Positions 1-39,039 of a DNA stretch of 39,039 nucleotides are shown here, one piece after another. Location: assembly GCA_945897335.1 (NCBI GenBank), contig CAMDFP010000009.1, positions 1 through 39,039 of the forward strand, given 5' to 3'. Position numbers and translations under genes: made by a program. Positions within the stretch are counted from its first letter, which is position 1, and each line of letters starts with the position of its first letter. The notes under the pieces were generated by a model. The model did no database searches. It worked only from the letters and a program-made list of their open reading frames with translations, and had not been told where the DNA came from. Source of the DNA: Asaia bogorensis. Lineage in GTDB: Bacteria; Pseudomonadota; Alphaproteobacteria; SHVZ01.

Positions 1-2
1 GC

Positions 3-989
3 CTCGCCCACTTGGTCGAGCCCTTCGACCGCACCCTCTACACCGCCAATGCCACGCTGGCCGAGAACCTGGTCTTCGGCACGCCGATCGGGAACGCCTT
101 CGATCTCGACCGGCTGGCCGAGCACCCTTATGTGCTGGCGGTGCTGGACACGCTCGGATTGACCGATACGCTGATCGATACCGGCCGCAAGATCGCCGAG
201 ACCATGGTCGAGCTGTTTGCCGACCTGCCGCCGGACAACCCGTTCTTCGAGCAGTTCAGCTTCATCTCGGCCGACGACCTGCCGGAATTCCAGGCCCTAC
301 TCTCCCGGGTCGGGCGCGAGCCGGCGGCGGCGATGAAGCCCGACGACCGGCTCAGGCTGCTGTCGCTGCCGTTCAAGCTGATCAACGCCCGTCACCGCCT
401 GGGACTGATCGACGAGGCCCTGCAGAAGAAGATCGTCGAGGCGCGCGGCGTCTTCGCCACCGGCCTGCCGGACGACCTGAAGCGCGGCATCGAGTTCTTC
501 GATGCGGAACGCTACAACACCGCGGCCTCGCTCCAGGACAACGTGCTGTTCGGCAAGGTCGCCTATGGCCAGGCCGAGGCGGCGAGCCGGGTCGGTCAGG
601 TGGTGACCGAGGTCCTGGACAAGCTGGGCCTCCGGCCCGTGGTGCTGGAGGTCGGGCTCGACTTCCCGGTCGGGATCGCCGGATCCCGCTTGACCCAGGC
701 CCAGCGCCAGAAGCTGGCGGTCGCCCGTGCGCTGCTCCGCCGGCCGGATCTCCTCATCCTCAACCAGGCGATGAGCGCCCTCGATGGCGCCTCGCAGGGC
801 AGGCTGCTGCCCGCCGTGATCGAGGAATCGAAGGATCGTGCCCTGGTCTGGGTGCTGAGCCGGGTGCAATGGGCAAAAAATTTCGATCGTGTGATCGTCG
901 TCAAAGGCGGGCGCATTGTTGAGCAGGGTACATTCGCAGAGCTGGACCGGCCCGGTTCGGCCTTGTCCGAGCTCGTGAAGCAGGACTGA
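3..989 (+). CDS. ABC-type ATPase domain protein, C-terminal part (5' end outside window), catalytically degenerate
   Basis: The frame is open to the left edge, so only the C-terminal ~329 residues are seen. The end resembles the nucleotide-binding domain of ABC exporters. A segment reading SLQDNVLFG corresponds to the stretch after the Q-loop. LTQAQRQKLAVARAL sits where LSGGQ normally is, followed by LLILNQAMSALD (Walker B/D-loop) and GGRIVEQGTFAEL. A second LAENLVFG segment lies near the start, suggesting an internal duplication or a long insertion. Key residues are changed: the Walker B Asp-Glu pair is Asn-Gln (bases 762-767), the signature is LTQAQ, and the switch His appears replaced (VLSRVQW). 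I infer a non-hydrolysing or regulatory ABC protein. It is followed 12 bp later by a cyclic-nucleotide-binding gene in the same operon. The family is fairly sure; the substrate is unknown. Confidence 0.75.
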   Translation, partial: LAHLVEPFDRTLYTANATLAENLVFGTPIGNAFDLDRLAEHPYVLAVLDTLGLTDTLIDTGRKIAETMVELFADLPPDNPFFEQFSFISADDLPEFQALLSRVGREPAAAMKPDDRLRLLSLPFKLINARHRLGLIDEALQKKIVEARGVFATGLPDDLKRGIEFFDAERYNTAASLQDNVLFGKVAYGQAEAASRVGQVVTEVLDKLGLRPVVLEVGLDFPVGIAGSRLTQAQRQKLAVARALLRRPDLLILNQAMSALDGASQGRLLPAVIEESKDRALVWVLSRVQWAKNFDRVIVVKGGRIVEQGTFAELDRPGSALSELVKQD

Positions 990-1001
990 CGGGAGTACGT
1001 C

Positions 1002-1466
1002 ATGAGCCTCACCGAGGAAGTTGCACTGCTGAAGAGCATTCCGCTCTTCGCCAAGATCGAGCCATCGAAGCTGAAGCTGCTCGCTTTCACTTCCGAGCGC
1101 CTGACCTTCGATCCCGAGCAAGTCCTCTGCAAGCAGGGGGACCCGGGCGATTCGGCCTATGTCGTGATCGACGGCGAGGTACGGATCTCGATCGATGCGC
1201 CGACGGCCCCCACCGGCCGCATCGATATCGCCACGCTCGGCCCCGGTGCGATCGTCGGCGAGATCGCCATCCTCTGCGACGTGCCGCGGACGGCGACGGT
1301 GACCTCGACCGGCAAGACGGTGACGCTGCGCATCTCCAAAGAGCTGTTCTTCCGGTTGATCACCGAATTCCCGCAGATTGCCGTCGAGGTCATGCGCGAA
1401 CTCGCCCACCGCCTCGAGAAGACCAACCTGCAGCTCCGCGAAGCGCGGGTCGGCAAGCCGCATTGA
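1002..1466 (+). CDS. Cyclic nucleotide-binding (CNMP/CRP-like) domain protein without DNA-binding domain
   Basis: This 154-residue protein is essentially a single cyclic-nucleotide-binding beta-barrel. LKSIPLFAKIEPSKLKLL is the usual N-terminal helix. FDPEQVLCKQGDPGDSAYVVIDGEVRI is the hallmark of CRP/PKA-type domains. The phosphate-binding cassette region reads LGPGAIVGEIAILCDVPRTATV, with the conserved Gly-Glu and an Arg. There is no C-terminal helix-turn-helix, so it is not a CRP/FNR transcription factor. It more likely acts as a sensory partner of the ABC protein encoded 12 bp upstream. A GGGAG ribosome-binding site precedes the ATG. The end overlaps the next gene (TTGA). Confidence 0.85.
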   Translation: MSLTEEVALLKSIPLFAKIEPSKLKLLAFTSERLTFDPEQVLCKQGDPGDSAYVVIDGEVRISIDAPTAPTGRIDIATLGPGAIVGEIAILCDVPRTATVTSTGKTVTLRISKELFFRLITEFPQIAVEVMRELAHRLEKTNLQLREARVGKPH

Positions 1467-1954
1467 GCCGGCTCGACAGCTTCATCCGGCGGGTCCAGGC
1501 GCAGCGCGACTGCCTCGACGAGGCGGCCCTGGCCATTGCCGGCATGCCCGGCGTCGTGCTCGAACTCGGGCTCGGCAACGGCCGCACCTACGACCACCTC
1601 CGCTCGATCCTGCCCGGACGCGAGATCTTCGCCTTCGACCGCCAGGCCGCTGCGCACCCCGACTGTATTCCCGACGACGACCATCTGTTCTTGGGCGACT
1701 TCCTGGAGACTCTGCCGCAGGCCGCACGGCGCCTCGGCGGACGGGTGGCGCTGGTCCATGGCGACATCGGCTCGGGCGACACCGCGGCGACAGCGGCGCT
1801 GGCCCGGCTGCTGGCGCCGCTGCTGCCGCCGCTCCTGGCTCCCGGCGCGCTGGTGGTGAGCGACCAGCCGCTGGAGGTGTCGGGCACCAGCGCGGTGACG
1901 CCGATCAGGAACGTCCCCGAGGGCCGCTACTTCATGCGCCGCTTCGGCCCTTGA
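1463..1954 (+). CDS. Small class I SAM-dependent methyltransferase-like protein
   Basis: 163 residues. VVLELGLGNGRTYDHLR (residues ~30-46) is a motif I with the acidic-G-x-G-x-G pattern of SAM-binding Rossmann folds. A second acidic strand (REIFAFDRQ) follows, and a late strand reads GALVVSDQPLE. The compact size and pattern fit the small family Pfam calls Methyltransf_17, which is my recollection and was not searched. The start is a TTG overlapping the stop of the cyclic-nucleotide-binding gene, which implies translational coupling. The 3' end overlaps the convergent CoA-binding gene by 23 bp. The substrate cannot be inferred. Confidence 0.7.
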   Translation: MSRLDSFIRRVQAQRDCLDEAALAIAGMPGVVLELGLGNGRTYDHLRSILPGREIFAFDRQAAAHPDCIPDDDHLFLGDFLETLPQAARRLGGRVALVHGDIGSGDTAATAALARLLAPLLPPLLAPGALVVSDQPLEVSGTSAVTPIRNVPEGRYFMRRFGP

Positions 1955-3347
1955 GCGCCGGCGGGGCGTCGCCGCCGGCGAGCGCGCGGGCGCGGGCCGC
2001 CGGATAGCGTGCCAGCAGGCCGGCGCATTCGGCCATCGCCTCCGCGTCCTCGAACATCGGCACGCCGGCCGCCTCCATGGCGGCGAACCAGTCGGCGCGA
2101 TGCTCCAGCGTCCCCATCATCGAGTGCAGAATGGGAAGCCCGGCCTCGCGGCAGAGCGGGGCCAGTCTCGCGATCACCGGGCCGGCATCGACCATGAACG
2201 GCACGACGTGGATCATCAGGATCGCATCGAAGGCATCCCTCTCGATCAGCGCCGAGGTCAGAGTATCGCCGAAGCGCTCTTCGCGCGCGTCCGCTAGCAG
2301 ATCCAGCGGATTGGCGACGGAGGCCTCCGCCGGCAGCCGCTGGCGCAGCACGCCGGCGAGGCGCTCCGGCAGGTCGACGAGAGACAGACCCTCGGCCGAG
2401 CAGCGGTCGGTGGCGAGCACGCCGGGACCGCCGGAATTCGAGAGCACCAGCACGCGCCTGCCGAAGCCCTGGTGGAACCGCCCGAAGCCTTTGGCCGCCA
2501 GCATCAGCCGGCGGAGCGAGTCGACGCGGACGATGCCACAGTCCTCGGCGAAAGCCTGGATCGCCTGGTCGCTGTTGGCGACGGCGCCGGTATGCGCAGC
2601 TGCGGCGCGGCCGCCTTCGAGGCTGCGTCCGCCGAACAGCGCCACCACCGGCTTCCGCGCGGCGACGCTGCGCGCGATGGAGCGGAAGCGGCGGGGATCG
2701 GCGATGCTCTCGACATAGAGCAGCACGGAGGTGACGGCCGGATCCTCGCCGAGATATGCCAGATAGTCGTCGACGCCGAGCTGCATGGCGTTGCCGACCG
2801 AGACGACGGTGCCGAGCGGGATGTGGCGGACATGGGATGCGGCGATCGCCTCCTCGGCCAGCGCACCCGACTGGCTGATCAGCGCGGCGCCGCCGCCTTT
2901 CGGAAGGTCACGAAGGAACGTGGCGGCGAAGCCCGGACCGATGATGCCGGCGCAGTTCGGCCCGGCGATGGTGAGCCCGTTGGTTGCGGCGAACCCCTTC
3001 ACCTCCGCGTCGCGGCGGCGGCCCTCCTCGCCGGCCTCGGCGAATCCGCCGGGAAGGATCAGGAGATGCGTGTGCCCGCTGGCCGCTGCGTCGCGCACGA
3101 CCTCGGGGATCGACGGCGGCGGCACGACGATGACGGCGAGATCGGCCGGCGCCTCCAGCTCGCGCAGCGACGTCTTTGCCGCATGGCCCTGGATCGTGCC
3201 GCCCTTGGGGTTGACCGGGATGACGGTGCCGGAGAAACGGCTGGCGGCCAGGTTCTTCAAGACCGCGCCGCCCGACGAGGTCGCCCGCTCGCCGGCGCCG
3301 ACCACCGCCACCGAGCGGGGGGCGAAGAACGGACGGAGGTCGCTCAC
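1932..3347 (-). CDS. CoA-binding acyl-CoA synthetase subunit (ADP-forming, alpha-subunit-like)
   Basis: 471 residues from a GTG that overlaps the exonuclease III stop (GTGA). The reading frame continues further upstream, but that would overlap xthA and the extension lacks family features. The N-terminal CoA-binding Rossmann domain starts with FFAPRSVAVVGAG and continues with VIPVNPKGGTIQG. Two succinyl-CoA-ligase-like domains follow, with GPNCAGIIGPG, LISQSGALAEEAI and AAAAHTGAVANSD. The last contains the His that becomes phosphorylated in ADP-forming acetyl-CoA synthetases. The length matches separate alpha subunits of that family. No ATP-grasp beta subunit is encoded here or next to it. As the last gene of the gentisate block it may activate or release an acyl-CoA. 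The family is secure, the substrate unknown. Confidence 0.82.
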   Translation of the reverse strand: MSDLRPFFAPRSVAVVGAGERATSSGGAVLKNLAASRFSGTVIPVNPKGGTIQGHAAKTSLRELEAPADLAVIVVPPPSIPEVVRDAAASGHTHLLILPGGFAEAGEEGRRRDAEVKGFAATNGLTIAGPNCAGIIGPGFAATFLRDLPKGGGAALISQSGALAEEAIAASHVRHIPLGTVVSVGNAMQLGVDDYLAYLGEDPAVTSVLLYVESIADPRRFRSIARSVAARKPVVALFGGRSLEGGRAAAAHTGAVANSDQAIQAFAEDCGIVRVDSLRRLMLAAKGFGRFHQGFGRRVLVLSNSGGPGVLATDRCSAEGLSLVDLPERLAGVLRQRLPAEASVANPLDLLADAREERFGDTLTSALIERDAFDAILMIHVVPFMVDAGPVIARLAPLCREAGLPILHSMMGTLEHRADWFAAMEAAGVPMFEDAEAMAECAGLLARYPAARARALAGGDAPPALKGRSGA

Positions 3348-4138
3348 AGCGCCAGGTCGACGGTCACCGGGACGTGGTCGGAGGTGCGTTCCCAGCCGCG
3401 GGCGTCCTTCAGGATCGAATGGCTCTTCAGGCTCTTCTTCAGCGGCGGCGTCACCCAGACATGGTCGAGGCGGCGGCCACGGTCGGCGAGGCGCCAGTCG
3501 CGGGCACGGTAGCTCCACCAGCTGTAGAGCTTCTGGTCCTCGGGCACGAAGTGGCGGACGGCATCGACCCAGTCGCTGGATTTCTGCACGTGACCCAGCT
3601 TCTCGACCTCGATCGGCGTGTGGCTGACCACGTTGAGCAGCTGCTTGTGCGACCAGACGTCATGCTCGAGCGGCGCGATGTTGAGGTCGCCGACCAGCAC
3701 CATCGGATCCTTCGGCTTCCGGTTCGCCTTGAACCACGCCGCCATCTCGTCGACGAAGGCGAGCTTGTGGGCGAACTTCGGGTTCTCTTTCGGATCGGCG
3801 ATGTCGCCGCCGGCGGGAACGTAGAAGTTATGCACTTCCACGCCCCCGATCCGGACGGTGAGATGGCGGGAGTCGCCCTTGCGGCACCAGTCCGGTCCGT
3901 CGATCCGCTCGAACGGCGTCTTCGACAGGATGGCGACGCCGTTGTAGCCCTTCATGCCGAGCACGGCGCGGTGCTTATACCCGGCTTCCTCATAGGGATC
4001 GTGCGGGAACAGGTCGGTCTGGACCTTGATCTCCTGCAGGCAGAGCACGTCCGGCTTCAGGTCGCTCAACACCCGGAGCACCAGGTCCTGCCGGAGCCGG
4101 ACCGAGTTGATGTTCCAGGTGGTGACGCGAAGCCGCAC
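3344..4138 (-). CDS. xthA: Exodeoxyribonuclease III (AP endonuclease, EEP family)
   Basis: 264 residues, the full usual length. It cleaves DNA at abasic sites and removes 3' blocking groups in base-excision repair. The endonuclease/exonuclease/phosphatase motifs are all present: WNINSVRLR at the N-terminus, LCLQEIKVQ with the metal-binding Glu, GDLNIAPLEHDVW with the catalytic Asp-Asn pair, and TSDHVPVTVDLAL with the C-terminal Asp-His. It starts 5 bp after the FAH-family gene and overlaps the next gene by GTGA, so it is probably co-transcribed with the catabolic genes. That is an odd position for a housekeeping repair gene. Confidence 0.95.
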   Translation of the reverse strand: MRLRVTTWNINSVRLRQDLVLRVLSDLKPDVLCLQEIKVQTDLFPHDPYEEAGYKHRAVLGMKGYNGVAILSKTPFERIDGPDWCRKGDSRHLTVRIGGVEVHNFYVPAGGDIADPKENPKFAHKLAFVDEMAAWFKANRKPKDPMVLVGDLNIAPLEHDVWSHKQLLNVVSHTPIEVEKLGHVQKSSDWVDAVRHFVPEDQKLYSWWSYRARDWRLADRGRRLDHVWVTPPLKKSLKSHSILKDARGWERTSDHVPVTVDLAL

Positions 4139-4143
4139 GAGGT

Positions 4144-4833
4144 TCAGGCCTTGGCGTAGGTGATGGCGATGTCGCCGACGCCGTCGATGTGGCCGTCCAT
4201 GCGGTCGCCGGCGACGACCGGCCCGACGCCTTCCGGCGTGCCGGTGTAGATCAGGTCGCCCGCGGCCAGCTCGACCAGGCTCGAGAGATAGGCGATGGTG
4301 TCCGGCACGTTCCAGATCATGTCGGCGAGGTCGCCTTCCTGCTTGGTCGTGCCGTTGACCTTGACCCAGATCTTGCCCGTGGTCGGGTGGCCGATCTTGG
4401 CCGCCGGCTGGATCGGGGTGATCGGTGCCGACTGGTCGAAGCCCTTGCCCATGTCCCAGGGACGGCCGGCCTTCTTGGCCGCTTCCTGGACGTCGCGGCG
4501 GGTCATGTCGAGGCCGACGGCGTAGCCGTAGACGTGATCCAGCGCCTTCGCCGACGCGATGTTGCGGCCGCCGGACTTCAGTGCGACCACCAGCTCGATC
4601 TCGTGATGCAGGTTCTTGGTCGCGACCGGGAAGGGCAGGATCGCGCCGGACGGCACGATGGCGTCGGCAGGCTTGCAGAAGAAGAACGGATCTTCCTTGC
4701 CCGAATGGCCCATCTCGCGCGCATGGGCGGCGTAGTTGCGGCCGACGCAGTAGATGCGGCGGACGGGATAGCTGCCGGTCTCGCCGATGACGGCGACCGA
4801 GGGAACCGGCCAGGAGGGGATGACGTGCGACAT
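4144..4833 (-). CDS. Fumarylacetoacetate hydrolase family protein (fumarylpyruvate or maleylpyruvate hydrolase)
   Basis: 229 residues. FAH-family enzymes cleave a C-C bond in beta-diketo acids. In the gentisate pathway the member splits fumarylpyruvate (or maleylpyruvate directly) into pyruvate plus fumarate or malate. The motifs IYCVGRNYAAHAREMG, FFFCKPADAI, HHEIELVVAL (metal ligands Glu78 and Glu80) and GYAVGLDMTRRD (metal ligand Asp109) are all intact. The ATG at 4833 was chosen because AAGGAAG stands just before it and homologues begin near VRRIYCVGRNY. The frame continues upstream but would run into the preceding gene. The gene lies two genes after gentisate 1,2-dioxygenase, which supports the pathway role. 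The cis/trans specificity cannot be read from sequence. Confidence 0.9.
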   Translation of the reverse strand: MSHVIPSWPVPSVAVIGETGSYPVRRIYCVGRNYAAHAREMGHSGKEDPFFFCKPADAIVPSGAILPFPVATKNLHHEIELVVALKSGGRNIASAKALDHVYGYAVGLDMTRRDVQEAAKKAGRPWDMGKGFDQSAPITPIQPAAKIGHPTTGKIWVKVNGTTKQEGDLADMIWNVPDTIAYLSSLVELAAGDLIYTGTPEGVGPVVAGDRMDGHIDGVGDIAITYAKA

Positions 4834-4864
4834 GGGGTCTTCCTTGAGAAGGTCTTCGGACGGG

Positions 4865-5392
4865 TCAGAACAGATACCACCGGTCGGCGATCCGGCCCAA
4901 TGGCCATCGTCCGGCGGCGAACAGGCGGTGCTTGGCGAGGAACCCGTGGTGCGGTTTGCCGGCGGCCAGTGCAAGGGCGGCCAGATGGCAGGCCTGGGCG
5001 GCGGCGCCGGCGGCGACCCGCGACAGCGCCTCGTCGCTGGCGCCTTCGGCCGCGGCTCGGGTCGGACCCAACGCCGCCTCGGCGACGCGGGTCAGCGCCT
5101 TCAGCGCGGCGCCGACGCCGTGGCGTTCCTCGGCCCAGGCCTGTAGGCGTGCCTGCTCGCGCTCCTCGGCCGACCACCAGCGGCGGTCCCAGTCGGGATC
5201 GGCGGCGACCCTGGCGGCGTCCTCCCATGTGGCGACGGCGGAGATGGCGCCGGGCTCGAGACCGAGGCCGAAGACCGAGTCGGCGAGGCTCTCCTCGTCC
5301 TCCCGGGTGAGCGCGTGCCCGACCCGGGTGAACCAGGGCGTCGCCGCGATCGAGGCGGCGAGGGCCTCCACGCGTCCGAGGTCGTCGTTCAT
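4865..5392 (-). CDS. Protein of unknown function in the gentisate operon
   Basis: 175 residues, soluble, Ala-, Arg- and Glu-rich and predicted mostly helical. I do not recognise a family. Its ATG overlaps the gentisate dioxygenase stop (ATGA), and the FAH-family gene follows after 31 bp, so it is embedded in the operon. The C-terminus has an aromatic tail (PLGRIADRWYLF). The region LALAAGKPHHGFLAKHRLFAAGRWPLG resembles no maleylpyruvate isomerase motif I know: it lacks the glutathione-transferase fold signatures and the His/Glu pattern of DinB-like isomerases. It could be a positional replacement for the missing isomerase or an accessory protein. The frame is supported by exact coupling and by the absence of a better frame. 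Confidence 0.65.
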   Translation of the reverse strand: MNDDLGRVEALAASIAATPWFTRVGHALTREDEESLADSVFGLGLEPGAISAVATWEDAARVAADPDWDRRWWSAEEREQARLQAWAEERHGVGAALKALTRVAEAALGPTRAAAEGASDEALSRVAAGAAAQACHLAALALAAGKPHHGFLAKHRLFAAGRWPLGRIADRWYLF

Positions 5393-6429
5393 GCCGAGCG
5401 GCGCTCGCGCCAGAGCCCGACCGCTTCCTGCACCGGGCGGTCGGAGAAGCTGAAGAGGACGGCCTCTTCGGCGGCGACGTGGCGGTGCTCGATCCAGCTC
5501 GGCACCACGAAGATGTCGCGGGGGCCCCAGTCGAAACGCTCGCCGCCGATCAGGGTGTGCCCCTTGCCCTCGACCACCGAGATCACGGTGCCATCGGTCG
5601 AGCGATAGGCAGCCCCGTCGAAACCCTTCGGCAGCAGCTGCATGCAGGTCGCCATGGTCGGGATCGCCCAGGCGCCGGTCGCCGGATTGACGTACTTCAT
5701 CTTGAGGCCGTGATGCGGATCCCACGGCCCCGACCGCCGCATCGTCTCCAGCGCTTCGCGGGTGCGCGCATAGGGATAGTTGAAGATCGGCGAGGTCGGC
5801 GTGCGCACGTGATGGTCGACCGGCAGCAGGCCCTGGCCGTAGCGGGCCAGCGCATCGCCTTCGGGCCGGGTGACGCTCTGCACGTCTTCGCGGGCATGCT
5901 CGGCGAAGCTGGCGTCCAGGAATTGAACGAGAGGTATGTCGAGCCCGTCCATCCACACCATCGGGCGGGTCGAGTCGTTGCCGTGGTCGTGCCAGGTCCA
6001 GGACGGCGTGATCACGAAGTCGCCCGGACGCATGGTGGTGCGCTCGCCGTCGACGGCGGTATAGGCGCCCTCGCCCTCGACGACGAAGCGGAGCGCCGTC
6101 TGGGTATGGCGATGCGCCGGCGCCACCTCGCCCGGCAGGATCAGCTGCAGGCCGGCGTAGAGCGTATGCGTGATCGAGGAGCGGCCCTTCAGCCCCGGGT
6201 TCTCCAGGATGAGGACGCGGCGCTCGGCCTCCTTCGCCGTGATCAGCTCGCCGGCCTCGAGAATGAACGAGCGGATCTCGGCGTAGCGCCAGAGCGCCGG
6301 CACCGCGGGCGAGCGCGGCTCCGGCGTGATCAGCCCCTTCAGCACCTCCCACAGCGGCGTCATCCCGTGTTCGCCGATACGGGCATAGAAGTCGGCGCGG
6401 GCGTTGGTGAGCTTCGGCGCTGCGGTCAT
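5389..6429 (-). CDS. Gentisate 1,2-dioxygenase (bicupin)
   Basis: 346 residues, the typical length. It opens the ring of gentisate (2,5-dihydroxybenzoate) with O2 and Fe(II) to give maleylpyruvate. The first cupin carries the metal site: PGEVAPAHRHTQTALRFVVEGEG (His106, His108) and later PSWTWHDHGND (His147/149). The second cupin (VISVVEGKGHTLIGGERFDWGPRD, then VPSWIEHRH) is of the degenerate kind usual for this family. GGAAAGGACGGG precedes the ATG. It lies 24 bp after the diiron oxygenase gene and overlaps the next gene by ATGA. This gene anchors the interpretation of the whole operon. Confidence 0.93.
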   Translation of the reverse strand: MTAAPKLTNARADFYARIGEHGMTPLWEVLKGLITPEPRSPAVPALWRYAEIRSFILEAGELITAKEAERRVLILENPGLKGRSSITHTLYAGLQLILPGEVAPAHRHTQTALRFVVEGEGAYTAVDGERTTMRPGDFVITPSWTWHDHGNDSTRPMVWMDGLDIPLVQFLDASFAEHAREDVQSVTRPEGDALARYGQGLLPVDHHVRTPTSPIFNYPYARTREALETMRRSGPWDPHHGLKMKYVNPATGAWAIPTMATCMQLLPKGFDGAAYRSTDGTVISVVEGKGHTLIGGERFDWGPRDIFVVPSWIEHRHVAAEEAVLFSFSDRPVQEAVGLWRERRSA

Positions 6430-6453
6430 CCCGTCCGTCCTTTCCGACCCGAT

Positions 6454-7158
6454 CTACGCCGCTTGCGGCAACTCCGGCATCCTAAGCTTCAGATGATCCA
6501 CCACCAACGCACGGGCGCGGTCGAGATAGTCCGCGCGCATCGCCTCGTTGGTGCGCTGCTTGATGCCGAGCCGGCGGAAGGTCTCGTTGTTCTTCGATCC
6601 CGAGGCACCGAAGAAGGCCGGCAGGAAGGGATAGTAGCGGTCGATCGCATCCTGAACGCGGGCGCGGCCGTCTTCGGTGGCGCAGAGCTCGGTGCAGAAG
6701 TCCTTGCCGAACTGGGCGTGGAAGCGTTCCTCCGGCATGGTCATGCGCGCGAGGTCGCGTAAGGGATGGAAAGTGCAGGCGAGCAGGTCCTCGACCTGCA
6801 GGATCTCGGCGAGATCGGCGAGCAGCTTGATGACGCAGAACTCCTCCCAGGTCTTCAGGGGGAATTCGAAGATCGAGAGCGGCTTCTTGGCGCTCGGCGT
6901 CATCTTCTCTTCCGCCATGCCCAGCTTCACGCCGAGTTCGCGGAAACGGACGTGGTGGCCGTACTCCTCCATGGCGACCCGGCAGGTCAGCCATTTGGCA
7001 TAGGGCGTCGGCGCCAGCGCGATCGCCGGCTCGTCGAACACCTGGGCGCCGTAGAGTTCGTTGACGGCATGGCTCACCACCAGCTTCAGCACGGCCGAGC
7101 GGTATTCCTCGCTCTGCTCGTGGAAGGCGTCGATGGTCTTGACCTGGGGATGGCTCAT
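6454..7158 (-). CDS. PaaA/PaaC-like diiron (ferritin-like) oxygenase subunit
   Basis: 234 residues, similar to the phenylacetyl-CoA oxygenase catalytic family (Pfam Phenylacetic acid catabolic protein). A full set of candidate diiron ligands is visible: Glu34 (NELYG), Glu65/His68 (EEYGHH), Glu118 or Glu123 (LAEILQVEDLL) and Glu144/His147 (EERFH). APTPYAKWLTCRVAMEEYGHH aligns with APT...K...DEAGH in PaaA. No PaaB, PaaC or PaaD homologue is nearby, so this looks like a single-subunit hydroxylase served by the reductase two genes upstream. GGAGGGCGC precedes the ATG. I infer that it hydroxylates or epoxidises an aromatic ring on the way to gentisate. The family is good; the substrate is open. 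Confidence 0.82.
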   Translation of the reverse strand: MSHPQVKTIDAFHEQSEEYRSAVLKLVVSHAVNELYGAQVFDEPAIALAPTPYAKWLTCRVAMEEYGHHVRFRELGVKLGMAEEKMTPSAKKPLSIFEFPLKTWEEFCVIKLLADLAEILQVEDLLACTFHPLRDLARMTMPEERFHAQFGKDFCTELCATEDGRARVQDAIDRYYPFLPAFFGASGSKNNETFRRLGIKQRTNEAMRADYLDRARALVVDHLKLRMPELPQAA

Positions 7159-7173
7159 TCAAGCGCCCTCCAT

Positions 7174-8091
7174 TCAAAGGATCGGATCGGTGTTGAAGGC
7201 TTCGAGGTCGGTCCCGAGATCGGCGAAGGCGGTCTGGATCTCGGCGAAGGCCTGGGCCATGCCGCCGGCGCCCACGGTGGTGCGCTTGCCGGGCCGCGCC
7301 TGGGCGTAGGCGATCACTTCCTTGCCCCGGACGCCGAGGACCTGGCCGGTGACGGACTGCGCCGCCGCGGATGCCAGATAGGCCACGAGGTCGGCGACGC
7401 CTGCCGCCGGTACCTTCAGCGCGCGCGCCTTGTAGGCGGCCTGTGCGTCGTTCTGCGGCTTGATGCTCTCGGTCACGCGGGTCGAGGCGAAGGGGGCGAC
7501 GGCGTTGCAGGTGACGCCGCTCCGCGCCATGTCCATCGCGGTCACGCGGGTGAGGCCGATCAGCCCGGCCTTGGCCGAGGCATAGGCGGCCTGGCCGAAA
7601 TTGCCGTAGAGCCCGGCGGTCGAGGTCACGTTGACGATGCGGCCCCAGGCATAGGGCTTGTCGCCGCGCTCGGCCTTGGCCTGATCGCGCATGACCGAGG
7701 TCGCCGCACGGGTGAGATAGAAGGCAGCCGAGAGGTTGACCCTGAGCACGTCCTCGAAGTCGGCCGGCTCCAGCTTGAAGACGAAGCCGTCGCGGAGGAT
7801 CGCCGCGTTGTTGACCACGATGTCGATGCCGCCGAAACGCTCGACGGCCATCGCGACGGCCTCCTCGGCCGCGCCCGGGCTCGCGATCGAACGCGGGAAA
7901 GCGGCCCCGCCGAGCCTCATGGCGAGATCGCCCGCCAGCGCCGCATCGCCGCCGCGGCCGTCCATGCCGACGCCGGGATCGGCGATCACCACCTTGGCGC
8001 CGTCGGCGGCGAGGCGTTCGGTTATGGCGCGGCCGATGCCCTGGGCGCCGCCGGTGACGAGGGCCACGCGGCCTGCGAGCGATCCGGTCAT
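7174..8091 (-). CDS. SDR-family dehydrogenase, MFE-2-type (3-hydroxyacyl-CoA dehydrogenase-like)
   Basis: 305 residues. The cofactor motif is TGGAQGIG (residues 13-20), with NNAA at 94-97. The catalytic triad is Ser157, Tyr170 and Lys174 (YASAK). RDGFVFKLEPADFEDVLRVNL and the extended C-terminus recall the dehydrogenase domain of peroxisomal multifunctional enzyme type 2 and related proteobacterial SDRs acting on acyl-CoAs. It is coupled by ATGA to the reductase gene upstream, and the diiron oxygenase follows after 15 bp. It may oxidise a hydroxylated or dihydrodiol intermediate made by that oxygenase, or a side chain. The enzyme class is secure, the substrate inferred. Confidence 0.88.
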   Translation of the reverse strand: MTGSLAGRVALVTGGAQGIGRAITERLAADGAKVVIADPGVGMDGRGGDAALAGDLAMRLGGAAFPRSIASPGAAEEAVAMAVERFGGIDIVVNNAAILRDGFVFKLEPADFEDVLRVNLSAAFYLTRAATSVMRDQAKAERGDKPYAWGRIVNVTSTAGLYGNFGQAAYASAKAGLIGLTRVTAMDMARSGVTCNAVAPFASTRVTESIKPQNDAQAAYKARALKVPAAGVADLVAYLASAAAQSVTGQVLGVRGKEVIAYAQARPGKRTTVGAGGMAQAFAEIQTAFADLGTDLEAFNTDPIL

Positions 8092-9110
8092 GACGCCACC
8101 CTCGGCTTGTCGGCATCGGTGTAGAAGGCGTCGGCGTGCACGTCTTCCCGCCGCATCTTGCGGGCGACCAGAACCGGCGTCATCGCTTCCACCATCACCG
8201 GCGGGCCGGCGACATAGGCCTTGGCACCGTCCAGCGCCTGGAAGTCGACGGCGACCGCCTCATGCAGGAAGCCGGTGCGCCGCGAAGTCGGGCCCGACGG
8301 CTGCGATAGCACGATGTGGAAGGTGAGGTTGGGATGCTTCGCCGCCAGCGCCTTGAAGTGATCTTCGAGGTAGATGTCGCGCTCGTCGCGGGCGCCGAAA
8401 TAGAGATGCACCGGGCCGCGACGCCCCTTGGCTAGTGCGGTCTCGACGATGGAGGCAATGGGCGCGAGGCCAGAGCCGCCGGCGATCGCCAGGATCGGCC
8501 CGGTATGCGCCTCCTTCAGATGCGCAATGCCGTTCGGCCCTTCGACCAGCACCGGCGTGCCCACCGTCAATTCGTTCGCGACATAGGCGCTGACCGCGCC
8601 GCCGCTCATGTGGCGAACATGGAAGGTTAGCCTGGTCTCGTCCGGCCGGTTCGCCATCGAGTAGTCGCGGGTCTTCTGGCCGGGGAAGGTGAGGCGGGCG
8701 AACTGCCCGGCGGTGAAGGCGAAGGGACCGCCCGACTCGATCTCCAGCGTCATGCCGGTGATGTCGTGGGTGAGCCGGTCGAGGGCTACGACCCGACAGT
8801 CGAGCCGGCGCTGGGCATGAAGCGCGATGTCCTCGCCCTCGATCCAGGCGATCTCGATGTCGTCGTCGGCCATCGACCGGCAGGCGAGCACCAGGCCCTG
8901 GCCCTTCTCCTCGTCGGTCAGCGCGAACTCCGAATACGTCGCGAGCTCGATCGATCCCGAGATCAGCATCGACTTGCAGGCGCCGCAATTGCCCGACTGG
9001 CAGCCGAAGGGATAGGGGACGCCTGCCCCCAGCGCCGCGTCGAGCACGGTCTGTCCGGGCTCGAGCCCGATCGGTGTCGGCCATTGCCGGATGCGTACGC
9101 TCGCGACCAT
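8088..9110 (-). CDS. Oxygenase reductase: N-terminal 2Fe-2S ferredoxin plus FAD/NAD(P)H-binding domain
   Basis: 340 residues. The plant-type ferredoxin domain comes first, with cluster Cys37, Cys42, Cys45 and Cys77 (CQSGNCGAC ... LACRS). A ferredoxin-NADP-reductase module follows: RDYSMAN near 148-154 binds FAD, GGSGLAPI near 211-218 binds the nicotinamide nucleotide, and the C-terminal AFYTDADKP is the usual tail. The domain order (ferredoxin then reductase) is that of MmoC, DmpP and BenC, the reductases of diiron and ring-hydroxylating oxygenases, and is the reverse of PaaE. It is the first gene of the minus-strand block and probably supplies electrons to the diiron oxygenase two genes downstream. 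Confidence 0.92.
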   Translation of the reverse strand: MVASVRIRQWPTPIGLEPGQTVLDAALGAGVPYPFGCQSGNCGACKSMLISGSIELATYSEFALTDEEKGQGLVLACRSMADDDIEIAWIEGEDIALHAQRRLDCRVVALDRLTHDITGMTLEIESGGPFAFTAGQFARLTFPGQKTRDYSMANRPDETRLTFHVRHMSGGAVSAYVANELTVGTPVLVEGPNGIAHLKEAHTGPILAIAGGSGLAPIASIVETALAKGRRGPVHLYFGARDERDIYLEDHFKALAAKHPNLTFHIVLSQPSGPTSRRTGFLHEAVAVDFQALDGAKAYVAGPPVMVEAMTPVLVARKMRREDVHADAFYTDADKPRVAS

Positions 9111-9122
9111 TTCTGCTCAATC

Positions 9123-9195
9123 TTGCGGGTGCTGGAATTGCGACTTATTCTATGTCCAAATGTTCGACTGTCAAATTGTTCGATCAACTAACAAT
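9123..9195. promoter_or_regulatory. Divergent control region with candidate promoter and MarR-type operator
   Basis: The 100-bp gap between the reductase and dctP starts. A possible sigma-70 promoter for dctP is TTGCGG (9123-9128), 17 bp, TATTCT (9146-9151). Just downstream lies an inverted repeat ATTGTT (9175-9180), 9 bp, AACAAT (9190-9195). A direct repeat CAAAT(T)GTTCGA occurs at 9157-9167 and 9172-9183. Repeats of this kind in a divergent gap fit binding by the MarR regulator encoded at the end of the TRAP operon. The sequence repeats are visible; the regulator assignment is inference. Confidence 0.5.
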
Positions 9196-9210
9196 CATAG
9201 GGAGGATGCC

Positions 9211-10227
9211 ATGCTTTCGCGTGCTCTGATCGGCCTCCTGGCGCTCGCAGCATTGCCGGCTTCGGCGCAGGACGTCACCCTCAAGGTCCATCACTTCCTG
9301 CCGCCGCCGTCGCCGGCGCAGGCGCAGTTCATCAAGCCATGGGCCGACGCGCTCGCCGCCGAATCCGGCGGCCGCATCAAGGTCGAGATCTTCGCTTCGA
9401 TGGCGCTGGGCGGCCGCCCGCCGCAGCTCTACGACCAGGTGAAGGACGGCGTCGCCGACGTGGTGTGGACGCTGCCGGGCTACACGCCGGGCCGCTTCCC
9501 CAAGTCCGAGGTGTTCGAGCTGCCGTTCATGGCGGCCTCGGCCACGGCGACCGCCCAGGCGACGCAGGAGTTCTACGAGAAGCATCTCCGTGACGAGTTC
9601 AAGGACGTGCATGTGCTGGTGATGCACGCGCATGCTCCCGGCAGCTTCTTCACGGTGTCGAAGCCGATCATGGCGGTCGAGGACCTCAAGGGCCTGAAGA
9701 TCCGCGCTCCCACCCGCGTCATAAACGACGCGCTGAAGGCGTTGGGCGCCACCCCTGTCGGCATGCCGGTGCCGGAGCTGCCGCAGGCGCTGTCCCGCGG
9801 TGTCGTCGACGGCGCCACCATCCCCTTCGAGGTGGCGCTGCCGCTGAAGGCGCACGAGATGGTCAAGCACGTGACCGAGATCCCGGGCGCGCGCGGCTTT
9901 TACACGTCCGTATTTCTCTATGCGATGAACAAGGCCAAGTATGACGGCCTGCCGGCCGACCTGAAGAAGGTCATCGACAACAATTCCGGCATGGCGCTGG
10001 CCCGCAAGGTCGGCAAGATCTGGGACGACGTCGAGAAGCCCGGCCGCGACGCGGCGATGGCGGCCAAGGTGCAGTTCCACGCCATGCCTCCGGCCGAGAT
10101 CGCCAAGATGCAGGCGGCGACCCAGCCGGTGATCGACGCCTGGATCAAGGACATGGACGGCAAGGGCGCAAACGGCAAGATGCTGGTCGACGACGCCCGC
10201 GCGATGATCGCGAAGTACGCGAAGTAG
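9211..10227 (+). CDS. dctP: TRAP transporter solute-binding protein, DctP family
   Basis: 338 residues, periplasmic. The signal peptide is MLSRALIGLLALAALPASAQ, with cleavage before DVTLK. The start at 9211 has GGAGG 5 bp upstream; the frame extends further left but those residues are not secretory. Family features are KPWADALAAESGGRIKVEIF, GVADVVWTLPGYTPG, and the region around the conserved ligand-carboxylate Arg (LKIRAPTRVINDALKALGATPVGMPVPELPQALSRGVVDG). It captures a carboxylate and hands it to the DctQM permease encoded immediately downstream. Its divergent position next to the gentisate genes suggests an aromatic acid ligand. Confidence 0.93.
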   Translation: MLSRALIGLLALAALPASAQDVTLKVHHFLPPPSPAQAQFIKPWADALAAESGGRIKVEIFASMALGGRPPQLYDQVKDGVADVVWTLPGYTPGRFPKSEVFELPFMAASATATAQATQEFYEKHLRDEFKDVHVLVMHAHAPGSFFTVSKPIMAVEDLKGLKIRAPTRVINDALKALGATPVGMPVPELPQALSRGVVDGATIPFEVALPLKAHEMVKHVTEIPGARGFYTSVFLYAMNKAKYDGLPADLKKVIDNNSGMALARKVGKIWDDVEKPGRDAAMAAKVQFHAMPPAEIAKMQAATQPVIDAWIKDMDGKGANGKMLVDDARAMIAKYAK

Positions 10228-10733
10228 TGTCGGAGGATTCTGTCGACCGGTCCCGACTGAGGCGGGTGCTGGAGCTGGGATCGACGGCTCTGGCGCTCGC
10301 CGGCGGGCTGGTGCTCACCGCCATCATGCTGATGTCGATCGTCTCGATCGCCGGGCGCTGGCTGTTCTCGCGGCCGGTGCCCGGCGACTTCGAACTGGTG
10401 GAGATCGGCTCGGGCCTCGCGATCTTTCTCTTCCTGCCCGCCTGCCAGCTCCGTGGCGCCAACGTCATCGTCGACTTCTTCACCACCGGAATGAGCCGCC
10501 GCGGCCAGTCTTGGCTGGATGCCTTCGGCGCGCTGCTCTACACGCTCGCCGCCGCGCTCTTCGCCTGGCGGCTGGTCTTCGGCGGCATCGACTATGTCAG
10601 CTATGGCGAGCGGACGATGGTGCTGGGCCTTCCGGTCTGGATCAGCTTCCTCCTGATCGTACCGTCAATGGTCTGGCTGGTCCTGGTCGCCGCCTACACC
10701 ACCTCGCGTCACGTCGGGGCGGCGCTCCGGTGA
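10227..10733 (+). CDS. dctQ: TRAP transporter small membrane subunit, DctQ family
   Basis: 168 residues starting with a GTG that overlaps the dctP stop (TAGTG). Four hydrophobic segments are visible, roughly at residues 15-40, 55-75, 95-115 and 135-155. The order and spacing fit DctQ, as do the RWLFSRPVPGDFELVEIGSG region and the following ANVIVDFF. It forms the membrane complex with DctM. The 3' end overlaps dctM by GTGA. Confidence 0.9.
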   Translation: MSEDSVDRSRLRRVLELGSTALALAGGLVLTAIMLMSIVSIAGRWLFSRPVPGDFELVEIGSGLAIFLFLPACQLRGANVIVDFFTTGMSRRGQSWLDAFGALLYTLAAALFAWRLVFGGIDYVSYGERTMVLGLPVWISFLLIVPSMVWLVLVAAYTTSRHVGAALR

Positions 10734-12049
10734 GCGGTCTCTGGATCGGCGCGATCGGCTTCGTCGGACTGCTGGTGCTGATGGCGCTCCGGGTGCCGAT
10801 CGCGGTCGCGATGATCGTCTCGGCGCTGGTGGGCTATGCTTGGCTCGCCGGCCTGACGCCGCTGCTGGCATACCTGAAGACCGCGCCCTATGCGCTGTTC
10901 TCGGGCTACTCGCTCTCGGTGATCCCGCTGTTCGTGCTGATGGGTATGTTTGCCTCAGAGGCCGGCATGTCGGCGGCCCTCTTCCGTGCGGCGGACGCCT
11001 GGCTCGGCCATCGCAAGGGCGGCCTTGCGATGGCGACCATCGTCGGCTGCGCCGCTTTCGGCGCCATCTGCGGCTCCTCGGTCGCGACCGCGGCCACCAT
11101 GGCTCAGGTGGCGCTGCCGGAGATGCGGCGCTACGGCTATTCCGGCGCGCTCTCGACCGGCACGCTCGCCGTCGGCGGCACGCTCGGCATCCTGATCCCG
11201 CCCTCGATCATCCTGGTGGTCTACGGCCTGATCTGCGAGCAGAACATCGCCAAGCTGTTCGCTGCCGCCTTCATCCCCGGCCTGCTCGCAACCGTCGGCT
11301 ACCTGATTGCGATCGCCATCTACGTGCGCCGCAATCCGGCGGCGGCGCCGGCGGCGGCGGCCTCCACGCCGGCGCAGCGCCGCCGGGGCCTGATCGAGGT
11401 CTGGCCGGTGATCGCGATCTTCGTCGTGGTCGTCGGCGGCCTCTACGGCGGCATCTTCACCCCGACGGAGGGGGCCGCGGTCGGCGCCTTCGCGACGTTC
11501 CTCGCCGCGATGGCCAGGCGCGCGTTAGGCTGGGCTCAGATGAAGCGGGCCTTGATGCTGACCGCCGAGACCACGGGGATGATCTTCCTGATCCTGCTCG
11601 GCGCGGATCTGTTCAACTCGTTCCTGGCCCTGAGCCATCTGCCGGACGCGCTGGCCCAGACCATCTCCGGCCTCGATCTTCCGCCCTATGCGGTGATGCT
11701 GGCGATCATGGCGATCTACATCCTGCTCGGATGCGTCATGGACGAGCTGTCGATGATCCTGCTGACCCTGCCGATCCTGTTCCCGATCGTCATGGGGCTC
11801 GACTTCGGCCTGCCCAAGGCCGAGGTCGGGATCTGGTTCGGCATCCTGGTGCTGACCGTGGTCGGTATCGGCCTGGTGGCGCCGCCGGTCGGCCTCAACG
11901 TCTACGTCATCTCCGGCATGGCCCGCGACGTGCCGATGAGCGAGACCTTCCGCGGCGTCATGCCCTATCTCTGCGCCGACGCCGTTCGCGTAGTCTATCT
12001 CGTGGCCTTCCCTTCGATCTCGCTCTGGCTCGTGCGTCTCCTCGGATGA
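10730..12049 (+). CDS. dctM: TRAP transporter large permease subunit, DctM family
   Basis: 439 residues from a GTG overlapping the dctQ stop; an in-frame extension upstream lies wholly inside dctQ and was not used. About a dozen membrane segments are visible. Typical DctM motifs include ALRVPIAVAM, the SVIPLFVLMG loop, GCAAFGAICGSSVATAATM, GTLAVGGTLGILIPPSIILVVYGLICEQ and GIFTPTEGAAVGAFATF. The Na+-driven importer subunit contains the transport path. The 3' end overlaps the MarR gene by ATGA. Confidence 0.94.
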   Translation: MSGLWIGAIGFVGLLVLMALRVPIAVAMIVSALVGYAWLAGLTPLLAYLKTAPYALFSGYSLSVIPLFVLMGMFASEAGMSAALFRAADAWLGHRKGGLAMATIVGCAAFGAICGSSVATAATMAQVALPEMRRYGYSGALSTGTLAVGGTLGILIPPSIILVVYGLICEQNIAKLFAAAFIPGLLATVGYLIAIAIYVRRNPAAAPAAAASTPAQRRRGLIEVWPVIAIFVVVVGGLYGGIFTPTEGAAVGAFATFLAAMARRALGWAQMKRALMLTAETTGMIFLILLGADLFNSFLALSHLPDALAQTISGLDLPPYAVMLAIMAIYILLGCVMDELSMILLTLPILFPIVMGLDFGLPKAEVGIWFGILVLTVVGIGLVAPPVGLNVYVISGMARDVPMSETFRGVMPYLCADAVRVVYLVAFPSISLWLVRLLG

Positions 12050-12480
12050 GCGAGGGCCATGACGAGGGCATTCTGCCCGAACTGCTGGGCTATCACCTGA
12101 GGCGAGCCCAGCTCGCGGTCTTCGCCGATTTCGAGCGGTCGATGACCGGGATCGACCTCACCCCCGGCCAGTTCGGCGTGCTGGCCAGGATCGCCGCCAA
12201 TCCTGGCCTCTCGCAGAGTGCCCTCGGCCGCGCCGTCGGCATCGAGCGTTCCAGCGTGGTCGCGGTGATCGACCGGCTGGAGAAGCGGAAGCTGGTCGTC
12301 CGCGGCAAGGCCGAGGGCGACCGCCGCGCCAACGCCTTGTCGTTGAGCGAGGAAGGCGCCCGGCTCTTCCGCGATGCCAGCCGCCGCGTCCGCGCGCATG
12401 AGCGCCGGATCGCCCGCGGCCTGACGCCCACCGAAGCCAGGACGCTGGCGACCCTGCTCCGGAAGATCGTCAGACCCTGA
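12046..12480 (+). CDS. MarR-family transcriptional regulator of the TRAP/gentisate region
   Basis: 144 residues from an ATG overlapping the dctM stop. The winged helix-turn-helix reads LSQSALGRAVGIERSSVVAVIDRLEKRKLVVR, followed by the wing GDRRANALSLSEEG. It is flanked by the N- and C-terminal dimerisation helices usual for MarR. MarR proteins commonly repress aromatic catabolism genes and are released by phenolic ligands. It is the last gene of the TRAP operon, so it probably controls its own operon and the divergent gentisate block through the repeats at 9157-9195. Confidence 0.9.
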   Translation: MSEGHDEGILPELLGYHLRRAQLAVFADFERSMTGIDLTPGQFGVLARIAANPGLSQSALGRAVGIERSSVVAVIDRLEKRKLVVRGKAEGDRRANALSLSEEGARLFRDASRRVRAHERRIARGLTPTEARTLATLLRKIVRP

Positions 12481-12490
12481 GGCGATCCGC

Positions 12491-14215
12491 CTAGAAGTTG
12501 GTGAAGCGCGTGAGCGGAACCACGACGCCGTTGGGCAGCGTCATGTTCGCGGTGACCTGGCTGGTGAACTGGAGCGTGACGCTGCCCTGGTCGGCGACGC
12601 AGCCCGGCGTCTGGTAGGGCCCCGTCAGGGACTGTCCACCCGAGCAGCGCTGGAACAGGCCGGTGTAGAGCGAGGTCGACGTCATGTCGCCGGTCGAGAT
12701 GTACCAGGTGGCGGTGCCGGCATCGTCGTACATGTAGCCGCTGAAGAAGAGCTTGTTGCCCTGCACCTCGATGACGAAGCCGCGGCCGCTCTCCGATTCG
12801 TTCCACCACCAGCCGGTCTGCGGCATGCCGTCGACCGGTCCGGCCGCGGCGCCGCCGGCGACGATATCGTAGCGCTCGATCGTCGTCGTGCCTCCGGCCC
12901 AGGTCAGCGTCGCCGTGGTCGGCGTCGTGAAGCTGAGGGCGAAGGCGCTCACCCCGCCGATGTACACGCCCTCCCGATAGCTCCCGTTCAGAGTCTGGCC
13001 GTTTCCGTACTGGTTCAGCGTGGCGCTGAAGCCGGTCGTGGTGGTGCTGCCGTTGGCCAGGTACCAGATCGGAGCGCCGGCATCGGTGTAGAGGTAGGTG
13101 CTGATGAAGAGCTTGCCGTCCTTCGCCTCGAGACCGTAGCCGCGGCCGGATTCGGCCGCGTTCCACCACCAGCCGTTCACCGGAACGACGGGCGGCGGCA
13201 CGGCGATCGTGGTGACGCCGGCGTTCAAGGTCAGCACCGTGGTTTCGCCGAGGATCGTCGGATCGGTGGTGAGATTCGTGGGGTCGAAGACCTGGAGACG
13301 CCCGCCGGTCGAGTCGGTCGCGTAGCCGCGGGCGCCGGTGTCGGATAGCCCGACCGAGCCCGCGCCGCCGATCCCCGAGAGCGCGCCGGCGGCCGAGAGG
13401 CTGGCGATGTCGATCGTGTCGACCGTTCCGGCGCTGGTGGTGACGTAGGCCGTGGCGCCGCTCGGCGAGAGGGTGATCGCGATGCCGTTGCCGCTGAGCG
13501 TGATGTTCCTCAAGAGCGTACGGAACTGCAGCGAGATGATGGCGACCCGCGTGCTGTCGCCCAGCACCAGGAGGAACTGGCCGTCGGGAGTGACCACCAC
13601 GCCCTGGGGATAGGTCTCGGCGACGTCGATCGTATCGACGCCGGTGTTGGTGCCGGTATCGATGATGGAGATCGATGCGGAGCCGCTGTTGGCGACGTAG
13701 AGACGGCTGCCGTCCTTGCTGAACGACATTCCCCGCGGCCCTGACTGCACCGGAATGTTGGTGATCAAGCTGGCGTCCGCGACCGAGATCGCACTCACGC
13801 TGCTGTCGGCGTTGTTGGAGACATAGGCGACACGGCCATTCGGCGAGACGGCGATACTGTGAGGCTCGCCTCCGACCGAGACGGTCGCGATCGTTGCAAG
13901 CGTGTCGGCCGACATCACCTCGACCGTGTTGTACCGGGTCATCGCCGCGAAAGCCCGGTGGTTGATGCCGGGCGCGATCGCGACCGCGGCAGGCGCCGAA
14001 CCGATCTCGCCGAGGCGCGTCGCCGTCACCTGGAGGGTCGTGAGATTGACGACCGACAAGGTGCTTCTGGCCGAGTTGCCGACGATGGCCGAGGTCTGGT
14101 CGGCATGGACCGTCTCTGCTGCCAGAACCGCCGACAGCATGGCCGCGGCCAGCGCGAGCGCCCGCGCCGACCGGTTGGGGAGTAGGGTATCGAGCATCTT
14201 CACGATCCTGTTCAT
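12491..14215 (-). CDS. Secreted YVTN beta-propeller protein with two C-terminal Trp-rich repeats
   Basis: 574 residues. A signal peptide lies at ~16-39 (ALALAAAMLSAVLAAETVHA). Residues ~40-345 form repeated blades of the YVTN/lactonase-like propeller type: PHSIAVSPNGRVAYVSNNADSSVSAI, PRGMSFSKDGSRLYVANSG and PQGVVVTPDGQFLLVLG. Two ~110-residue repeats start at 348 and 468, each opening GWWWN..ESGRG and continuing with KLF.S.Y.Y.DAG...WY. The start overlaps the stop of the upstream secreted protein (ATGA); the frame extends upstream only within that gene. It is probably extracellular or periplasmic and binding rather than enzymatic. No catalytic residues are recognised. Confidence 0.8.
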   Translation of the reverse strand: MNRIVKMLDTLLPNRSARALALAAAMLSAVLAAETVHADQTSAIVGNSARSTLSVVNLTTLQVTATRLGEIGSAPAAVAIAPGINHRAFAAMTRYNTVEVMSADTLATIATVSVGGEPHSIAVSPNGRVAYVSNNADSSVSAISVADASLITNIPVQSGPRGMSFSKDGSRLYVANSGSASISIIDTGTNTGVDTIDVAETYPQGVVVTPDGQFLLVLGDSTRVAIISLQFRTLLRNITLSGNGIAITLSPSGATAYVTTSAGTVDTIDIASLSAAGALSGIGGAGSVGLSDTGARGYATDSTGGRLQVFDPTNLTTDPTILGETTVLTLNAGVTTIAVPPPVVPVNGWWWNAAESGRGYGLEAKDGKLFISTYLYTDAGAPIWYLANGSTTTTGFSATLNQYGNGQTLNGSYREGVYIGGVSAFALSFTTPTTATLTWAGGTTTIERYDIVAGGAAAGPVDGMPQTGWWWNESESGRGFVIEVQGNKLFFSGYMYDDAGTATWYISTGDMTSTSLYTGLFQRCSGGQSLTGPYQTPGCVADQGSVTLQFTSQVTANMTLPNGVVVPLTRFTNF

Positions 14216-15795
14216 CGGGGCGTCACCGCCAGAGGAGCGCTGCCGCTGAAATTCACCGGCACCGAAGGCGGGGTCACGTTCGAGATCTGCGGCGACATCG
14301 CGCCCTGGAAGACTGCCGCCATATTGGAGATGCGGCCCGATCTGACGTCCATCGGAAGCGTCAGATTGACCGAGCCGCCGAAGGTCTGATCGCCGCCGGT
14401 GGAGGTCCAGTTGCCGACGAACTTGAGATTGTTGCCAGCCGACGATCCGGACAAGGTCCCGCCGAAGCTGCCGGTGACGTTGAAGCTGATCGGGACCGGG
14501 ATGGTGAACCCCTGCACCGTGACCGAGCCGGTCGCGGTGACGGGCCGATCGCCGGCGAAGGTGCCGCTGGAATGGCCGGTGAGAGTCCAGGCGCTGGTGG
14601 ACGTGGGGACGATCTGCACCTCCCAGCTGCCCGAGACGGTGATGTTCAGCGGGAAGTTCACATTGACGCCGATCTGAGGAATGTTGAGCGGGATGGTGAT
14701 GGCTTCGGTCTGGTTGATCGTGCCGGTGAAGCGGAGATCGCTGAGATCGGCGCTGGCGCGGTACTCGTCGGCGGGAACCGTGAAGCCGACGGTCAGGTCG
14801 TAGGCGCGCGCGCCACTGGACGTCGAGGCGTTCCCGGTGAGCCTCGCCTGCCATTGCAGGTCGCCGGTCGCAGTGAAGTTGAGCGCCTGGGACGACCCGC
14901 CGGCAGCATCGGTGTAGGTGCCGGTGAAACCGCGGCTCACCGCGTCATAGGTGCCGGAGATGTTGACGTAGACATTGTTGGAGCCGCTGCAGCCGACCGC
15001 ACCGCTGATGGTGACGGTAGCGCCGCTGGTGCGATGCTGGACGTTTCCGGTGCAGGTTGCGGCGACCGGCGTCCCGCCGCTGTCGGTGATGGTGCCGGTC
15101 ACCGAGAGGTTGCCTGGGCCGGTATAGGCGGGGCTCGCCGTCGTCACCGTCAGGTTGGTGATGCTGGCGCTCTGCGCCCGCCCCGAGTCGTAGATCCGGG
15201 CGCCGACGATGAGGCGCATGTTCGTGTAGGGCGCGGTGCCCATGTCGCCGGACGACACTGTCGTGCCGTTCACCGTCCACGTATAGACGCCGCGCGAGAC
15301 CGTGAAGACGTGGTGTGCTGCGGCGCCGCCGTTGATGCCGGAAAAGGCGACTCGACCCAGGTCCTGCGTGCCGATGCGGCCGCGACGGCCGACGGCACCG
15401 GCCGTCCCGCTATATTCCCAGCGATAGAACGCCTGCGCGCCGATCGCCTGGCCGAAGTTCCAGCCCTTGCCAGATCCTTCGGTCAGCAGCACGAACGGCC
15501 CGACATAGCCGAACTGCGTGCCGACGGTGCCTGTGAGGTCGAACTCCACGCGGATTCCCTCGACCGGGAAGGTCTCGCTCGACTGGACGAAGTCCTCGAT
15601 GTAGCTGCCGACGCCGGTCAGACTTTGGGAAAGGTTCCCGCCGCTCGCCTGCCAGGCGTTGGGAGCCTGCGTGATCGTGACGGCGCCGCCGGAGCTGCGC
15701 TGCGTATAGGGAGTCCAGGTGAAGGACGTATAGACCTCTGCGCCGGCGGCGGCCGGAAAGGCCAATGCCAGCAGGAGAGTCAGTATCGATCGCAT
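14212..15795 (-). CDS. Large secreted beta-rich protein of unknown function
   Basis: 527 residues. The signal peptide is MRSILTLLLALAFPAAAGA, followed by EVYTSFTWTPY. The start at 15795 has GAGG 9 bp upstream; an in-frame ATG 14 codons earlier has no better site. The rest is rich in Ser, Thr, Gly, Val and Asn, with few charged residues and only two Cys (CTGN, VGCSGSN). Residues ~20-215 look like a lectin- or laminin-G-like sandwich (FDLTGTVGTQFGYVGPFVLLTEGSGKGW, TWTVNGTTVSSGDMG). Several repetitive beta segments follow. It is coupled to the propeller gene and likely acts with it at the cell surface. No enzyme motif is seen. Confidence 0.75.
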   Translation of the reverse strand: MRSILTLLLALAFPAAAGAEVYTSFTWTPYTQRSSGGAVTITQAPNAWQASGGNLSQSLTGVGSYIEDFVQSSETFPVEGIRVEFDLTGTVGTQFGYVGPFVLLTEGSGKGWNFGQAIGAQAFYRWEYSGTAGAVGRRGRIGTQDLGRVAFSGINGGAAAHHVFTVSRGVYTWTVNGTTVSSGDMGTAPYTNMRLIVGARIYDSGRAQSASITNLTVTTASPAYTGPGNLSVTGTITDSGGTPVAATCTGNVQHRTSGATVTISGAVGCSGSNNVYVNISGTYDAVSRGFTGTYTDAAGGSSQALNFTATGDLQWQARLTGNASTSSGARAYDLTVGFTVPADEYRASADLSDLRFTGTINQTEAITIPLNIPQIGVNVNFPLNITVSGSWEVQIVPTSTSAWTLTGHSSGTFAGDRPVTATGSVTVQGFTIPVPISFNVTGSFGGTLSGSSAGNNLKFVGNWTSTGGDQTFGGSVNLTLPMDVRSGRISNMAAVFQGAMSPQISNVTPPSVPVNFSGSAPLAVTPR

Positions 15796-15870
15796 GTGTC
15801 GTTGCCTCATCGTGGGACGCGGGGGGGAGGCGTCCAAGTCTCACGATAGGTTTCGATGCGGTGCCGGTCG

Positions 15871-15884
15871 TTGATGCAGGTCAA
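15871..15884. promoter_or_regulatory. Candidate FNR/FixK (anaerobox) site
   Basis: TTGATGCAGGTCAA matches the consensus TTGAY-N4-RTCAA exactly. It lies 76-89 bp upstream of the start of the minus-strand secreted-protein operon, a usable activator distance. Whether a FNR or FixK protein binds it is inference. Confidence 0.4.
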
Positions 15885-16070
15885 GAGATGCGCGCAATCG
15901 CGCCCCGGATATGCGACCGAGTGTCGCCGTCGTCGGCCAGTGTCATGCAAAGGCTCGACCGATCATGCGGATCGGGTCGTCGCTCCGGCGCAACAACAGC
16001 TTTGTTAAGGGCTCGTCGGTAGAAGTCCGTGACGGCGATTTGTGCTGCCGGCCTCTAGGACTCCTTCTGC

Positions 16071-16316
16071 ATGGCTCATTTCGCCGCCGCCCTGCTTGCC
16101 GCGTTACGGGCCAGCGCTCTCGTCCCGCTTCAGGCGCAACCGGCGACGCCGCTGCCGCAGAAGATCGCGCGCGCCTCCGGTGGCGAGATCGAACTGCAAA
16201 TCAACGAGCCGGACAGGCTGGTGCCGGCGGCCCGGACGATGTTCGCAGTCGCCGACGGCTTGTTCGACGCCGGCTGGGGCGGCGCCGGATGGTTCGCCGC
16301 GTCTACCAGCCAGTAA
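16071..16316 (+). pseudogene. Truncated DctP-like TRAP solute-binding protein remnant
   Basis: An 81-codon frame with a secretion-like N-terminus (AALLAALRASALVPLQAQ). It then has LPQKIARASGGEIELQINEPDRLVPAARTMFAVADGLFDAGWGGAGWFA, in which the -SGG-.-I-.-I-.-.-.LVPA.--FDAV--G--DAG pattern is that of the N-terminal lobe of DctP proteins. It stops (TAA) where a functional protein would continue for another ~250 residues. No continuation is seen in other frames before the next gene. I infer the relic of a deleted TRAP binding-protein gene. A genuine small secreted protein is less likely. Confidence 0.55.
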
Positions 16317-16450
16317 GGGCCGCGCGCGCAATTGCCGGGGAATGATCCTCGGATTCTCTTTTAGGACGGATCGGCCCACGGGACGGTGATTTCCCTCCCC
16401 TCGCGATCCTGTTGCAGCGAAACGGCCGCCGTCCCATACTTGCGTTTATC

Positions 16451-17008
16451 ATGCGCCTCCTGAGGCTCGCCCTCGTTCTCCTCTTCTTCGGTGCCTCGGT
16501 CGCCGCGCCGGCGCTCGCCGGGCCGCGCGAGGATCAGCTCGACAAGATGTTCGGACGCCTGAAGGAGACGTCCTCGGAGGCCGAGGCGTCGGCGATCACC
16601 CAGCAGATCTGGGTCCTCTGGACGACCTCCGACGATTCCAACGTCAACGACATGATGCGGCGCGGCATCCGGCTGATGAGCGCGCAGAACCATGCCGACG
16701 CGCTGGAGATCTTCGATCGTATGGTCAAGTATGCACCCGAGTTCGCCGAGGGCTGGAATAAGCGCGCCACGGTCCACTACATGATGGGCAATTTCGCGGA
16801 GTCGGTCGCCGACATCCGGAAGACCCTGGCGCTGGAGCCCCGGCATTTCGGCGCGCTCTCGGGCCTCGGCATGATCAACATGGAGCTGGATCGCGAGGCC
16901 GATGCGCTGAAGGCCTTCGAGGCGGCGCTGAAGGCGAACCCCTATCTTCCGGGTGCCCGCCAGCAGATCCAGGAACTGAAGAAAAAGCTGCAGGGCTCCC
17001 CCACGTGA
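16451..17008 (+). CDS. Secreted tetratricopeptide-repeat protein
   Basis: 185 residues from the ATG at 16451, chosen because MRLLRLALVLLFFGASVAAPALAG is a clean signal peptide; an upstream in-frame ATG at 16412 would bury it. About three TPR units occupy residues ~75-180: MRRGIRLMSAQNHADALEIFDRMVKYAPEFAEGWNKRAT, VHYMMGNFAESVADIRKTLALEPRHFGALSGLG and a final MELDREADALKAFEAALKANPYLPGA. It probably serves as a periplasmic protein-protein scaffold. It is coupled by GTGA to the dihydroorotase gene, an association with no obvious functional reason. A weak promoter-like pair (TTGCAG, 17 bp, CATACT at 16412-16440) lies just upstream. Confidence 0.85.
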   Translation: MRLLRLALVLLFFGASVAAPALAGPREDQLDKMFGRLKETSSEAEASAITQQIWVLWTTSDDSNVNDMMRRGIRLMSAQNHADALEIFDRMVKYAPEFAEGWNKRATVHYMMGNFAESVADIRKTLALEPRHFGALSGLGMINMELDREADALKAFEAALKANPYLPGARQQIQELKKKLQGSPT

Positions 17009-18342
17009 GCGGCTTCGATCTGGTCATCCACGGCGGGCACGTGGTCACGCCGGCGGGCGTCGTCGCCATCGACATCGGCGTCAAGGACGGCCGCATCGTC
17101 GCGCTCGGCCAGCTCTACCCGGACCAGGGGGCGGAGGCGATCGACGCCACCGGTCTTTTCGTGCTGCCGGGGATCATCGACACCCAGGTGCATTTCCGCG
17201 AGCCCGGCCTCACCCACAAGGAAGATCTCGACACCGGCACGCGGGCGGCCGTTCTGGGTGGCGTCACCTCGATCTTCGAGATGCCGAACACCAACCCGCT
17301 GACGCTGACCGCGGACGACCTCCAGGCCAAGTTCGGTCGGGCCAAGGGCCGCGCCTGGTGCGACCACGCCTTCTTCATCGGCGGCTCGGCCGAGAACGCC
17401 GACGCGCTGGCCGAGCTCGAGCGCATTCCCGGCTGCGCCGGCGTCAAGGTGTTCATGGGTTCGTCCACCGGCAACCTGCTGGTCGAGGACGACGCGACGC
17501 TGGACCGCATCGTCGGGAACGGCACCCGCCGCATGGCCGTCCATGCCGAGGACGAACCCCGGCTGAAGGAACGCCGTCACATCGCCGACGAGGGCAGGCA
17601 TCCGCGCGTGCATCCGGTCTGGCGCGACGAGATCGTCTGCCTGAAGGCGACGCAGCGGCTGTTGGGATTCGCCCGCAAGCACGGGCGCCGCATCCACGTG
17701 CTGCACGTCACCACGGCGGAAGAGATGGAGCTGCTGGCGGCGAACAAGGATCTCGCCACCGTCGAGGTGACGCCGAACCACCTGACGCTCACCGCGCCCG
17801 ACTGTTACGAGAAGCTGGGCGCCCGCGCTCAGATGAACCCGCCGGTGCGCGAGGCCCGCCACCAGAACGCGCTCTGGCGCGCGATCGCCGAGGGCGTGGT
17901 CGACGTCATCGGCTCCGACCATGCGCCGCACACGCTGGAAGAGAAGGCGAAGCCTTATCCGGCCTCGCCGTCGGGCATGCCCGGCGTGCAGACGACCCTG
18001 CCCCTGCTACTGACCGCTGCGTCGAAGGGCAAGCTGACGCTGGAGCGCGTCGTCGATCTCCTCTGCCACGGCCCGCAGCGGATCTACCAGATCGCGGCCA
18101 AGGGCCGGATCGCCCGCGGCTACGACGCCGACTTCGCGCTGGTCGACCTGCAGGCGTGGCGAGAGCTCAAGGACGAGGACATGGGCACCAAGGTCAAGTG
18201 GACACCGTTCGCCGGCATGCGCGTCTGCGGCGTGCCGAAGGCGACGGTGATCCGCGGCCGCGTCGTCATGCGCGACGGCGAAGTGCTGGGCACGCCCACC
18301 GGCCAGCCGATCCGCTTCGCCGAGACGATCAGTCCTTCCTGA
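17005..18342 (+). CDS. pyrC: Dihydroorotase (amidohydrolase superfamily)
   Basis: 445 residues from a GTG overlapping the TPR gene stop. The family converts carbamoyl-aspartate to dihydroorotate in pyrimidine synthesis, or performs related cyclic-amide hydrolysis. Motifs are GIIDTQVHFREPGLTHKEDL near 57-75, GVKVFMGSSTGN with the bridging Lys148, VLHVTTAEEM, VEVTPNHLTL, MNPPVRE and GSDHAPHTLEEK with the catalytic Asp. The first His of the usual HxH metal motif is Gln61 (QVH). I recall this variant from a recognised dihydroorotase subgroup, but did not check. A dedicated dihydroorotase is the best call; a hydantoinase or allantoinase cannot be fully excluded. Confidence 0.85.
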   Translation: MSGFDLVIHGGHVVTPAGVVAIDIGVKDGRIVALGQLYPDQGAEAIDATGLFVLPGIIDTQVHFREPGLTHKEDLDTGTRAAVLGGVTSIFEMPNTNPLTLTADDLQAKFGRAKGRAWCDHAFFIGGSAENADALAELERIPGCAGVKVFMGSSTGNLLVEDDATLDRIVGNGTRRMAVHAEDEPRLKERRHIADEGRHPRVHPVWRDEIVCLKATQRLLGFARKHGRRIHVLHVTTAEEMELLAANKDLATVEVTPNHLTLTAPDCYEKLGARAQMNPPVREARHQNALWRAIAEGVVDVIGSDHAPHTLEEKAKPYPASPSGMPGVQTTLPLLLTAASKGKLTLERVVDLLCHGPQRIYQIAAKGRIARGYDADFALVDLQAWRELKDEDMGTKVKWTPFAGMRVCGVPKATVIRGRVVMRDGEVLGTPTGQPIRFAETISPS

Positions 18343-19120
18343 ACGCCTTCGCGGATGCCGCCCAGTGGTCCGGATGGACCCAGGCGGCGACGAAGGCTTC
18401 GGTCTCGGCGTGATCGACGGCGCTCCTGAGCTGGCGGTCATGCGCGATCGCGATCGCCTTGAATCCTCGAAGCACATGGGCGCTCTGCTTCAGCATCGGC
18501 GCCAGCAGCGTCTCGACCGCCGCATCTGCGTCGGCGTCGACCGCGTCGGCGAGGCCGAGCGCGCGGGTCTCATCGGCTGAAAGGATCTCGGCACGGGCAA
18601 GCAGCCGGAGCGCGGTCGAGGAGCCTACCCGGCGGATCAGATCGTAGCCGCCGCCCCAGCCGGTGGTGACGGCAAGCTTCCCTTGCAGGAATCCGAGACG
18701 CGCATGCAGCGCCAGGGCGCGGAGGTCGCAGGCGAGTGCCAGTTCGGCGCCGCCACCCCAGGCATCGCCATTCATGCGGGCGATCACCGGCGCCGGGAAG
18801 TCGCGGACCGCCTGCAGCGCCGCCTTGGCCTCGATCGAGAAGCGGGTCGCCTCCTCGGGCTCCCGCACCGCCTCGAGCTCCTTCAGGTCGCCGCCGGCGG
18901 CGAAGCACTTGTCGCCGGCGCCGGTAAGGATGACGGCCTTGATCGTCTCGTCCTTGGCGTGCTCGCCGAAGGCCAGATGGATCTCGGCCAGAACAGCCCG
19001 CGACAGCGCGTTGCGCTTGGCCGGCCGGTCGATGGTGATCCCGAGCACATCGCCGGTGCGGGAGACGATCAGGTGGGACATGTCTGTCTGGTGTCGGAAG
19101 CGGGTTGCGAAGCCCATCAT
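18329..19120 (-). CDS. Enoyl-CoA hydratase/isomerase (crotonase) family protein, ECHDC1-like active site
   Basis: 263 residues from an ATGATG pair with GGAGG just upstream that overlaps the glycosyltransferase stop; the alternative start at 19081 (MSHLIVSRTGD) lacks a ribosome-binding site. Crotonase features are ITIDRPAKRNALS, the oxyanion-hole segments KCFAAGGDLKEL and GDAWGGGAELALACD, and GLADAV. The second catalytic Glu of hydratases (FGxPE) is replaced in LGFLQGKLAVTTGWGGGYDLIRRVG, whose TGWGGG resembles the PGWGGA of ethylmalonyl-CoA decarboxylase. So it is probably not a plain hydratase; decarboxylase or isomerase activity is plausible. The 3' end overlaps the convergent dihydroorotase by 14 bp. 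Confidence 0.85.
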   Translation of the reverse strand: MMGFATRFRHQTDMSHLIVSRTGDVLGITIDRPAKRNALSRAVLAEIHLAFGEHAKDETIKAVILTGAGDKCFAAGGDLKELEAVREPEEATRFSIEAKAALQAVRDFPAPVIARMNGDAWGGGAELALACDLRALALHARLGFLQGKLAVTTGWGGGYDLIRRVGSSTALRLLARAEILSADETRALGLADAVDADADAAVETLLAPMLKQSAHVLRGFKAIAIAHDRQLRSAVDHAETEAFVAAWVHPDHWAASAKAFRKD

Positions 19121-20406
19121 GCGCCTCCGCCGGGGGGCGGCGGCGGGTTGCTGCGGTGGGCCATCGGCGGCGGCGGGCGGTCGAGGAATCCCGGGTTGCG
19201 ATCGAGGAAGGCCCGGGCGAGGCGTGAATCGGGCAGGTCCATCGCCCAGAAGCGGTCCTCCGGGAACGGCCCGCCGACGGCGCGGCGGAGCGCGTCCTCC
19301 TCCTCGTTGATCTCTTCGAAGCGCGACGGTGGCCCCGCCGGCTTGCCCAGGCGCTCGCAGAATTCGTGGCACGCCTCCTCGATCGCCTCGGGCTCCGCCT
19401 CAAGCATGTGCAGGCCCATCTGCTCGAACTGGTACATGTGGCCGAGCATGGTCAGGCGGCGGCCCAGCATCTCGGCATAGTCGACGGCACGGCCGGTCTC
19501 CACCTCCGCCATCGTCTTCGGCAGCAGCAGATGGCCGGACTCGAACTCGTTGAAGTCGCCGATGTAGCCGTTGATCGCGAGAAGGGGGCGGCCGAAGGCG
19601 CGCGCGATGTCGGCGGGGCCGGAGCAGCAATGGATCATGAAGGCCGAGCGTGCGATCGCCCAGACGTCGAGCAGCGGCGCCCGCTGGGCGAGATGGGCGC
19701 CGTCATGGACATGCGGGCCGACGACGGGAAGCGGCGGCATCGACGGATCGCCGATGCGCAGCACGGCATAGCCGCGCCCGACGAGCATCCGGATCGCCGA
19801 CGCATAGCGGACGATATCGCAGTCTCGGAAGCGGTTGAAGGCGTGCGCGGGGTTGTATCCCGGCGAGCGCACGTGAAGCGCGACCAGCGGCCGGTCCGGG
19901 TCGATCCCGGCGCTCTTGGCGAGGTCGATGCCGTCGGCCGCCTCCGCTTCGGTCAGGCTCAGCGTGGCGCGGGGCGGCTGGCCACGCCGGCGGCGGTGAT
20001 AGAGCTCGCGTGCGATCCTGGAGGCGCCGCCGAAGACGACATGGAGCTCGCCGAAGTCGAAATGGGCCTGGTCGCGAAACAAGGTGACGGCGGCCCTGAA
20101 CAGGATCTCGTGCGGCAGGTCGATCCGCTCGACCACCTCGAGGCCGCGCATCGCCAGCGCCGCCATGCGGGCATCCACCCGGCCCGAAAGCGGCAGCGGC
20201 ACGAAGAAGACCTGGTGGGTCGCTGTCGGGAACAGGGTGCGGAGGATGTGCGGGTCGAACCAGAAATGGCCGATGAAGTCGACGCCCGCGAACGGATAGA
20301 CCACCGCCTTGCGTCCGTCGCGCCGGGGGGCGATGGCACGGCGCACGGCGGCGACGAACTGGCCGATCTCCTGGTAGCTGACGTTGCGTGAATTGGCGAA
20401 GCTCAT
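19117..20406 (-). CDS. TIGR04372-like putative glycosyltransferase
   Basis: 429 residues. I recognise the family from the pattern RPLVALHVRSPGYN ... FRDCDIVRYASAIRMLVGRGYAVLRIGD ... PLLDVWAIARSAFMIHCCSGPADIARAFGRPLLAINGY. This is typical of TIGR04372 proteins, which resemble GT-B/fucosyltransferase-like transferases. The N-terminal half begins with VVYPFAGVDFIGHFWFDPHILRTLFP. The C-terminus is Pro-rich (PPPPPGGGA) and probably disordered. It is coupled by ATGA on both sides, to the MFS gene upstream and the crotonase gene downstream. The acceptor and sugar are unknown. Confidence is good for the family and low for the role. Confidence 0.72.
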   Translation of the reverse strand: MSFANSRNVSYQEIGQFVAAVRRAIAPRRDGRKAVVYPFAGVDFIGHFWFDPHILRTLFPTATHQVFFVPLPLSGRVDARMAALAMRGLEVVERIDLPHEILFRAAVTLFRDQAHFDFGELHVVFGGASRIARELYHRRRRGQPPRATLSLTEAEAADGIDLAKSAGIDPDRPLVALHVRSPGYNPAHAFNRFRDCDIVRYASAIRMLVGRGYAVLRIGDPSMPPLPVVGPHVHDGAHLAQRAPLLDVWAIARSAFMIHCCSGPADIARAFGRPLLAINGYIGDFNEFESGHLLLPKTMAEVETGRAVDYAEMLGRRLTMLGHMYQFEQMGLHMLEAEPEAIEEACHEFCERLGKPAGPPSRFEEINEEEDALRRAVGGPFPEDRFWAMDLPDSRLARAFLDRNPGFLDRPPPPMAHRSNPPPPPGGGA

Positions 20407-21662
20407 TTCGCGGGCGTGCGGACGGATGCCAGGAGGGCAAGGCCGGCGACGAAGAAGGCGAGGATGGTCGCCATGCCCCAGCGCTGGCTGCCGGTCGCGC
20501 GCGTCACCTCGGCAAGGACGAGTGGCCCCAGGAACGCCGTCGCCTTGCCGGAGAGCGCCATCAGGCCGAACAGCTCGGCCCGCCTTTCCGCCGGCGCACG
20601 CCTCGCCATCCAGGTGCGCGACGCCGCCTGCACCGGGCCGAGAAAGAGCCCGATCAGGAGGGCGGCGATCCAGAACACCGCCTTCGACGTGCTGACGAGG
20701 ACGACGGCGCTGGAGATCGACAGGCCGACAAGGCCGGTGGCGATGGCGGTGCGTGGGCCGAGGCGATCGTCGACCCAGCCGAAGCCGATCGCACCCAGCG
20801 CCGCGGTGACGTTGAGCGCGATGCCGAACTGGATGACTTCGGCGAAGGAGAAGCCGAAGGTGCCGGCGGCGTAGATGCCGCCGAAGGCGAAGAGCGTCGT
20901 CAGCCCGTCGGTGTAGAGCATGTTGGCGAGCAGGAAGCGCCAGAGATCGGGCGTGGCGCGGGCGGTGCGGAGGGTGCCGGCGAGCCCGGCCAGGCCCGTC
21001 TTCAGCGCTGCCATCGGCTTGAGCCCGCGGCCGGGTATGTCCGGCGTCAGGAAGGCGAAGGGCAGCAGGAAGGCGAGATACCAGACGGCCACCATCGGCG
21101 CGGTGGCGCGGATGTTGGCAGCGTCCTCCTTGCCGACGCCGAACCAGGGCGTATCGGTCTGGACGAACCCGACCAGCGCGACCGCGAGGCAGAAGAGCCC
21201 GCCGACATAGCCGACGCCCCAGCCCAGGCCGGAGAGCCGCCCCATGCGCTCGGAGGACGTCAGTCCGGGCAGCATGGCGTTGTAGAAGACGGCGGCGAAC
21301 TCGGCGCCGAGGGTGGCGACGACCACCAGGCCCAGCGCCAGCGGCACGTCGGCCGGCGTCGGGTGCACCTGCCAGAGGAGCGCGGTCGCGACGATGCAGA
21401 GGAGCGAGAAGGCGATCGCCCAGGCCTTCCGCCCCTGCCCCTGGTCGGCGATGGCGCCGAGCGCCGGGGCCAGGAGCGCGATGGCGAGACCGGCGAGGCT
21501 GGAGGCATAGCCCCATTGGGTCGTGCCCAGCGTCGGGTTCGCTGCGACCGCCTCGGTGAAGTACGTGGCGAAGACGAAGGTGACGATGACGGTGAAATAG
21601 GCCGAGTTCGCCCAATCGAACAGGCACCAGGCGGCGAGGGCGGACTTGCTGGGGTTGCTCAT
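20403..21662 (-). CDS. MFS transporter of the UMF1 family
   Basis: 419 residues with about twelve membrane segments. WCLFDWANSAYFTVIVTFVFATYF at residues ~12-35 is the UMF1 signature (DWANSAY). APALGAIADQGQGRKAWAI is the cytoplasmic loop 2-3 motif (G-x-x-x-D-x-x-G-R-[KR]). It also has FGWVDDRLGPRTAIATGLVG and GPVQAASRTWMARRAPAERRAELFGLMALSGKATAFLGP. UMF1 proteins are related to fungal Atg22 effluxers, and bacterial substrates are mostly unknown. It is the first gene of a coupled trio with the glycosyltransferase and crotonase genes. Confidence 0.88.
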   Translation of the reverse strand: MSNPSKSALAAWCLFDWANSAYFTVIVTFVFATYFTEAVAANPTLGTTQWGYASSLAGLAIALLAPALGAIADQGQGRKAWAIAFSLLCIVATALLWQVHPTPADVPLALGLVVVATLGAEFAAVFYNAMLPGLTSSERMGRLSGLGWGVGYVGGLFCLAVALVGFVQTDTPWFGVGKEDAANIRATAPMVAVWYLAFLLPFAFLTPDIPGRGLKPMAALKTGLAGLAGTLRTARATPDLWRFLLANMLYTDGLTTLFAFGGIYAAGTFGFSFAEVIQFGIALNVTAALGAIGFGWVDDRLGPRTAIATGLVGLSISSAVVLVSTSKAVFWIAALLIGLFLGPVQAASRTWMARRAPAERRAELFGLMALSGKATAFLGPLVLAEVTRATGSQRWGMATILAFFVAGLALLASVRTPAK

Positions 21663-21841
21663 GATGCGGCGATCACGCCAGAGGCGGGGCGAAAGCGCAA
21701 GCCGGGCATTGGCGGGAAAGGCGCTATCGGCACGCGTCGCGGGATCTTCTCACCCGATCGTCATCGATTGCTCATCGGGCATTCACAGGGCGGGCACAGC
21801 GGGATCACACCCTGTTGCTATCGATGGAGGTGCGACGGCGC

Positions 21842-21890
21842 TTGCATATGGTTCAACGATCAACTACATAGTTCATCGTTAAATCATATG
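21842..21890. promoter_or_regulatory. Promoter overlapped by a large dyad operator upstream of the nitroreductase-MarR pair
   Basis: Inverted arms AACGATCAACTA (21855-21866) and TAGTTCATCGTT (21869-21880) match at 11 of 12 positions around a CA centre. They are flanked symmetrically by CATATG at 21845-21850 and 21885-21890, so the dyad spans 46 bp. A possible sigma-70 promoter, TTGCAT (21842-21847), 17 bp, TACATA (21865-21870), places its -10 at the dyad centre, as for steric repression. The MarR regulator at 23039-23515 is the natural ligand. Confidence 0.65.
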
Positions 21891-21899
21891 GAGCTCCCG

Positions 21900-23042
21900 A
21901 TGAAATTCTCCCGCCGCGCCCTGATCGCCTCTGCCGGGGCCTTCGCCGTCGCGGGCGGAAGCGCCGCTGCGTTTCTCGCCACGCGCACGCCGGACCGGGC
22001 GCTGGCGCCATGGGACTCGGCGCACCGAGGCGCCTACGCCGATCCCCGGCTCCGGGCGTTCGCCTACGCGGTGCTGGCGCCCAATCCGCACAACCGCCAG
22101 CCCTGGATCGTCGAGCTGAGGGGCGAGTCGGAGGTGCTGGTGTTCTGCGACCTCGATCGCCGCCTGCCGGAGACCGATCCCTTCGACCGGCAGATCACCA
22201 TCGGGCTCGGCTGCTTCCTCGAGCTGTTCCGGATGGCGGCGGCGCGGGACGGCCTAGGGGCGGAGATCGAGCCGTTTCCCGAGGGCGAGCCCGAGATGCG
22301 GCTCGACGGCCGGCCGGTGGCGCGCGTGCGGTTGCGGAAGGTCGAGCCGATCGCGGACCCGCTGTTCGCCGAGATCATTCGGCGGCGCTCGAACAAGAAG
22401 CCGTTCGACGTTTCCCGCGCCGTCGATGCCGGCACGCTCGCCCGACTGGTCGACGGAATCTCCGGCGCGGCGGCGACCCGCGACCCCGCGCGCGTCGCCG
22501 CTCTCCGCGATCTGACCTTCCGCGGCTTCGTACGCGAACTGACGACTCCTCGGACTCTGATGGAGAGCGTGCGGCTGATGCGCATCGGCAAGGCCGAGAT
22601 CGAGGCGAACCCGGACGGCATCTTCCTCGGCGGTCCGATGTTGGAGACGTTGCGTCTGGTCGGCGTCCTGTCACGCGAACAGATCGCCGACGCCGGATCC
22701 TCCGCCTACCGCCAGGGTATCGACACCTATCGCGAGATCATGAGCACGGCAATGGGCCATGTTTGGCTGACGACACCAGGGAACACGCGGCTGGCCCAGC
22801 TCGGGGCCGGCCGCGACTGGATCAGGATCAGTCTCAGGGCGACGGCCCTCGGGCTCGGCATTCATCCGATCAGCCAAGTGCTGCAGGAGTTCCCGGAGAT
22901 GAGGGAGCTCTTCGACGAAGCCCATCGAGAGCTTGGCGTCGCCCCCGGCGAGCGTCTACAAATGCTGGCGCGCGTAGGCTACGGGCCGGCGGTGCCGCCG
23001 AGCCCGCGCTGGCCGCTCGAGACGAGGATCAGGACCGCGTGA
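21900..23042 (+). CDS. Tat-exported nitroreductase-family (Acg-like) protein
   Basis: 380 residues. FSRRALIASAGAFAVAGGSAAAF is a twin-arginine signal (SRRAL), so it is exported folded with its cofactor. Nitroreductase-like elements are LAPNPHNRQPWIVEL near the start (FMN-phosphate region), EIIRRRSNKKPFD (the second Arg-rich motif), and ISLRATALGLGIHPISQVLQEFPEMRELF near the C-terminus. Two half-length domains as in Acg/MSMEG-like proteins are possible. The ATG at 21900 follows GGAG with 6 bp spacing; an in-frame ATG at 21888 lies within the operator. It probably reduces or binds a flavin-linked substrate in the periplasm. It is coupled by GTGA to a MarR gene. Confidence 0.82.
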   Translation: MKFSRRALIASAGAFAVAGGSAAAFLATRTPDRALAPWDSAHRGAYADPRLRAFAYAVLAPNPHNRQPWIVELRGESEVLVFCDLDRRLPETDPFDRQITIGLGCFLELFRMAAARDGLGAEIEPFPEGEPEMRLDGRPVARVRLRKVEPIADPLFAEIIRRRSNKKPFDVSRAVDAGTLARLVDGISGAAATRDPARVAALRDLTFRGFVRELTTPRTLMESVRLMRIGKAEIEANPDGIFLGGPMLETLRLVGVLSREQIADAGSSAYRQGIDTYREIMSTAMGHVWLTTPGNTRLAQLGAGRDWIRISLRATALGLGIHPISQVLQEFPEMRELFDEAHRELGVAPGERLQMLARVGYGPAVPPSPRWPLETRIRTA

Positions 23043-23515
23043 GCACGAGGAAGCAGGGGCCAGGCGGTGATCCAGTCCTGTTCGCCTTCTTCAACGAGAT
23101 CGGTATCATCGACCAGCTGGCGCAGCATCGGCTAAAGCGCGCTCTCCCCGACGGGCTGAGGACGCCGCACTTCATCGTGCTCAACCACCTTGCCCGGCTC
23201 GGCGACGGCAAGAGCCCGGTCGTCCTCGCTCGCGCCTTCCAGGTGACCAAGGGGGCGATGACCAACACGCTCCAGCGCCTGGAGGCGCGCGGGCTGATCG
23301 TGCTCGCGCCCGACCCCTCCGACGGGCGGGCGAAGCGCGTGATGCTGACCGCCGCCGGCCGGCGCATGCGCGATCAGGCGATCGCCGCACTTGGCCCCGT
23401 GTTCGCCGATCTCGACGCCGTCGCCACCGCGGCCGAGGTCGAGGCGGCGCTGCCCTTCCTCCGCCGCATCCGCGCCCACCTCGATCGGGCCCGTGACGAC
23501 GGCGCGGACGAGTGA
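23039..23515 (+). CDS. MarR-family transcriptional regulator
   Basis: 158 residues from a GTG overlapping the nitroreductase-like gene stop. The winged helix-turn-helix reads KSPVVLARAFQVTKGAMTNTLQRLEARGLIVLAPDPSDGRAKRVMLTAAGRRM, with dimerisation helices before (IGIIDQLAQHRLKRAL) and after it. It probably autorepresses its operon through the dyad at 21845-21890 and is released by a small, possibly oxidising or phenolic, ligand. Its 3' end lies 9 bp from the convergent glutamate dehydrogenase stop. Confidence 0.9.
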   Translation: MSTRKQGPGGDPVLFAFFNEIGIIDQLAQHRLKRALPDGLRTPHFIVLNHLARLGDGKSPVVLARAFQVTKGAMTNTLQRLEARGLIVLAPDPSDGRAKRVMLTAAGRRMRDQAIAALGPVFADLDAVATAAEVEAALPFLRRIRAHLDRARDDGADE

Positions 23516-23524
23516 GACGGGGCC

Positions 23525-26500
23525 CTACGCCCCCGCCAGCTCCCCGAACCGCCGGTTGGCGACCGCCAGCATCGCCAGGTCCACCGCAGGCGCGGCGCGC
23601 ATTTCGGTCAGCGTGTGGTCGATGCGGTCGACGGCCGACTTCCGGGCTTCGACCCAGGTCGCGAGCTCGCCCGAGTCGGCGAGCACGCGGCGGGCAAGGG
23701 TCGCCTGGTGGCCGTAGAGGTCGTCGAGCACGGCGGCGGCGGCCTGGCGCTGCCAGTCGGTCTGCGGCTTCAGCTGCGTCGCCTGGTATTTGAGCCAGTC
23801 GAGGCCGAGGCGCTGGCCGAGCGCATAGTAGACCCGGGCGACCGCCAGCGGCTCGCCGCCGAGCCGCACGATGTCCGGTGCCGCCGCCAGCCAGTCGAGC
23901 TGGGAGACGGCGTGCGCCAGATCCCGGGGCACGCCGGCATCGGCGAGCGCCTTGGCCGCGACGTCGAGCTGGGCGCGGTCGGCCTCGGGCAGCACCTCAT
24001 CGAGGCCCTTGGTCAGCGCCTCGATGCCTGGGCGGAACTCGGCGAGCGCGCCGGCGATCGACAGCGGATGCTTGCCGTTGTTGAGGAGCCAGAGGCTGGC
24101 CCGCTCCGAAAGGCGCCGGATCGTCTGGTGCATCCGTGTCTGCACCTCGGCGGGCACGCGGAGGTCGAGCGCCTGGACGCGTTCCCACATCGGGCCGAGG
24201 CCGAAGGCGTCGCGGGCGATGAGATAGGCGCGCGCGATCTCGGGCCAGTCACAGCCGGTCTTGTCGGCGATGGATGCTGTGAAGCTCGGCCCCACCCGGT
24301 TGACCATGGCGTTGGTGACGACAGTGGCGACGATCTCGCGGCGGAGCTTGTGACGCGCGATCTCGGGTTTGAAGCGCTGGCGGAGCGCGTCGGGAAAATA
24401 GCTTTCGAGATCGGGGATCAGCACGGGATCGTCGGAGAGCTCGGACGGCAGCAGCGCGTTGTAGAGCGCCATCTTGGAGTAGGCGAGCAGCACGGCGATC
24501 TCCGGCCGCGTCAGGCCGCGCTCGGAGGCCTGGCGTTCTGCGAGCTGGGCATCGGCCGGCAGGAACTCGATTGCGCGATCGAGCAGGCCGATCTTCTCCA
24601 GCGCCCGCATCAGCCGCGCCATCTCCTCGATCCCCTGCGGGCCGTCGGCCTCGGAGAGCGTCAGCGCTAGCGACTGGTCGATGTTGTCGCGGAGCACCAG
24701 CTCGCCGACCTCCTCGGTCATCGAGACGAGAAGCTGGTCTCTCTGCTTCACCGTCATGTCGCCATTGGCGCAGACGTCGCCGGTGAGGATCTTGATGTTG
24801 ACCTCGTGGTCCGAGCAGTCGACGCCGGCCGAGTTGTCGATGGCGTCGGTGTTCAGCCGGACGCCGCCCAGCGCCGCCTCGATGCGGGCGCGCTGGGTCA
24901 TGCCGAGATTGGCGCCCTCGCCGATGACCTTGCAGCGCAGGTCCTTCGCGGTGATGCGCAGCGCATCGTTGGCACGGTCGCCGACCTCGGCATTCGATTC
25001 CCAGGCGGCGCGGACGAAGGTGCCGATGCCGCCGAAGAACAGCAGGTCGACCGGCATCTTCAGGATCGCCTGGATCAGCTCGGCCGGGGTCGCGGCGTCG
25101 CGCTCGAGGCCGATCAGCGCCTTCATCTCGGGGCTCAGCCTGATCGACTTGGCCGAGCGCTCGAAGATGCCGCCGCCCTTGGAGATCAGGCTCGCGTCGT
25201 AGTCCTTCCACGAGGAGCGCGGCAGGTTGAACAGCCGCTCGCGCTCGACGAAGCTCTTCTCGGCATCGGGGTCCGGATCGATGAAGATGTGCATGTGGTT
25301 GAAGGCGCAGACGAGGCGGGTCGCCTTCGAGCGCAGCATGCCGTTGCCGAAGACGTCGCCGGCCATGTCGCCGACGCCGACGCAGGAAAACGGCTCGGTC
25401 TGGCAGTCGCGGCCCATCTCGCGGAAATGCCGTTTCACGCTCTCCCAGGCGCCGCGGGCCGTGATCGCCATCTTCTTGTGGTCGTAGCCGGCGGAGCCGC
25501 CGGAGGCGAAGGCATCGTCGAGCCAGAAGCCGTAGTCGCGCGAGACGCCGTTGGCGATGTCGGAGAATGTGGCCGTGCCCTTGTCGGCGGCGACCACCAG
25601 GTAGGGGTCGTCCTGGTCGAGGCGGGCCACGTCCTTTGGCGGCATCAGCTTGCCGCCGACGGCGTTGTCGGTGATGTCGAGCAATCCCCGCATGAAGATG
25701 CGGTAGCACTCGATGCCTTCGGCGAGGAAGGCCTCGCGGCCGCCTTCGGTCGGCGGGTTCTTGACGAAGAATCCGCCCTTCGAGCCGACCGGCACGATGA
25801 CGGCGTTCTTCACCATCTGCGCCTTCATCAACCCTAAGACTTCGGTGCGGAAATCCTCGCGCCGGTCGGACCAGCGGATGCCGCCGCGGGCGACGCGGCC
25901 GCCCCGGAGATGGACCGCTTCGACGCGCGGCGAATAGACCCAGATCTCCACCAGCGGCCGCGGCAGCGGCAGGTCCTCGACCTTCTGGCTGTCGAGCTTG
26001 AAGGAGACATAGGACTTCGGCTGGCCGCCGACGGTCATCTGGAAGAAGTTGGTGCGCTGGGTCGAGCGGATCAGGTTGACGAAGCGCCGGAGGATGCGGT
26101 CCTGATCGAGATTGGTGACGGTATCCAGCGCATGCTCGATCTCGACCGCGATGCCGTTGGCATTGAGCTCGGCGTCCTTGCGGCCGGCCGGATCGAAGCG
26201 GGTGAGGAAGAGTCGCACCAGCAACTTGGTGATGGCCGGATGATCGGCCAGCGCGTCCTCGATATAGGCCTGGCTGAAGGTAAAGCCGGTCTGGCGGAGA
26301 TACTTGGCATAGGCACGGAGGATCACGACCTCGCGCCACACCAGGTTGGCGCCGAGGATGAGCCGGTTGAAGCCGTCATTCTCGGCCTCGCCGCTCCACA
26401 CCCGGCGGAAGGCGTCGTGGAAGGCCTGCTTGACCCGGCTGACCGGGACCTGGCCGCCGGCCCGGAGCTGCATCGAAAAGTCCTGGATCCAGACCTTGGT

Positions 26501-28321
26501 CTCGGTCTCCTTGGGCCTGACCCGGAAGGGAATCTCCTCCAGCACCTTCAGGCCCATGTTCTCCAGCATCGGCAGGATGTCGGAGAGCGCGATCGGCTGG
26601 CCGGGGTTGAAGACCTTGAAATGGACGTCGTCGCCCTCGGCATCGATCGGCGTGTAGAGGTTCATGGAGATCTGGTTGGACGCCAGCACCTCCTCGACCC
26701 GGTCGATGTCGGAGACCGCGGCCTGTCCCGGGAAGCGCTCGCGATAGCCCGACGCGAAGGCCTCGGCGTAGCGGCCCAGGATCGCGAGACCCTTCTCCTC
26801 GCCCTTGGCCTCGATCAGCGCCTGGGAAAGATGGTCGCGCCAGGAGCGCGCCGCCTCGATCAGCTTCGCCTCGATCGCCTTCGGCTCGACGTCGGGGAAT
26901 TTGAGCTGGTCGGTCTGGACGATGAAGTGCAGCCGCGCCAGCACCGAGTCGGAGATCTGCGTGTAGAACGCCGTCACCGGGCCGTTCAGGCTCTGCTCCA
27001 GGATGATCTGGAATTTGCGCCGGAGGTCGGTGTTGTAGATGTCGCGCGGCACGTAGACGAGGCAGGAGATGAAGCGGCGGAAGGTGTCGGGCCTGAGGAA
27101 GACGGCGATGCGCTGGCGTTCCTGCAGGTTGAGGATGCCCATCGCCATGTCGAACAGCTGCTCCTGGTCGACCTGCAGCAGCTCGTCGCGGGGGAAGGCC
27201 TCCAGGATCGTGACCAGGGTCTTGCCGTTGTGCGAGCCGCCGGCGAAGCCGGCACGCTTCAGGGTCTCGTCGACCTTGTGGCGCAGCAGCGGGATCTGAC
27301 GGACGCTCTCGTTGTAGGCGGCCGAGGTGAAGAGGCCGACCGCCTGCCATTGGCCGACGACCGCACCCGACTTGTCGATGTCCTTGATGGTGATGACGTC
27401 GAGCAGCACCGGGCGGTGGACCGAGGAAAGTCGGTTGCCCTTGGCGATATTGATGAGGATCGGACGCTCGACCTCGGCGCGCACCTCGGCCGGCAGCTCC
27501 GAGACGTTCCGCATGCCGCCGAAGACATGGAAGGCCGGATCGCGGACGACGCCGAGGCCGGAGTCGGGATTGACCGCCATGCGGCCGGCCTTGGCCTCGT
27601 AGACGAAATCCCGGTATCCCAGGAAGGTGAAGTGGTCGGCCTCGAGCCAGCGCAGGAACTCGATCGATTCCTGGATCTCGGCCGCCGGCAGCGGCGGCGG
27701 GTTCGCCTCGATATGGGCGACCACTTCCAGGACCTTTTTCCGCATCGCCCGCCAGTCGGTGACTGCGGCGCGGACATCGGCCAGAACCGAGGCGAGTCCG
27801 GTCTGGATCTGCTCCAGGACCTCGGCCGAGCTCCGGGCCGGCACCCGGATCTGCATCATCGATTCGGGCGTGCCGTCCTTGGGGTCTTTTGCGATGCTCT
27901 GCCGCTTGCCCTTGGCGTCGCGGACGACGGTGACCACCGGGTGGATCACCAGGTGGACGCCGAGTTCGCGCTGGTTCAGGTACGAGGTGACCGAGTCGAC
28001 CAGGAACGGCATGTCGTCGTTGACGATCTCGACCACGGTATGGGTCGAATGCCAGCCATCCTCCTCGAAGCGCGGGTTGTAGGCCCGGATCTTGGGCTGG
28101 CCGACCGTGCGGGTCTCGGCGAAGCGCCAGAGCGCCATGGCCGCGCCGAACAGATCGATCGGGTCCTCGGCCTGCATGTCCTCGGCCGGGACGTTCTTGT
28201 AGAAAAGGCGAAGGAAGGCCTCGGCCTCGGCGGCCTTGCCGGACTCGCCGAGCCGGTCACGGGCCAGGTCGACGACCCGGTTGATGGTTTCGGCCTTGCG
28301 GCCCTCGAGCTTCTGGCGCAT
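23525..28321 (-). CDS. gdhB: NAD-specific glutamate dehydrogenase, large (GDH180/GdhB-type)
   Basis: 1,598 residues from the ATG at 28321, which has AGGAGGGAAG upstream and gives the usual family N-terminus (MRQKLEGRKAETINRVV). The frame extends to 28498, but that part lacks features and overlaps the divergent gene. It converts glutamate to 2-oxoglutarate and ammonia with NAD. N-terminal ACT-like regulatory regions include a VVEIVNDDMPFLVDSVTSYLNQR segment. The catalytic core carries RGGIRWSDRREDFRTEVLGLMKAQMVKNAVIVPVGSKGGFFVK, DKGTATFSDIANGVSRDYGFWLDDAFASGGSAGYDHKKM and GVGDMAGDVFGNGML. The sequence is uninterrupted and full-length. It stands alone as a single-gene unit. Confidence 0.96.
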   Translation of the reverse strand: MRQKLEGRKAETINRVVDLARDRLGESGKAAEAEAFLRLFYKNVPAEDMQAEDPIDLFGAAMALWRFAETRTVGQPKIRAYNPRFEEDGWHSTHTVVEIVNDDMPFLVDSVTSYLNQRELGVHLVIHPVVTVVRDAKGKRQSIAKDPKDGTPESMMQIRVPARSSAEVLEQIQTGLASVLADVRAAVTDWRAMRKKVLEVVAHIEANPPPLPAAEIQESIEFLRWLEADHFTFLGYRDFVYEAKAGRMAVNPDSGLGVVRDPAFHVFGGMRNVSELPAEVRAEVERPILINIAKGNRLSSVHRPVLLDVITIKDIDKSGAVVGQWQAVGLFTSAAYNESVRQIPLLRHKVDETLKRAGFAGGSHNGKTLVTILEAFPRDELLQVDQEQLFDMAMGILNLQERQRIAVFLRPDTFRRFISCLVYVPRDIYNTDLRRKFQIILEQSLNGPVTAFYTQISDSVLARLHFIVQTDQLKFPDVEPKAIEAKLIEAARSWRDHLSQALIEAKGEEKGLAILGRYAEAFASGYRERFPGQAAVSDIDRVEEVLASNQISMNLYTPIDAEGDDVHFKVFNPGQPIALSDILPMLENMGLKVLEEIPFRVRPKETETKVWIQDFSMQLRAGGQVPVSRVKQAFHDAFRRVWSGEAENDGFNRLILGANLVWREVVILRAYAKYLRQTGFTFSQAYIEDALADHPAITKLLVRLFLTRFDPAGRKDAELNANGIAVEIEHALDTVTNLDQDRILRRFVNLIRSTQRTNFFQMTVGGQPKSYVSFKLDSQKVEDLPLPRPLVEIWVYSPRVEAVHLRGGRVARGGIRWSDRREDFRTEVLGLMKAQMVKNAVIVPVGSKGGFFVKNPPTEGGREAFLAEGIECYRIFMRGLLDITDNAVGGKLMPPKDVARLDQDDPYLVVAADKGTATFSDIANGVSRDYGFWLDDAFASGGSAGYDHKKMAITARGAWESVKRHFREMGRDCQTEPFSCVGVGDMAGDVFGNGMLRSKATRLVCAFNHMHIFIDPDPDAEKSFVERERLFNLPRSSWKDYDASLISKGGGIFERSAKSIRLSPEMKALIGLERDAATPAELIQAILKMPVDLLFFGGIGTFVRAAWESNAEVGDRANDALRITAKDLRCKVIGEGANLGMTQRARIEAALGGVRLNTDAIDNSAGVDCSDHEVNIKILTGDVCANGDMTVKQRDQLLVSMTEEVGELVLRDNIDQSLALTLSEADGPQGIEEMARLMRALEKIGLLDRAIEFLPADAQLAERQASERGLTRPEIAVLLAYSKMALYNALLPSELSDDPVLIPDLESYFPDALRQRFKPEIARHKLRREIVATVVTNAMVNRVGPSFTASIADKTGCDWPEIARAYLIARDAFGLGPMWERVQALDLRVPAEVQTRMHQTIRRLSERASLWLLNNGKHPLSIAGALAEFRPGIEALTKGLDEVLPEADRAQLDVAAKALADAGVPRDLAHAVSQLDWLAAAPDIVRLGGEPLAVARVYYALGQRLGLDWLKYQATQLKPQTDWQRQAAAAVLDDLYGHQATLARRVLADSGELATWVEARKSAVDRIDHTLTEMRAAPAVDLAMLAVANRRFGELAGA

Positions 28322-28387
28322 GCGGCGGGCTTCCCTCCTCGATGCGTCGGGCTCCGAGTTGTCGGTCCCCCGGATTCCAGACAATGC

Positions 28388-28416
28388 AGGGTACATCCAG
28401 GACCGTGTCGAAACAA
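28388..28416 (-). promoter_or_regulatory. Possible sigma-70 promoter of the glutamate dehydrogenase gene
   Basis: Read on the minus strand: TTGTTT (28416-28411), 17 bp, TACCCT (28393-28388), about 65 bp before the chosen start. If real, it excludes the further upstream start codons. The match to consensus is moderate. Confidence 0.25.
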
Positions 28417-28475
28417 AGGCTTGTCGGATAGAGTTGAGTCTGCAGCCTGCGTCGGTGTAGACGCCCTTAAGGACC

Positions 28476-29132
28476 ATGCCCGAGCCCGACGAGCCCATCC
28501 GCTACTCGCCCAAGGTCTTCGACGTCGAGACGGTCGAAGATGCGCGGTCGATCATCTTGCAGGCCGAGACGCCCGACCGGGTGGCCCGGCGCTGGGAGAT
28601 CGAGACCCCCTGGTTCGGGGGGGTGATCCGCCAGGCTCTGGCGCTCGGGCCGGACTCGCGGGTGCTCGATTTCGGCTGCGGCCTCGGCCGGCTGTCGAAG
28701 TGGCTGATCGACAATGTCGGCTGCCGGGCCGTCGGGGTCGACATCAGCCCCAGCATGCGCGAGATGGCGGTCGAGTATGTCGGATCGCCCAGGTTCTCGG
28801 TCGCCTCCTACGAGGCGTTCCGCGCCGATCCCGGCCTCGGCGAGGCCTTCGACGGGGCCTTCGCCTGCTACGTCCTGCAGCATGTCGAACGGCCGGACCA
28901 GGACCTTCCGGCGATCGCCGCCGGGCTTCGTCCAGGCGGGCGCTTCTTCCTTGCGAACTCGCAGACGCGCTGGGTGCCGACCACCCATGGCTGGGCCCAG
29001 GACCATTTCGACGTGATGGCGATCGCCGAGTCCTGTCTCCTCGGGGCGGGGACGTTTGTCTTCCCGCCGGAGATCGCGGTCCTCCCCGGCCTGGACGTGG
29101 AGACCATGCTCCGCGTCTATCGCCGGCCGTGA
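28476..29132 (+). CDS. Class I SAM-dependent methyltransferase
   Basis: 218 residues. SAM-binding motif I is SRVLDFGCGLGRLSKWL (~residues 61-77), followed by VGVDISPSMREMA and the motif IV/post-IV region FDGAFACYVLQHV. RPGGRFFLANSQT is typical of motif V/VI in Methyltransf_11/25 proteins. AAGGA lies just before the ATG. It is the first gene of the + strand sugar/glycan operon and probably methylates a glycan or nucleotide sugar. The next gene starts 16 bp later. Confidence 0.85.
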   Translation: MPEPDEPIRYSPKVFDVETVEDARSIILQAETPDRVARRWEIETPWFGGVIRQALALGPDSRVLDFGCGLGRLSKWLIDNVGCRAVGVDISPSMREMAVEYVGSPRFSVASYEAFRADPGLGEAFDGAFACYVLQHVERPDQDLPAIAAGLRPGGRFFLANSQTRWVPTTHGWAQDHFDVMAIAESCLLGAGTFVFPPEIAVLPGLDVETMLRVYRRP

Positions 29133-29148
29133 GCGGGAGCATCGCCCG

Positions 29149-29934
29149 GTGGCGCTGACCCAGACCCTCGTCGGCCTCCTCGTCAGGATGCGGAAGGCCG
29201 GGCTGTTCGACCTCGGCACCGCCAGGGTGCTCGATCTCGGCGAGCAGAACCTCTACGGGGACGTGCGGCCCGCCGACCTGCCGGCGATCGCGCGCGCGCT
29301 CAAGCTCGGCGACGATCGGGTGGCCGAGACCGAGGCCGAGGTCGCCCGGCTGACGGCGGCGGCGGCGCCGACGATCGCCTTCGACCTGGCAAAGCTGGTC
29401 TATCGCCTGGTCTTCGACTGCACAACCTGCCGGGCGATCGACCTCAACGGCACCCAGGCGGCCTGGCGCCACGACCTCAACCAGCCGCTGCCGATTTCCG
29501 AGACCTTCGATGTCGTCACCAATTTCGGCACGTCCGAGCACGTTTTCGACCAGGCCCAGCTGTTCCGCTCGGTGCACGAGCTCACCCGGCCGGGCGGGTT
29601 CATGCTGCACGCGCTGCCGCATCAGGGCGGCCCGGACCACGGCTTCTACAACTATCATCCGACGTTCTTCCACGACCTCGCCGCCGCCAACGGCTATCGC
29701 GTGGTCATGCTGGTGCTGATGGGCGGCGACGAGAACGGCGAGCGCCTTGACACGATCAAGGAACGCGACAGCTTCGCCGCCCTCCTCGCCAAGGGCGGCC
29801 TCACGGGCGACAGAGGCCTCTTCGCCGCCCTCCTTCGCCCGTTCGAGGCGCGGCCGTTCCAGACGCCGATGCAAGGCTACTACGCCGGCGGTCTGACGGA
29901 TGCCGGTCGGGCGGCCTGGGAAGATCGCGGATGA
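29149..29934 (+). CDS. Methyltransferase-like protein with altered motif I
   Basis: 261 residues from a GTG preceded by GGGAG. The core looks like a SAM-methyltransferase: FDVVTNFGTSEHVFDQAQLFRSVHELTRPGGFMLHALPHQG corresponds to motifs IV-VI. Motif I reads ARVLDLGEQNLYGD, without the usual GxGxG. The C-terminal half (YNYHPTFFHDLAAANGYRVVMLVLMG) is shared with glycan-cluster proteins annotated as methyltransferases. It sits between a methyltransferase and a glycosyltransferase. The role in glycan modification is inference. Confidence 0.7.
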   Translation: MALTQTLVGLLVRMRKAGLFDLGTARVLDLGEQNLYGDVRPADLPAIARALKLGDDRVAETEAEVARLTAAAAPTIAFDLAKLVYRLVFDCTTCRAIDLNGTQAAWRHDLNQPLPISETFDVVTNFGTSEHVFDQAQLFRSVHELTRPGGFMLHALPHQGGPDHGFYNYHPTFFHDLAAANGYRVVMLVLMGGDENGERLDTIKERDSFAALLAKGGLTGDRGLFAALLRPFEARPFQTPMQGYYAGGLTDAGRAAWEDRG

Positions 29935-29956
29935 ACTCGAGCCGGTCCGGGCAGGC

Positions 29957-30871
29957 ATGACGGAGGTCACGCATTTCACCCTCAAGGAAGGCGAGGACGC
30001 GGGCCCGTTGATGACGGGCGCGCGCCGCGCCATCGCCGGGGCGCCCGGCGATTCCATGCATTGGTACAATCTGTCGCTGTTCCAATGGGCGAGCGGGCTG
30101 CATCGCGATGCGGCGCGCGCCATGGCCCGGGCCGGAGCCGCCGGGTATGCCGCCGAAGCCCCCAGGCCGAAGCGCAGCGTCGTCATCCCGGTGCTCGACT
30201 ACTCGCCGAACTCGCCCTACGACATCGTCGGCCTGCTCGCCGACCTCGAAGGCTTCGAGGGCGAGGTCATCTGCATCTTCAACAGCGCCGAGGTCTTCGC
30301 CGACCTTCGCGAGCATCCGCGCATCGACAAGTTCAGCTACAACAAGCACAACGTCGGCGTCGCCCGTTCCTGGAACATCGGCCTGAACCAGGCCGAGGGC
30401 GACGTCGTGTTCGTGCTGAACGCCGATCTCAAGGTCTCGCTGGCGGCGCTCGACGAGCTCGAGCGATACCTGTTCACGCTGCCGAACGCGCTGGCGGTCG
30501 GGATGGCCGGCGAGATGTACGACATGCGCCGGCTCAAGATTCGCACCACCCACTACACGGGTACCTTCACGGCTCCGCTCGCCGTCGACAAGGTGAGCGG
30601 CTATGCCTTCGCGCTTCATGCCCAGCGGCTGCACGACGCCGGCATCTCGTTCGATCCCAGGCTCTCTCCGTTCTTCTGCGAGGAGTTCGATCTGCTCCTC
30701 AAAGCGCACGCCGCCGGGTTCGAGGTCTACGCCGCGCCGGTTCCCGGCATCGAGCACGTCCCCGGCATCTCCGCCGCCGACCGGCCGATCTACTGTTTCG
30801 GACGCAAGGCCGACCGCATGCGCGTGCTCATCCGCAACGCCAACCTCGTTCTCGATAGAGCTGAACGATGA
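29957..30871 (+). CDS. Family-2-like glycosyltransferase
   Basis: 304 residues from the ATG at 29957; an upstream in-frame ATG at 29900 would overlap the preceding gene by 35 bp. A short N-terminal helical part resembles a single TPR (MHWYNLSLFQWASGLHRDAARAMARAGAAGY). A GT-A domain follows: RSVVIPVLDYSPNSPYDIVGLLADLEGF, NKHNVGVARSWNIGLNQAEGDVVFVLNADLKV (NAD replacing the canonical DxD) and FDPRLSPFFCEEFDLLLKAHAAGFEVYA (acceptor-side ED motif). It transfers a sugar from a nucleotide donor, in the cytoplasm. Its 3' end overlaps the dehydratase gene by ATGA. Confidence 0.85.
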   Translation: MTEVTHFTLKEGEDAGPLMTGARRAIAGAPGDSMHWYNLSLFQWASGLHRDAARAMARAGAAGYAAEAPRPKRSVVIPVLDYSPNSPYDIVGLLADLEGFEGEVICIFNSAEVFADLREHPRIDKFSYNKHNVGVARSWNIGLNQAEGDVVFVLNADLKVSLAALDELERYLFTLPNALAVGMAGEMYDMRRLKIRTTHYTGTFTAPLAVDKVSGYAFALHAQRLHDAGISFDPRLSPFFCEEFDLLLKAHAAGFEVYAAPVPGIEHVPGISAADRPIYCFGRKADRMRVLIRNANLVLDRAER

Positions 30872-32079
30872 CGTCGTCCACTGGCAAGCCGGTCAGAGAC
30901 GCCCTGCTCGCCGGTATCCTCGGACGATCCCGTTCGTTCTTCGCCGACGACATGGCGACCGAGGCCGATCGTCTAAAGGGCGCCATCGCCGGCCGCCGGC
31001 TGCTCGTCGTCGGAGCGGCCGGCTCCATCGGCGCGGCCTTCGTCCGGCAGGTGGTCCGTTTCCGTCCGGCAGCCCTGCACCTCGTCGACGCCAACGAGAA
31101 CGCGCTGGTCGAACTGGTGCGCGATCTCCGGTCCTCGCCGATGGCGATGCCGGGAGACTTTCTCACCGCCAGCGTCGACTACGGGCGCCCGGAATTCGCC
31201 CGGTTCGCAATCGACCACGCGCCCTACGACGCTTTCGTCAACTTCGCGGCGATGAAGCATGTGCGGGCGGAACGTGACGTCTACAGCTTGCTCCGGATGA
31301 TCGACGTCAATGTCGAGAGCCTGAAGCGGTGCCTGGATCTCGCGCCGCGCCTCGGCTTCTCGCGCGTCTTCTCGGTCTCCACCGACAAATCGGTGCGTCC
31401 CGCCAATCTCATGGGGGCGACCAAGAACCTGATGGAGAAGTTGCTGTTCCAGGACGGCCTCGCCGCGACCGCGACCTCGGCCAGGTTCGCCAACGTGGCG
31501 TTCTCCGCCGGGAGCCTGCTGGAGGGATTCGAGTCGAGATTCGCCAAGGGCCAGCCCTTGTCGGCCCCGACCGACGTCCGGCGCTATTTCATCAGCGAGC
31601 GCGAAGCCGGCGAGCTCTGCCTGCTCGCCTGCTTCCTCGGCGAGACCCGGCAGGTTCTGTTCCCCAAACTGCAGCCGGCCCGGCATCTCCTCAGCCTCGC
31701 CGACATCGCGGTCCAGTTCCTCGCCCACCACGGCTACGAACCGCGCTTCTGCGCGAGCGAGCGCGAGGCGATCGATGCCGGAGGGCCGTCGGGCCGCCAG
31801 TGGCCCTGCTACTTCGCGCCGTCCGACACCACCGGAGAGAAGCCGGTCGAGGAGTTCCATCGGACGACGGACGTGATCGACGAGGATCGGTTTCGTGCCG
31901 CGGGGGTCGCCCGCGAGACGCCACCGGATCCGGGGGTCATCGAGACGTTCCTGGCGGAGATCGCACGGATCCGGGCCGGGTCCGGCTGGACGAAGGCTGC
32001 GGTCACCGTGGCGATCCGCGCCGCCGTACCCGAGCTCGTCCATAAGGAGCTCGGCCGCAACCTCGATCAGAAGATGTGA
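30868..32079 (+). CDS. FlaA1/PglF-type nucleotide-sugar 4,6-dehydratase (SDR)
   Basis: 403 residues. The NAD-binding site is RLLVVGAAGSIGAAFVRQVVRF (~residues 44-65). FVNFAAMKHVRAERD is the classic AA-KHV motif. FSVSTDKSVRPANLMGATKNLMEKL carries the T-D-K...M-x-x-x-K catalytic pattern of FlaA1/PglF dehydratases, with Met in the usual Tyr position. A C-terminal extension (~residues 300-403) is present. It likely makes a UDP- or GDP-4-keto-6-deoxy-N-acetylhexosamine, the step before the LegC-type aminotransferase that follows with overlapping codons. Confidence 0.88.
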   Translation: MTSSTGKPVRDALLAGILGRSRSFFADDMATEADRLKGAIAGRRLLVVGAAGSIGAAFVRQVVRFRPAALHLVDANENALVELVRDLRSSPMAMPGDFLTASVDYGRPEFARFAIDHAPYDAFVNFAAMKHVRAERDVYSLLRMIDVNVESLKRCLDLAPRLGFSRVFSVSTDKSVRPANLMGATKNLMEKLLFQDGLAATATSARFANVAFSAGSLLEGFESRFAKGQPLSAPTDVRRYFISEREAGELCLLACFLGETRQVLFPKLQPARHLLSLADIAVQFLAHHGYEPRFCASEREAIDAGGPSGRQWPCYFAPSDTTGEKPVEEFHRTTDVIDEDRFRAAGVARETPPDPGVIETFLAEIARIRAGSGWTKAAVTVAIRAAVPELVHKELGRNLDQKM

Positions 32080-32087
32080 GTCCTGAG

Positions 32088-33227
32088 ATGATTCCGCATG
32101 CACGGCCGGTGCTGACCGGGAACGAGGCGCGCTACCTCCAGGACTGCATCGAGACGACCTATGTCTCGTCGGTCGGCCCGTTCGTCGATCGTTTCGAGAG
32201 TCTGGTTGCGGCTGCCAGCCAGTCGACGGGTGCGGTGGCGACGGCATCCGGTACCTCGGCGCTCCACATCAGCCTGGTGGCCCTCGGCGTCGGGCGCGAC
32301 GACCTCGTCGTCCTTCCGAGCTTCACCTTCATCGCCAGCGCCAATGCCATCGCCCACTGCGGCGCGGAGCCCTGGCTGTTCGACGTGTCGCCGGAGAGCT
32401 GGACCCTGGATGCGGCCTTGCTGCGCCGGACGCTGGAGCGGGACACGCGGCGCGAGGCCGGGCGGCTGCTGCATGTGCCGAGCGGCCGGCGGGTCGCGGC
32501 GATCATGCCGATCCACACCCTCGGCGTACCGGCGGCGATGGACGAGATCGGGGCGATCGCGGCCGAGTTCGCGTTGCCCATCGTCGCCGACGCGGCGGCG
32601 GCGATCGGGGCCACCTACCGGGGTCGGCCGCTCGGCGGCTTCGGCGCGACCCTCTCGGCGATCTCGTTCAACGGCAACAAGACGATCACGGCCGGCGGCG
32701 GCGGCGCGGTTGTCAGCCAGGACCTGGAGCTGCTGCGTCTGGTCCGCCACCTCTCGACGACGGCGCGCGCCGGCGAGGAGTACGCGCATGACCGCGTCGG
32801 CTACAACTACCGCATGACCAATCTGCAGGCCGCGGTCGGCTGCGCGCAGATGGAGCGCTGGGAGGAGCTGGTCGAGGCGAAGCGGCGTATCCGCCGCCGC
32901 TACGACGCCGGCTTCCGGGGCGTGCCGGGCATCGCGCCGTTCCCGGATCCCGCCGGCCAGGAGAGCGCCTGCTGGCTTTCGGGCATCCGTGTGAGCCCGC
33001 CTGCGCCCTCCGTCGCGGCGCTACGCACCGGGCTCCGCGCCCAAGGCATCGAGACCCGTGCGTTCTGGCAGCCGATGCACCTGCAGGTGCCTTATCGGGC
33101 GGCGCCGGCGACGCCGATGCCGGTCAGCGATGCGCTGTGGCCGACGATCCTGACGCTGCCCTGCTCGACGGATCTCTCCGAGGCCGAGCAGGCGCGCGTC
33201 ATCGACGCGGTGAGGAGCGTCAGGTGA
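32088..33227 (+). CDS. LegC-type PLP-dependent sugar aminotransferase (DegT/DnrJ/EryC1 family)
   Basis: 379 residues. It adds an amino group at C4 of the keto-sugar made by the dehydratase. MIPHARPVLTGNEARYLQDCIETTYVSSVGPFV at the N-terminus is the LegC-type opening. SGTSALHISLVALG binds the cofactor phosphate, Asp168 (IVADAAAAIGA) faces the pyridine nitrogen, and Lys198 (SFNGNKTITAGGGG) is the Schiff-base lysine. GYNYRMTNLQAAVGCAQ is the family signature. An alternative GTG at 32076 overlaps the dehydratase stop; ATG was preferred because homologues begin MIP. Its stop is followed at once by the epimerase start. Confidence 0.92.
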   Translation: MIPHARPVLTGNEARYLQDCIETTYVSSVGPFVDRFESLVAAASQSTGAVATASGTSALHISLVALGVGRDDLVVLPSFTFIASANAIAHCGAEPWLFDVSPESWTLDAALLRRTLERDTRREAGRLLHVPSGRRVAAIMPIHTLGVPAAMDEIGAIAAEFALPIVADAAAAIGATYRGRPLGGFGATLSAISFNGNKTITAGGGGAVVSQDLELLRLVRHLSTTARAGEEYAHDRVGYNYRMTNLQAAVGCAQMERWEELVEAKRRIRRRYDAGFRGVPGIAPFPDPAGQESACWLSGIRVSPPAPSVAALRTGLRAQGIETRAFWQPMHLQVPYRAAPATPMPVSDALWPTILTLPCSTDLSEAEQARVIDAVRSVR

Positions 33228-34420
33228 TGCAGGCCGGCGTCGCAGAGGGACGGCGCCGGGTCTGTGTCTTGACCGGCAGTCGCGCGGAGTACGGCCTTCT
33301 CCGCTGGACAATGAGCGAGATCGCGGACGATCCGGCGCTTCAGCTCCAGGTCGCCGTCACCGGTGCTCATCTCGAGCCGAAGTTCGGGATGACCGCCGAG
33401 CGGATCGAAGCCGACGGCTTTGCGATCGACGCGCGCATCCCGATGCATCTCGATGAGAGTTCGCCGCTTTCGGTGTCGCGCTCGATGGCGGCGGGGCTGG
33501 CGGGGATCGCCGAGGCGCTGGATCGCCTCAGGCCCGACATCCTCGTCCTCCTCGGCGATCGCTTCGAGATCCATGCCGCGGCCACCGCGGCGATGGTCGC
33601 GCGCATCCCGATCGCGCACATCCATGGCGGCGAGGCGACGGAAGGTGCCATCGACGAGGCGATCCGTCATGCCGTCACCAAGATGGCGCATCTTCACTTC
33701 GTCTCCGCGCCAGCCTATCGCGACCGCGTCATCCAGCTCGGCGAGGCGCCCGACCGCGTCTTCGTCGTGGGGGCGGCCGGGCTGGACAATCTGGAGCGCA
33801 TCGAGCTTCCCGATCGCCCCGCGCTCGAACGCGAGCTCGGCGTCGAGCTCGGCGGCGGCTTCCTACTGGTCACCTATCATCCCGCGACGCTGGCCGCTGG
33901 CGATCCCGCCGGCGGTGTAGCGGAGCTCCTGGCGGCGCTGGACGAGTTTCCCGATCTGCGCGTCTTGATCACCGGGACCAATGCCGATCCGGGTGGCGAT
34001 CGCGTCCGCGACCTGATTTCGGGCTACGCGCGTGCGCAACCGGCGCGGGTCATGCTCCGCGAGTCGCTCGGGACCCGCCTGTATCTGGGTGCGATGCGGG
34101 CCGCGGCCGCGGTCGTCGGCAATTCCTCCAGCGGCATCATCGAGGCACCGGCGCTCGGCATCCCGACGGTGAACCTCGGCGACCGCCAGCGCGGCCGGCT
34201 ACGGGCGGCATCCATCATCGACTGTGCGGAGACCCGCATCGCGATCGCCGCGGCGATCGCAACGGCACTCGATCCGAAATTTCTCGGTGCGTTCGATCGA
34301 AGTGCAACCCCCTATGGCCGGCCGGGCGCGGCCAAGCGGATCCGGGACGTGTTGCGCGATGTCCGGCTCGACGGAATTCTGATGAAATCGTTCTACGACC
34401 TGCCGGCGGTCAGCCGCTGA
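33227..34420 (+). CDS. UDP-GlcNAc 2-epimerase (hydrolysing), NeuC/LegG-type
   Basis: 397 residues from an ATG in a TGATG stop-start overlap. It removes the nucleotide and inverts C2, giving a free N-acetylmannosamine-type sugar for a NeuB-like synthase. Motifs are VCVLTGSRAEYGLLRWTM, LVLLGDRFEIHAAATAAMVARIPIAHIHGGEATEGAIDEAIRHAVTKM (catalytic Asp, Glu and His positions kept), and VGNSSSGIIEAPALGIPTVNLGDRQRGR. It follows the dehydratase and aminotransferase genes, which points to a legionaminic-acid-like route rather than plain sialic acid. The 3' end overlaps the convergent radical SAM gene by 11 bp. Confidence 0.94.
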   Translation: MQAGVAEGRRRVCVLTGSRAEYGLLRWTMSEIADDPALQLQVAVTGAHLEPKFGMTAERIEADGFAIDARIPMHLDESSPLSVSRSMAAGLAGIAEALDRLRPDILVLLGDRFEIHAAATAAMVARIPIAHIHGGEATEGAIDEAIRHAVTKMAHLHFVSAPAYRDRVIQLGEAPDRVFVVGAAGLDNLERIELPDRPALERELGVELGGGFLLVTYHPATLAAGDPAGGVAELLAALDEFPDLRVLITGTNADPGGDRVRDLISGYARAQPARVMLRESLGTRLYLGAMRAAAAVVGNSSSGIIEAPALGIPTVNLGDRQRGRLRAASIIDCAETRIAIAAAIATALDPKFLGAFDRSATPYGRPGAAKRIRDVLRDVRLDGILMKSFYDLPAVSR

Positions 34421-35984
34421 CGACGGCCAGGGTCGGCGGAGTCGTCTCGGTATAGAGCGTCGACGGCCGCCCGGCGGGGATCCTGTGGTTGGCGCGCCAG
34501 ATCTGCTCGTACTCGTCGATGCGCTTCTTGTCCTTCATCAGCATCATCTCGCGCAGGCCGAGAAGCTCGACGGCATTGAAGTTCTGGCTGATGACGCCGG
34601 TGATCTTGGTCGCGTCGCCGAGGTCAAGAACGAACTTTTCGAGGTTGCCGCCATACTGGCGCTCGATCGACTCGCGATTGACGGTGAACCACTCGGAGCC
34701 CGGATAGGGCGTCGAGAAGAACGGCTTCACCACGATGCCGAGCTTGTCCCAGGCGGCCATGCTGTCCCGGATCGAGTCGAAGTCCTCGCTGGGGAAGCCG
34801 ATCATCTGGTTTGGGATCGGGCGGATCCCGGCATCCAGCGTCCAGAAGAAGCTGCGGATGTTGGTCTTGGGCGACGATCCCTTGCCGAGGCGCTTCAGGA
34901 CCTGGGACGAGAAGCTCTCGTAGCCGTAGACTAGGTGGGAGCAGCCGGCCGAACGCATCTCCTTGAGGATCTCGGGCGTGCAGAGTGTCGCGTGGCTGGT
35001 TCCCGACCAGTGGATGCCGGTCCAGCTCTCGCCGCGCTCCTTACCGTCGCCGAGGTAGGAGGGCTGCAGGCCGTTCTCCTTCCAGAGACGGCAGATGTCC
35101 CGCATCCAGGTCCTTCCGGAGTACTGGTCCATGGTCATCAGGTTCTCGTCGAGGAACCCGATGAAGTTGACCTTGAAGCGGTCATAGGCGTAGCGCGCCA
35201 GCTTCACCACGTATTCGGGGCTGTGATAGCGGATCGTCCGCGTATAGGCTCCCGGCTTGTCGAACTCGACATTGGCCTCGCCGTCCTCGCCCTCGACGTA
35301 GCGCATGTCGCCGGCGATGCCGAGGTGATAGCAGAAGCGGCAGATCAGCGAACAGCCGTAGCTGGCATTGATATCGAGGCGCCGCGTTGCCAGCATGCCT
35401 TCTTCCGAGAAGAGGACCTGGCTGTTGGGGAAATAGACTTCCTCGAGCGGGAACAGCTCCCAGGCCGGGTAGGGCAGGCTGTCGAGGTCGTGCAGCAGGC
35501 CGCGCGCCGGCGACATCACCAGCTTGCCGTCGGCGGTGCGCGAGATCGTGCCCTTGACCGTGGACCAGGCGCAGTCGCCCTGGTCGAGCCGGTCGAGGAG
35601 TTCGGGGAAGGTCTCGAAGGCCTCGCCGATGACGCCGATGTCGACTTCGGGCATCCACGTCATCATCTCGCGCGGCAGCGAGGTCAGCACGCCGCCGCCG
35701 AGCATGATCGTCGCCTTGGGGCAGACTTCGCGCGCGATCTGGACGATGCGCTTGATCGAGGCGTAGGCGGTGGTGATGCCACCGAGGGCGACCGTGTCCC
35801 AATCATCGGCCTGAAGAACGGCGCGGATCGTTTCTTCGCCACGGCGCCAGGCATTCTCGTCGTAGACCTGCACGAGATGGCCGCGCTTTATCGCGATGGC
35901 GGCCAGCAGCGCGATGCCGTAGGGCACGTGCCGCGGCACATCCTCTTCGCGGACCATCGGATTGATGAACAGGACCTTGGCCAA
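34410..35984 (-). CDS. Radical SAM protein with N-terminal B12-binding-like domain
   Basis: 524 residues. Residues ~1-130 have the layout of the cobalamin-binding-like domain of B12-type radical SAM proteins (FINPMVREEDVPRHVPYGIALLAAI, LGGITTAY, IMLGGGVLTSLPREMM), but no DxHxxG motif is seen, so cobalamin may not be bound. The 4Fe-4S site is Cys211, Cys215 and Cys218 (CSLICRFC). HLVYGYESFSSQVLKRLGKG and FPSEDFDSIRDSM are common in methylthiotransferase/BchE-like groups. It is the last gene of the nonulosonate minus operon, 21 bp after DUF115. It probably modifies a glycan, lipid or protein in that pathway; the reaction is unknown. Confidence 0.85.
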   Translation of the reverse strand: MAKVLFINPMVREEDVPRHVPYGIALLAAIAIKRGHLVQVYDENAWRRGEETIRAVLQADDWDTVALGGITTAYASIKRIVQIAREVCPKATIMLGGGVLTSLPREMMTWMPEVDIGVIGEAFETFPELLDRLDQGDCAWSTVKGTISRTADGKLVMSPARGLLHDLDSLPYPAWELFPLEEVYFPNSQVLFSEEGMLATRRLDINASYGCSLICRFCYHLGIAGDMRYVEGEDGEANVEFDKPGAYTRTIRYHSPEYVVKLARYAYDRFKVNFIGFLDENLMTMDQYSGRTWMRDICRLWKENGLQPSYLGDGKERGESWTGIHWSGTSHATLCTPEILKEMRSAGCSHLVYGYESFSSQVLKRLGKGSSPKTNIRSFFWTLDAGIRPIPNQMIGFPSEDFDSIRDSMAAWDKLGIVVKPFFSTPYPGSEWFTVNRESIERQYGGNLEKFVLDLGDATKITGVISQNFNAVELLGLREMMLMKDKKRIDEYEQIWRANHRIPAGRPSTLYTETTPPTLAVVSG

Positions 35985-36005
35985 GCGACCCTCTGATCTC
36001 CAGCC

Positions 36006-37067
36006 CTAAGCGCGATCGGCGGCGAGAAAGCTCGCCAGCGGTGCGAAGCGGATGGACTCACCGAAGACGATCCCGCCTTCGGTGCAATTCACGGTCTCGC
36101 ACTCGGCATCCTTCGCCATGTCGAGCAGCGCCGTTCGGTACCACATATAAGCAGGATCCGTATAAAACCACTGATCCAGATGCGGATTATGGACCCAGAT
36201 GAACACGTCGTCGAGGTTGTCCTCCCCGACGAGGTCGACCGCCTCGCGATAGTACTGGGTGCGGGAATGCGGGGTGTCTGCGTAGTAGGAGAAGTCAAAT
36301 CCGACCAGGGCGACTGAGCTCTTGCCCAGGACCGCATGGGCGATCATCCAGGAAGCCGAGCCGACATTGCCGCCGGCGTTGATGCAGGGCATGCCATTCA
36401 TCTCGAAGACTCGCCGGGTGACGCTGCCCGGCAGGTCCGGGTCGTCGTGCATCGGGTTCCACCAGTAGATGTCCATGCCGAGGTCGATCGCCCGGCGGAC
36501 CACGGCTTCAGACGCCGAGGTGGAAAGCGCGATTCGGATGCCCTTGGCGTGGCGGGCCATCAGGTCCAGGGTCTCGCGGTTCGCCCGGAGCTCGTTGGTA
36601 TGCCGGGGATCCAGGTCCTGGCGCCGGAAGTAGTCGTCGCCGCCTGGGGCTTCCTGCACCAGGGTCGGATCGCCGAACCACCTGACAATGCGAGTCGGAT
36701 GGGGATCGACGGTGACCACGAGGTCCGGGACGACACCATTCTTCAGGCAATAGATCATCGCGCTGTCCGCGATGATCAGCGCCCCGTCATAGCCCGCACC
36801 CTTGATCTGGGTGATCGGGTCGCGTCGAGCGACGCTGGGGCCGTTCGCCAGGACGATTGCGCTGTCTCGGCGCCCGATGGGCGCATCACGAAGTTTGGCA
36901 ATCGATCGGCCGTGGTGAAGAACCGCCTGGTTGCGCTCGGCATTGGCGACGGCCATCGGGCCATGACGTTCCCAGGTGAGGGGGCCGAGCTCCGCGACCA
37001 GCGCCCGGCCGACGCCACCGGCCCCGGGAGCGGTCGGTCTGGTCGGCGGGCCGTCCGAGGATGTCAC
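36006..37067 (-). CDS. DUF115 / MptE-like protein (Maf-type flagellin glycosylation factor-like)
   Basis: 353 residues from a GTG that overlaps the small-protein stop (GTGA); the in-frame ATG at 37091 lies inside the small gene. SAIVLANGPSVARRDPI followed by GALIIADSAMIYCLKNGVVPDLVVTVDPHPTRI is the DUF115 hallmark. A second conserved part reads CINAGGNVGSASWMIAHAVLGKSSVALVGFDFSY. DUF115 is found in motility accessory factors (Maf) that attach nonulosonic acids to flagellin, and in archaeal MptE. Next to a CMP-sugar synthetase it is most likely a transferase for the cluster's sugar. Confidence 0.85.
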   Translation of the reverse strand: MTSSDGPPTRPTAPGAGGVGRALVAELGPLTWERHGPMAVANAERNQAVLHHGRSIAKLRDAPIGRRDSAIVLANGPSVARRDPITQIKGAGYDGALIIADSAMIYCLKNGVVPDLVVTVDPHPTRIVRWFGDPTLVQEAPGGDDYFRRQDLDPRHTNELRANRETLDLMARHAKGIRIALSTSASEAVVRRAIDLGMDIYWWNPMHDDPDLPGSVTRRVFEMNGMPCINAGGNVGSASWMIAHAVLGKSSVALVGFDFSYYADTPHSRTQYYREAVDLVGEDNLDDVFIWVHNPHLDQWFYTDPAYMWYRTALLDMAKDAECETVNCTEGGIVFGESIRFAPLASFLAADRA

Positions 37068-37240
37068 CCCTTGTCGTTCTTGAGGTCCCACATGACCTTC
37101 TTCTTCGAGACATAGGCGATGCTGCCGCCGAGCCGCTTCATCGCCTCACGCTCGAACCGGTCTTCGAGCGACTCCGGCTTGGCCGGAGCGTCGGTGACTT
37201 GGGTCTTGGTCTGGAAGTTCCCCTTGAGGAGCTCGTTCAT
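37064..37240 (-). CDS. Small 58-residue protein of unknown function in the nonulosonate operon
   Basis: An ATG at 37240 sits in a TAATG overlap with the CMP-sugar synthetase stop, and its TGA overlaps the DUF115 GTG. The product begins MNELLKGNFQTKTQV and ends KKKVMWDLKNDKG. It is strongly charged, with a central EDRFEREAMKRLGG helix, and has no signal or membrane segment. The exact coupling on both sides argues that it is a real gene. I do not recognise the family. It may be a DUF115 partner or acceptor adaptor. Confidence 0.7.
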   Translation of the reverse strand: MNELLKGNFQTKTQVTDAPAKPESLEDRFEREAMKRLGGSIAYVSKKKVMWDLKNDKG

Positions 37241-37956
37241 TAGCCGGGTTTCCCGCTGAAATTGGCGCTATTGCCGGTAAATATGGCGCTGATGAGCGCC
37301 ATGTCCAGGGCAGAGTCGACCTCGAGAGACCGTTCAGGCGGCATCACATAGGGGACGGTATCCCGGCCGACGAAGGTGAGGTTCCGGCGGTACCAGTCGA
37401 CACGTGCGACGTAAACGGCCCCGTTCGGCTGATAGACCGCCGGGAGTTCCTGGCGCCGGCGGGTCTGCCACTGGCTGTCCAGCACCGGTTCGAGCCGCCC
37501 GGTGCCTCCGATGGCGAAGGACCAGTAGACCGACTTCGGCGCCGGAACGACCGAGATACACGTCGTCGCCCCCGCCGAGTCGCATGCCTCGATGGCGCCA
37601 TCGATATCGGCGCCGATGCGCAGCGGGGAGGTCGCCTGCAGCGCCACCACATAGTCGAAGGGCTGGCCAAGCTGATCCAGGGCGTGGATCAGCGACTCGT
37701 GTACGGTCGCCTCGTCGCGCGCGAGCGCGGCCGGGCGCATGAACGGGACATCGCCGCCGGCAGCGCGGGCCGCCTCGGCGATGGCCGGATCGTCGGTCGA
37801 GACGATCGCCCGGTCGACGAGCCGGGACGTGCCGGCAGCGATTACTGACCAGGCGACCATCGGCTTGCCGCCGAGCGGGATCAGGTTCTTCCCCGGCAGG
37901 CCTTTGGACCCGCCGCGGGCCAAGACCACGGCAAGGATGCGGCGCCCGTTGATCAC
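37240..37956 (-). CDS. CMP-nonulosonate (acylneuraminate) cytidylyltransferase, NeuA/LegF/PseF-type
   Basis: 238 residues. It joins CTP and a nonulosonic acid to give the CMP-activated donor. LAVVLARGGSKGLPGKNLIPLGGKPMVAWS is the CTP-binding N-terminus. IVSTDDPAIAEAARAAGGDVPFMRPAALA, VALQATSPLR and AVYQPNGAVYVARV are all characteristic, and the Asp-rich VDSALDMALI ends the domain. It is the first gene of the minus operon, divergent from the TPR gene with a 113-bp gap. It completes the dehydratase-aminotransferase-2-epimerase set found on the other strand. Whether the sugar is legionaminic or a related acid cannot be read from this enzyme. Confidence 0.93.
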   Translation of the reverse strand: MINGRRILAVVLARGGSKGLPGKNLIPLGGKPMVAWSVIAAGTSRLVDRAIVSTDDPAIAEAARAAGGDVPFMRPAALARDEATVHESLIHALDQLGQPFDYVVALQATSPLRIGADIDGAIEACDSAGATTCISVVPAPKSVYWSFAIGGTGRLEPVLDSQWQTRRRQELPAVYQPNGAVYVARVDWYRRNLTFVGRDTVPYVMPPERSLEVDSALDMALISAIFTGNSANFSGKPG

Positions 37957-38069
37957 GTCTACTTTCTAGTCTCGAACGCCGTTCCGGCACAAGCCTGGGG
38001 CGGCGGCCGGCCGCCTTGCGCCGCCCTGCAAAACCCGCTAATCGTGCCCCGCCGCGACGGAAGCATTTG

Positions 38070-39039
38070 ATGGACAGGGCGCTGCAGGGGATCTTCGAGG
38101 CGGCGTTCAAGTGCCATCAGGCCGGACGGCTCGCGGAGGCCGAAGAGCACTACCGCACGCTCCTCCGCCAGGCTCCGCACAATGCCGACGCGCTCCACCT
38201 TCTCGGTCTGCTGCGCTATCAGCAGGGACATGCTGCCGAAGCCGAAGGTCTGGTCGCCCAGGCGTTGAAAGTACGGCCGGATGCCGTCTATTACGAAAAC
38301 TTGGCGACGATCCAGGGGTCTCGCGGCGCTCTCGCGGCCGTCATCGAAACCTGCCGCGCCGGACTCGGGCATTTGTCGTCTGCGCGCCTGGGGTCGTTGC
38401 TGCTCGATGCGCTTATCCAGGTCGGCGACTTTCACCAGGCTTTGGACCTGCTTGACCGGCTGAGGCAGACCGAGCCGGCGTCCGCTGAGCGGCTGGCCGA
38501 CCGCGCTCTCTGCCTCTTCCGGATTGGGCGGCCGGCAGACGCGGAGACCGCGGCGGAGCAGGCCCTTGCGATCGATCCCAGCAGTGGAAATGCGGTCTCC
38601 GTCCTCGCCGATCTCGCATCGGCCCGTGGCGATCATCGCCGGGCGGTCGCGCTCTGGCGTCAGGCGGTGTCGGGATGGCCGGACTGGCTCGCGGCACGGA
38701 TCAATCTCGGCGTGTCCTACCTCAGGCTCGGCGATGCGCAAGCCGCCTTCGACTCGCTTTCGTCGATGCCGATCCCCGAGGATGCCGGTCAGGCCGCATC
38801 GCTGCTCAACGGTCGTGCCGCGGCCTTCCGGAAGCTCGGGAAGGTGGAGTCGGCTCGCCGGTGCCTGCAAGCGGCCTTGGCATTGTCGCCCGGCTCGGCC
38901 GAATATTCGGCCAACCTGTCGGAGCTATGGCGAGTGTTGGATGCGGCCTATGCGCTGCGCGTCGCCGGCTGGTCCATCGCCTCAGATCCGCACGGAGCGG
39001 GCGGGCATACCAACTACGGCCTCGCTCTGGAGGAGGTCG
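38070..39039 (+). CDS. Tetratricopeptide-repeat protein, 3' end outside window
   Basis: Open frame of 323 codons from the ATG at 38070 (GGAAG upstream) to the edge, with no stop. The translation is a run of TPR units: IFEAAFKCHQAGRLAEAEEHYRTLLRQAPHNADALHLLGLL, RYQQGHAAEAEGLVAQALKVRPD, LIQVGDFHQALDLLDRLRQTEP, RIGRPADAETAAEQALAIDPSSG, ARGDHRRAVALWRQAV, and RKLGKVESARRCLQAALALSPGSAEYSANLSELW. In this neighbourhood such N-terminal TPR arrays often precede glycosyltransferase or sulfotransferase domains. That is inference, as the C-terminus is missing. Confidence 0.85.
   Translation, partial: MDRALQGIFEAAFKCHQAGRLAEAEEHYRTLLRQAPHNADALHLLGLLRYQQGHAAEAEGLVAQALKVRPDAVYYENLATIQGSRGALAAVIETCRAGLGHLSSARLGSLLLDALIQVGDFHQALDLLDRLRQTEPASAERLADRALCLFRIGRPADAETAAEQALAIDPSSGNAVSVLADLASARGDHRRAVALWRQAVSGWPDWLAARINLGVSYLRLGDAQAAFDSLSSMPIPEDAGQAASLLNGRAAAFRKLGKVESARRCLQAALALSPGSAEYSANLSELWRVLDAAYALRVAGWSIASDPHGAGGHTNYGLALEEV

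Follow-up and report, generated by a model that had tools for sequence, protein, structure and literature searches.

Maf-type transferases decorate bacterial flagellins with sugars that resemble sialic acid. In Maf, the N-terminal domain is Rossmann-like, and the C-terminal one is helical and weakly similar to flagellin chaperones (PMC11339370). How such cytoplasmic glycosylation systems choose their acceptors is described as poorly understood in the accessible text of the paper on FlmG, a text in which the terms 'small protein' and 'accessory' do not occur (PMC7591256). Against this background, we analysed a stretch of 39,039 nucleotides from Asaia bogorensis (contig CAMDFP010000009.1 of assembly GCA_945897335.1; hereafter the window), which holds a gene for a minimal Maf-like protein of the DUF115 family together with a very small gene upstream and a B12-radical-SAM gene downstream (Table 1). 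A first-pass annotation had located the small gene within a nonulosonate operon. This does not hold as described: the NeuC, LegC-like, dehydratase and GT2 genes are carried by the other strand and point towards the end of the radical-SAM gene, and the same-strand run consists of the synthetase, the small gene, DUF115 and the B12-radical-SAM gene.

Table 1. Features of the window discussed in the text, with their coordinates and the evidence for each.
Feature	Position	Strand	Evidence
Nucleotide-sugar dehydratase-like protein	30868..32079	plus	PF02719, E 3e-35
LegC-like aminotransferase	32076..33227	plus	TIGR04181, 387.4 bits, below 420 cut-off
NeuC-type UDP-GlcNAc 2-epimerase (putative start)	33224..34420	plus	TIGR03568, 431.5 bits over 235.9 cut-off
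B12-binding radical SAM protein, 524 aa, third constant module member	34410..35984	minus	PF02310, PF04055
DUF115 / MptE-like protein, 353 aa, Maf-like catalytic core	36006..37067	minus	PF01973; predicted model; 5mu5 fold match
GTGA junction: DUF115 GTG start overlaps small-gene TGA stop	37064..37067	minus	
Small protein gene, 58 aa (MNELLKGNF...LGGSIAYVSKKKVMWDLKNDKG)	37064..37240	minus	sequence; 31-locus comparison; coding selection
TAATG junction: synthetase stop TAA shares its last A with small-gene ATG	37238..37242	minus	
CMP-sugar (nonulosonate-type) synthetase, 238 aa, usual neighbour	37240..37956	minus	PF02348

The 58-residue open reading frame that the first-pass annotation had proposed, without naming its strand, is indeed present on the minus strand, where 58 codons and a TGA stop are read from 37240 down to 37064. 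Likewise, the TAATG and GTGA overlaps said to fix it between the CMP-sugar synthetase and DUF115 genes are both found in the sequence, the small gene sharing one base with the former and four with the latter in the window. The first-pass annotation had placed the gene below common gene-calling limits; with 177 nt it is short, yet probably not under the default of the usual gene callers. We compared it across 31 loci including the window (among them eight extra sequences reached via DUF115, with L054 excluded), which encode 30 distinct proteins, those of L036 and L037 being identical. The annotation had left room for a frame that is not conserved or not under coding selection, and in neither respect did the gene fail. 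The frame is kept in all 31 loci, every copy starts with ATG, and nine residues (G7, N8, F29, E30, L37, G38, G39, S40 and V44) are identical in all 31. NG86 dN/dS ranges from 0.00 to 0.25 in nine of ten chosen pairs, dS being saturated in the tenth, and the variability by codon position is 0.25/0.19/0.38, highest at third positions. Furthermore, the invariant Ser40 is encoded by both codon classes, AGC/AGT in 11 and TCN in 12 of the 23 copies examined, and a Shine-Dalgarno-like word precedes the gene in 29 of the 31 loci, the exceptions being the window and L053. As judged from these comparisons, the frame is under protein-level selection and the gene is real. A chance open frame between two genes, for which the small size is the one point in favour, is refuted by the coding selection, by the loci reached blindly via DUF115 (see below) and by the conservation across 31 loci; with homologues in 30 other loci, nine invariant residues and ribosome-site-like words upstream, we regard its probability as negligible.

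The junctions vary by locus, being TAATG in the window and ATGA in L002, with gaps elsewhere; overlap with the neighbours is hence no explanation for the conservation of the small gene. The same observation bears on the idea that the ORF serves regulation as a leader peptide, or couples translation, and that its product is irrelevant. Although the ORF is short, lies immediately upstream and overlaps both neighbours in the window, its protein sequence is strongly conserved together with synonymous change, whereas spacing and overlaps are not conserved, and we consider this explanation highly improbable. At the protein level, two conserved blocks, LKGNF (residues 5–9) and LE.RFE..A.K.LGGSIAFV.KKK..W (residues 25–51), flank a variable linker, and LGGS is the most constant block of the protein in the 31 loci. 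Of the two search motifs suggested earlier, MNELLKGNF is well kept across the compared loci in its LKGNF part, and KKKVMWDLK is near-invariant in its three lysines and its tryptophan (29–30 of 31), while its other positions vary.

The compared loci are labelled mostly Alphaproteobacteria, with additional MAGs labelled Gammaproteobacteria, Myxococcales and Anaerolineales. The small gene was found in 3 of 7 genomes of the family, the order-level search covering these seven again, and, at E ≤ 2e-14, in 6 of 385 genomes of the class. An alignment-derived scan of genome contigs returned 103 pattern stretches, 23 of them loci encoding a relative; going by their record titles, these include Paramagnetospirillum caucaseum, Rhodospirillaceae LM-1, Kordiimonadales bacterium IMCC3096 and MAGs labelled Gammaproteobacteria (three), Anaerolineales (one, with its copy on a 1.4-Mb contig) and Myxococcales (one). 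Viral contigs yielded 49 pattern stretches, none of them a relative, and a tblastn search of plasmids with the small protein gave no match. Beyond the own genome, four matches at E 8e-4 to 3e-3 in a phylum-wide sample of 398 genomes, all partial and one with an internal stop, were taken as chance. In the class sample, 54 of 385 genomes matched at E ≤ 1; the 48 beyond the six start at E 0.0097, several hold internal stops, and they were dropped as chance, a judgement made on the matches themselves. The gene-order count does not include L054, where the contig breaks off within the small gene; L037 belongs to that assembly too and has a contig starting just before the gene, so the two may be one gene split by assembly.

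In all 22 loci that were found through the small gene and have downstream DNA, the small gene is followed by DUF115 and then by the B12-radical-SAM gene on one strand. Since these loci had been found through the small gene, the reverse test was run, starting from a DUF115 profile. In four other genome groups this profile gave 4/192, 1/199, 11/199 and 1/185 matches, all at E ≤ 1e-155, and no further match was reported there at E ≤ 1e-15. The same order on one strand recurs in 17 of the 17 loci reached blindly in this way, where the small gene (profile E ≤ 2.6e-23) precedes DUF115 and the radical-SAM gene comes after it; nine of them repeat known small proteins (that of L083 being that of L051), eight are new, and the two sets of loci overlap. 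In L051 (4922–6892) and L083, which share one small protein, a CMP-sugar synthetase stands between the small gene and DUF115 and is the sole interposed gene detected by BLAST with seven queries. The radical-SAM partner, left unnamed in the first-pass annotation, is as constant as DUF115 in both locus sets. At E ≤ 1e-60 the radical-SAM protein occurs in 6 of the 385 class genomes, exactly the six with the small gene, DUF115 occurs in the same three of the seven family genomes as the small gene, and there is no lone small-gene copy among the loci with readable flanks. The module is patchy yet all-or-none in the genomes searched, like a unit that moves as a block, and its constant neighbourhood in distant bacteria, wherever flanks are readable, suggests that the three proteins work together.

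The DUF115 protein matches PF01973 with E 5.6e-12 (46.2 bits over a cut-off of 34.6), and its counterparts in L045 (Paramagnetospirillum caucaseum) and L053 score 53.0 and 54.4 bits. In its predicted structure (pLDDT 87.4), the best fold match is the Maf core 5mu5, with Z 21.4, an rmsd of 3.5 and 14% identity over 250 aligned residues; residues 29–353 of the model align to 238–515 of the 5mu5 chain. The next fold matches are MptE (Z 15.1), SteA (Z 11.0) and sialyltransferases (Z 9.0 and below). In the sequence-profile search the ranking is reversed, MptE being found at E 2.3e-7 and 5mu5 at E 0.26. A BFVD search with the model returned 13 matches at E ≤ 0.001 with query TM-scores of 0.37–0.57, of which six bear the name MptE-like. 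The small protein had been presented as a possible conserved partner of a Maf-like transferase. It is conserved, uncharacterised and accompanied by DUF115 in all 17 blind loci, and the Maf-likeness of DUF115 stands as far as the fold is concerned, while by sequence profile it is weak. The three-domain Maf architecture is absent. Given the match to the core alone and the length of 353 aa, we describe DUF115 as resembling the Maf core and do not file it as a full Maf.

This resemblance also speaks for a reading in which the small protein is a flagellin-related factor, be it a chaperone or a specificity factor, and brings flagellin to the Maf-like transferase. Maf1 acts on flagellin within the cytoplasm (PMC4065374), and flagellin genes were found in 13 of the 15 genome handles searched. 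The search went by genome handle, and since G746 (the genome of L036) and G201 show identical flagellin matches and are evidently one genome, the 15 handles correspond to fewer distinct genomes. On the other side, flagellin genes are common in such bacteria anyway, and neither the 9.4-Mb Anaerolineales genome G752 nor the 77%-complete G002, both of which have the module, gave a flagellin match. We hold a role as flagellin factor to be distinctly improbable.

The radical-SAM protein scores above the cut-offs of both its Pfam families and carries CxxxCxxC in 23 of 23 members, and its NCBIfam matches, among the 18 listed, all fall below their own cut-offs. The string D-x-H-x-x-G, tried as a B12 marker, is present in 2 of 23 radical-SAM proteins, and nothing was concluded from it. 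A CMP-sugar synthetase was detected by BLAST in 18 of 22 loci and is hence not constant, and a NeuC homologue is found in 11 of 22. In the window, the synthetase reaches 139.9 bits against the PseF model, below its cut-off of 205.7. The NeuC gene (plus strand) and the radical-SAM gene (minus strand) overlap tail to tail by 11 bases (34410–34420). A TPR-repeat gene (38016–39038) adjoins the synthetase and runs off the contig end, the contig being, by its coordinates, identical with the window, and large TPR genes (702 and 714 aa) lie beside the module in L032 and L033.

Ten proteins were scanned, and among them NeuB and His_biosynth (L053), a GATase (L048) and a CBS-nucleotidyltransferase (L041) have their genes close to the module. 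The His_biosynth (HisF-like) protein occurs in 12 of 24 sources (L053:13446–16285 and relatives), often accompanied by an FCKxxVISNQRP-like protein that has no Pfam match, and this recurrence may hint at an amidated (acetamidino-type) sugar. In L048 (12839–14970), a second, distantly related B12-radical-SAM gene, whose product is 25.8% identical to that of the window, and then a second CMP-sugar synthetase gene lie immediately downstream of the module. L046 carries the module, and no nonulosonate gene was found in its 19.6 kb, of which four neighbours were scanned, so that the link to the sugar is not shown to be universal. On the other strand of L046 (13814–16463), close to the module, lie genes for an ABC transporter ATPase and a PF01497 periplasmic binding protein; cobalamin uptake would be a guess, and their presence may be chance.

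No family in Pfam, NCBIfam or PHROGs recognised the small protein: across 23 members, the best E-values of 0.077, 0.031 and 0.051, respectively, are not significant. A seven-sequence profile had no match among PDB sequences at E ≤ 10, and there is no signal- or membrane-helix-like hydrophobic stretch (best 15-residue hydropathy mean 0.27). The AlphaFold2 model is weak (pLDDT 69.6, pTM 0.34), showing coil followed by helices 25–37 and 39–56, and thus no interface can be named from it. Correlating distance matrices gave a Spearman coefficient of 0.25 between the small protein and DUF115 (reached by 30 of 2000 permutations), 0.42 between the small protein and the radical-SAM enzyme (reached by 2 of 2000) and 0.54 between DUF115 and the radical-SAM enzyme, in a comparison that is too noisy for naming the main partner. 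As the correlation is low with DUF115 and higher with the radical-SAM enzyme, DUF115 may not be the main partner of the small protein. In the open-access literature, no paper recognisably about a small DUF115 partner alongside a radical-SAM enzyme appeared among the matches listed, and databases may well contain the protein already, recorded as hypothetical and without a name.

The strongest rival reading takes the small protein as a substrate, that is, as a dedicated acceptor or precursor peptide that is glycosylated by DUF115 and/or methylated by the B12-radical-SAM enzyme, on the model of ribosomally synthesised, modified peptides or of a protein that carries sugars. Ser40 in LGGSIAFV, invariant while its codon class switches, would then be a candidate site for DUF115. 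In every readable locus the radical-SAM gene is the second gene after the small one, or the third in L051 and L083, and the most conserved block lies towards the C-terminus with a variable tail beyond it, both of which fit a substrate. However, the invariant residues are spread across both blocks rather than forming a single core. The Pfam and NCBIfam searches, in libraries that hold described families only, gave no significant match to a known precursor family, and no peptidase or dedicated exporter was recognised in the few scanned of 36 families that recur in at least five loci, many of which are shadow frames. A double-glycine leader for LGG/S was considered and set aside on the consensus alone, the double glycine having, as we take it, no recognisable leader context. 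Altogether, we judge a substrate role to be rather unlikely. Its most specific form, a peptide carrier loaded with nonulosonate on Ser40 by the minimal Maf-like transferase and modified by the B12-radical-SAM enzyme, we deem unlikely; if true, it would amount to a peptide-borne sugar system across at least three labelled phyla for which the searched family libraries have no model.

The constant gene order and the lack of any lone copy among loci with readable flanks lead us to favour, with somewhat better than even confidence, a small protein that serves as a cytosolic subunit or adaptor of a minimal-Maf and B12-radical-SAM module for nonulosonate-type sugars. In this three-protein module, a small, soluble and probably cytosolic accessory protein would act with the minimal Maf-like DUF115 transferase and the B12-radical-SAM enzyme. 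Its two conserved blocks with a variable linker make docking onto DUF115 most likely, and it may bridge DUF115 and the radical-SAM enzyme with one block for each. It may take over the binding of acceptors or partners from the outer domains of full-length Maf, which are missing in DUF115. The proposed task of the module is to modify a nonulosonate, in its CMP-activated form or as a glycoconjugate, perhaps through methylation by the radical-SAM enzyme, and to transfer it to a cell-surface acceptor. A minimal Maf core that is here always found with a small protein and a B12-radical-SAM enzyme offers a compact, testable system, in which the small protein would be a specificity subunit split off from the transferase or else a modified peptide of a novel type. 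Moreover, the small protein represents a conserved family that is not covered by the libraries searched, and a defined radical-SAM family gains a likely pathway.

Compared with known systems, DUF115 shares its Pfam family name and the profile and fold matches given above (E 2.3e-7, Z 15.1) with MptE, the archaeal 6-hydroxymethylpterin diphosphokinase (8sd5), whereas the DUF115 neighbourhoods examined here are those of nucleotide-sugar chemistry. Sialyltransferases use CMP-sugar donors, and the DUF115 model matches the folds of ST8SiaIII and CstII with Z 9.0 and 7.2, a level rated common by the tool; neither was found in the PDB sequence-profile search with DUF115 at E ≤ 1. What the module shares with the RiPP radical-SAM systems is that a short, conserved peptide gene lies near one for a B12-radical-SAM enzyme. 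It differs from them by its Maf-like transferase and, often, a CMP-sugar synthetase, and no maturation peptidase or exporter was recognised in the few families scanned. FlmG, the Caulobacter flagellin glycosyltransferase, has TPRs; a TPR-repeat gene adjoins the synthetase in the window and in L032, and the TPR genes beside the module might have an FlmG-like role. FlmG itself is a single modular protein with its own N-terminal flagellin-binding domain (PMC7591256).

The Maf flagellin glycosyltransferase 5mu5 of Magnetospirillum magneticum AMB-1 has the DUF115/PF01973 catalytic core and the nonulosonate setting in common with our locus. Its chain comprises 666 residues, against 353 in DUF115, where the outer domains are absent, and DUF115 comes here with two further genes, one for the small protein and one for the B12-radical-SAM enzyme. 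On the sequence data, the module would represent a Maf-like sugar-transfer system that includes a radical-SAM partner and whose small, conserved component is new.
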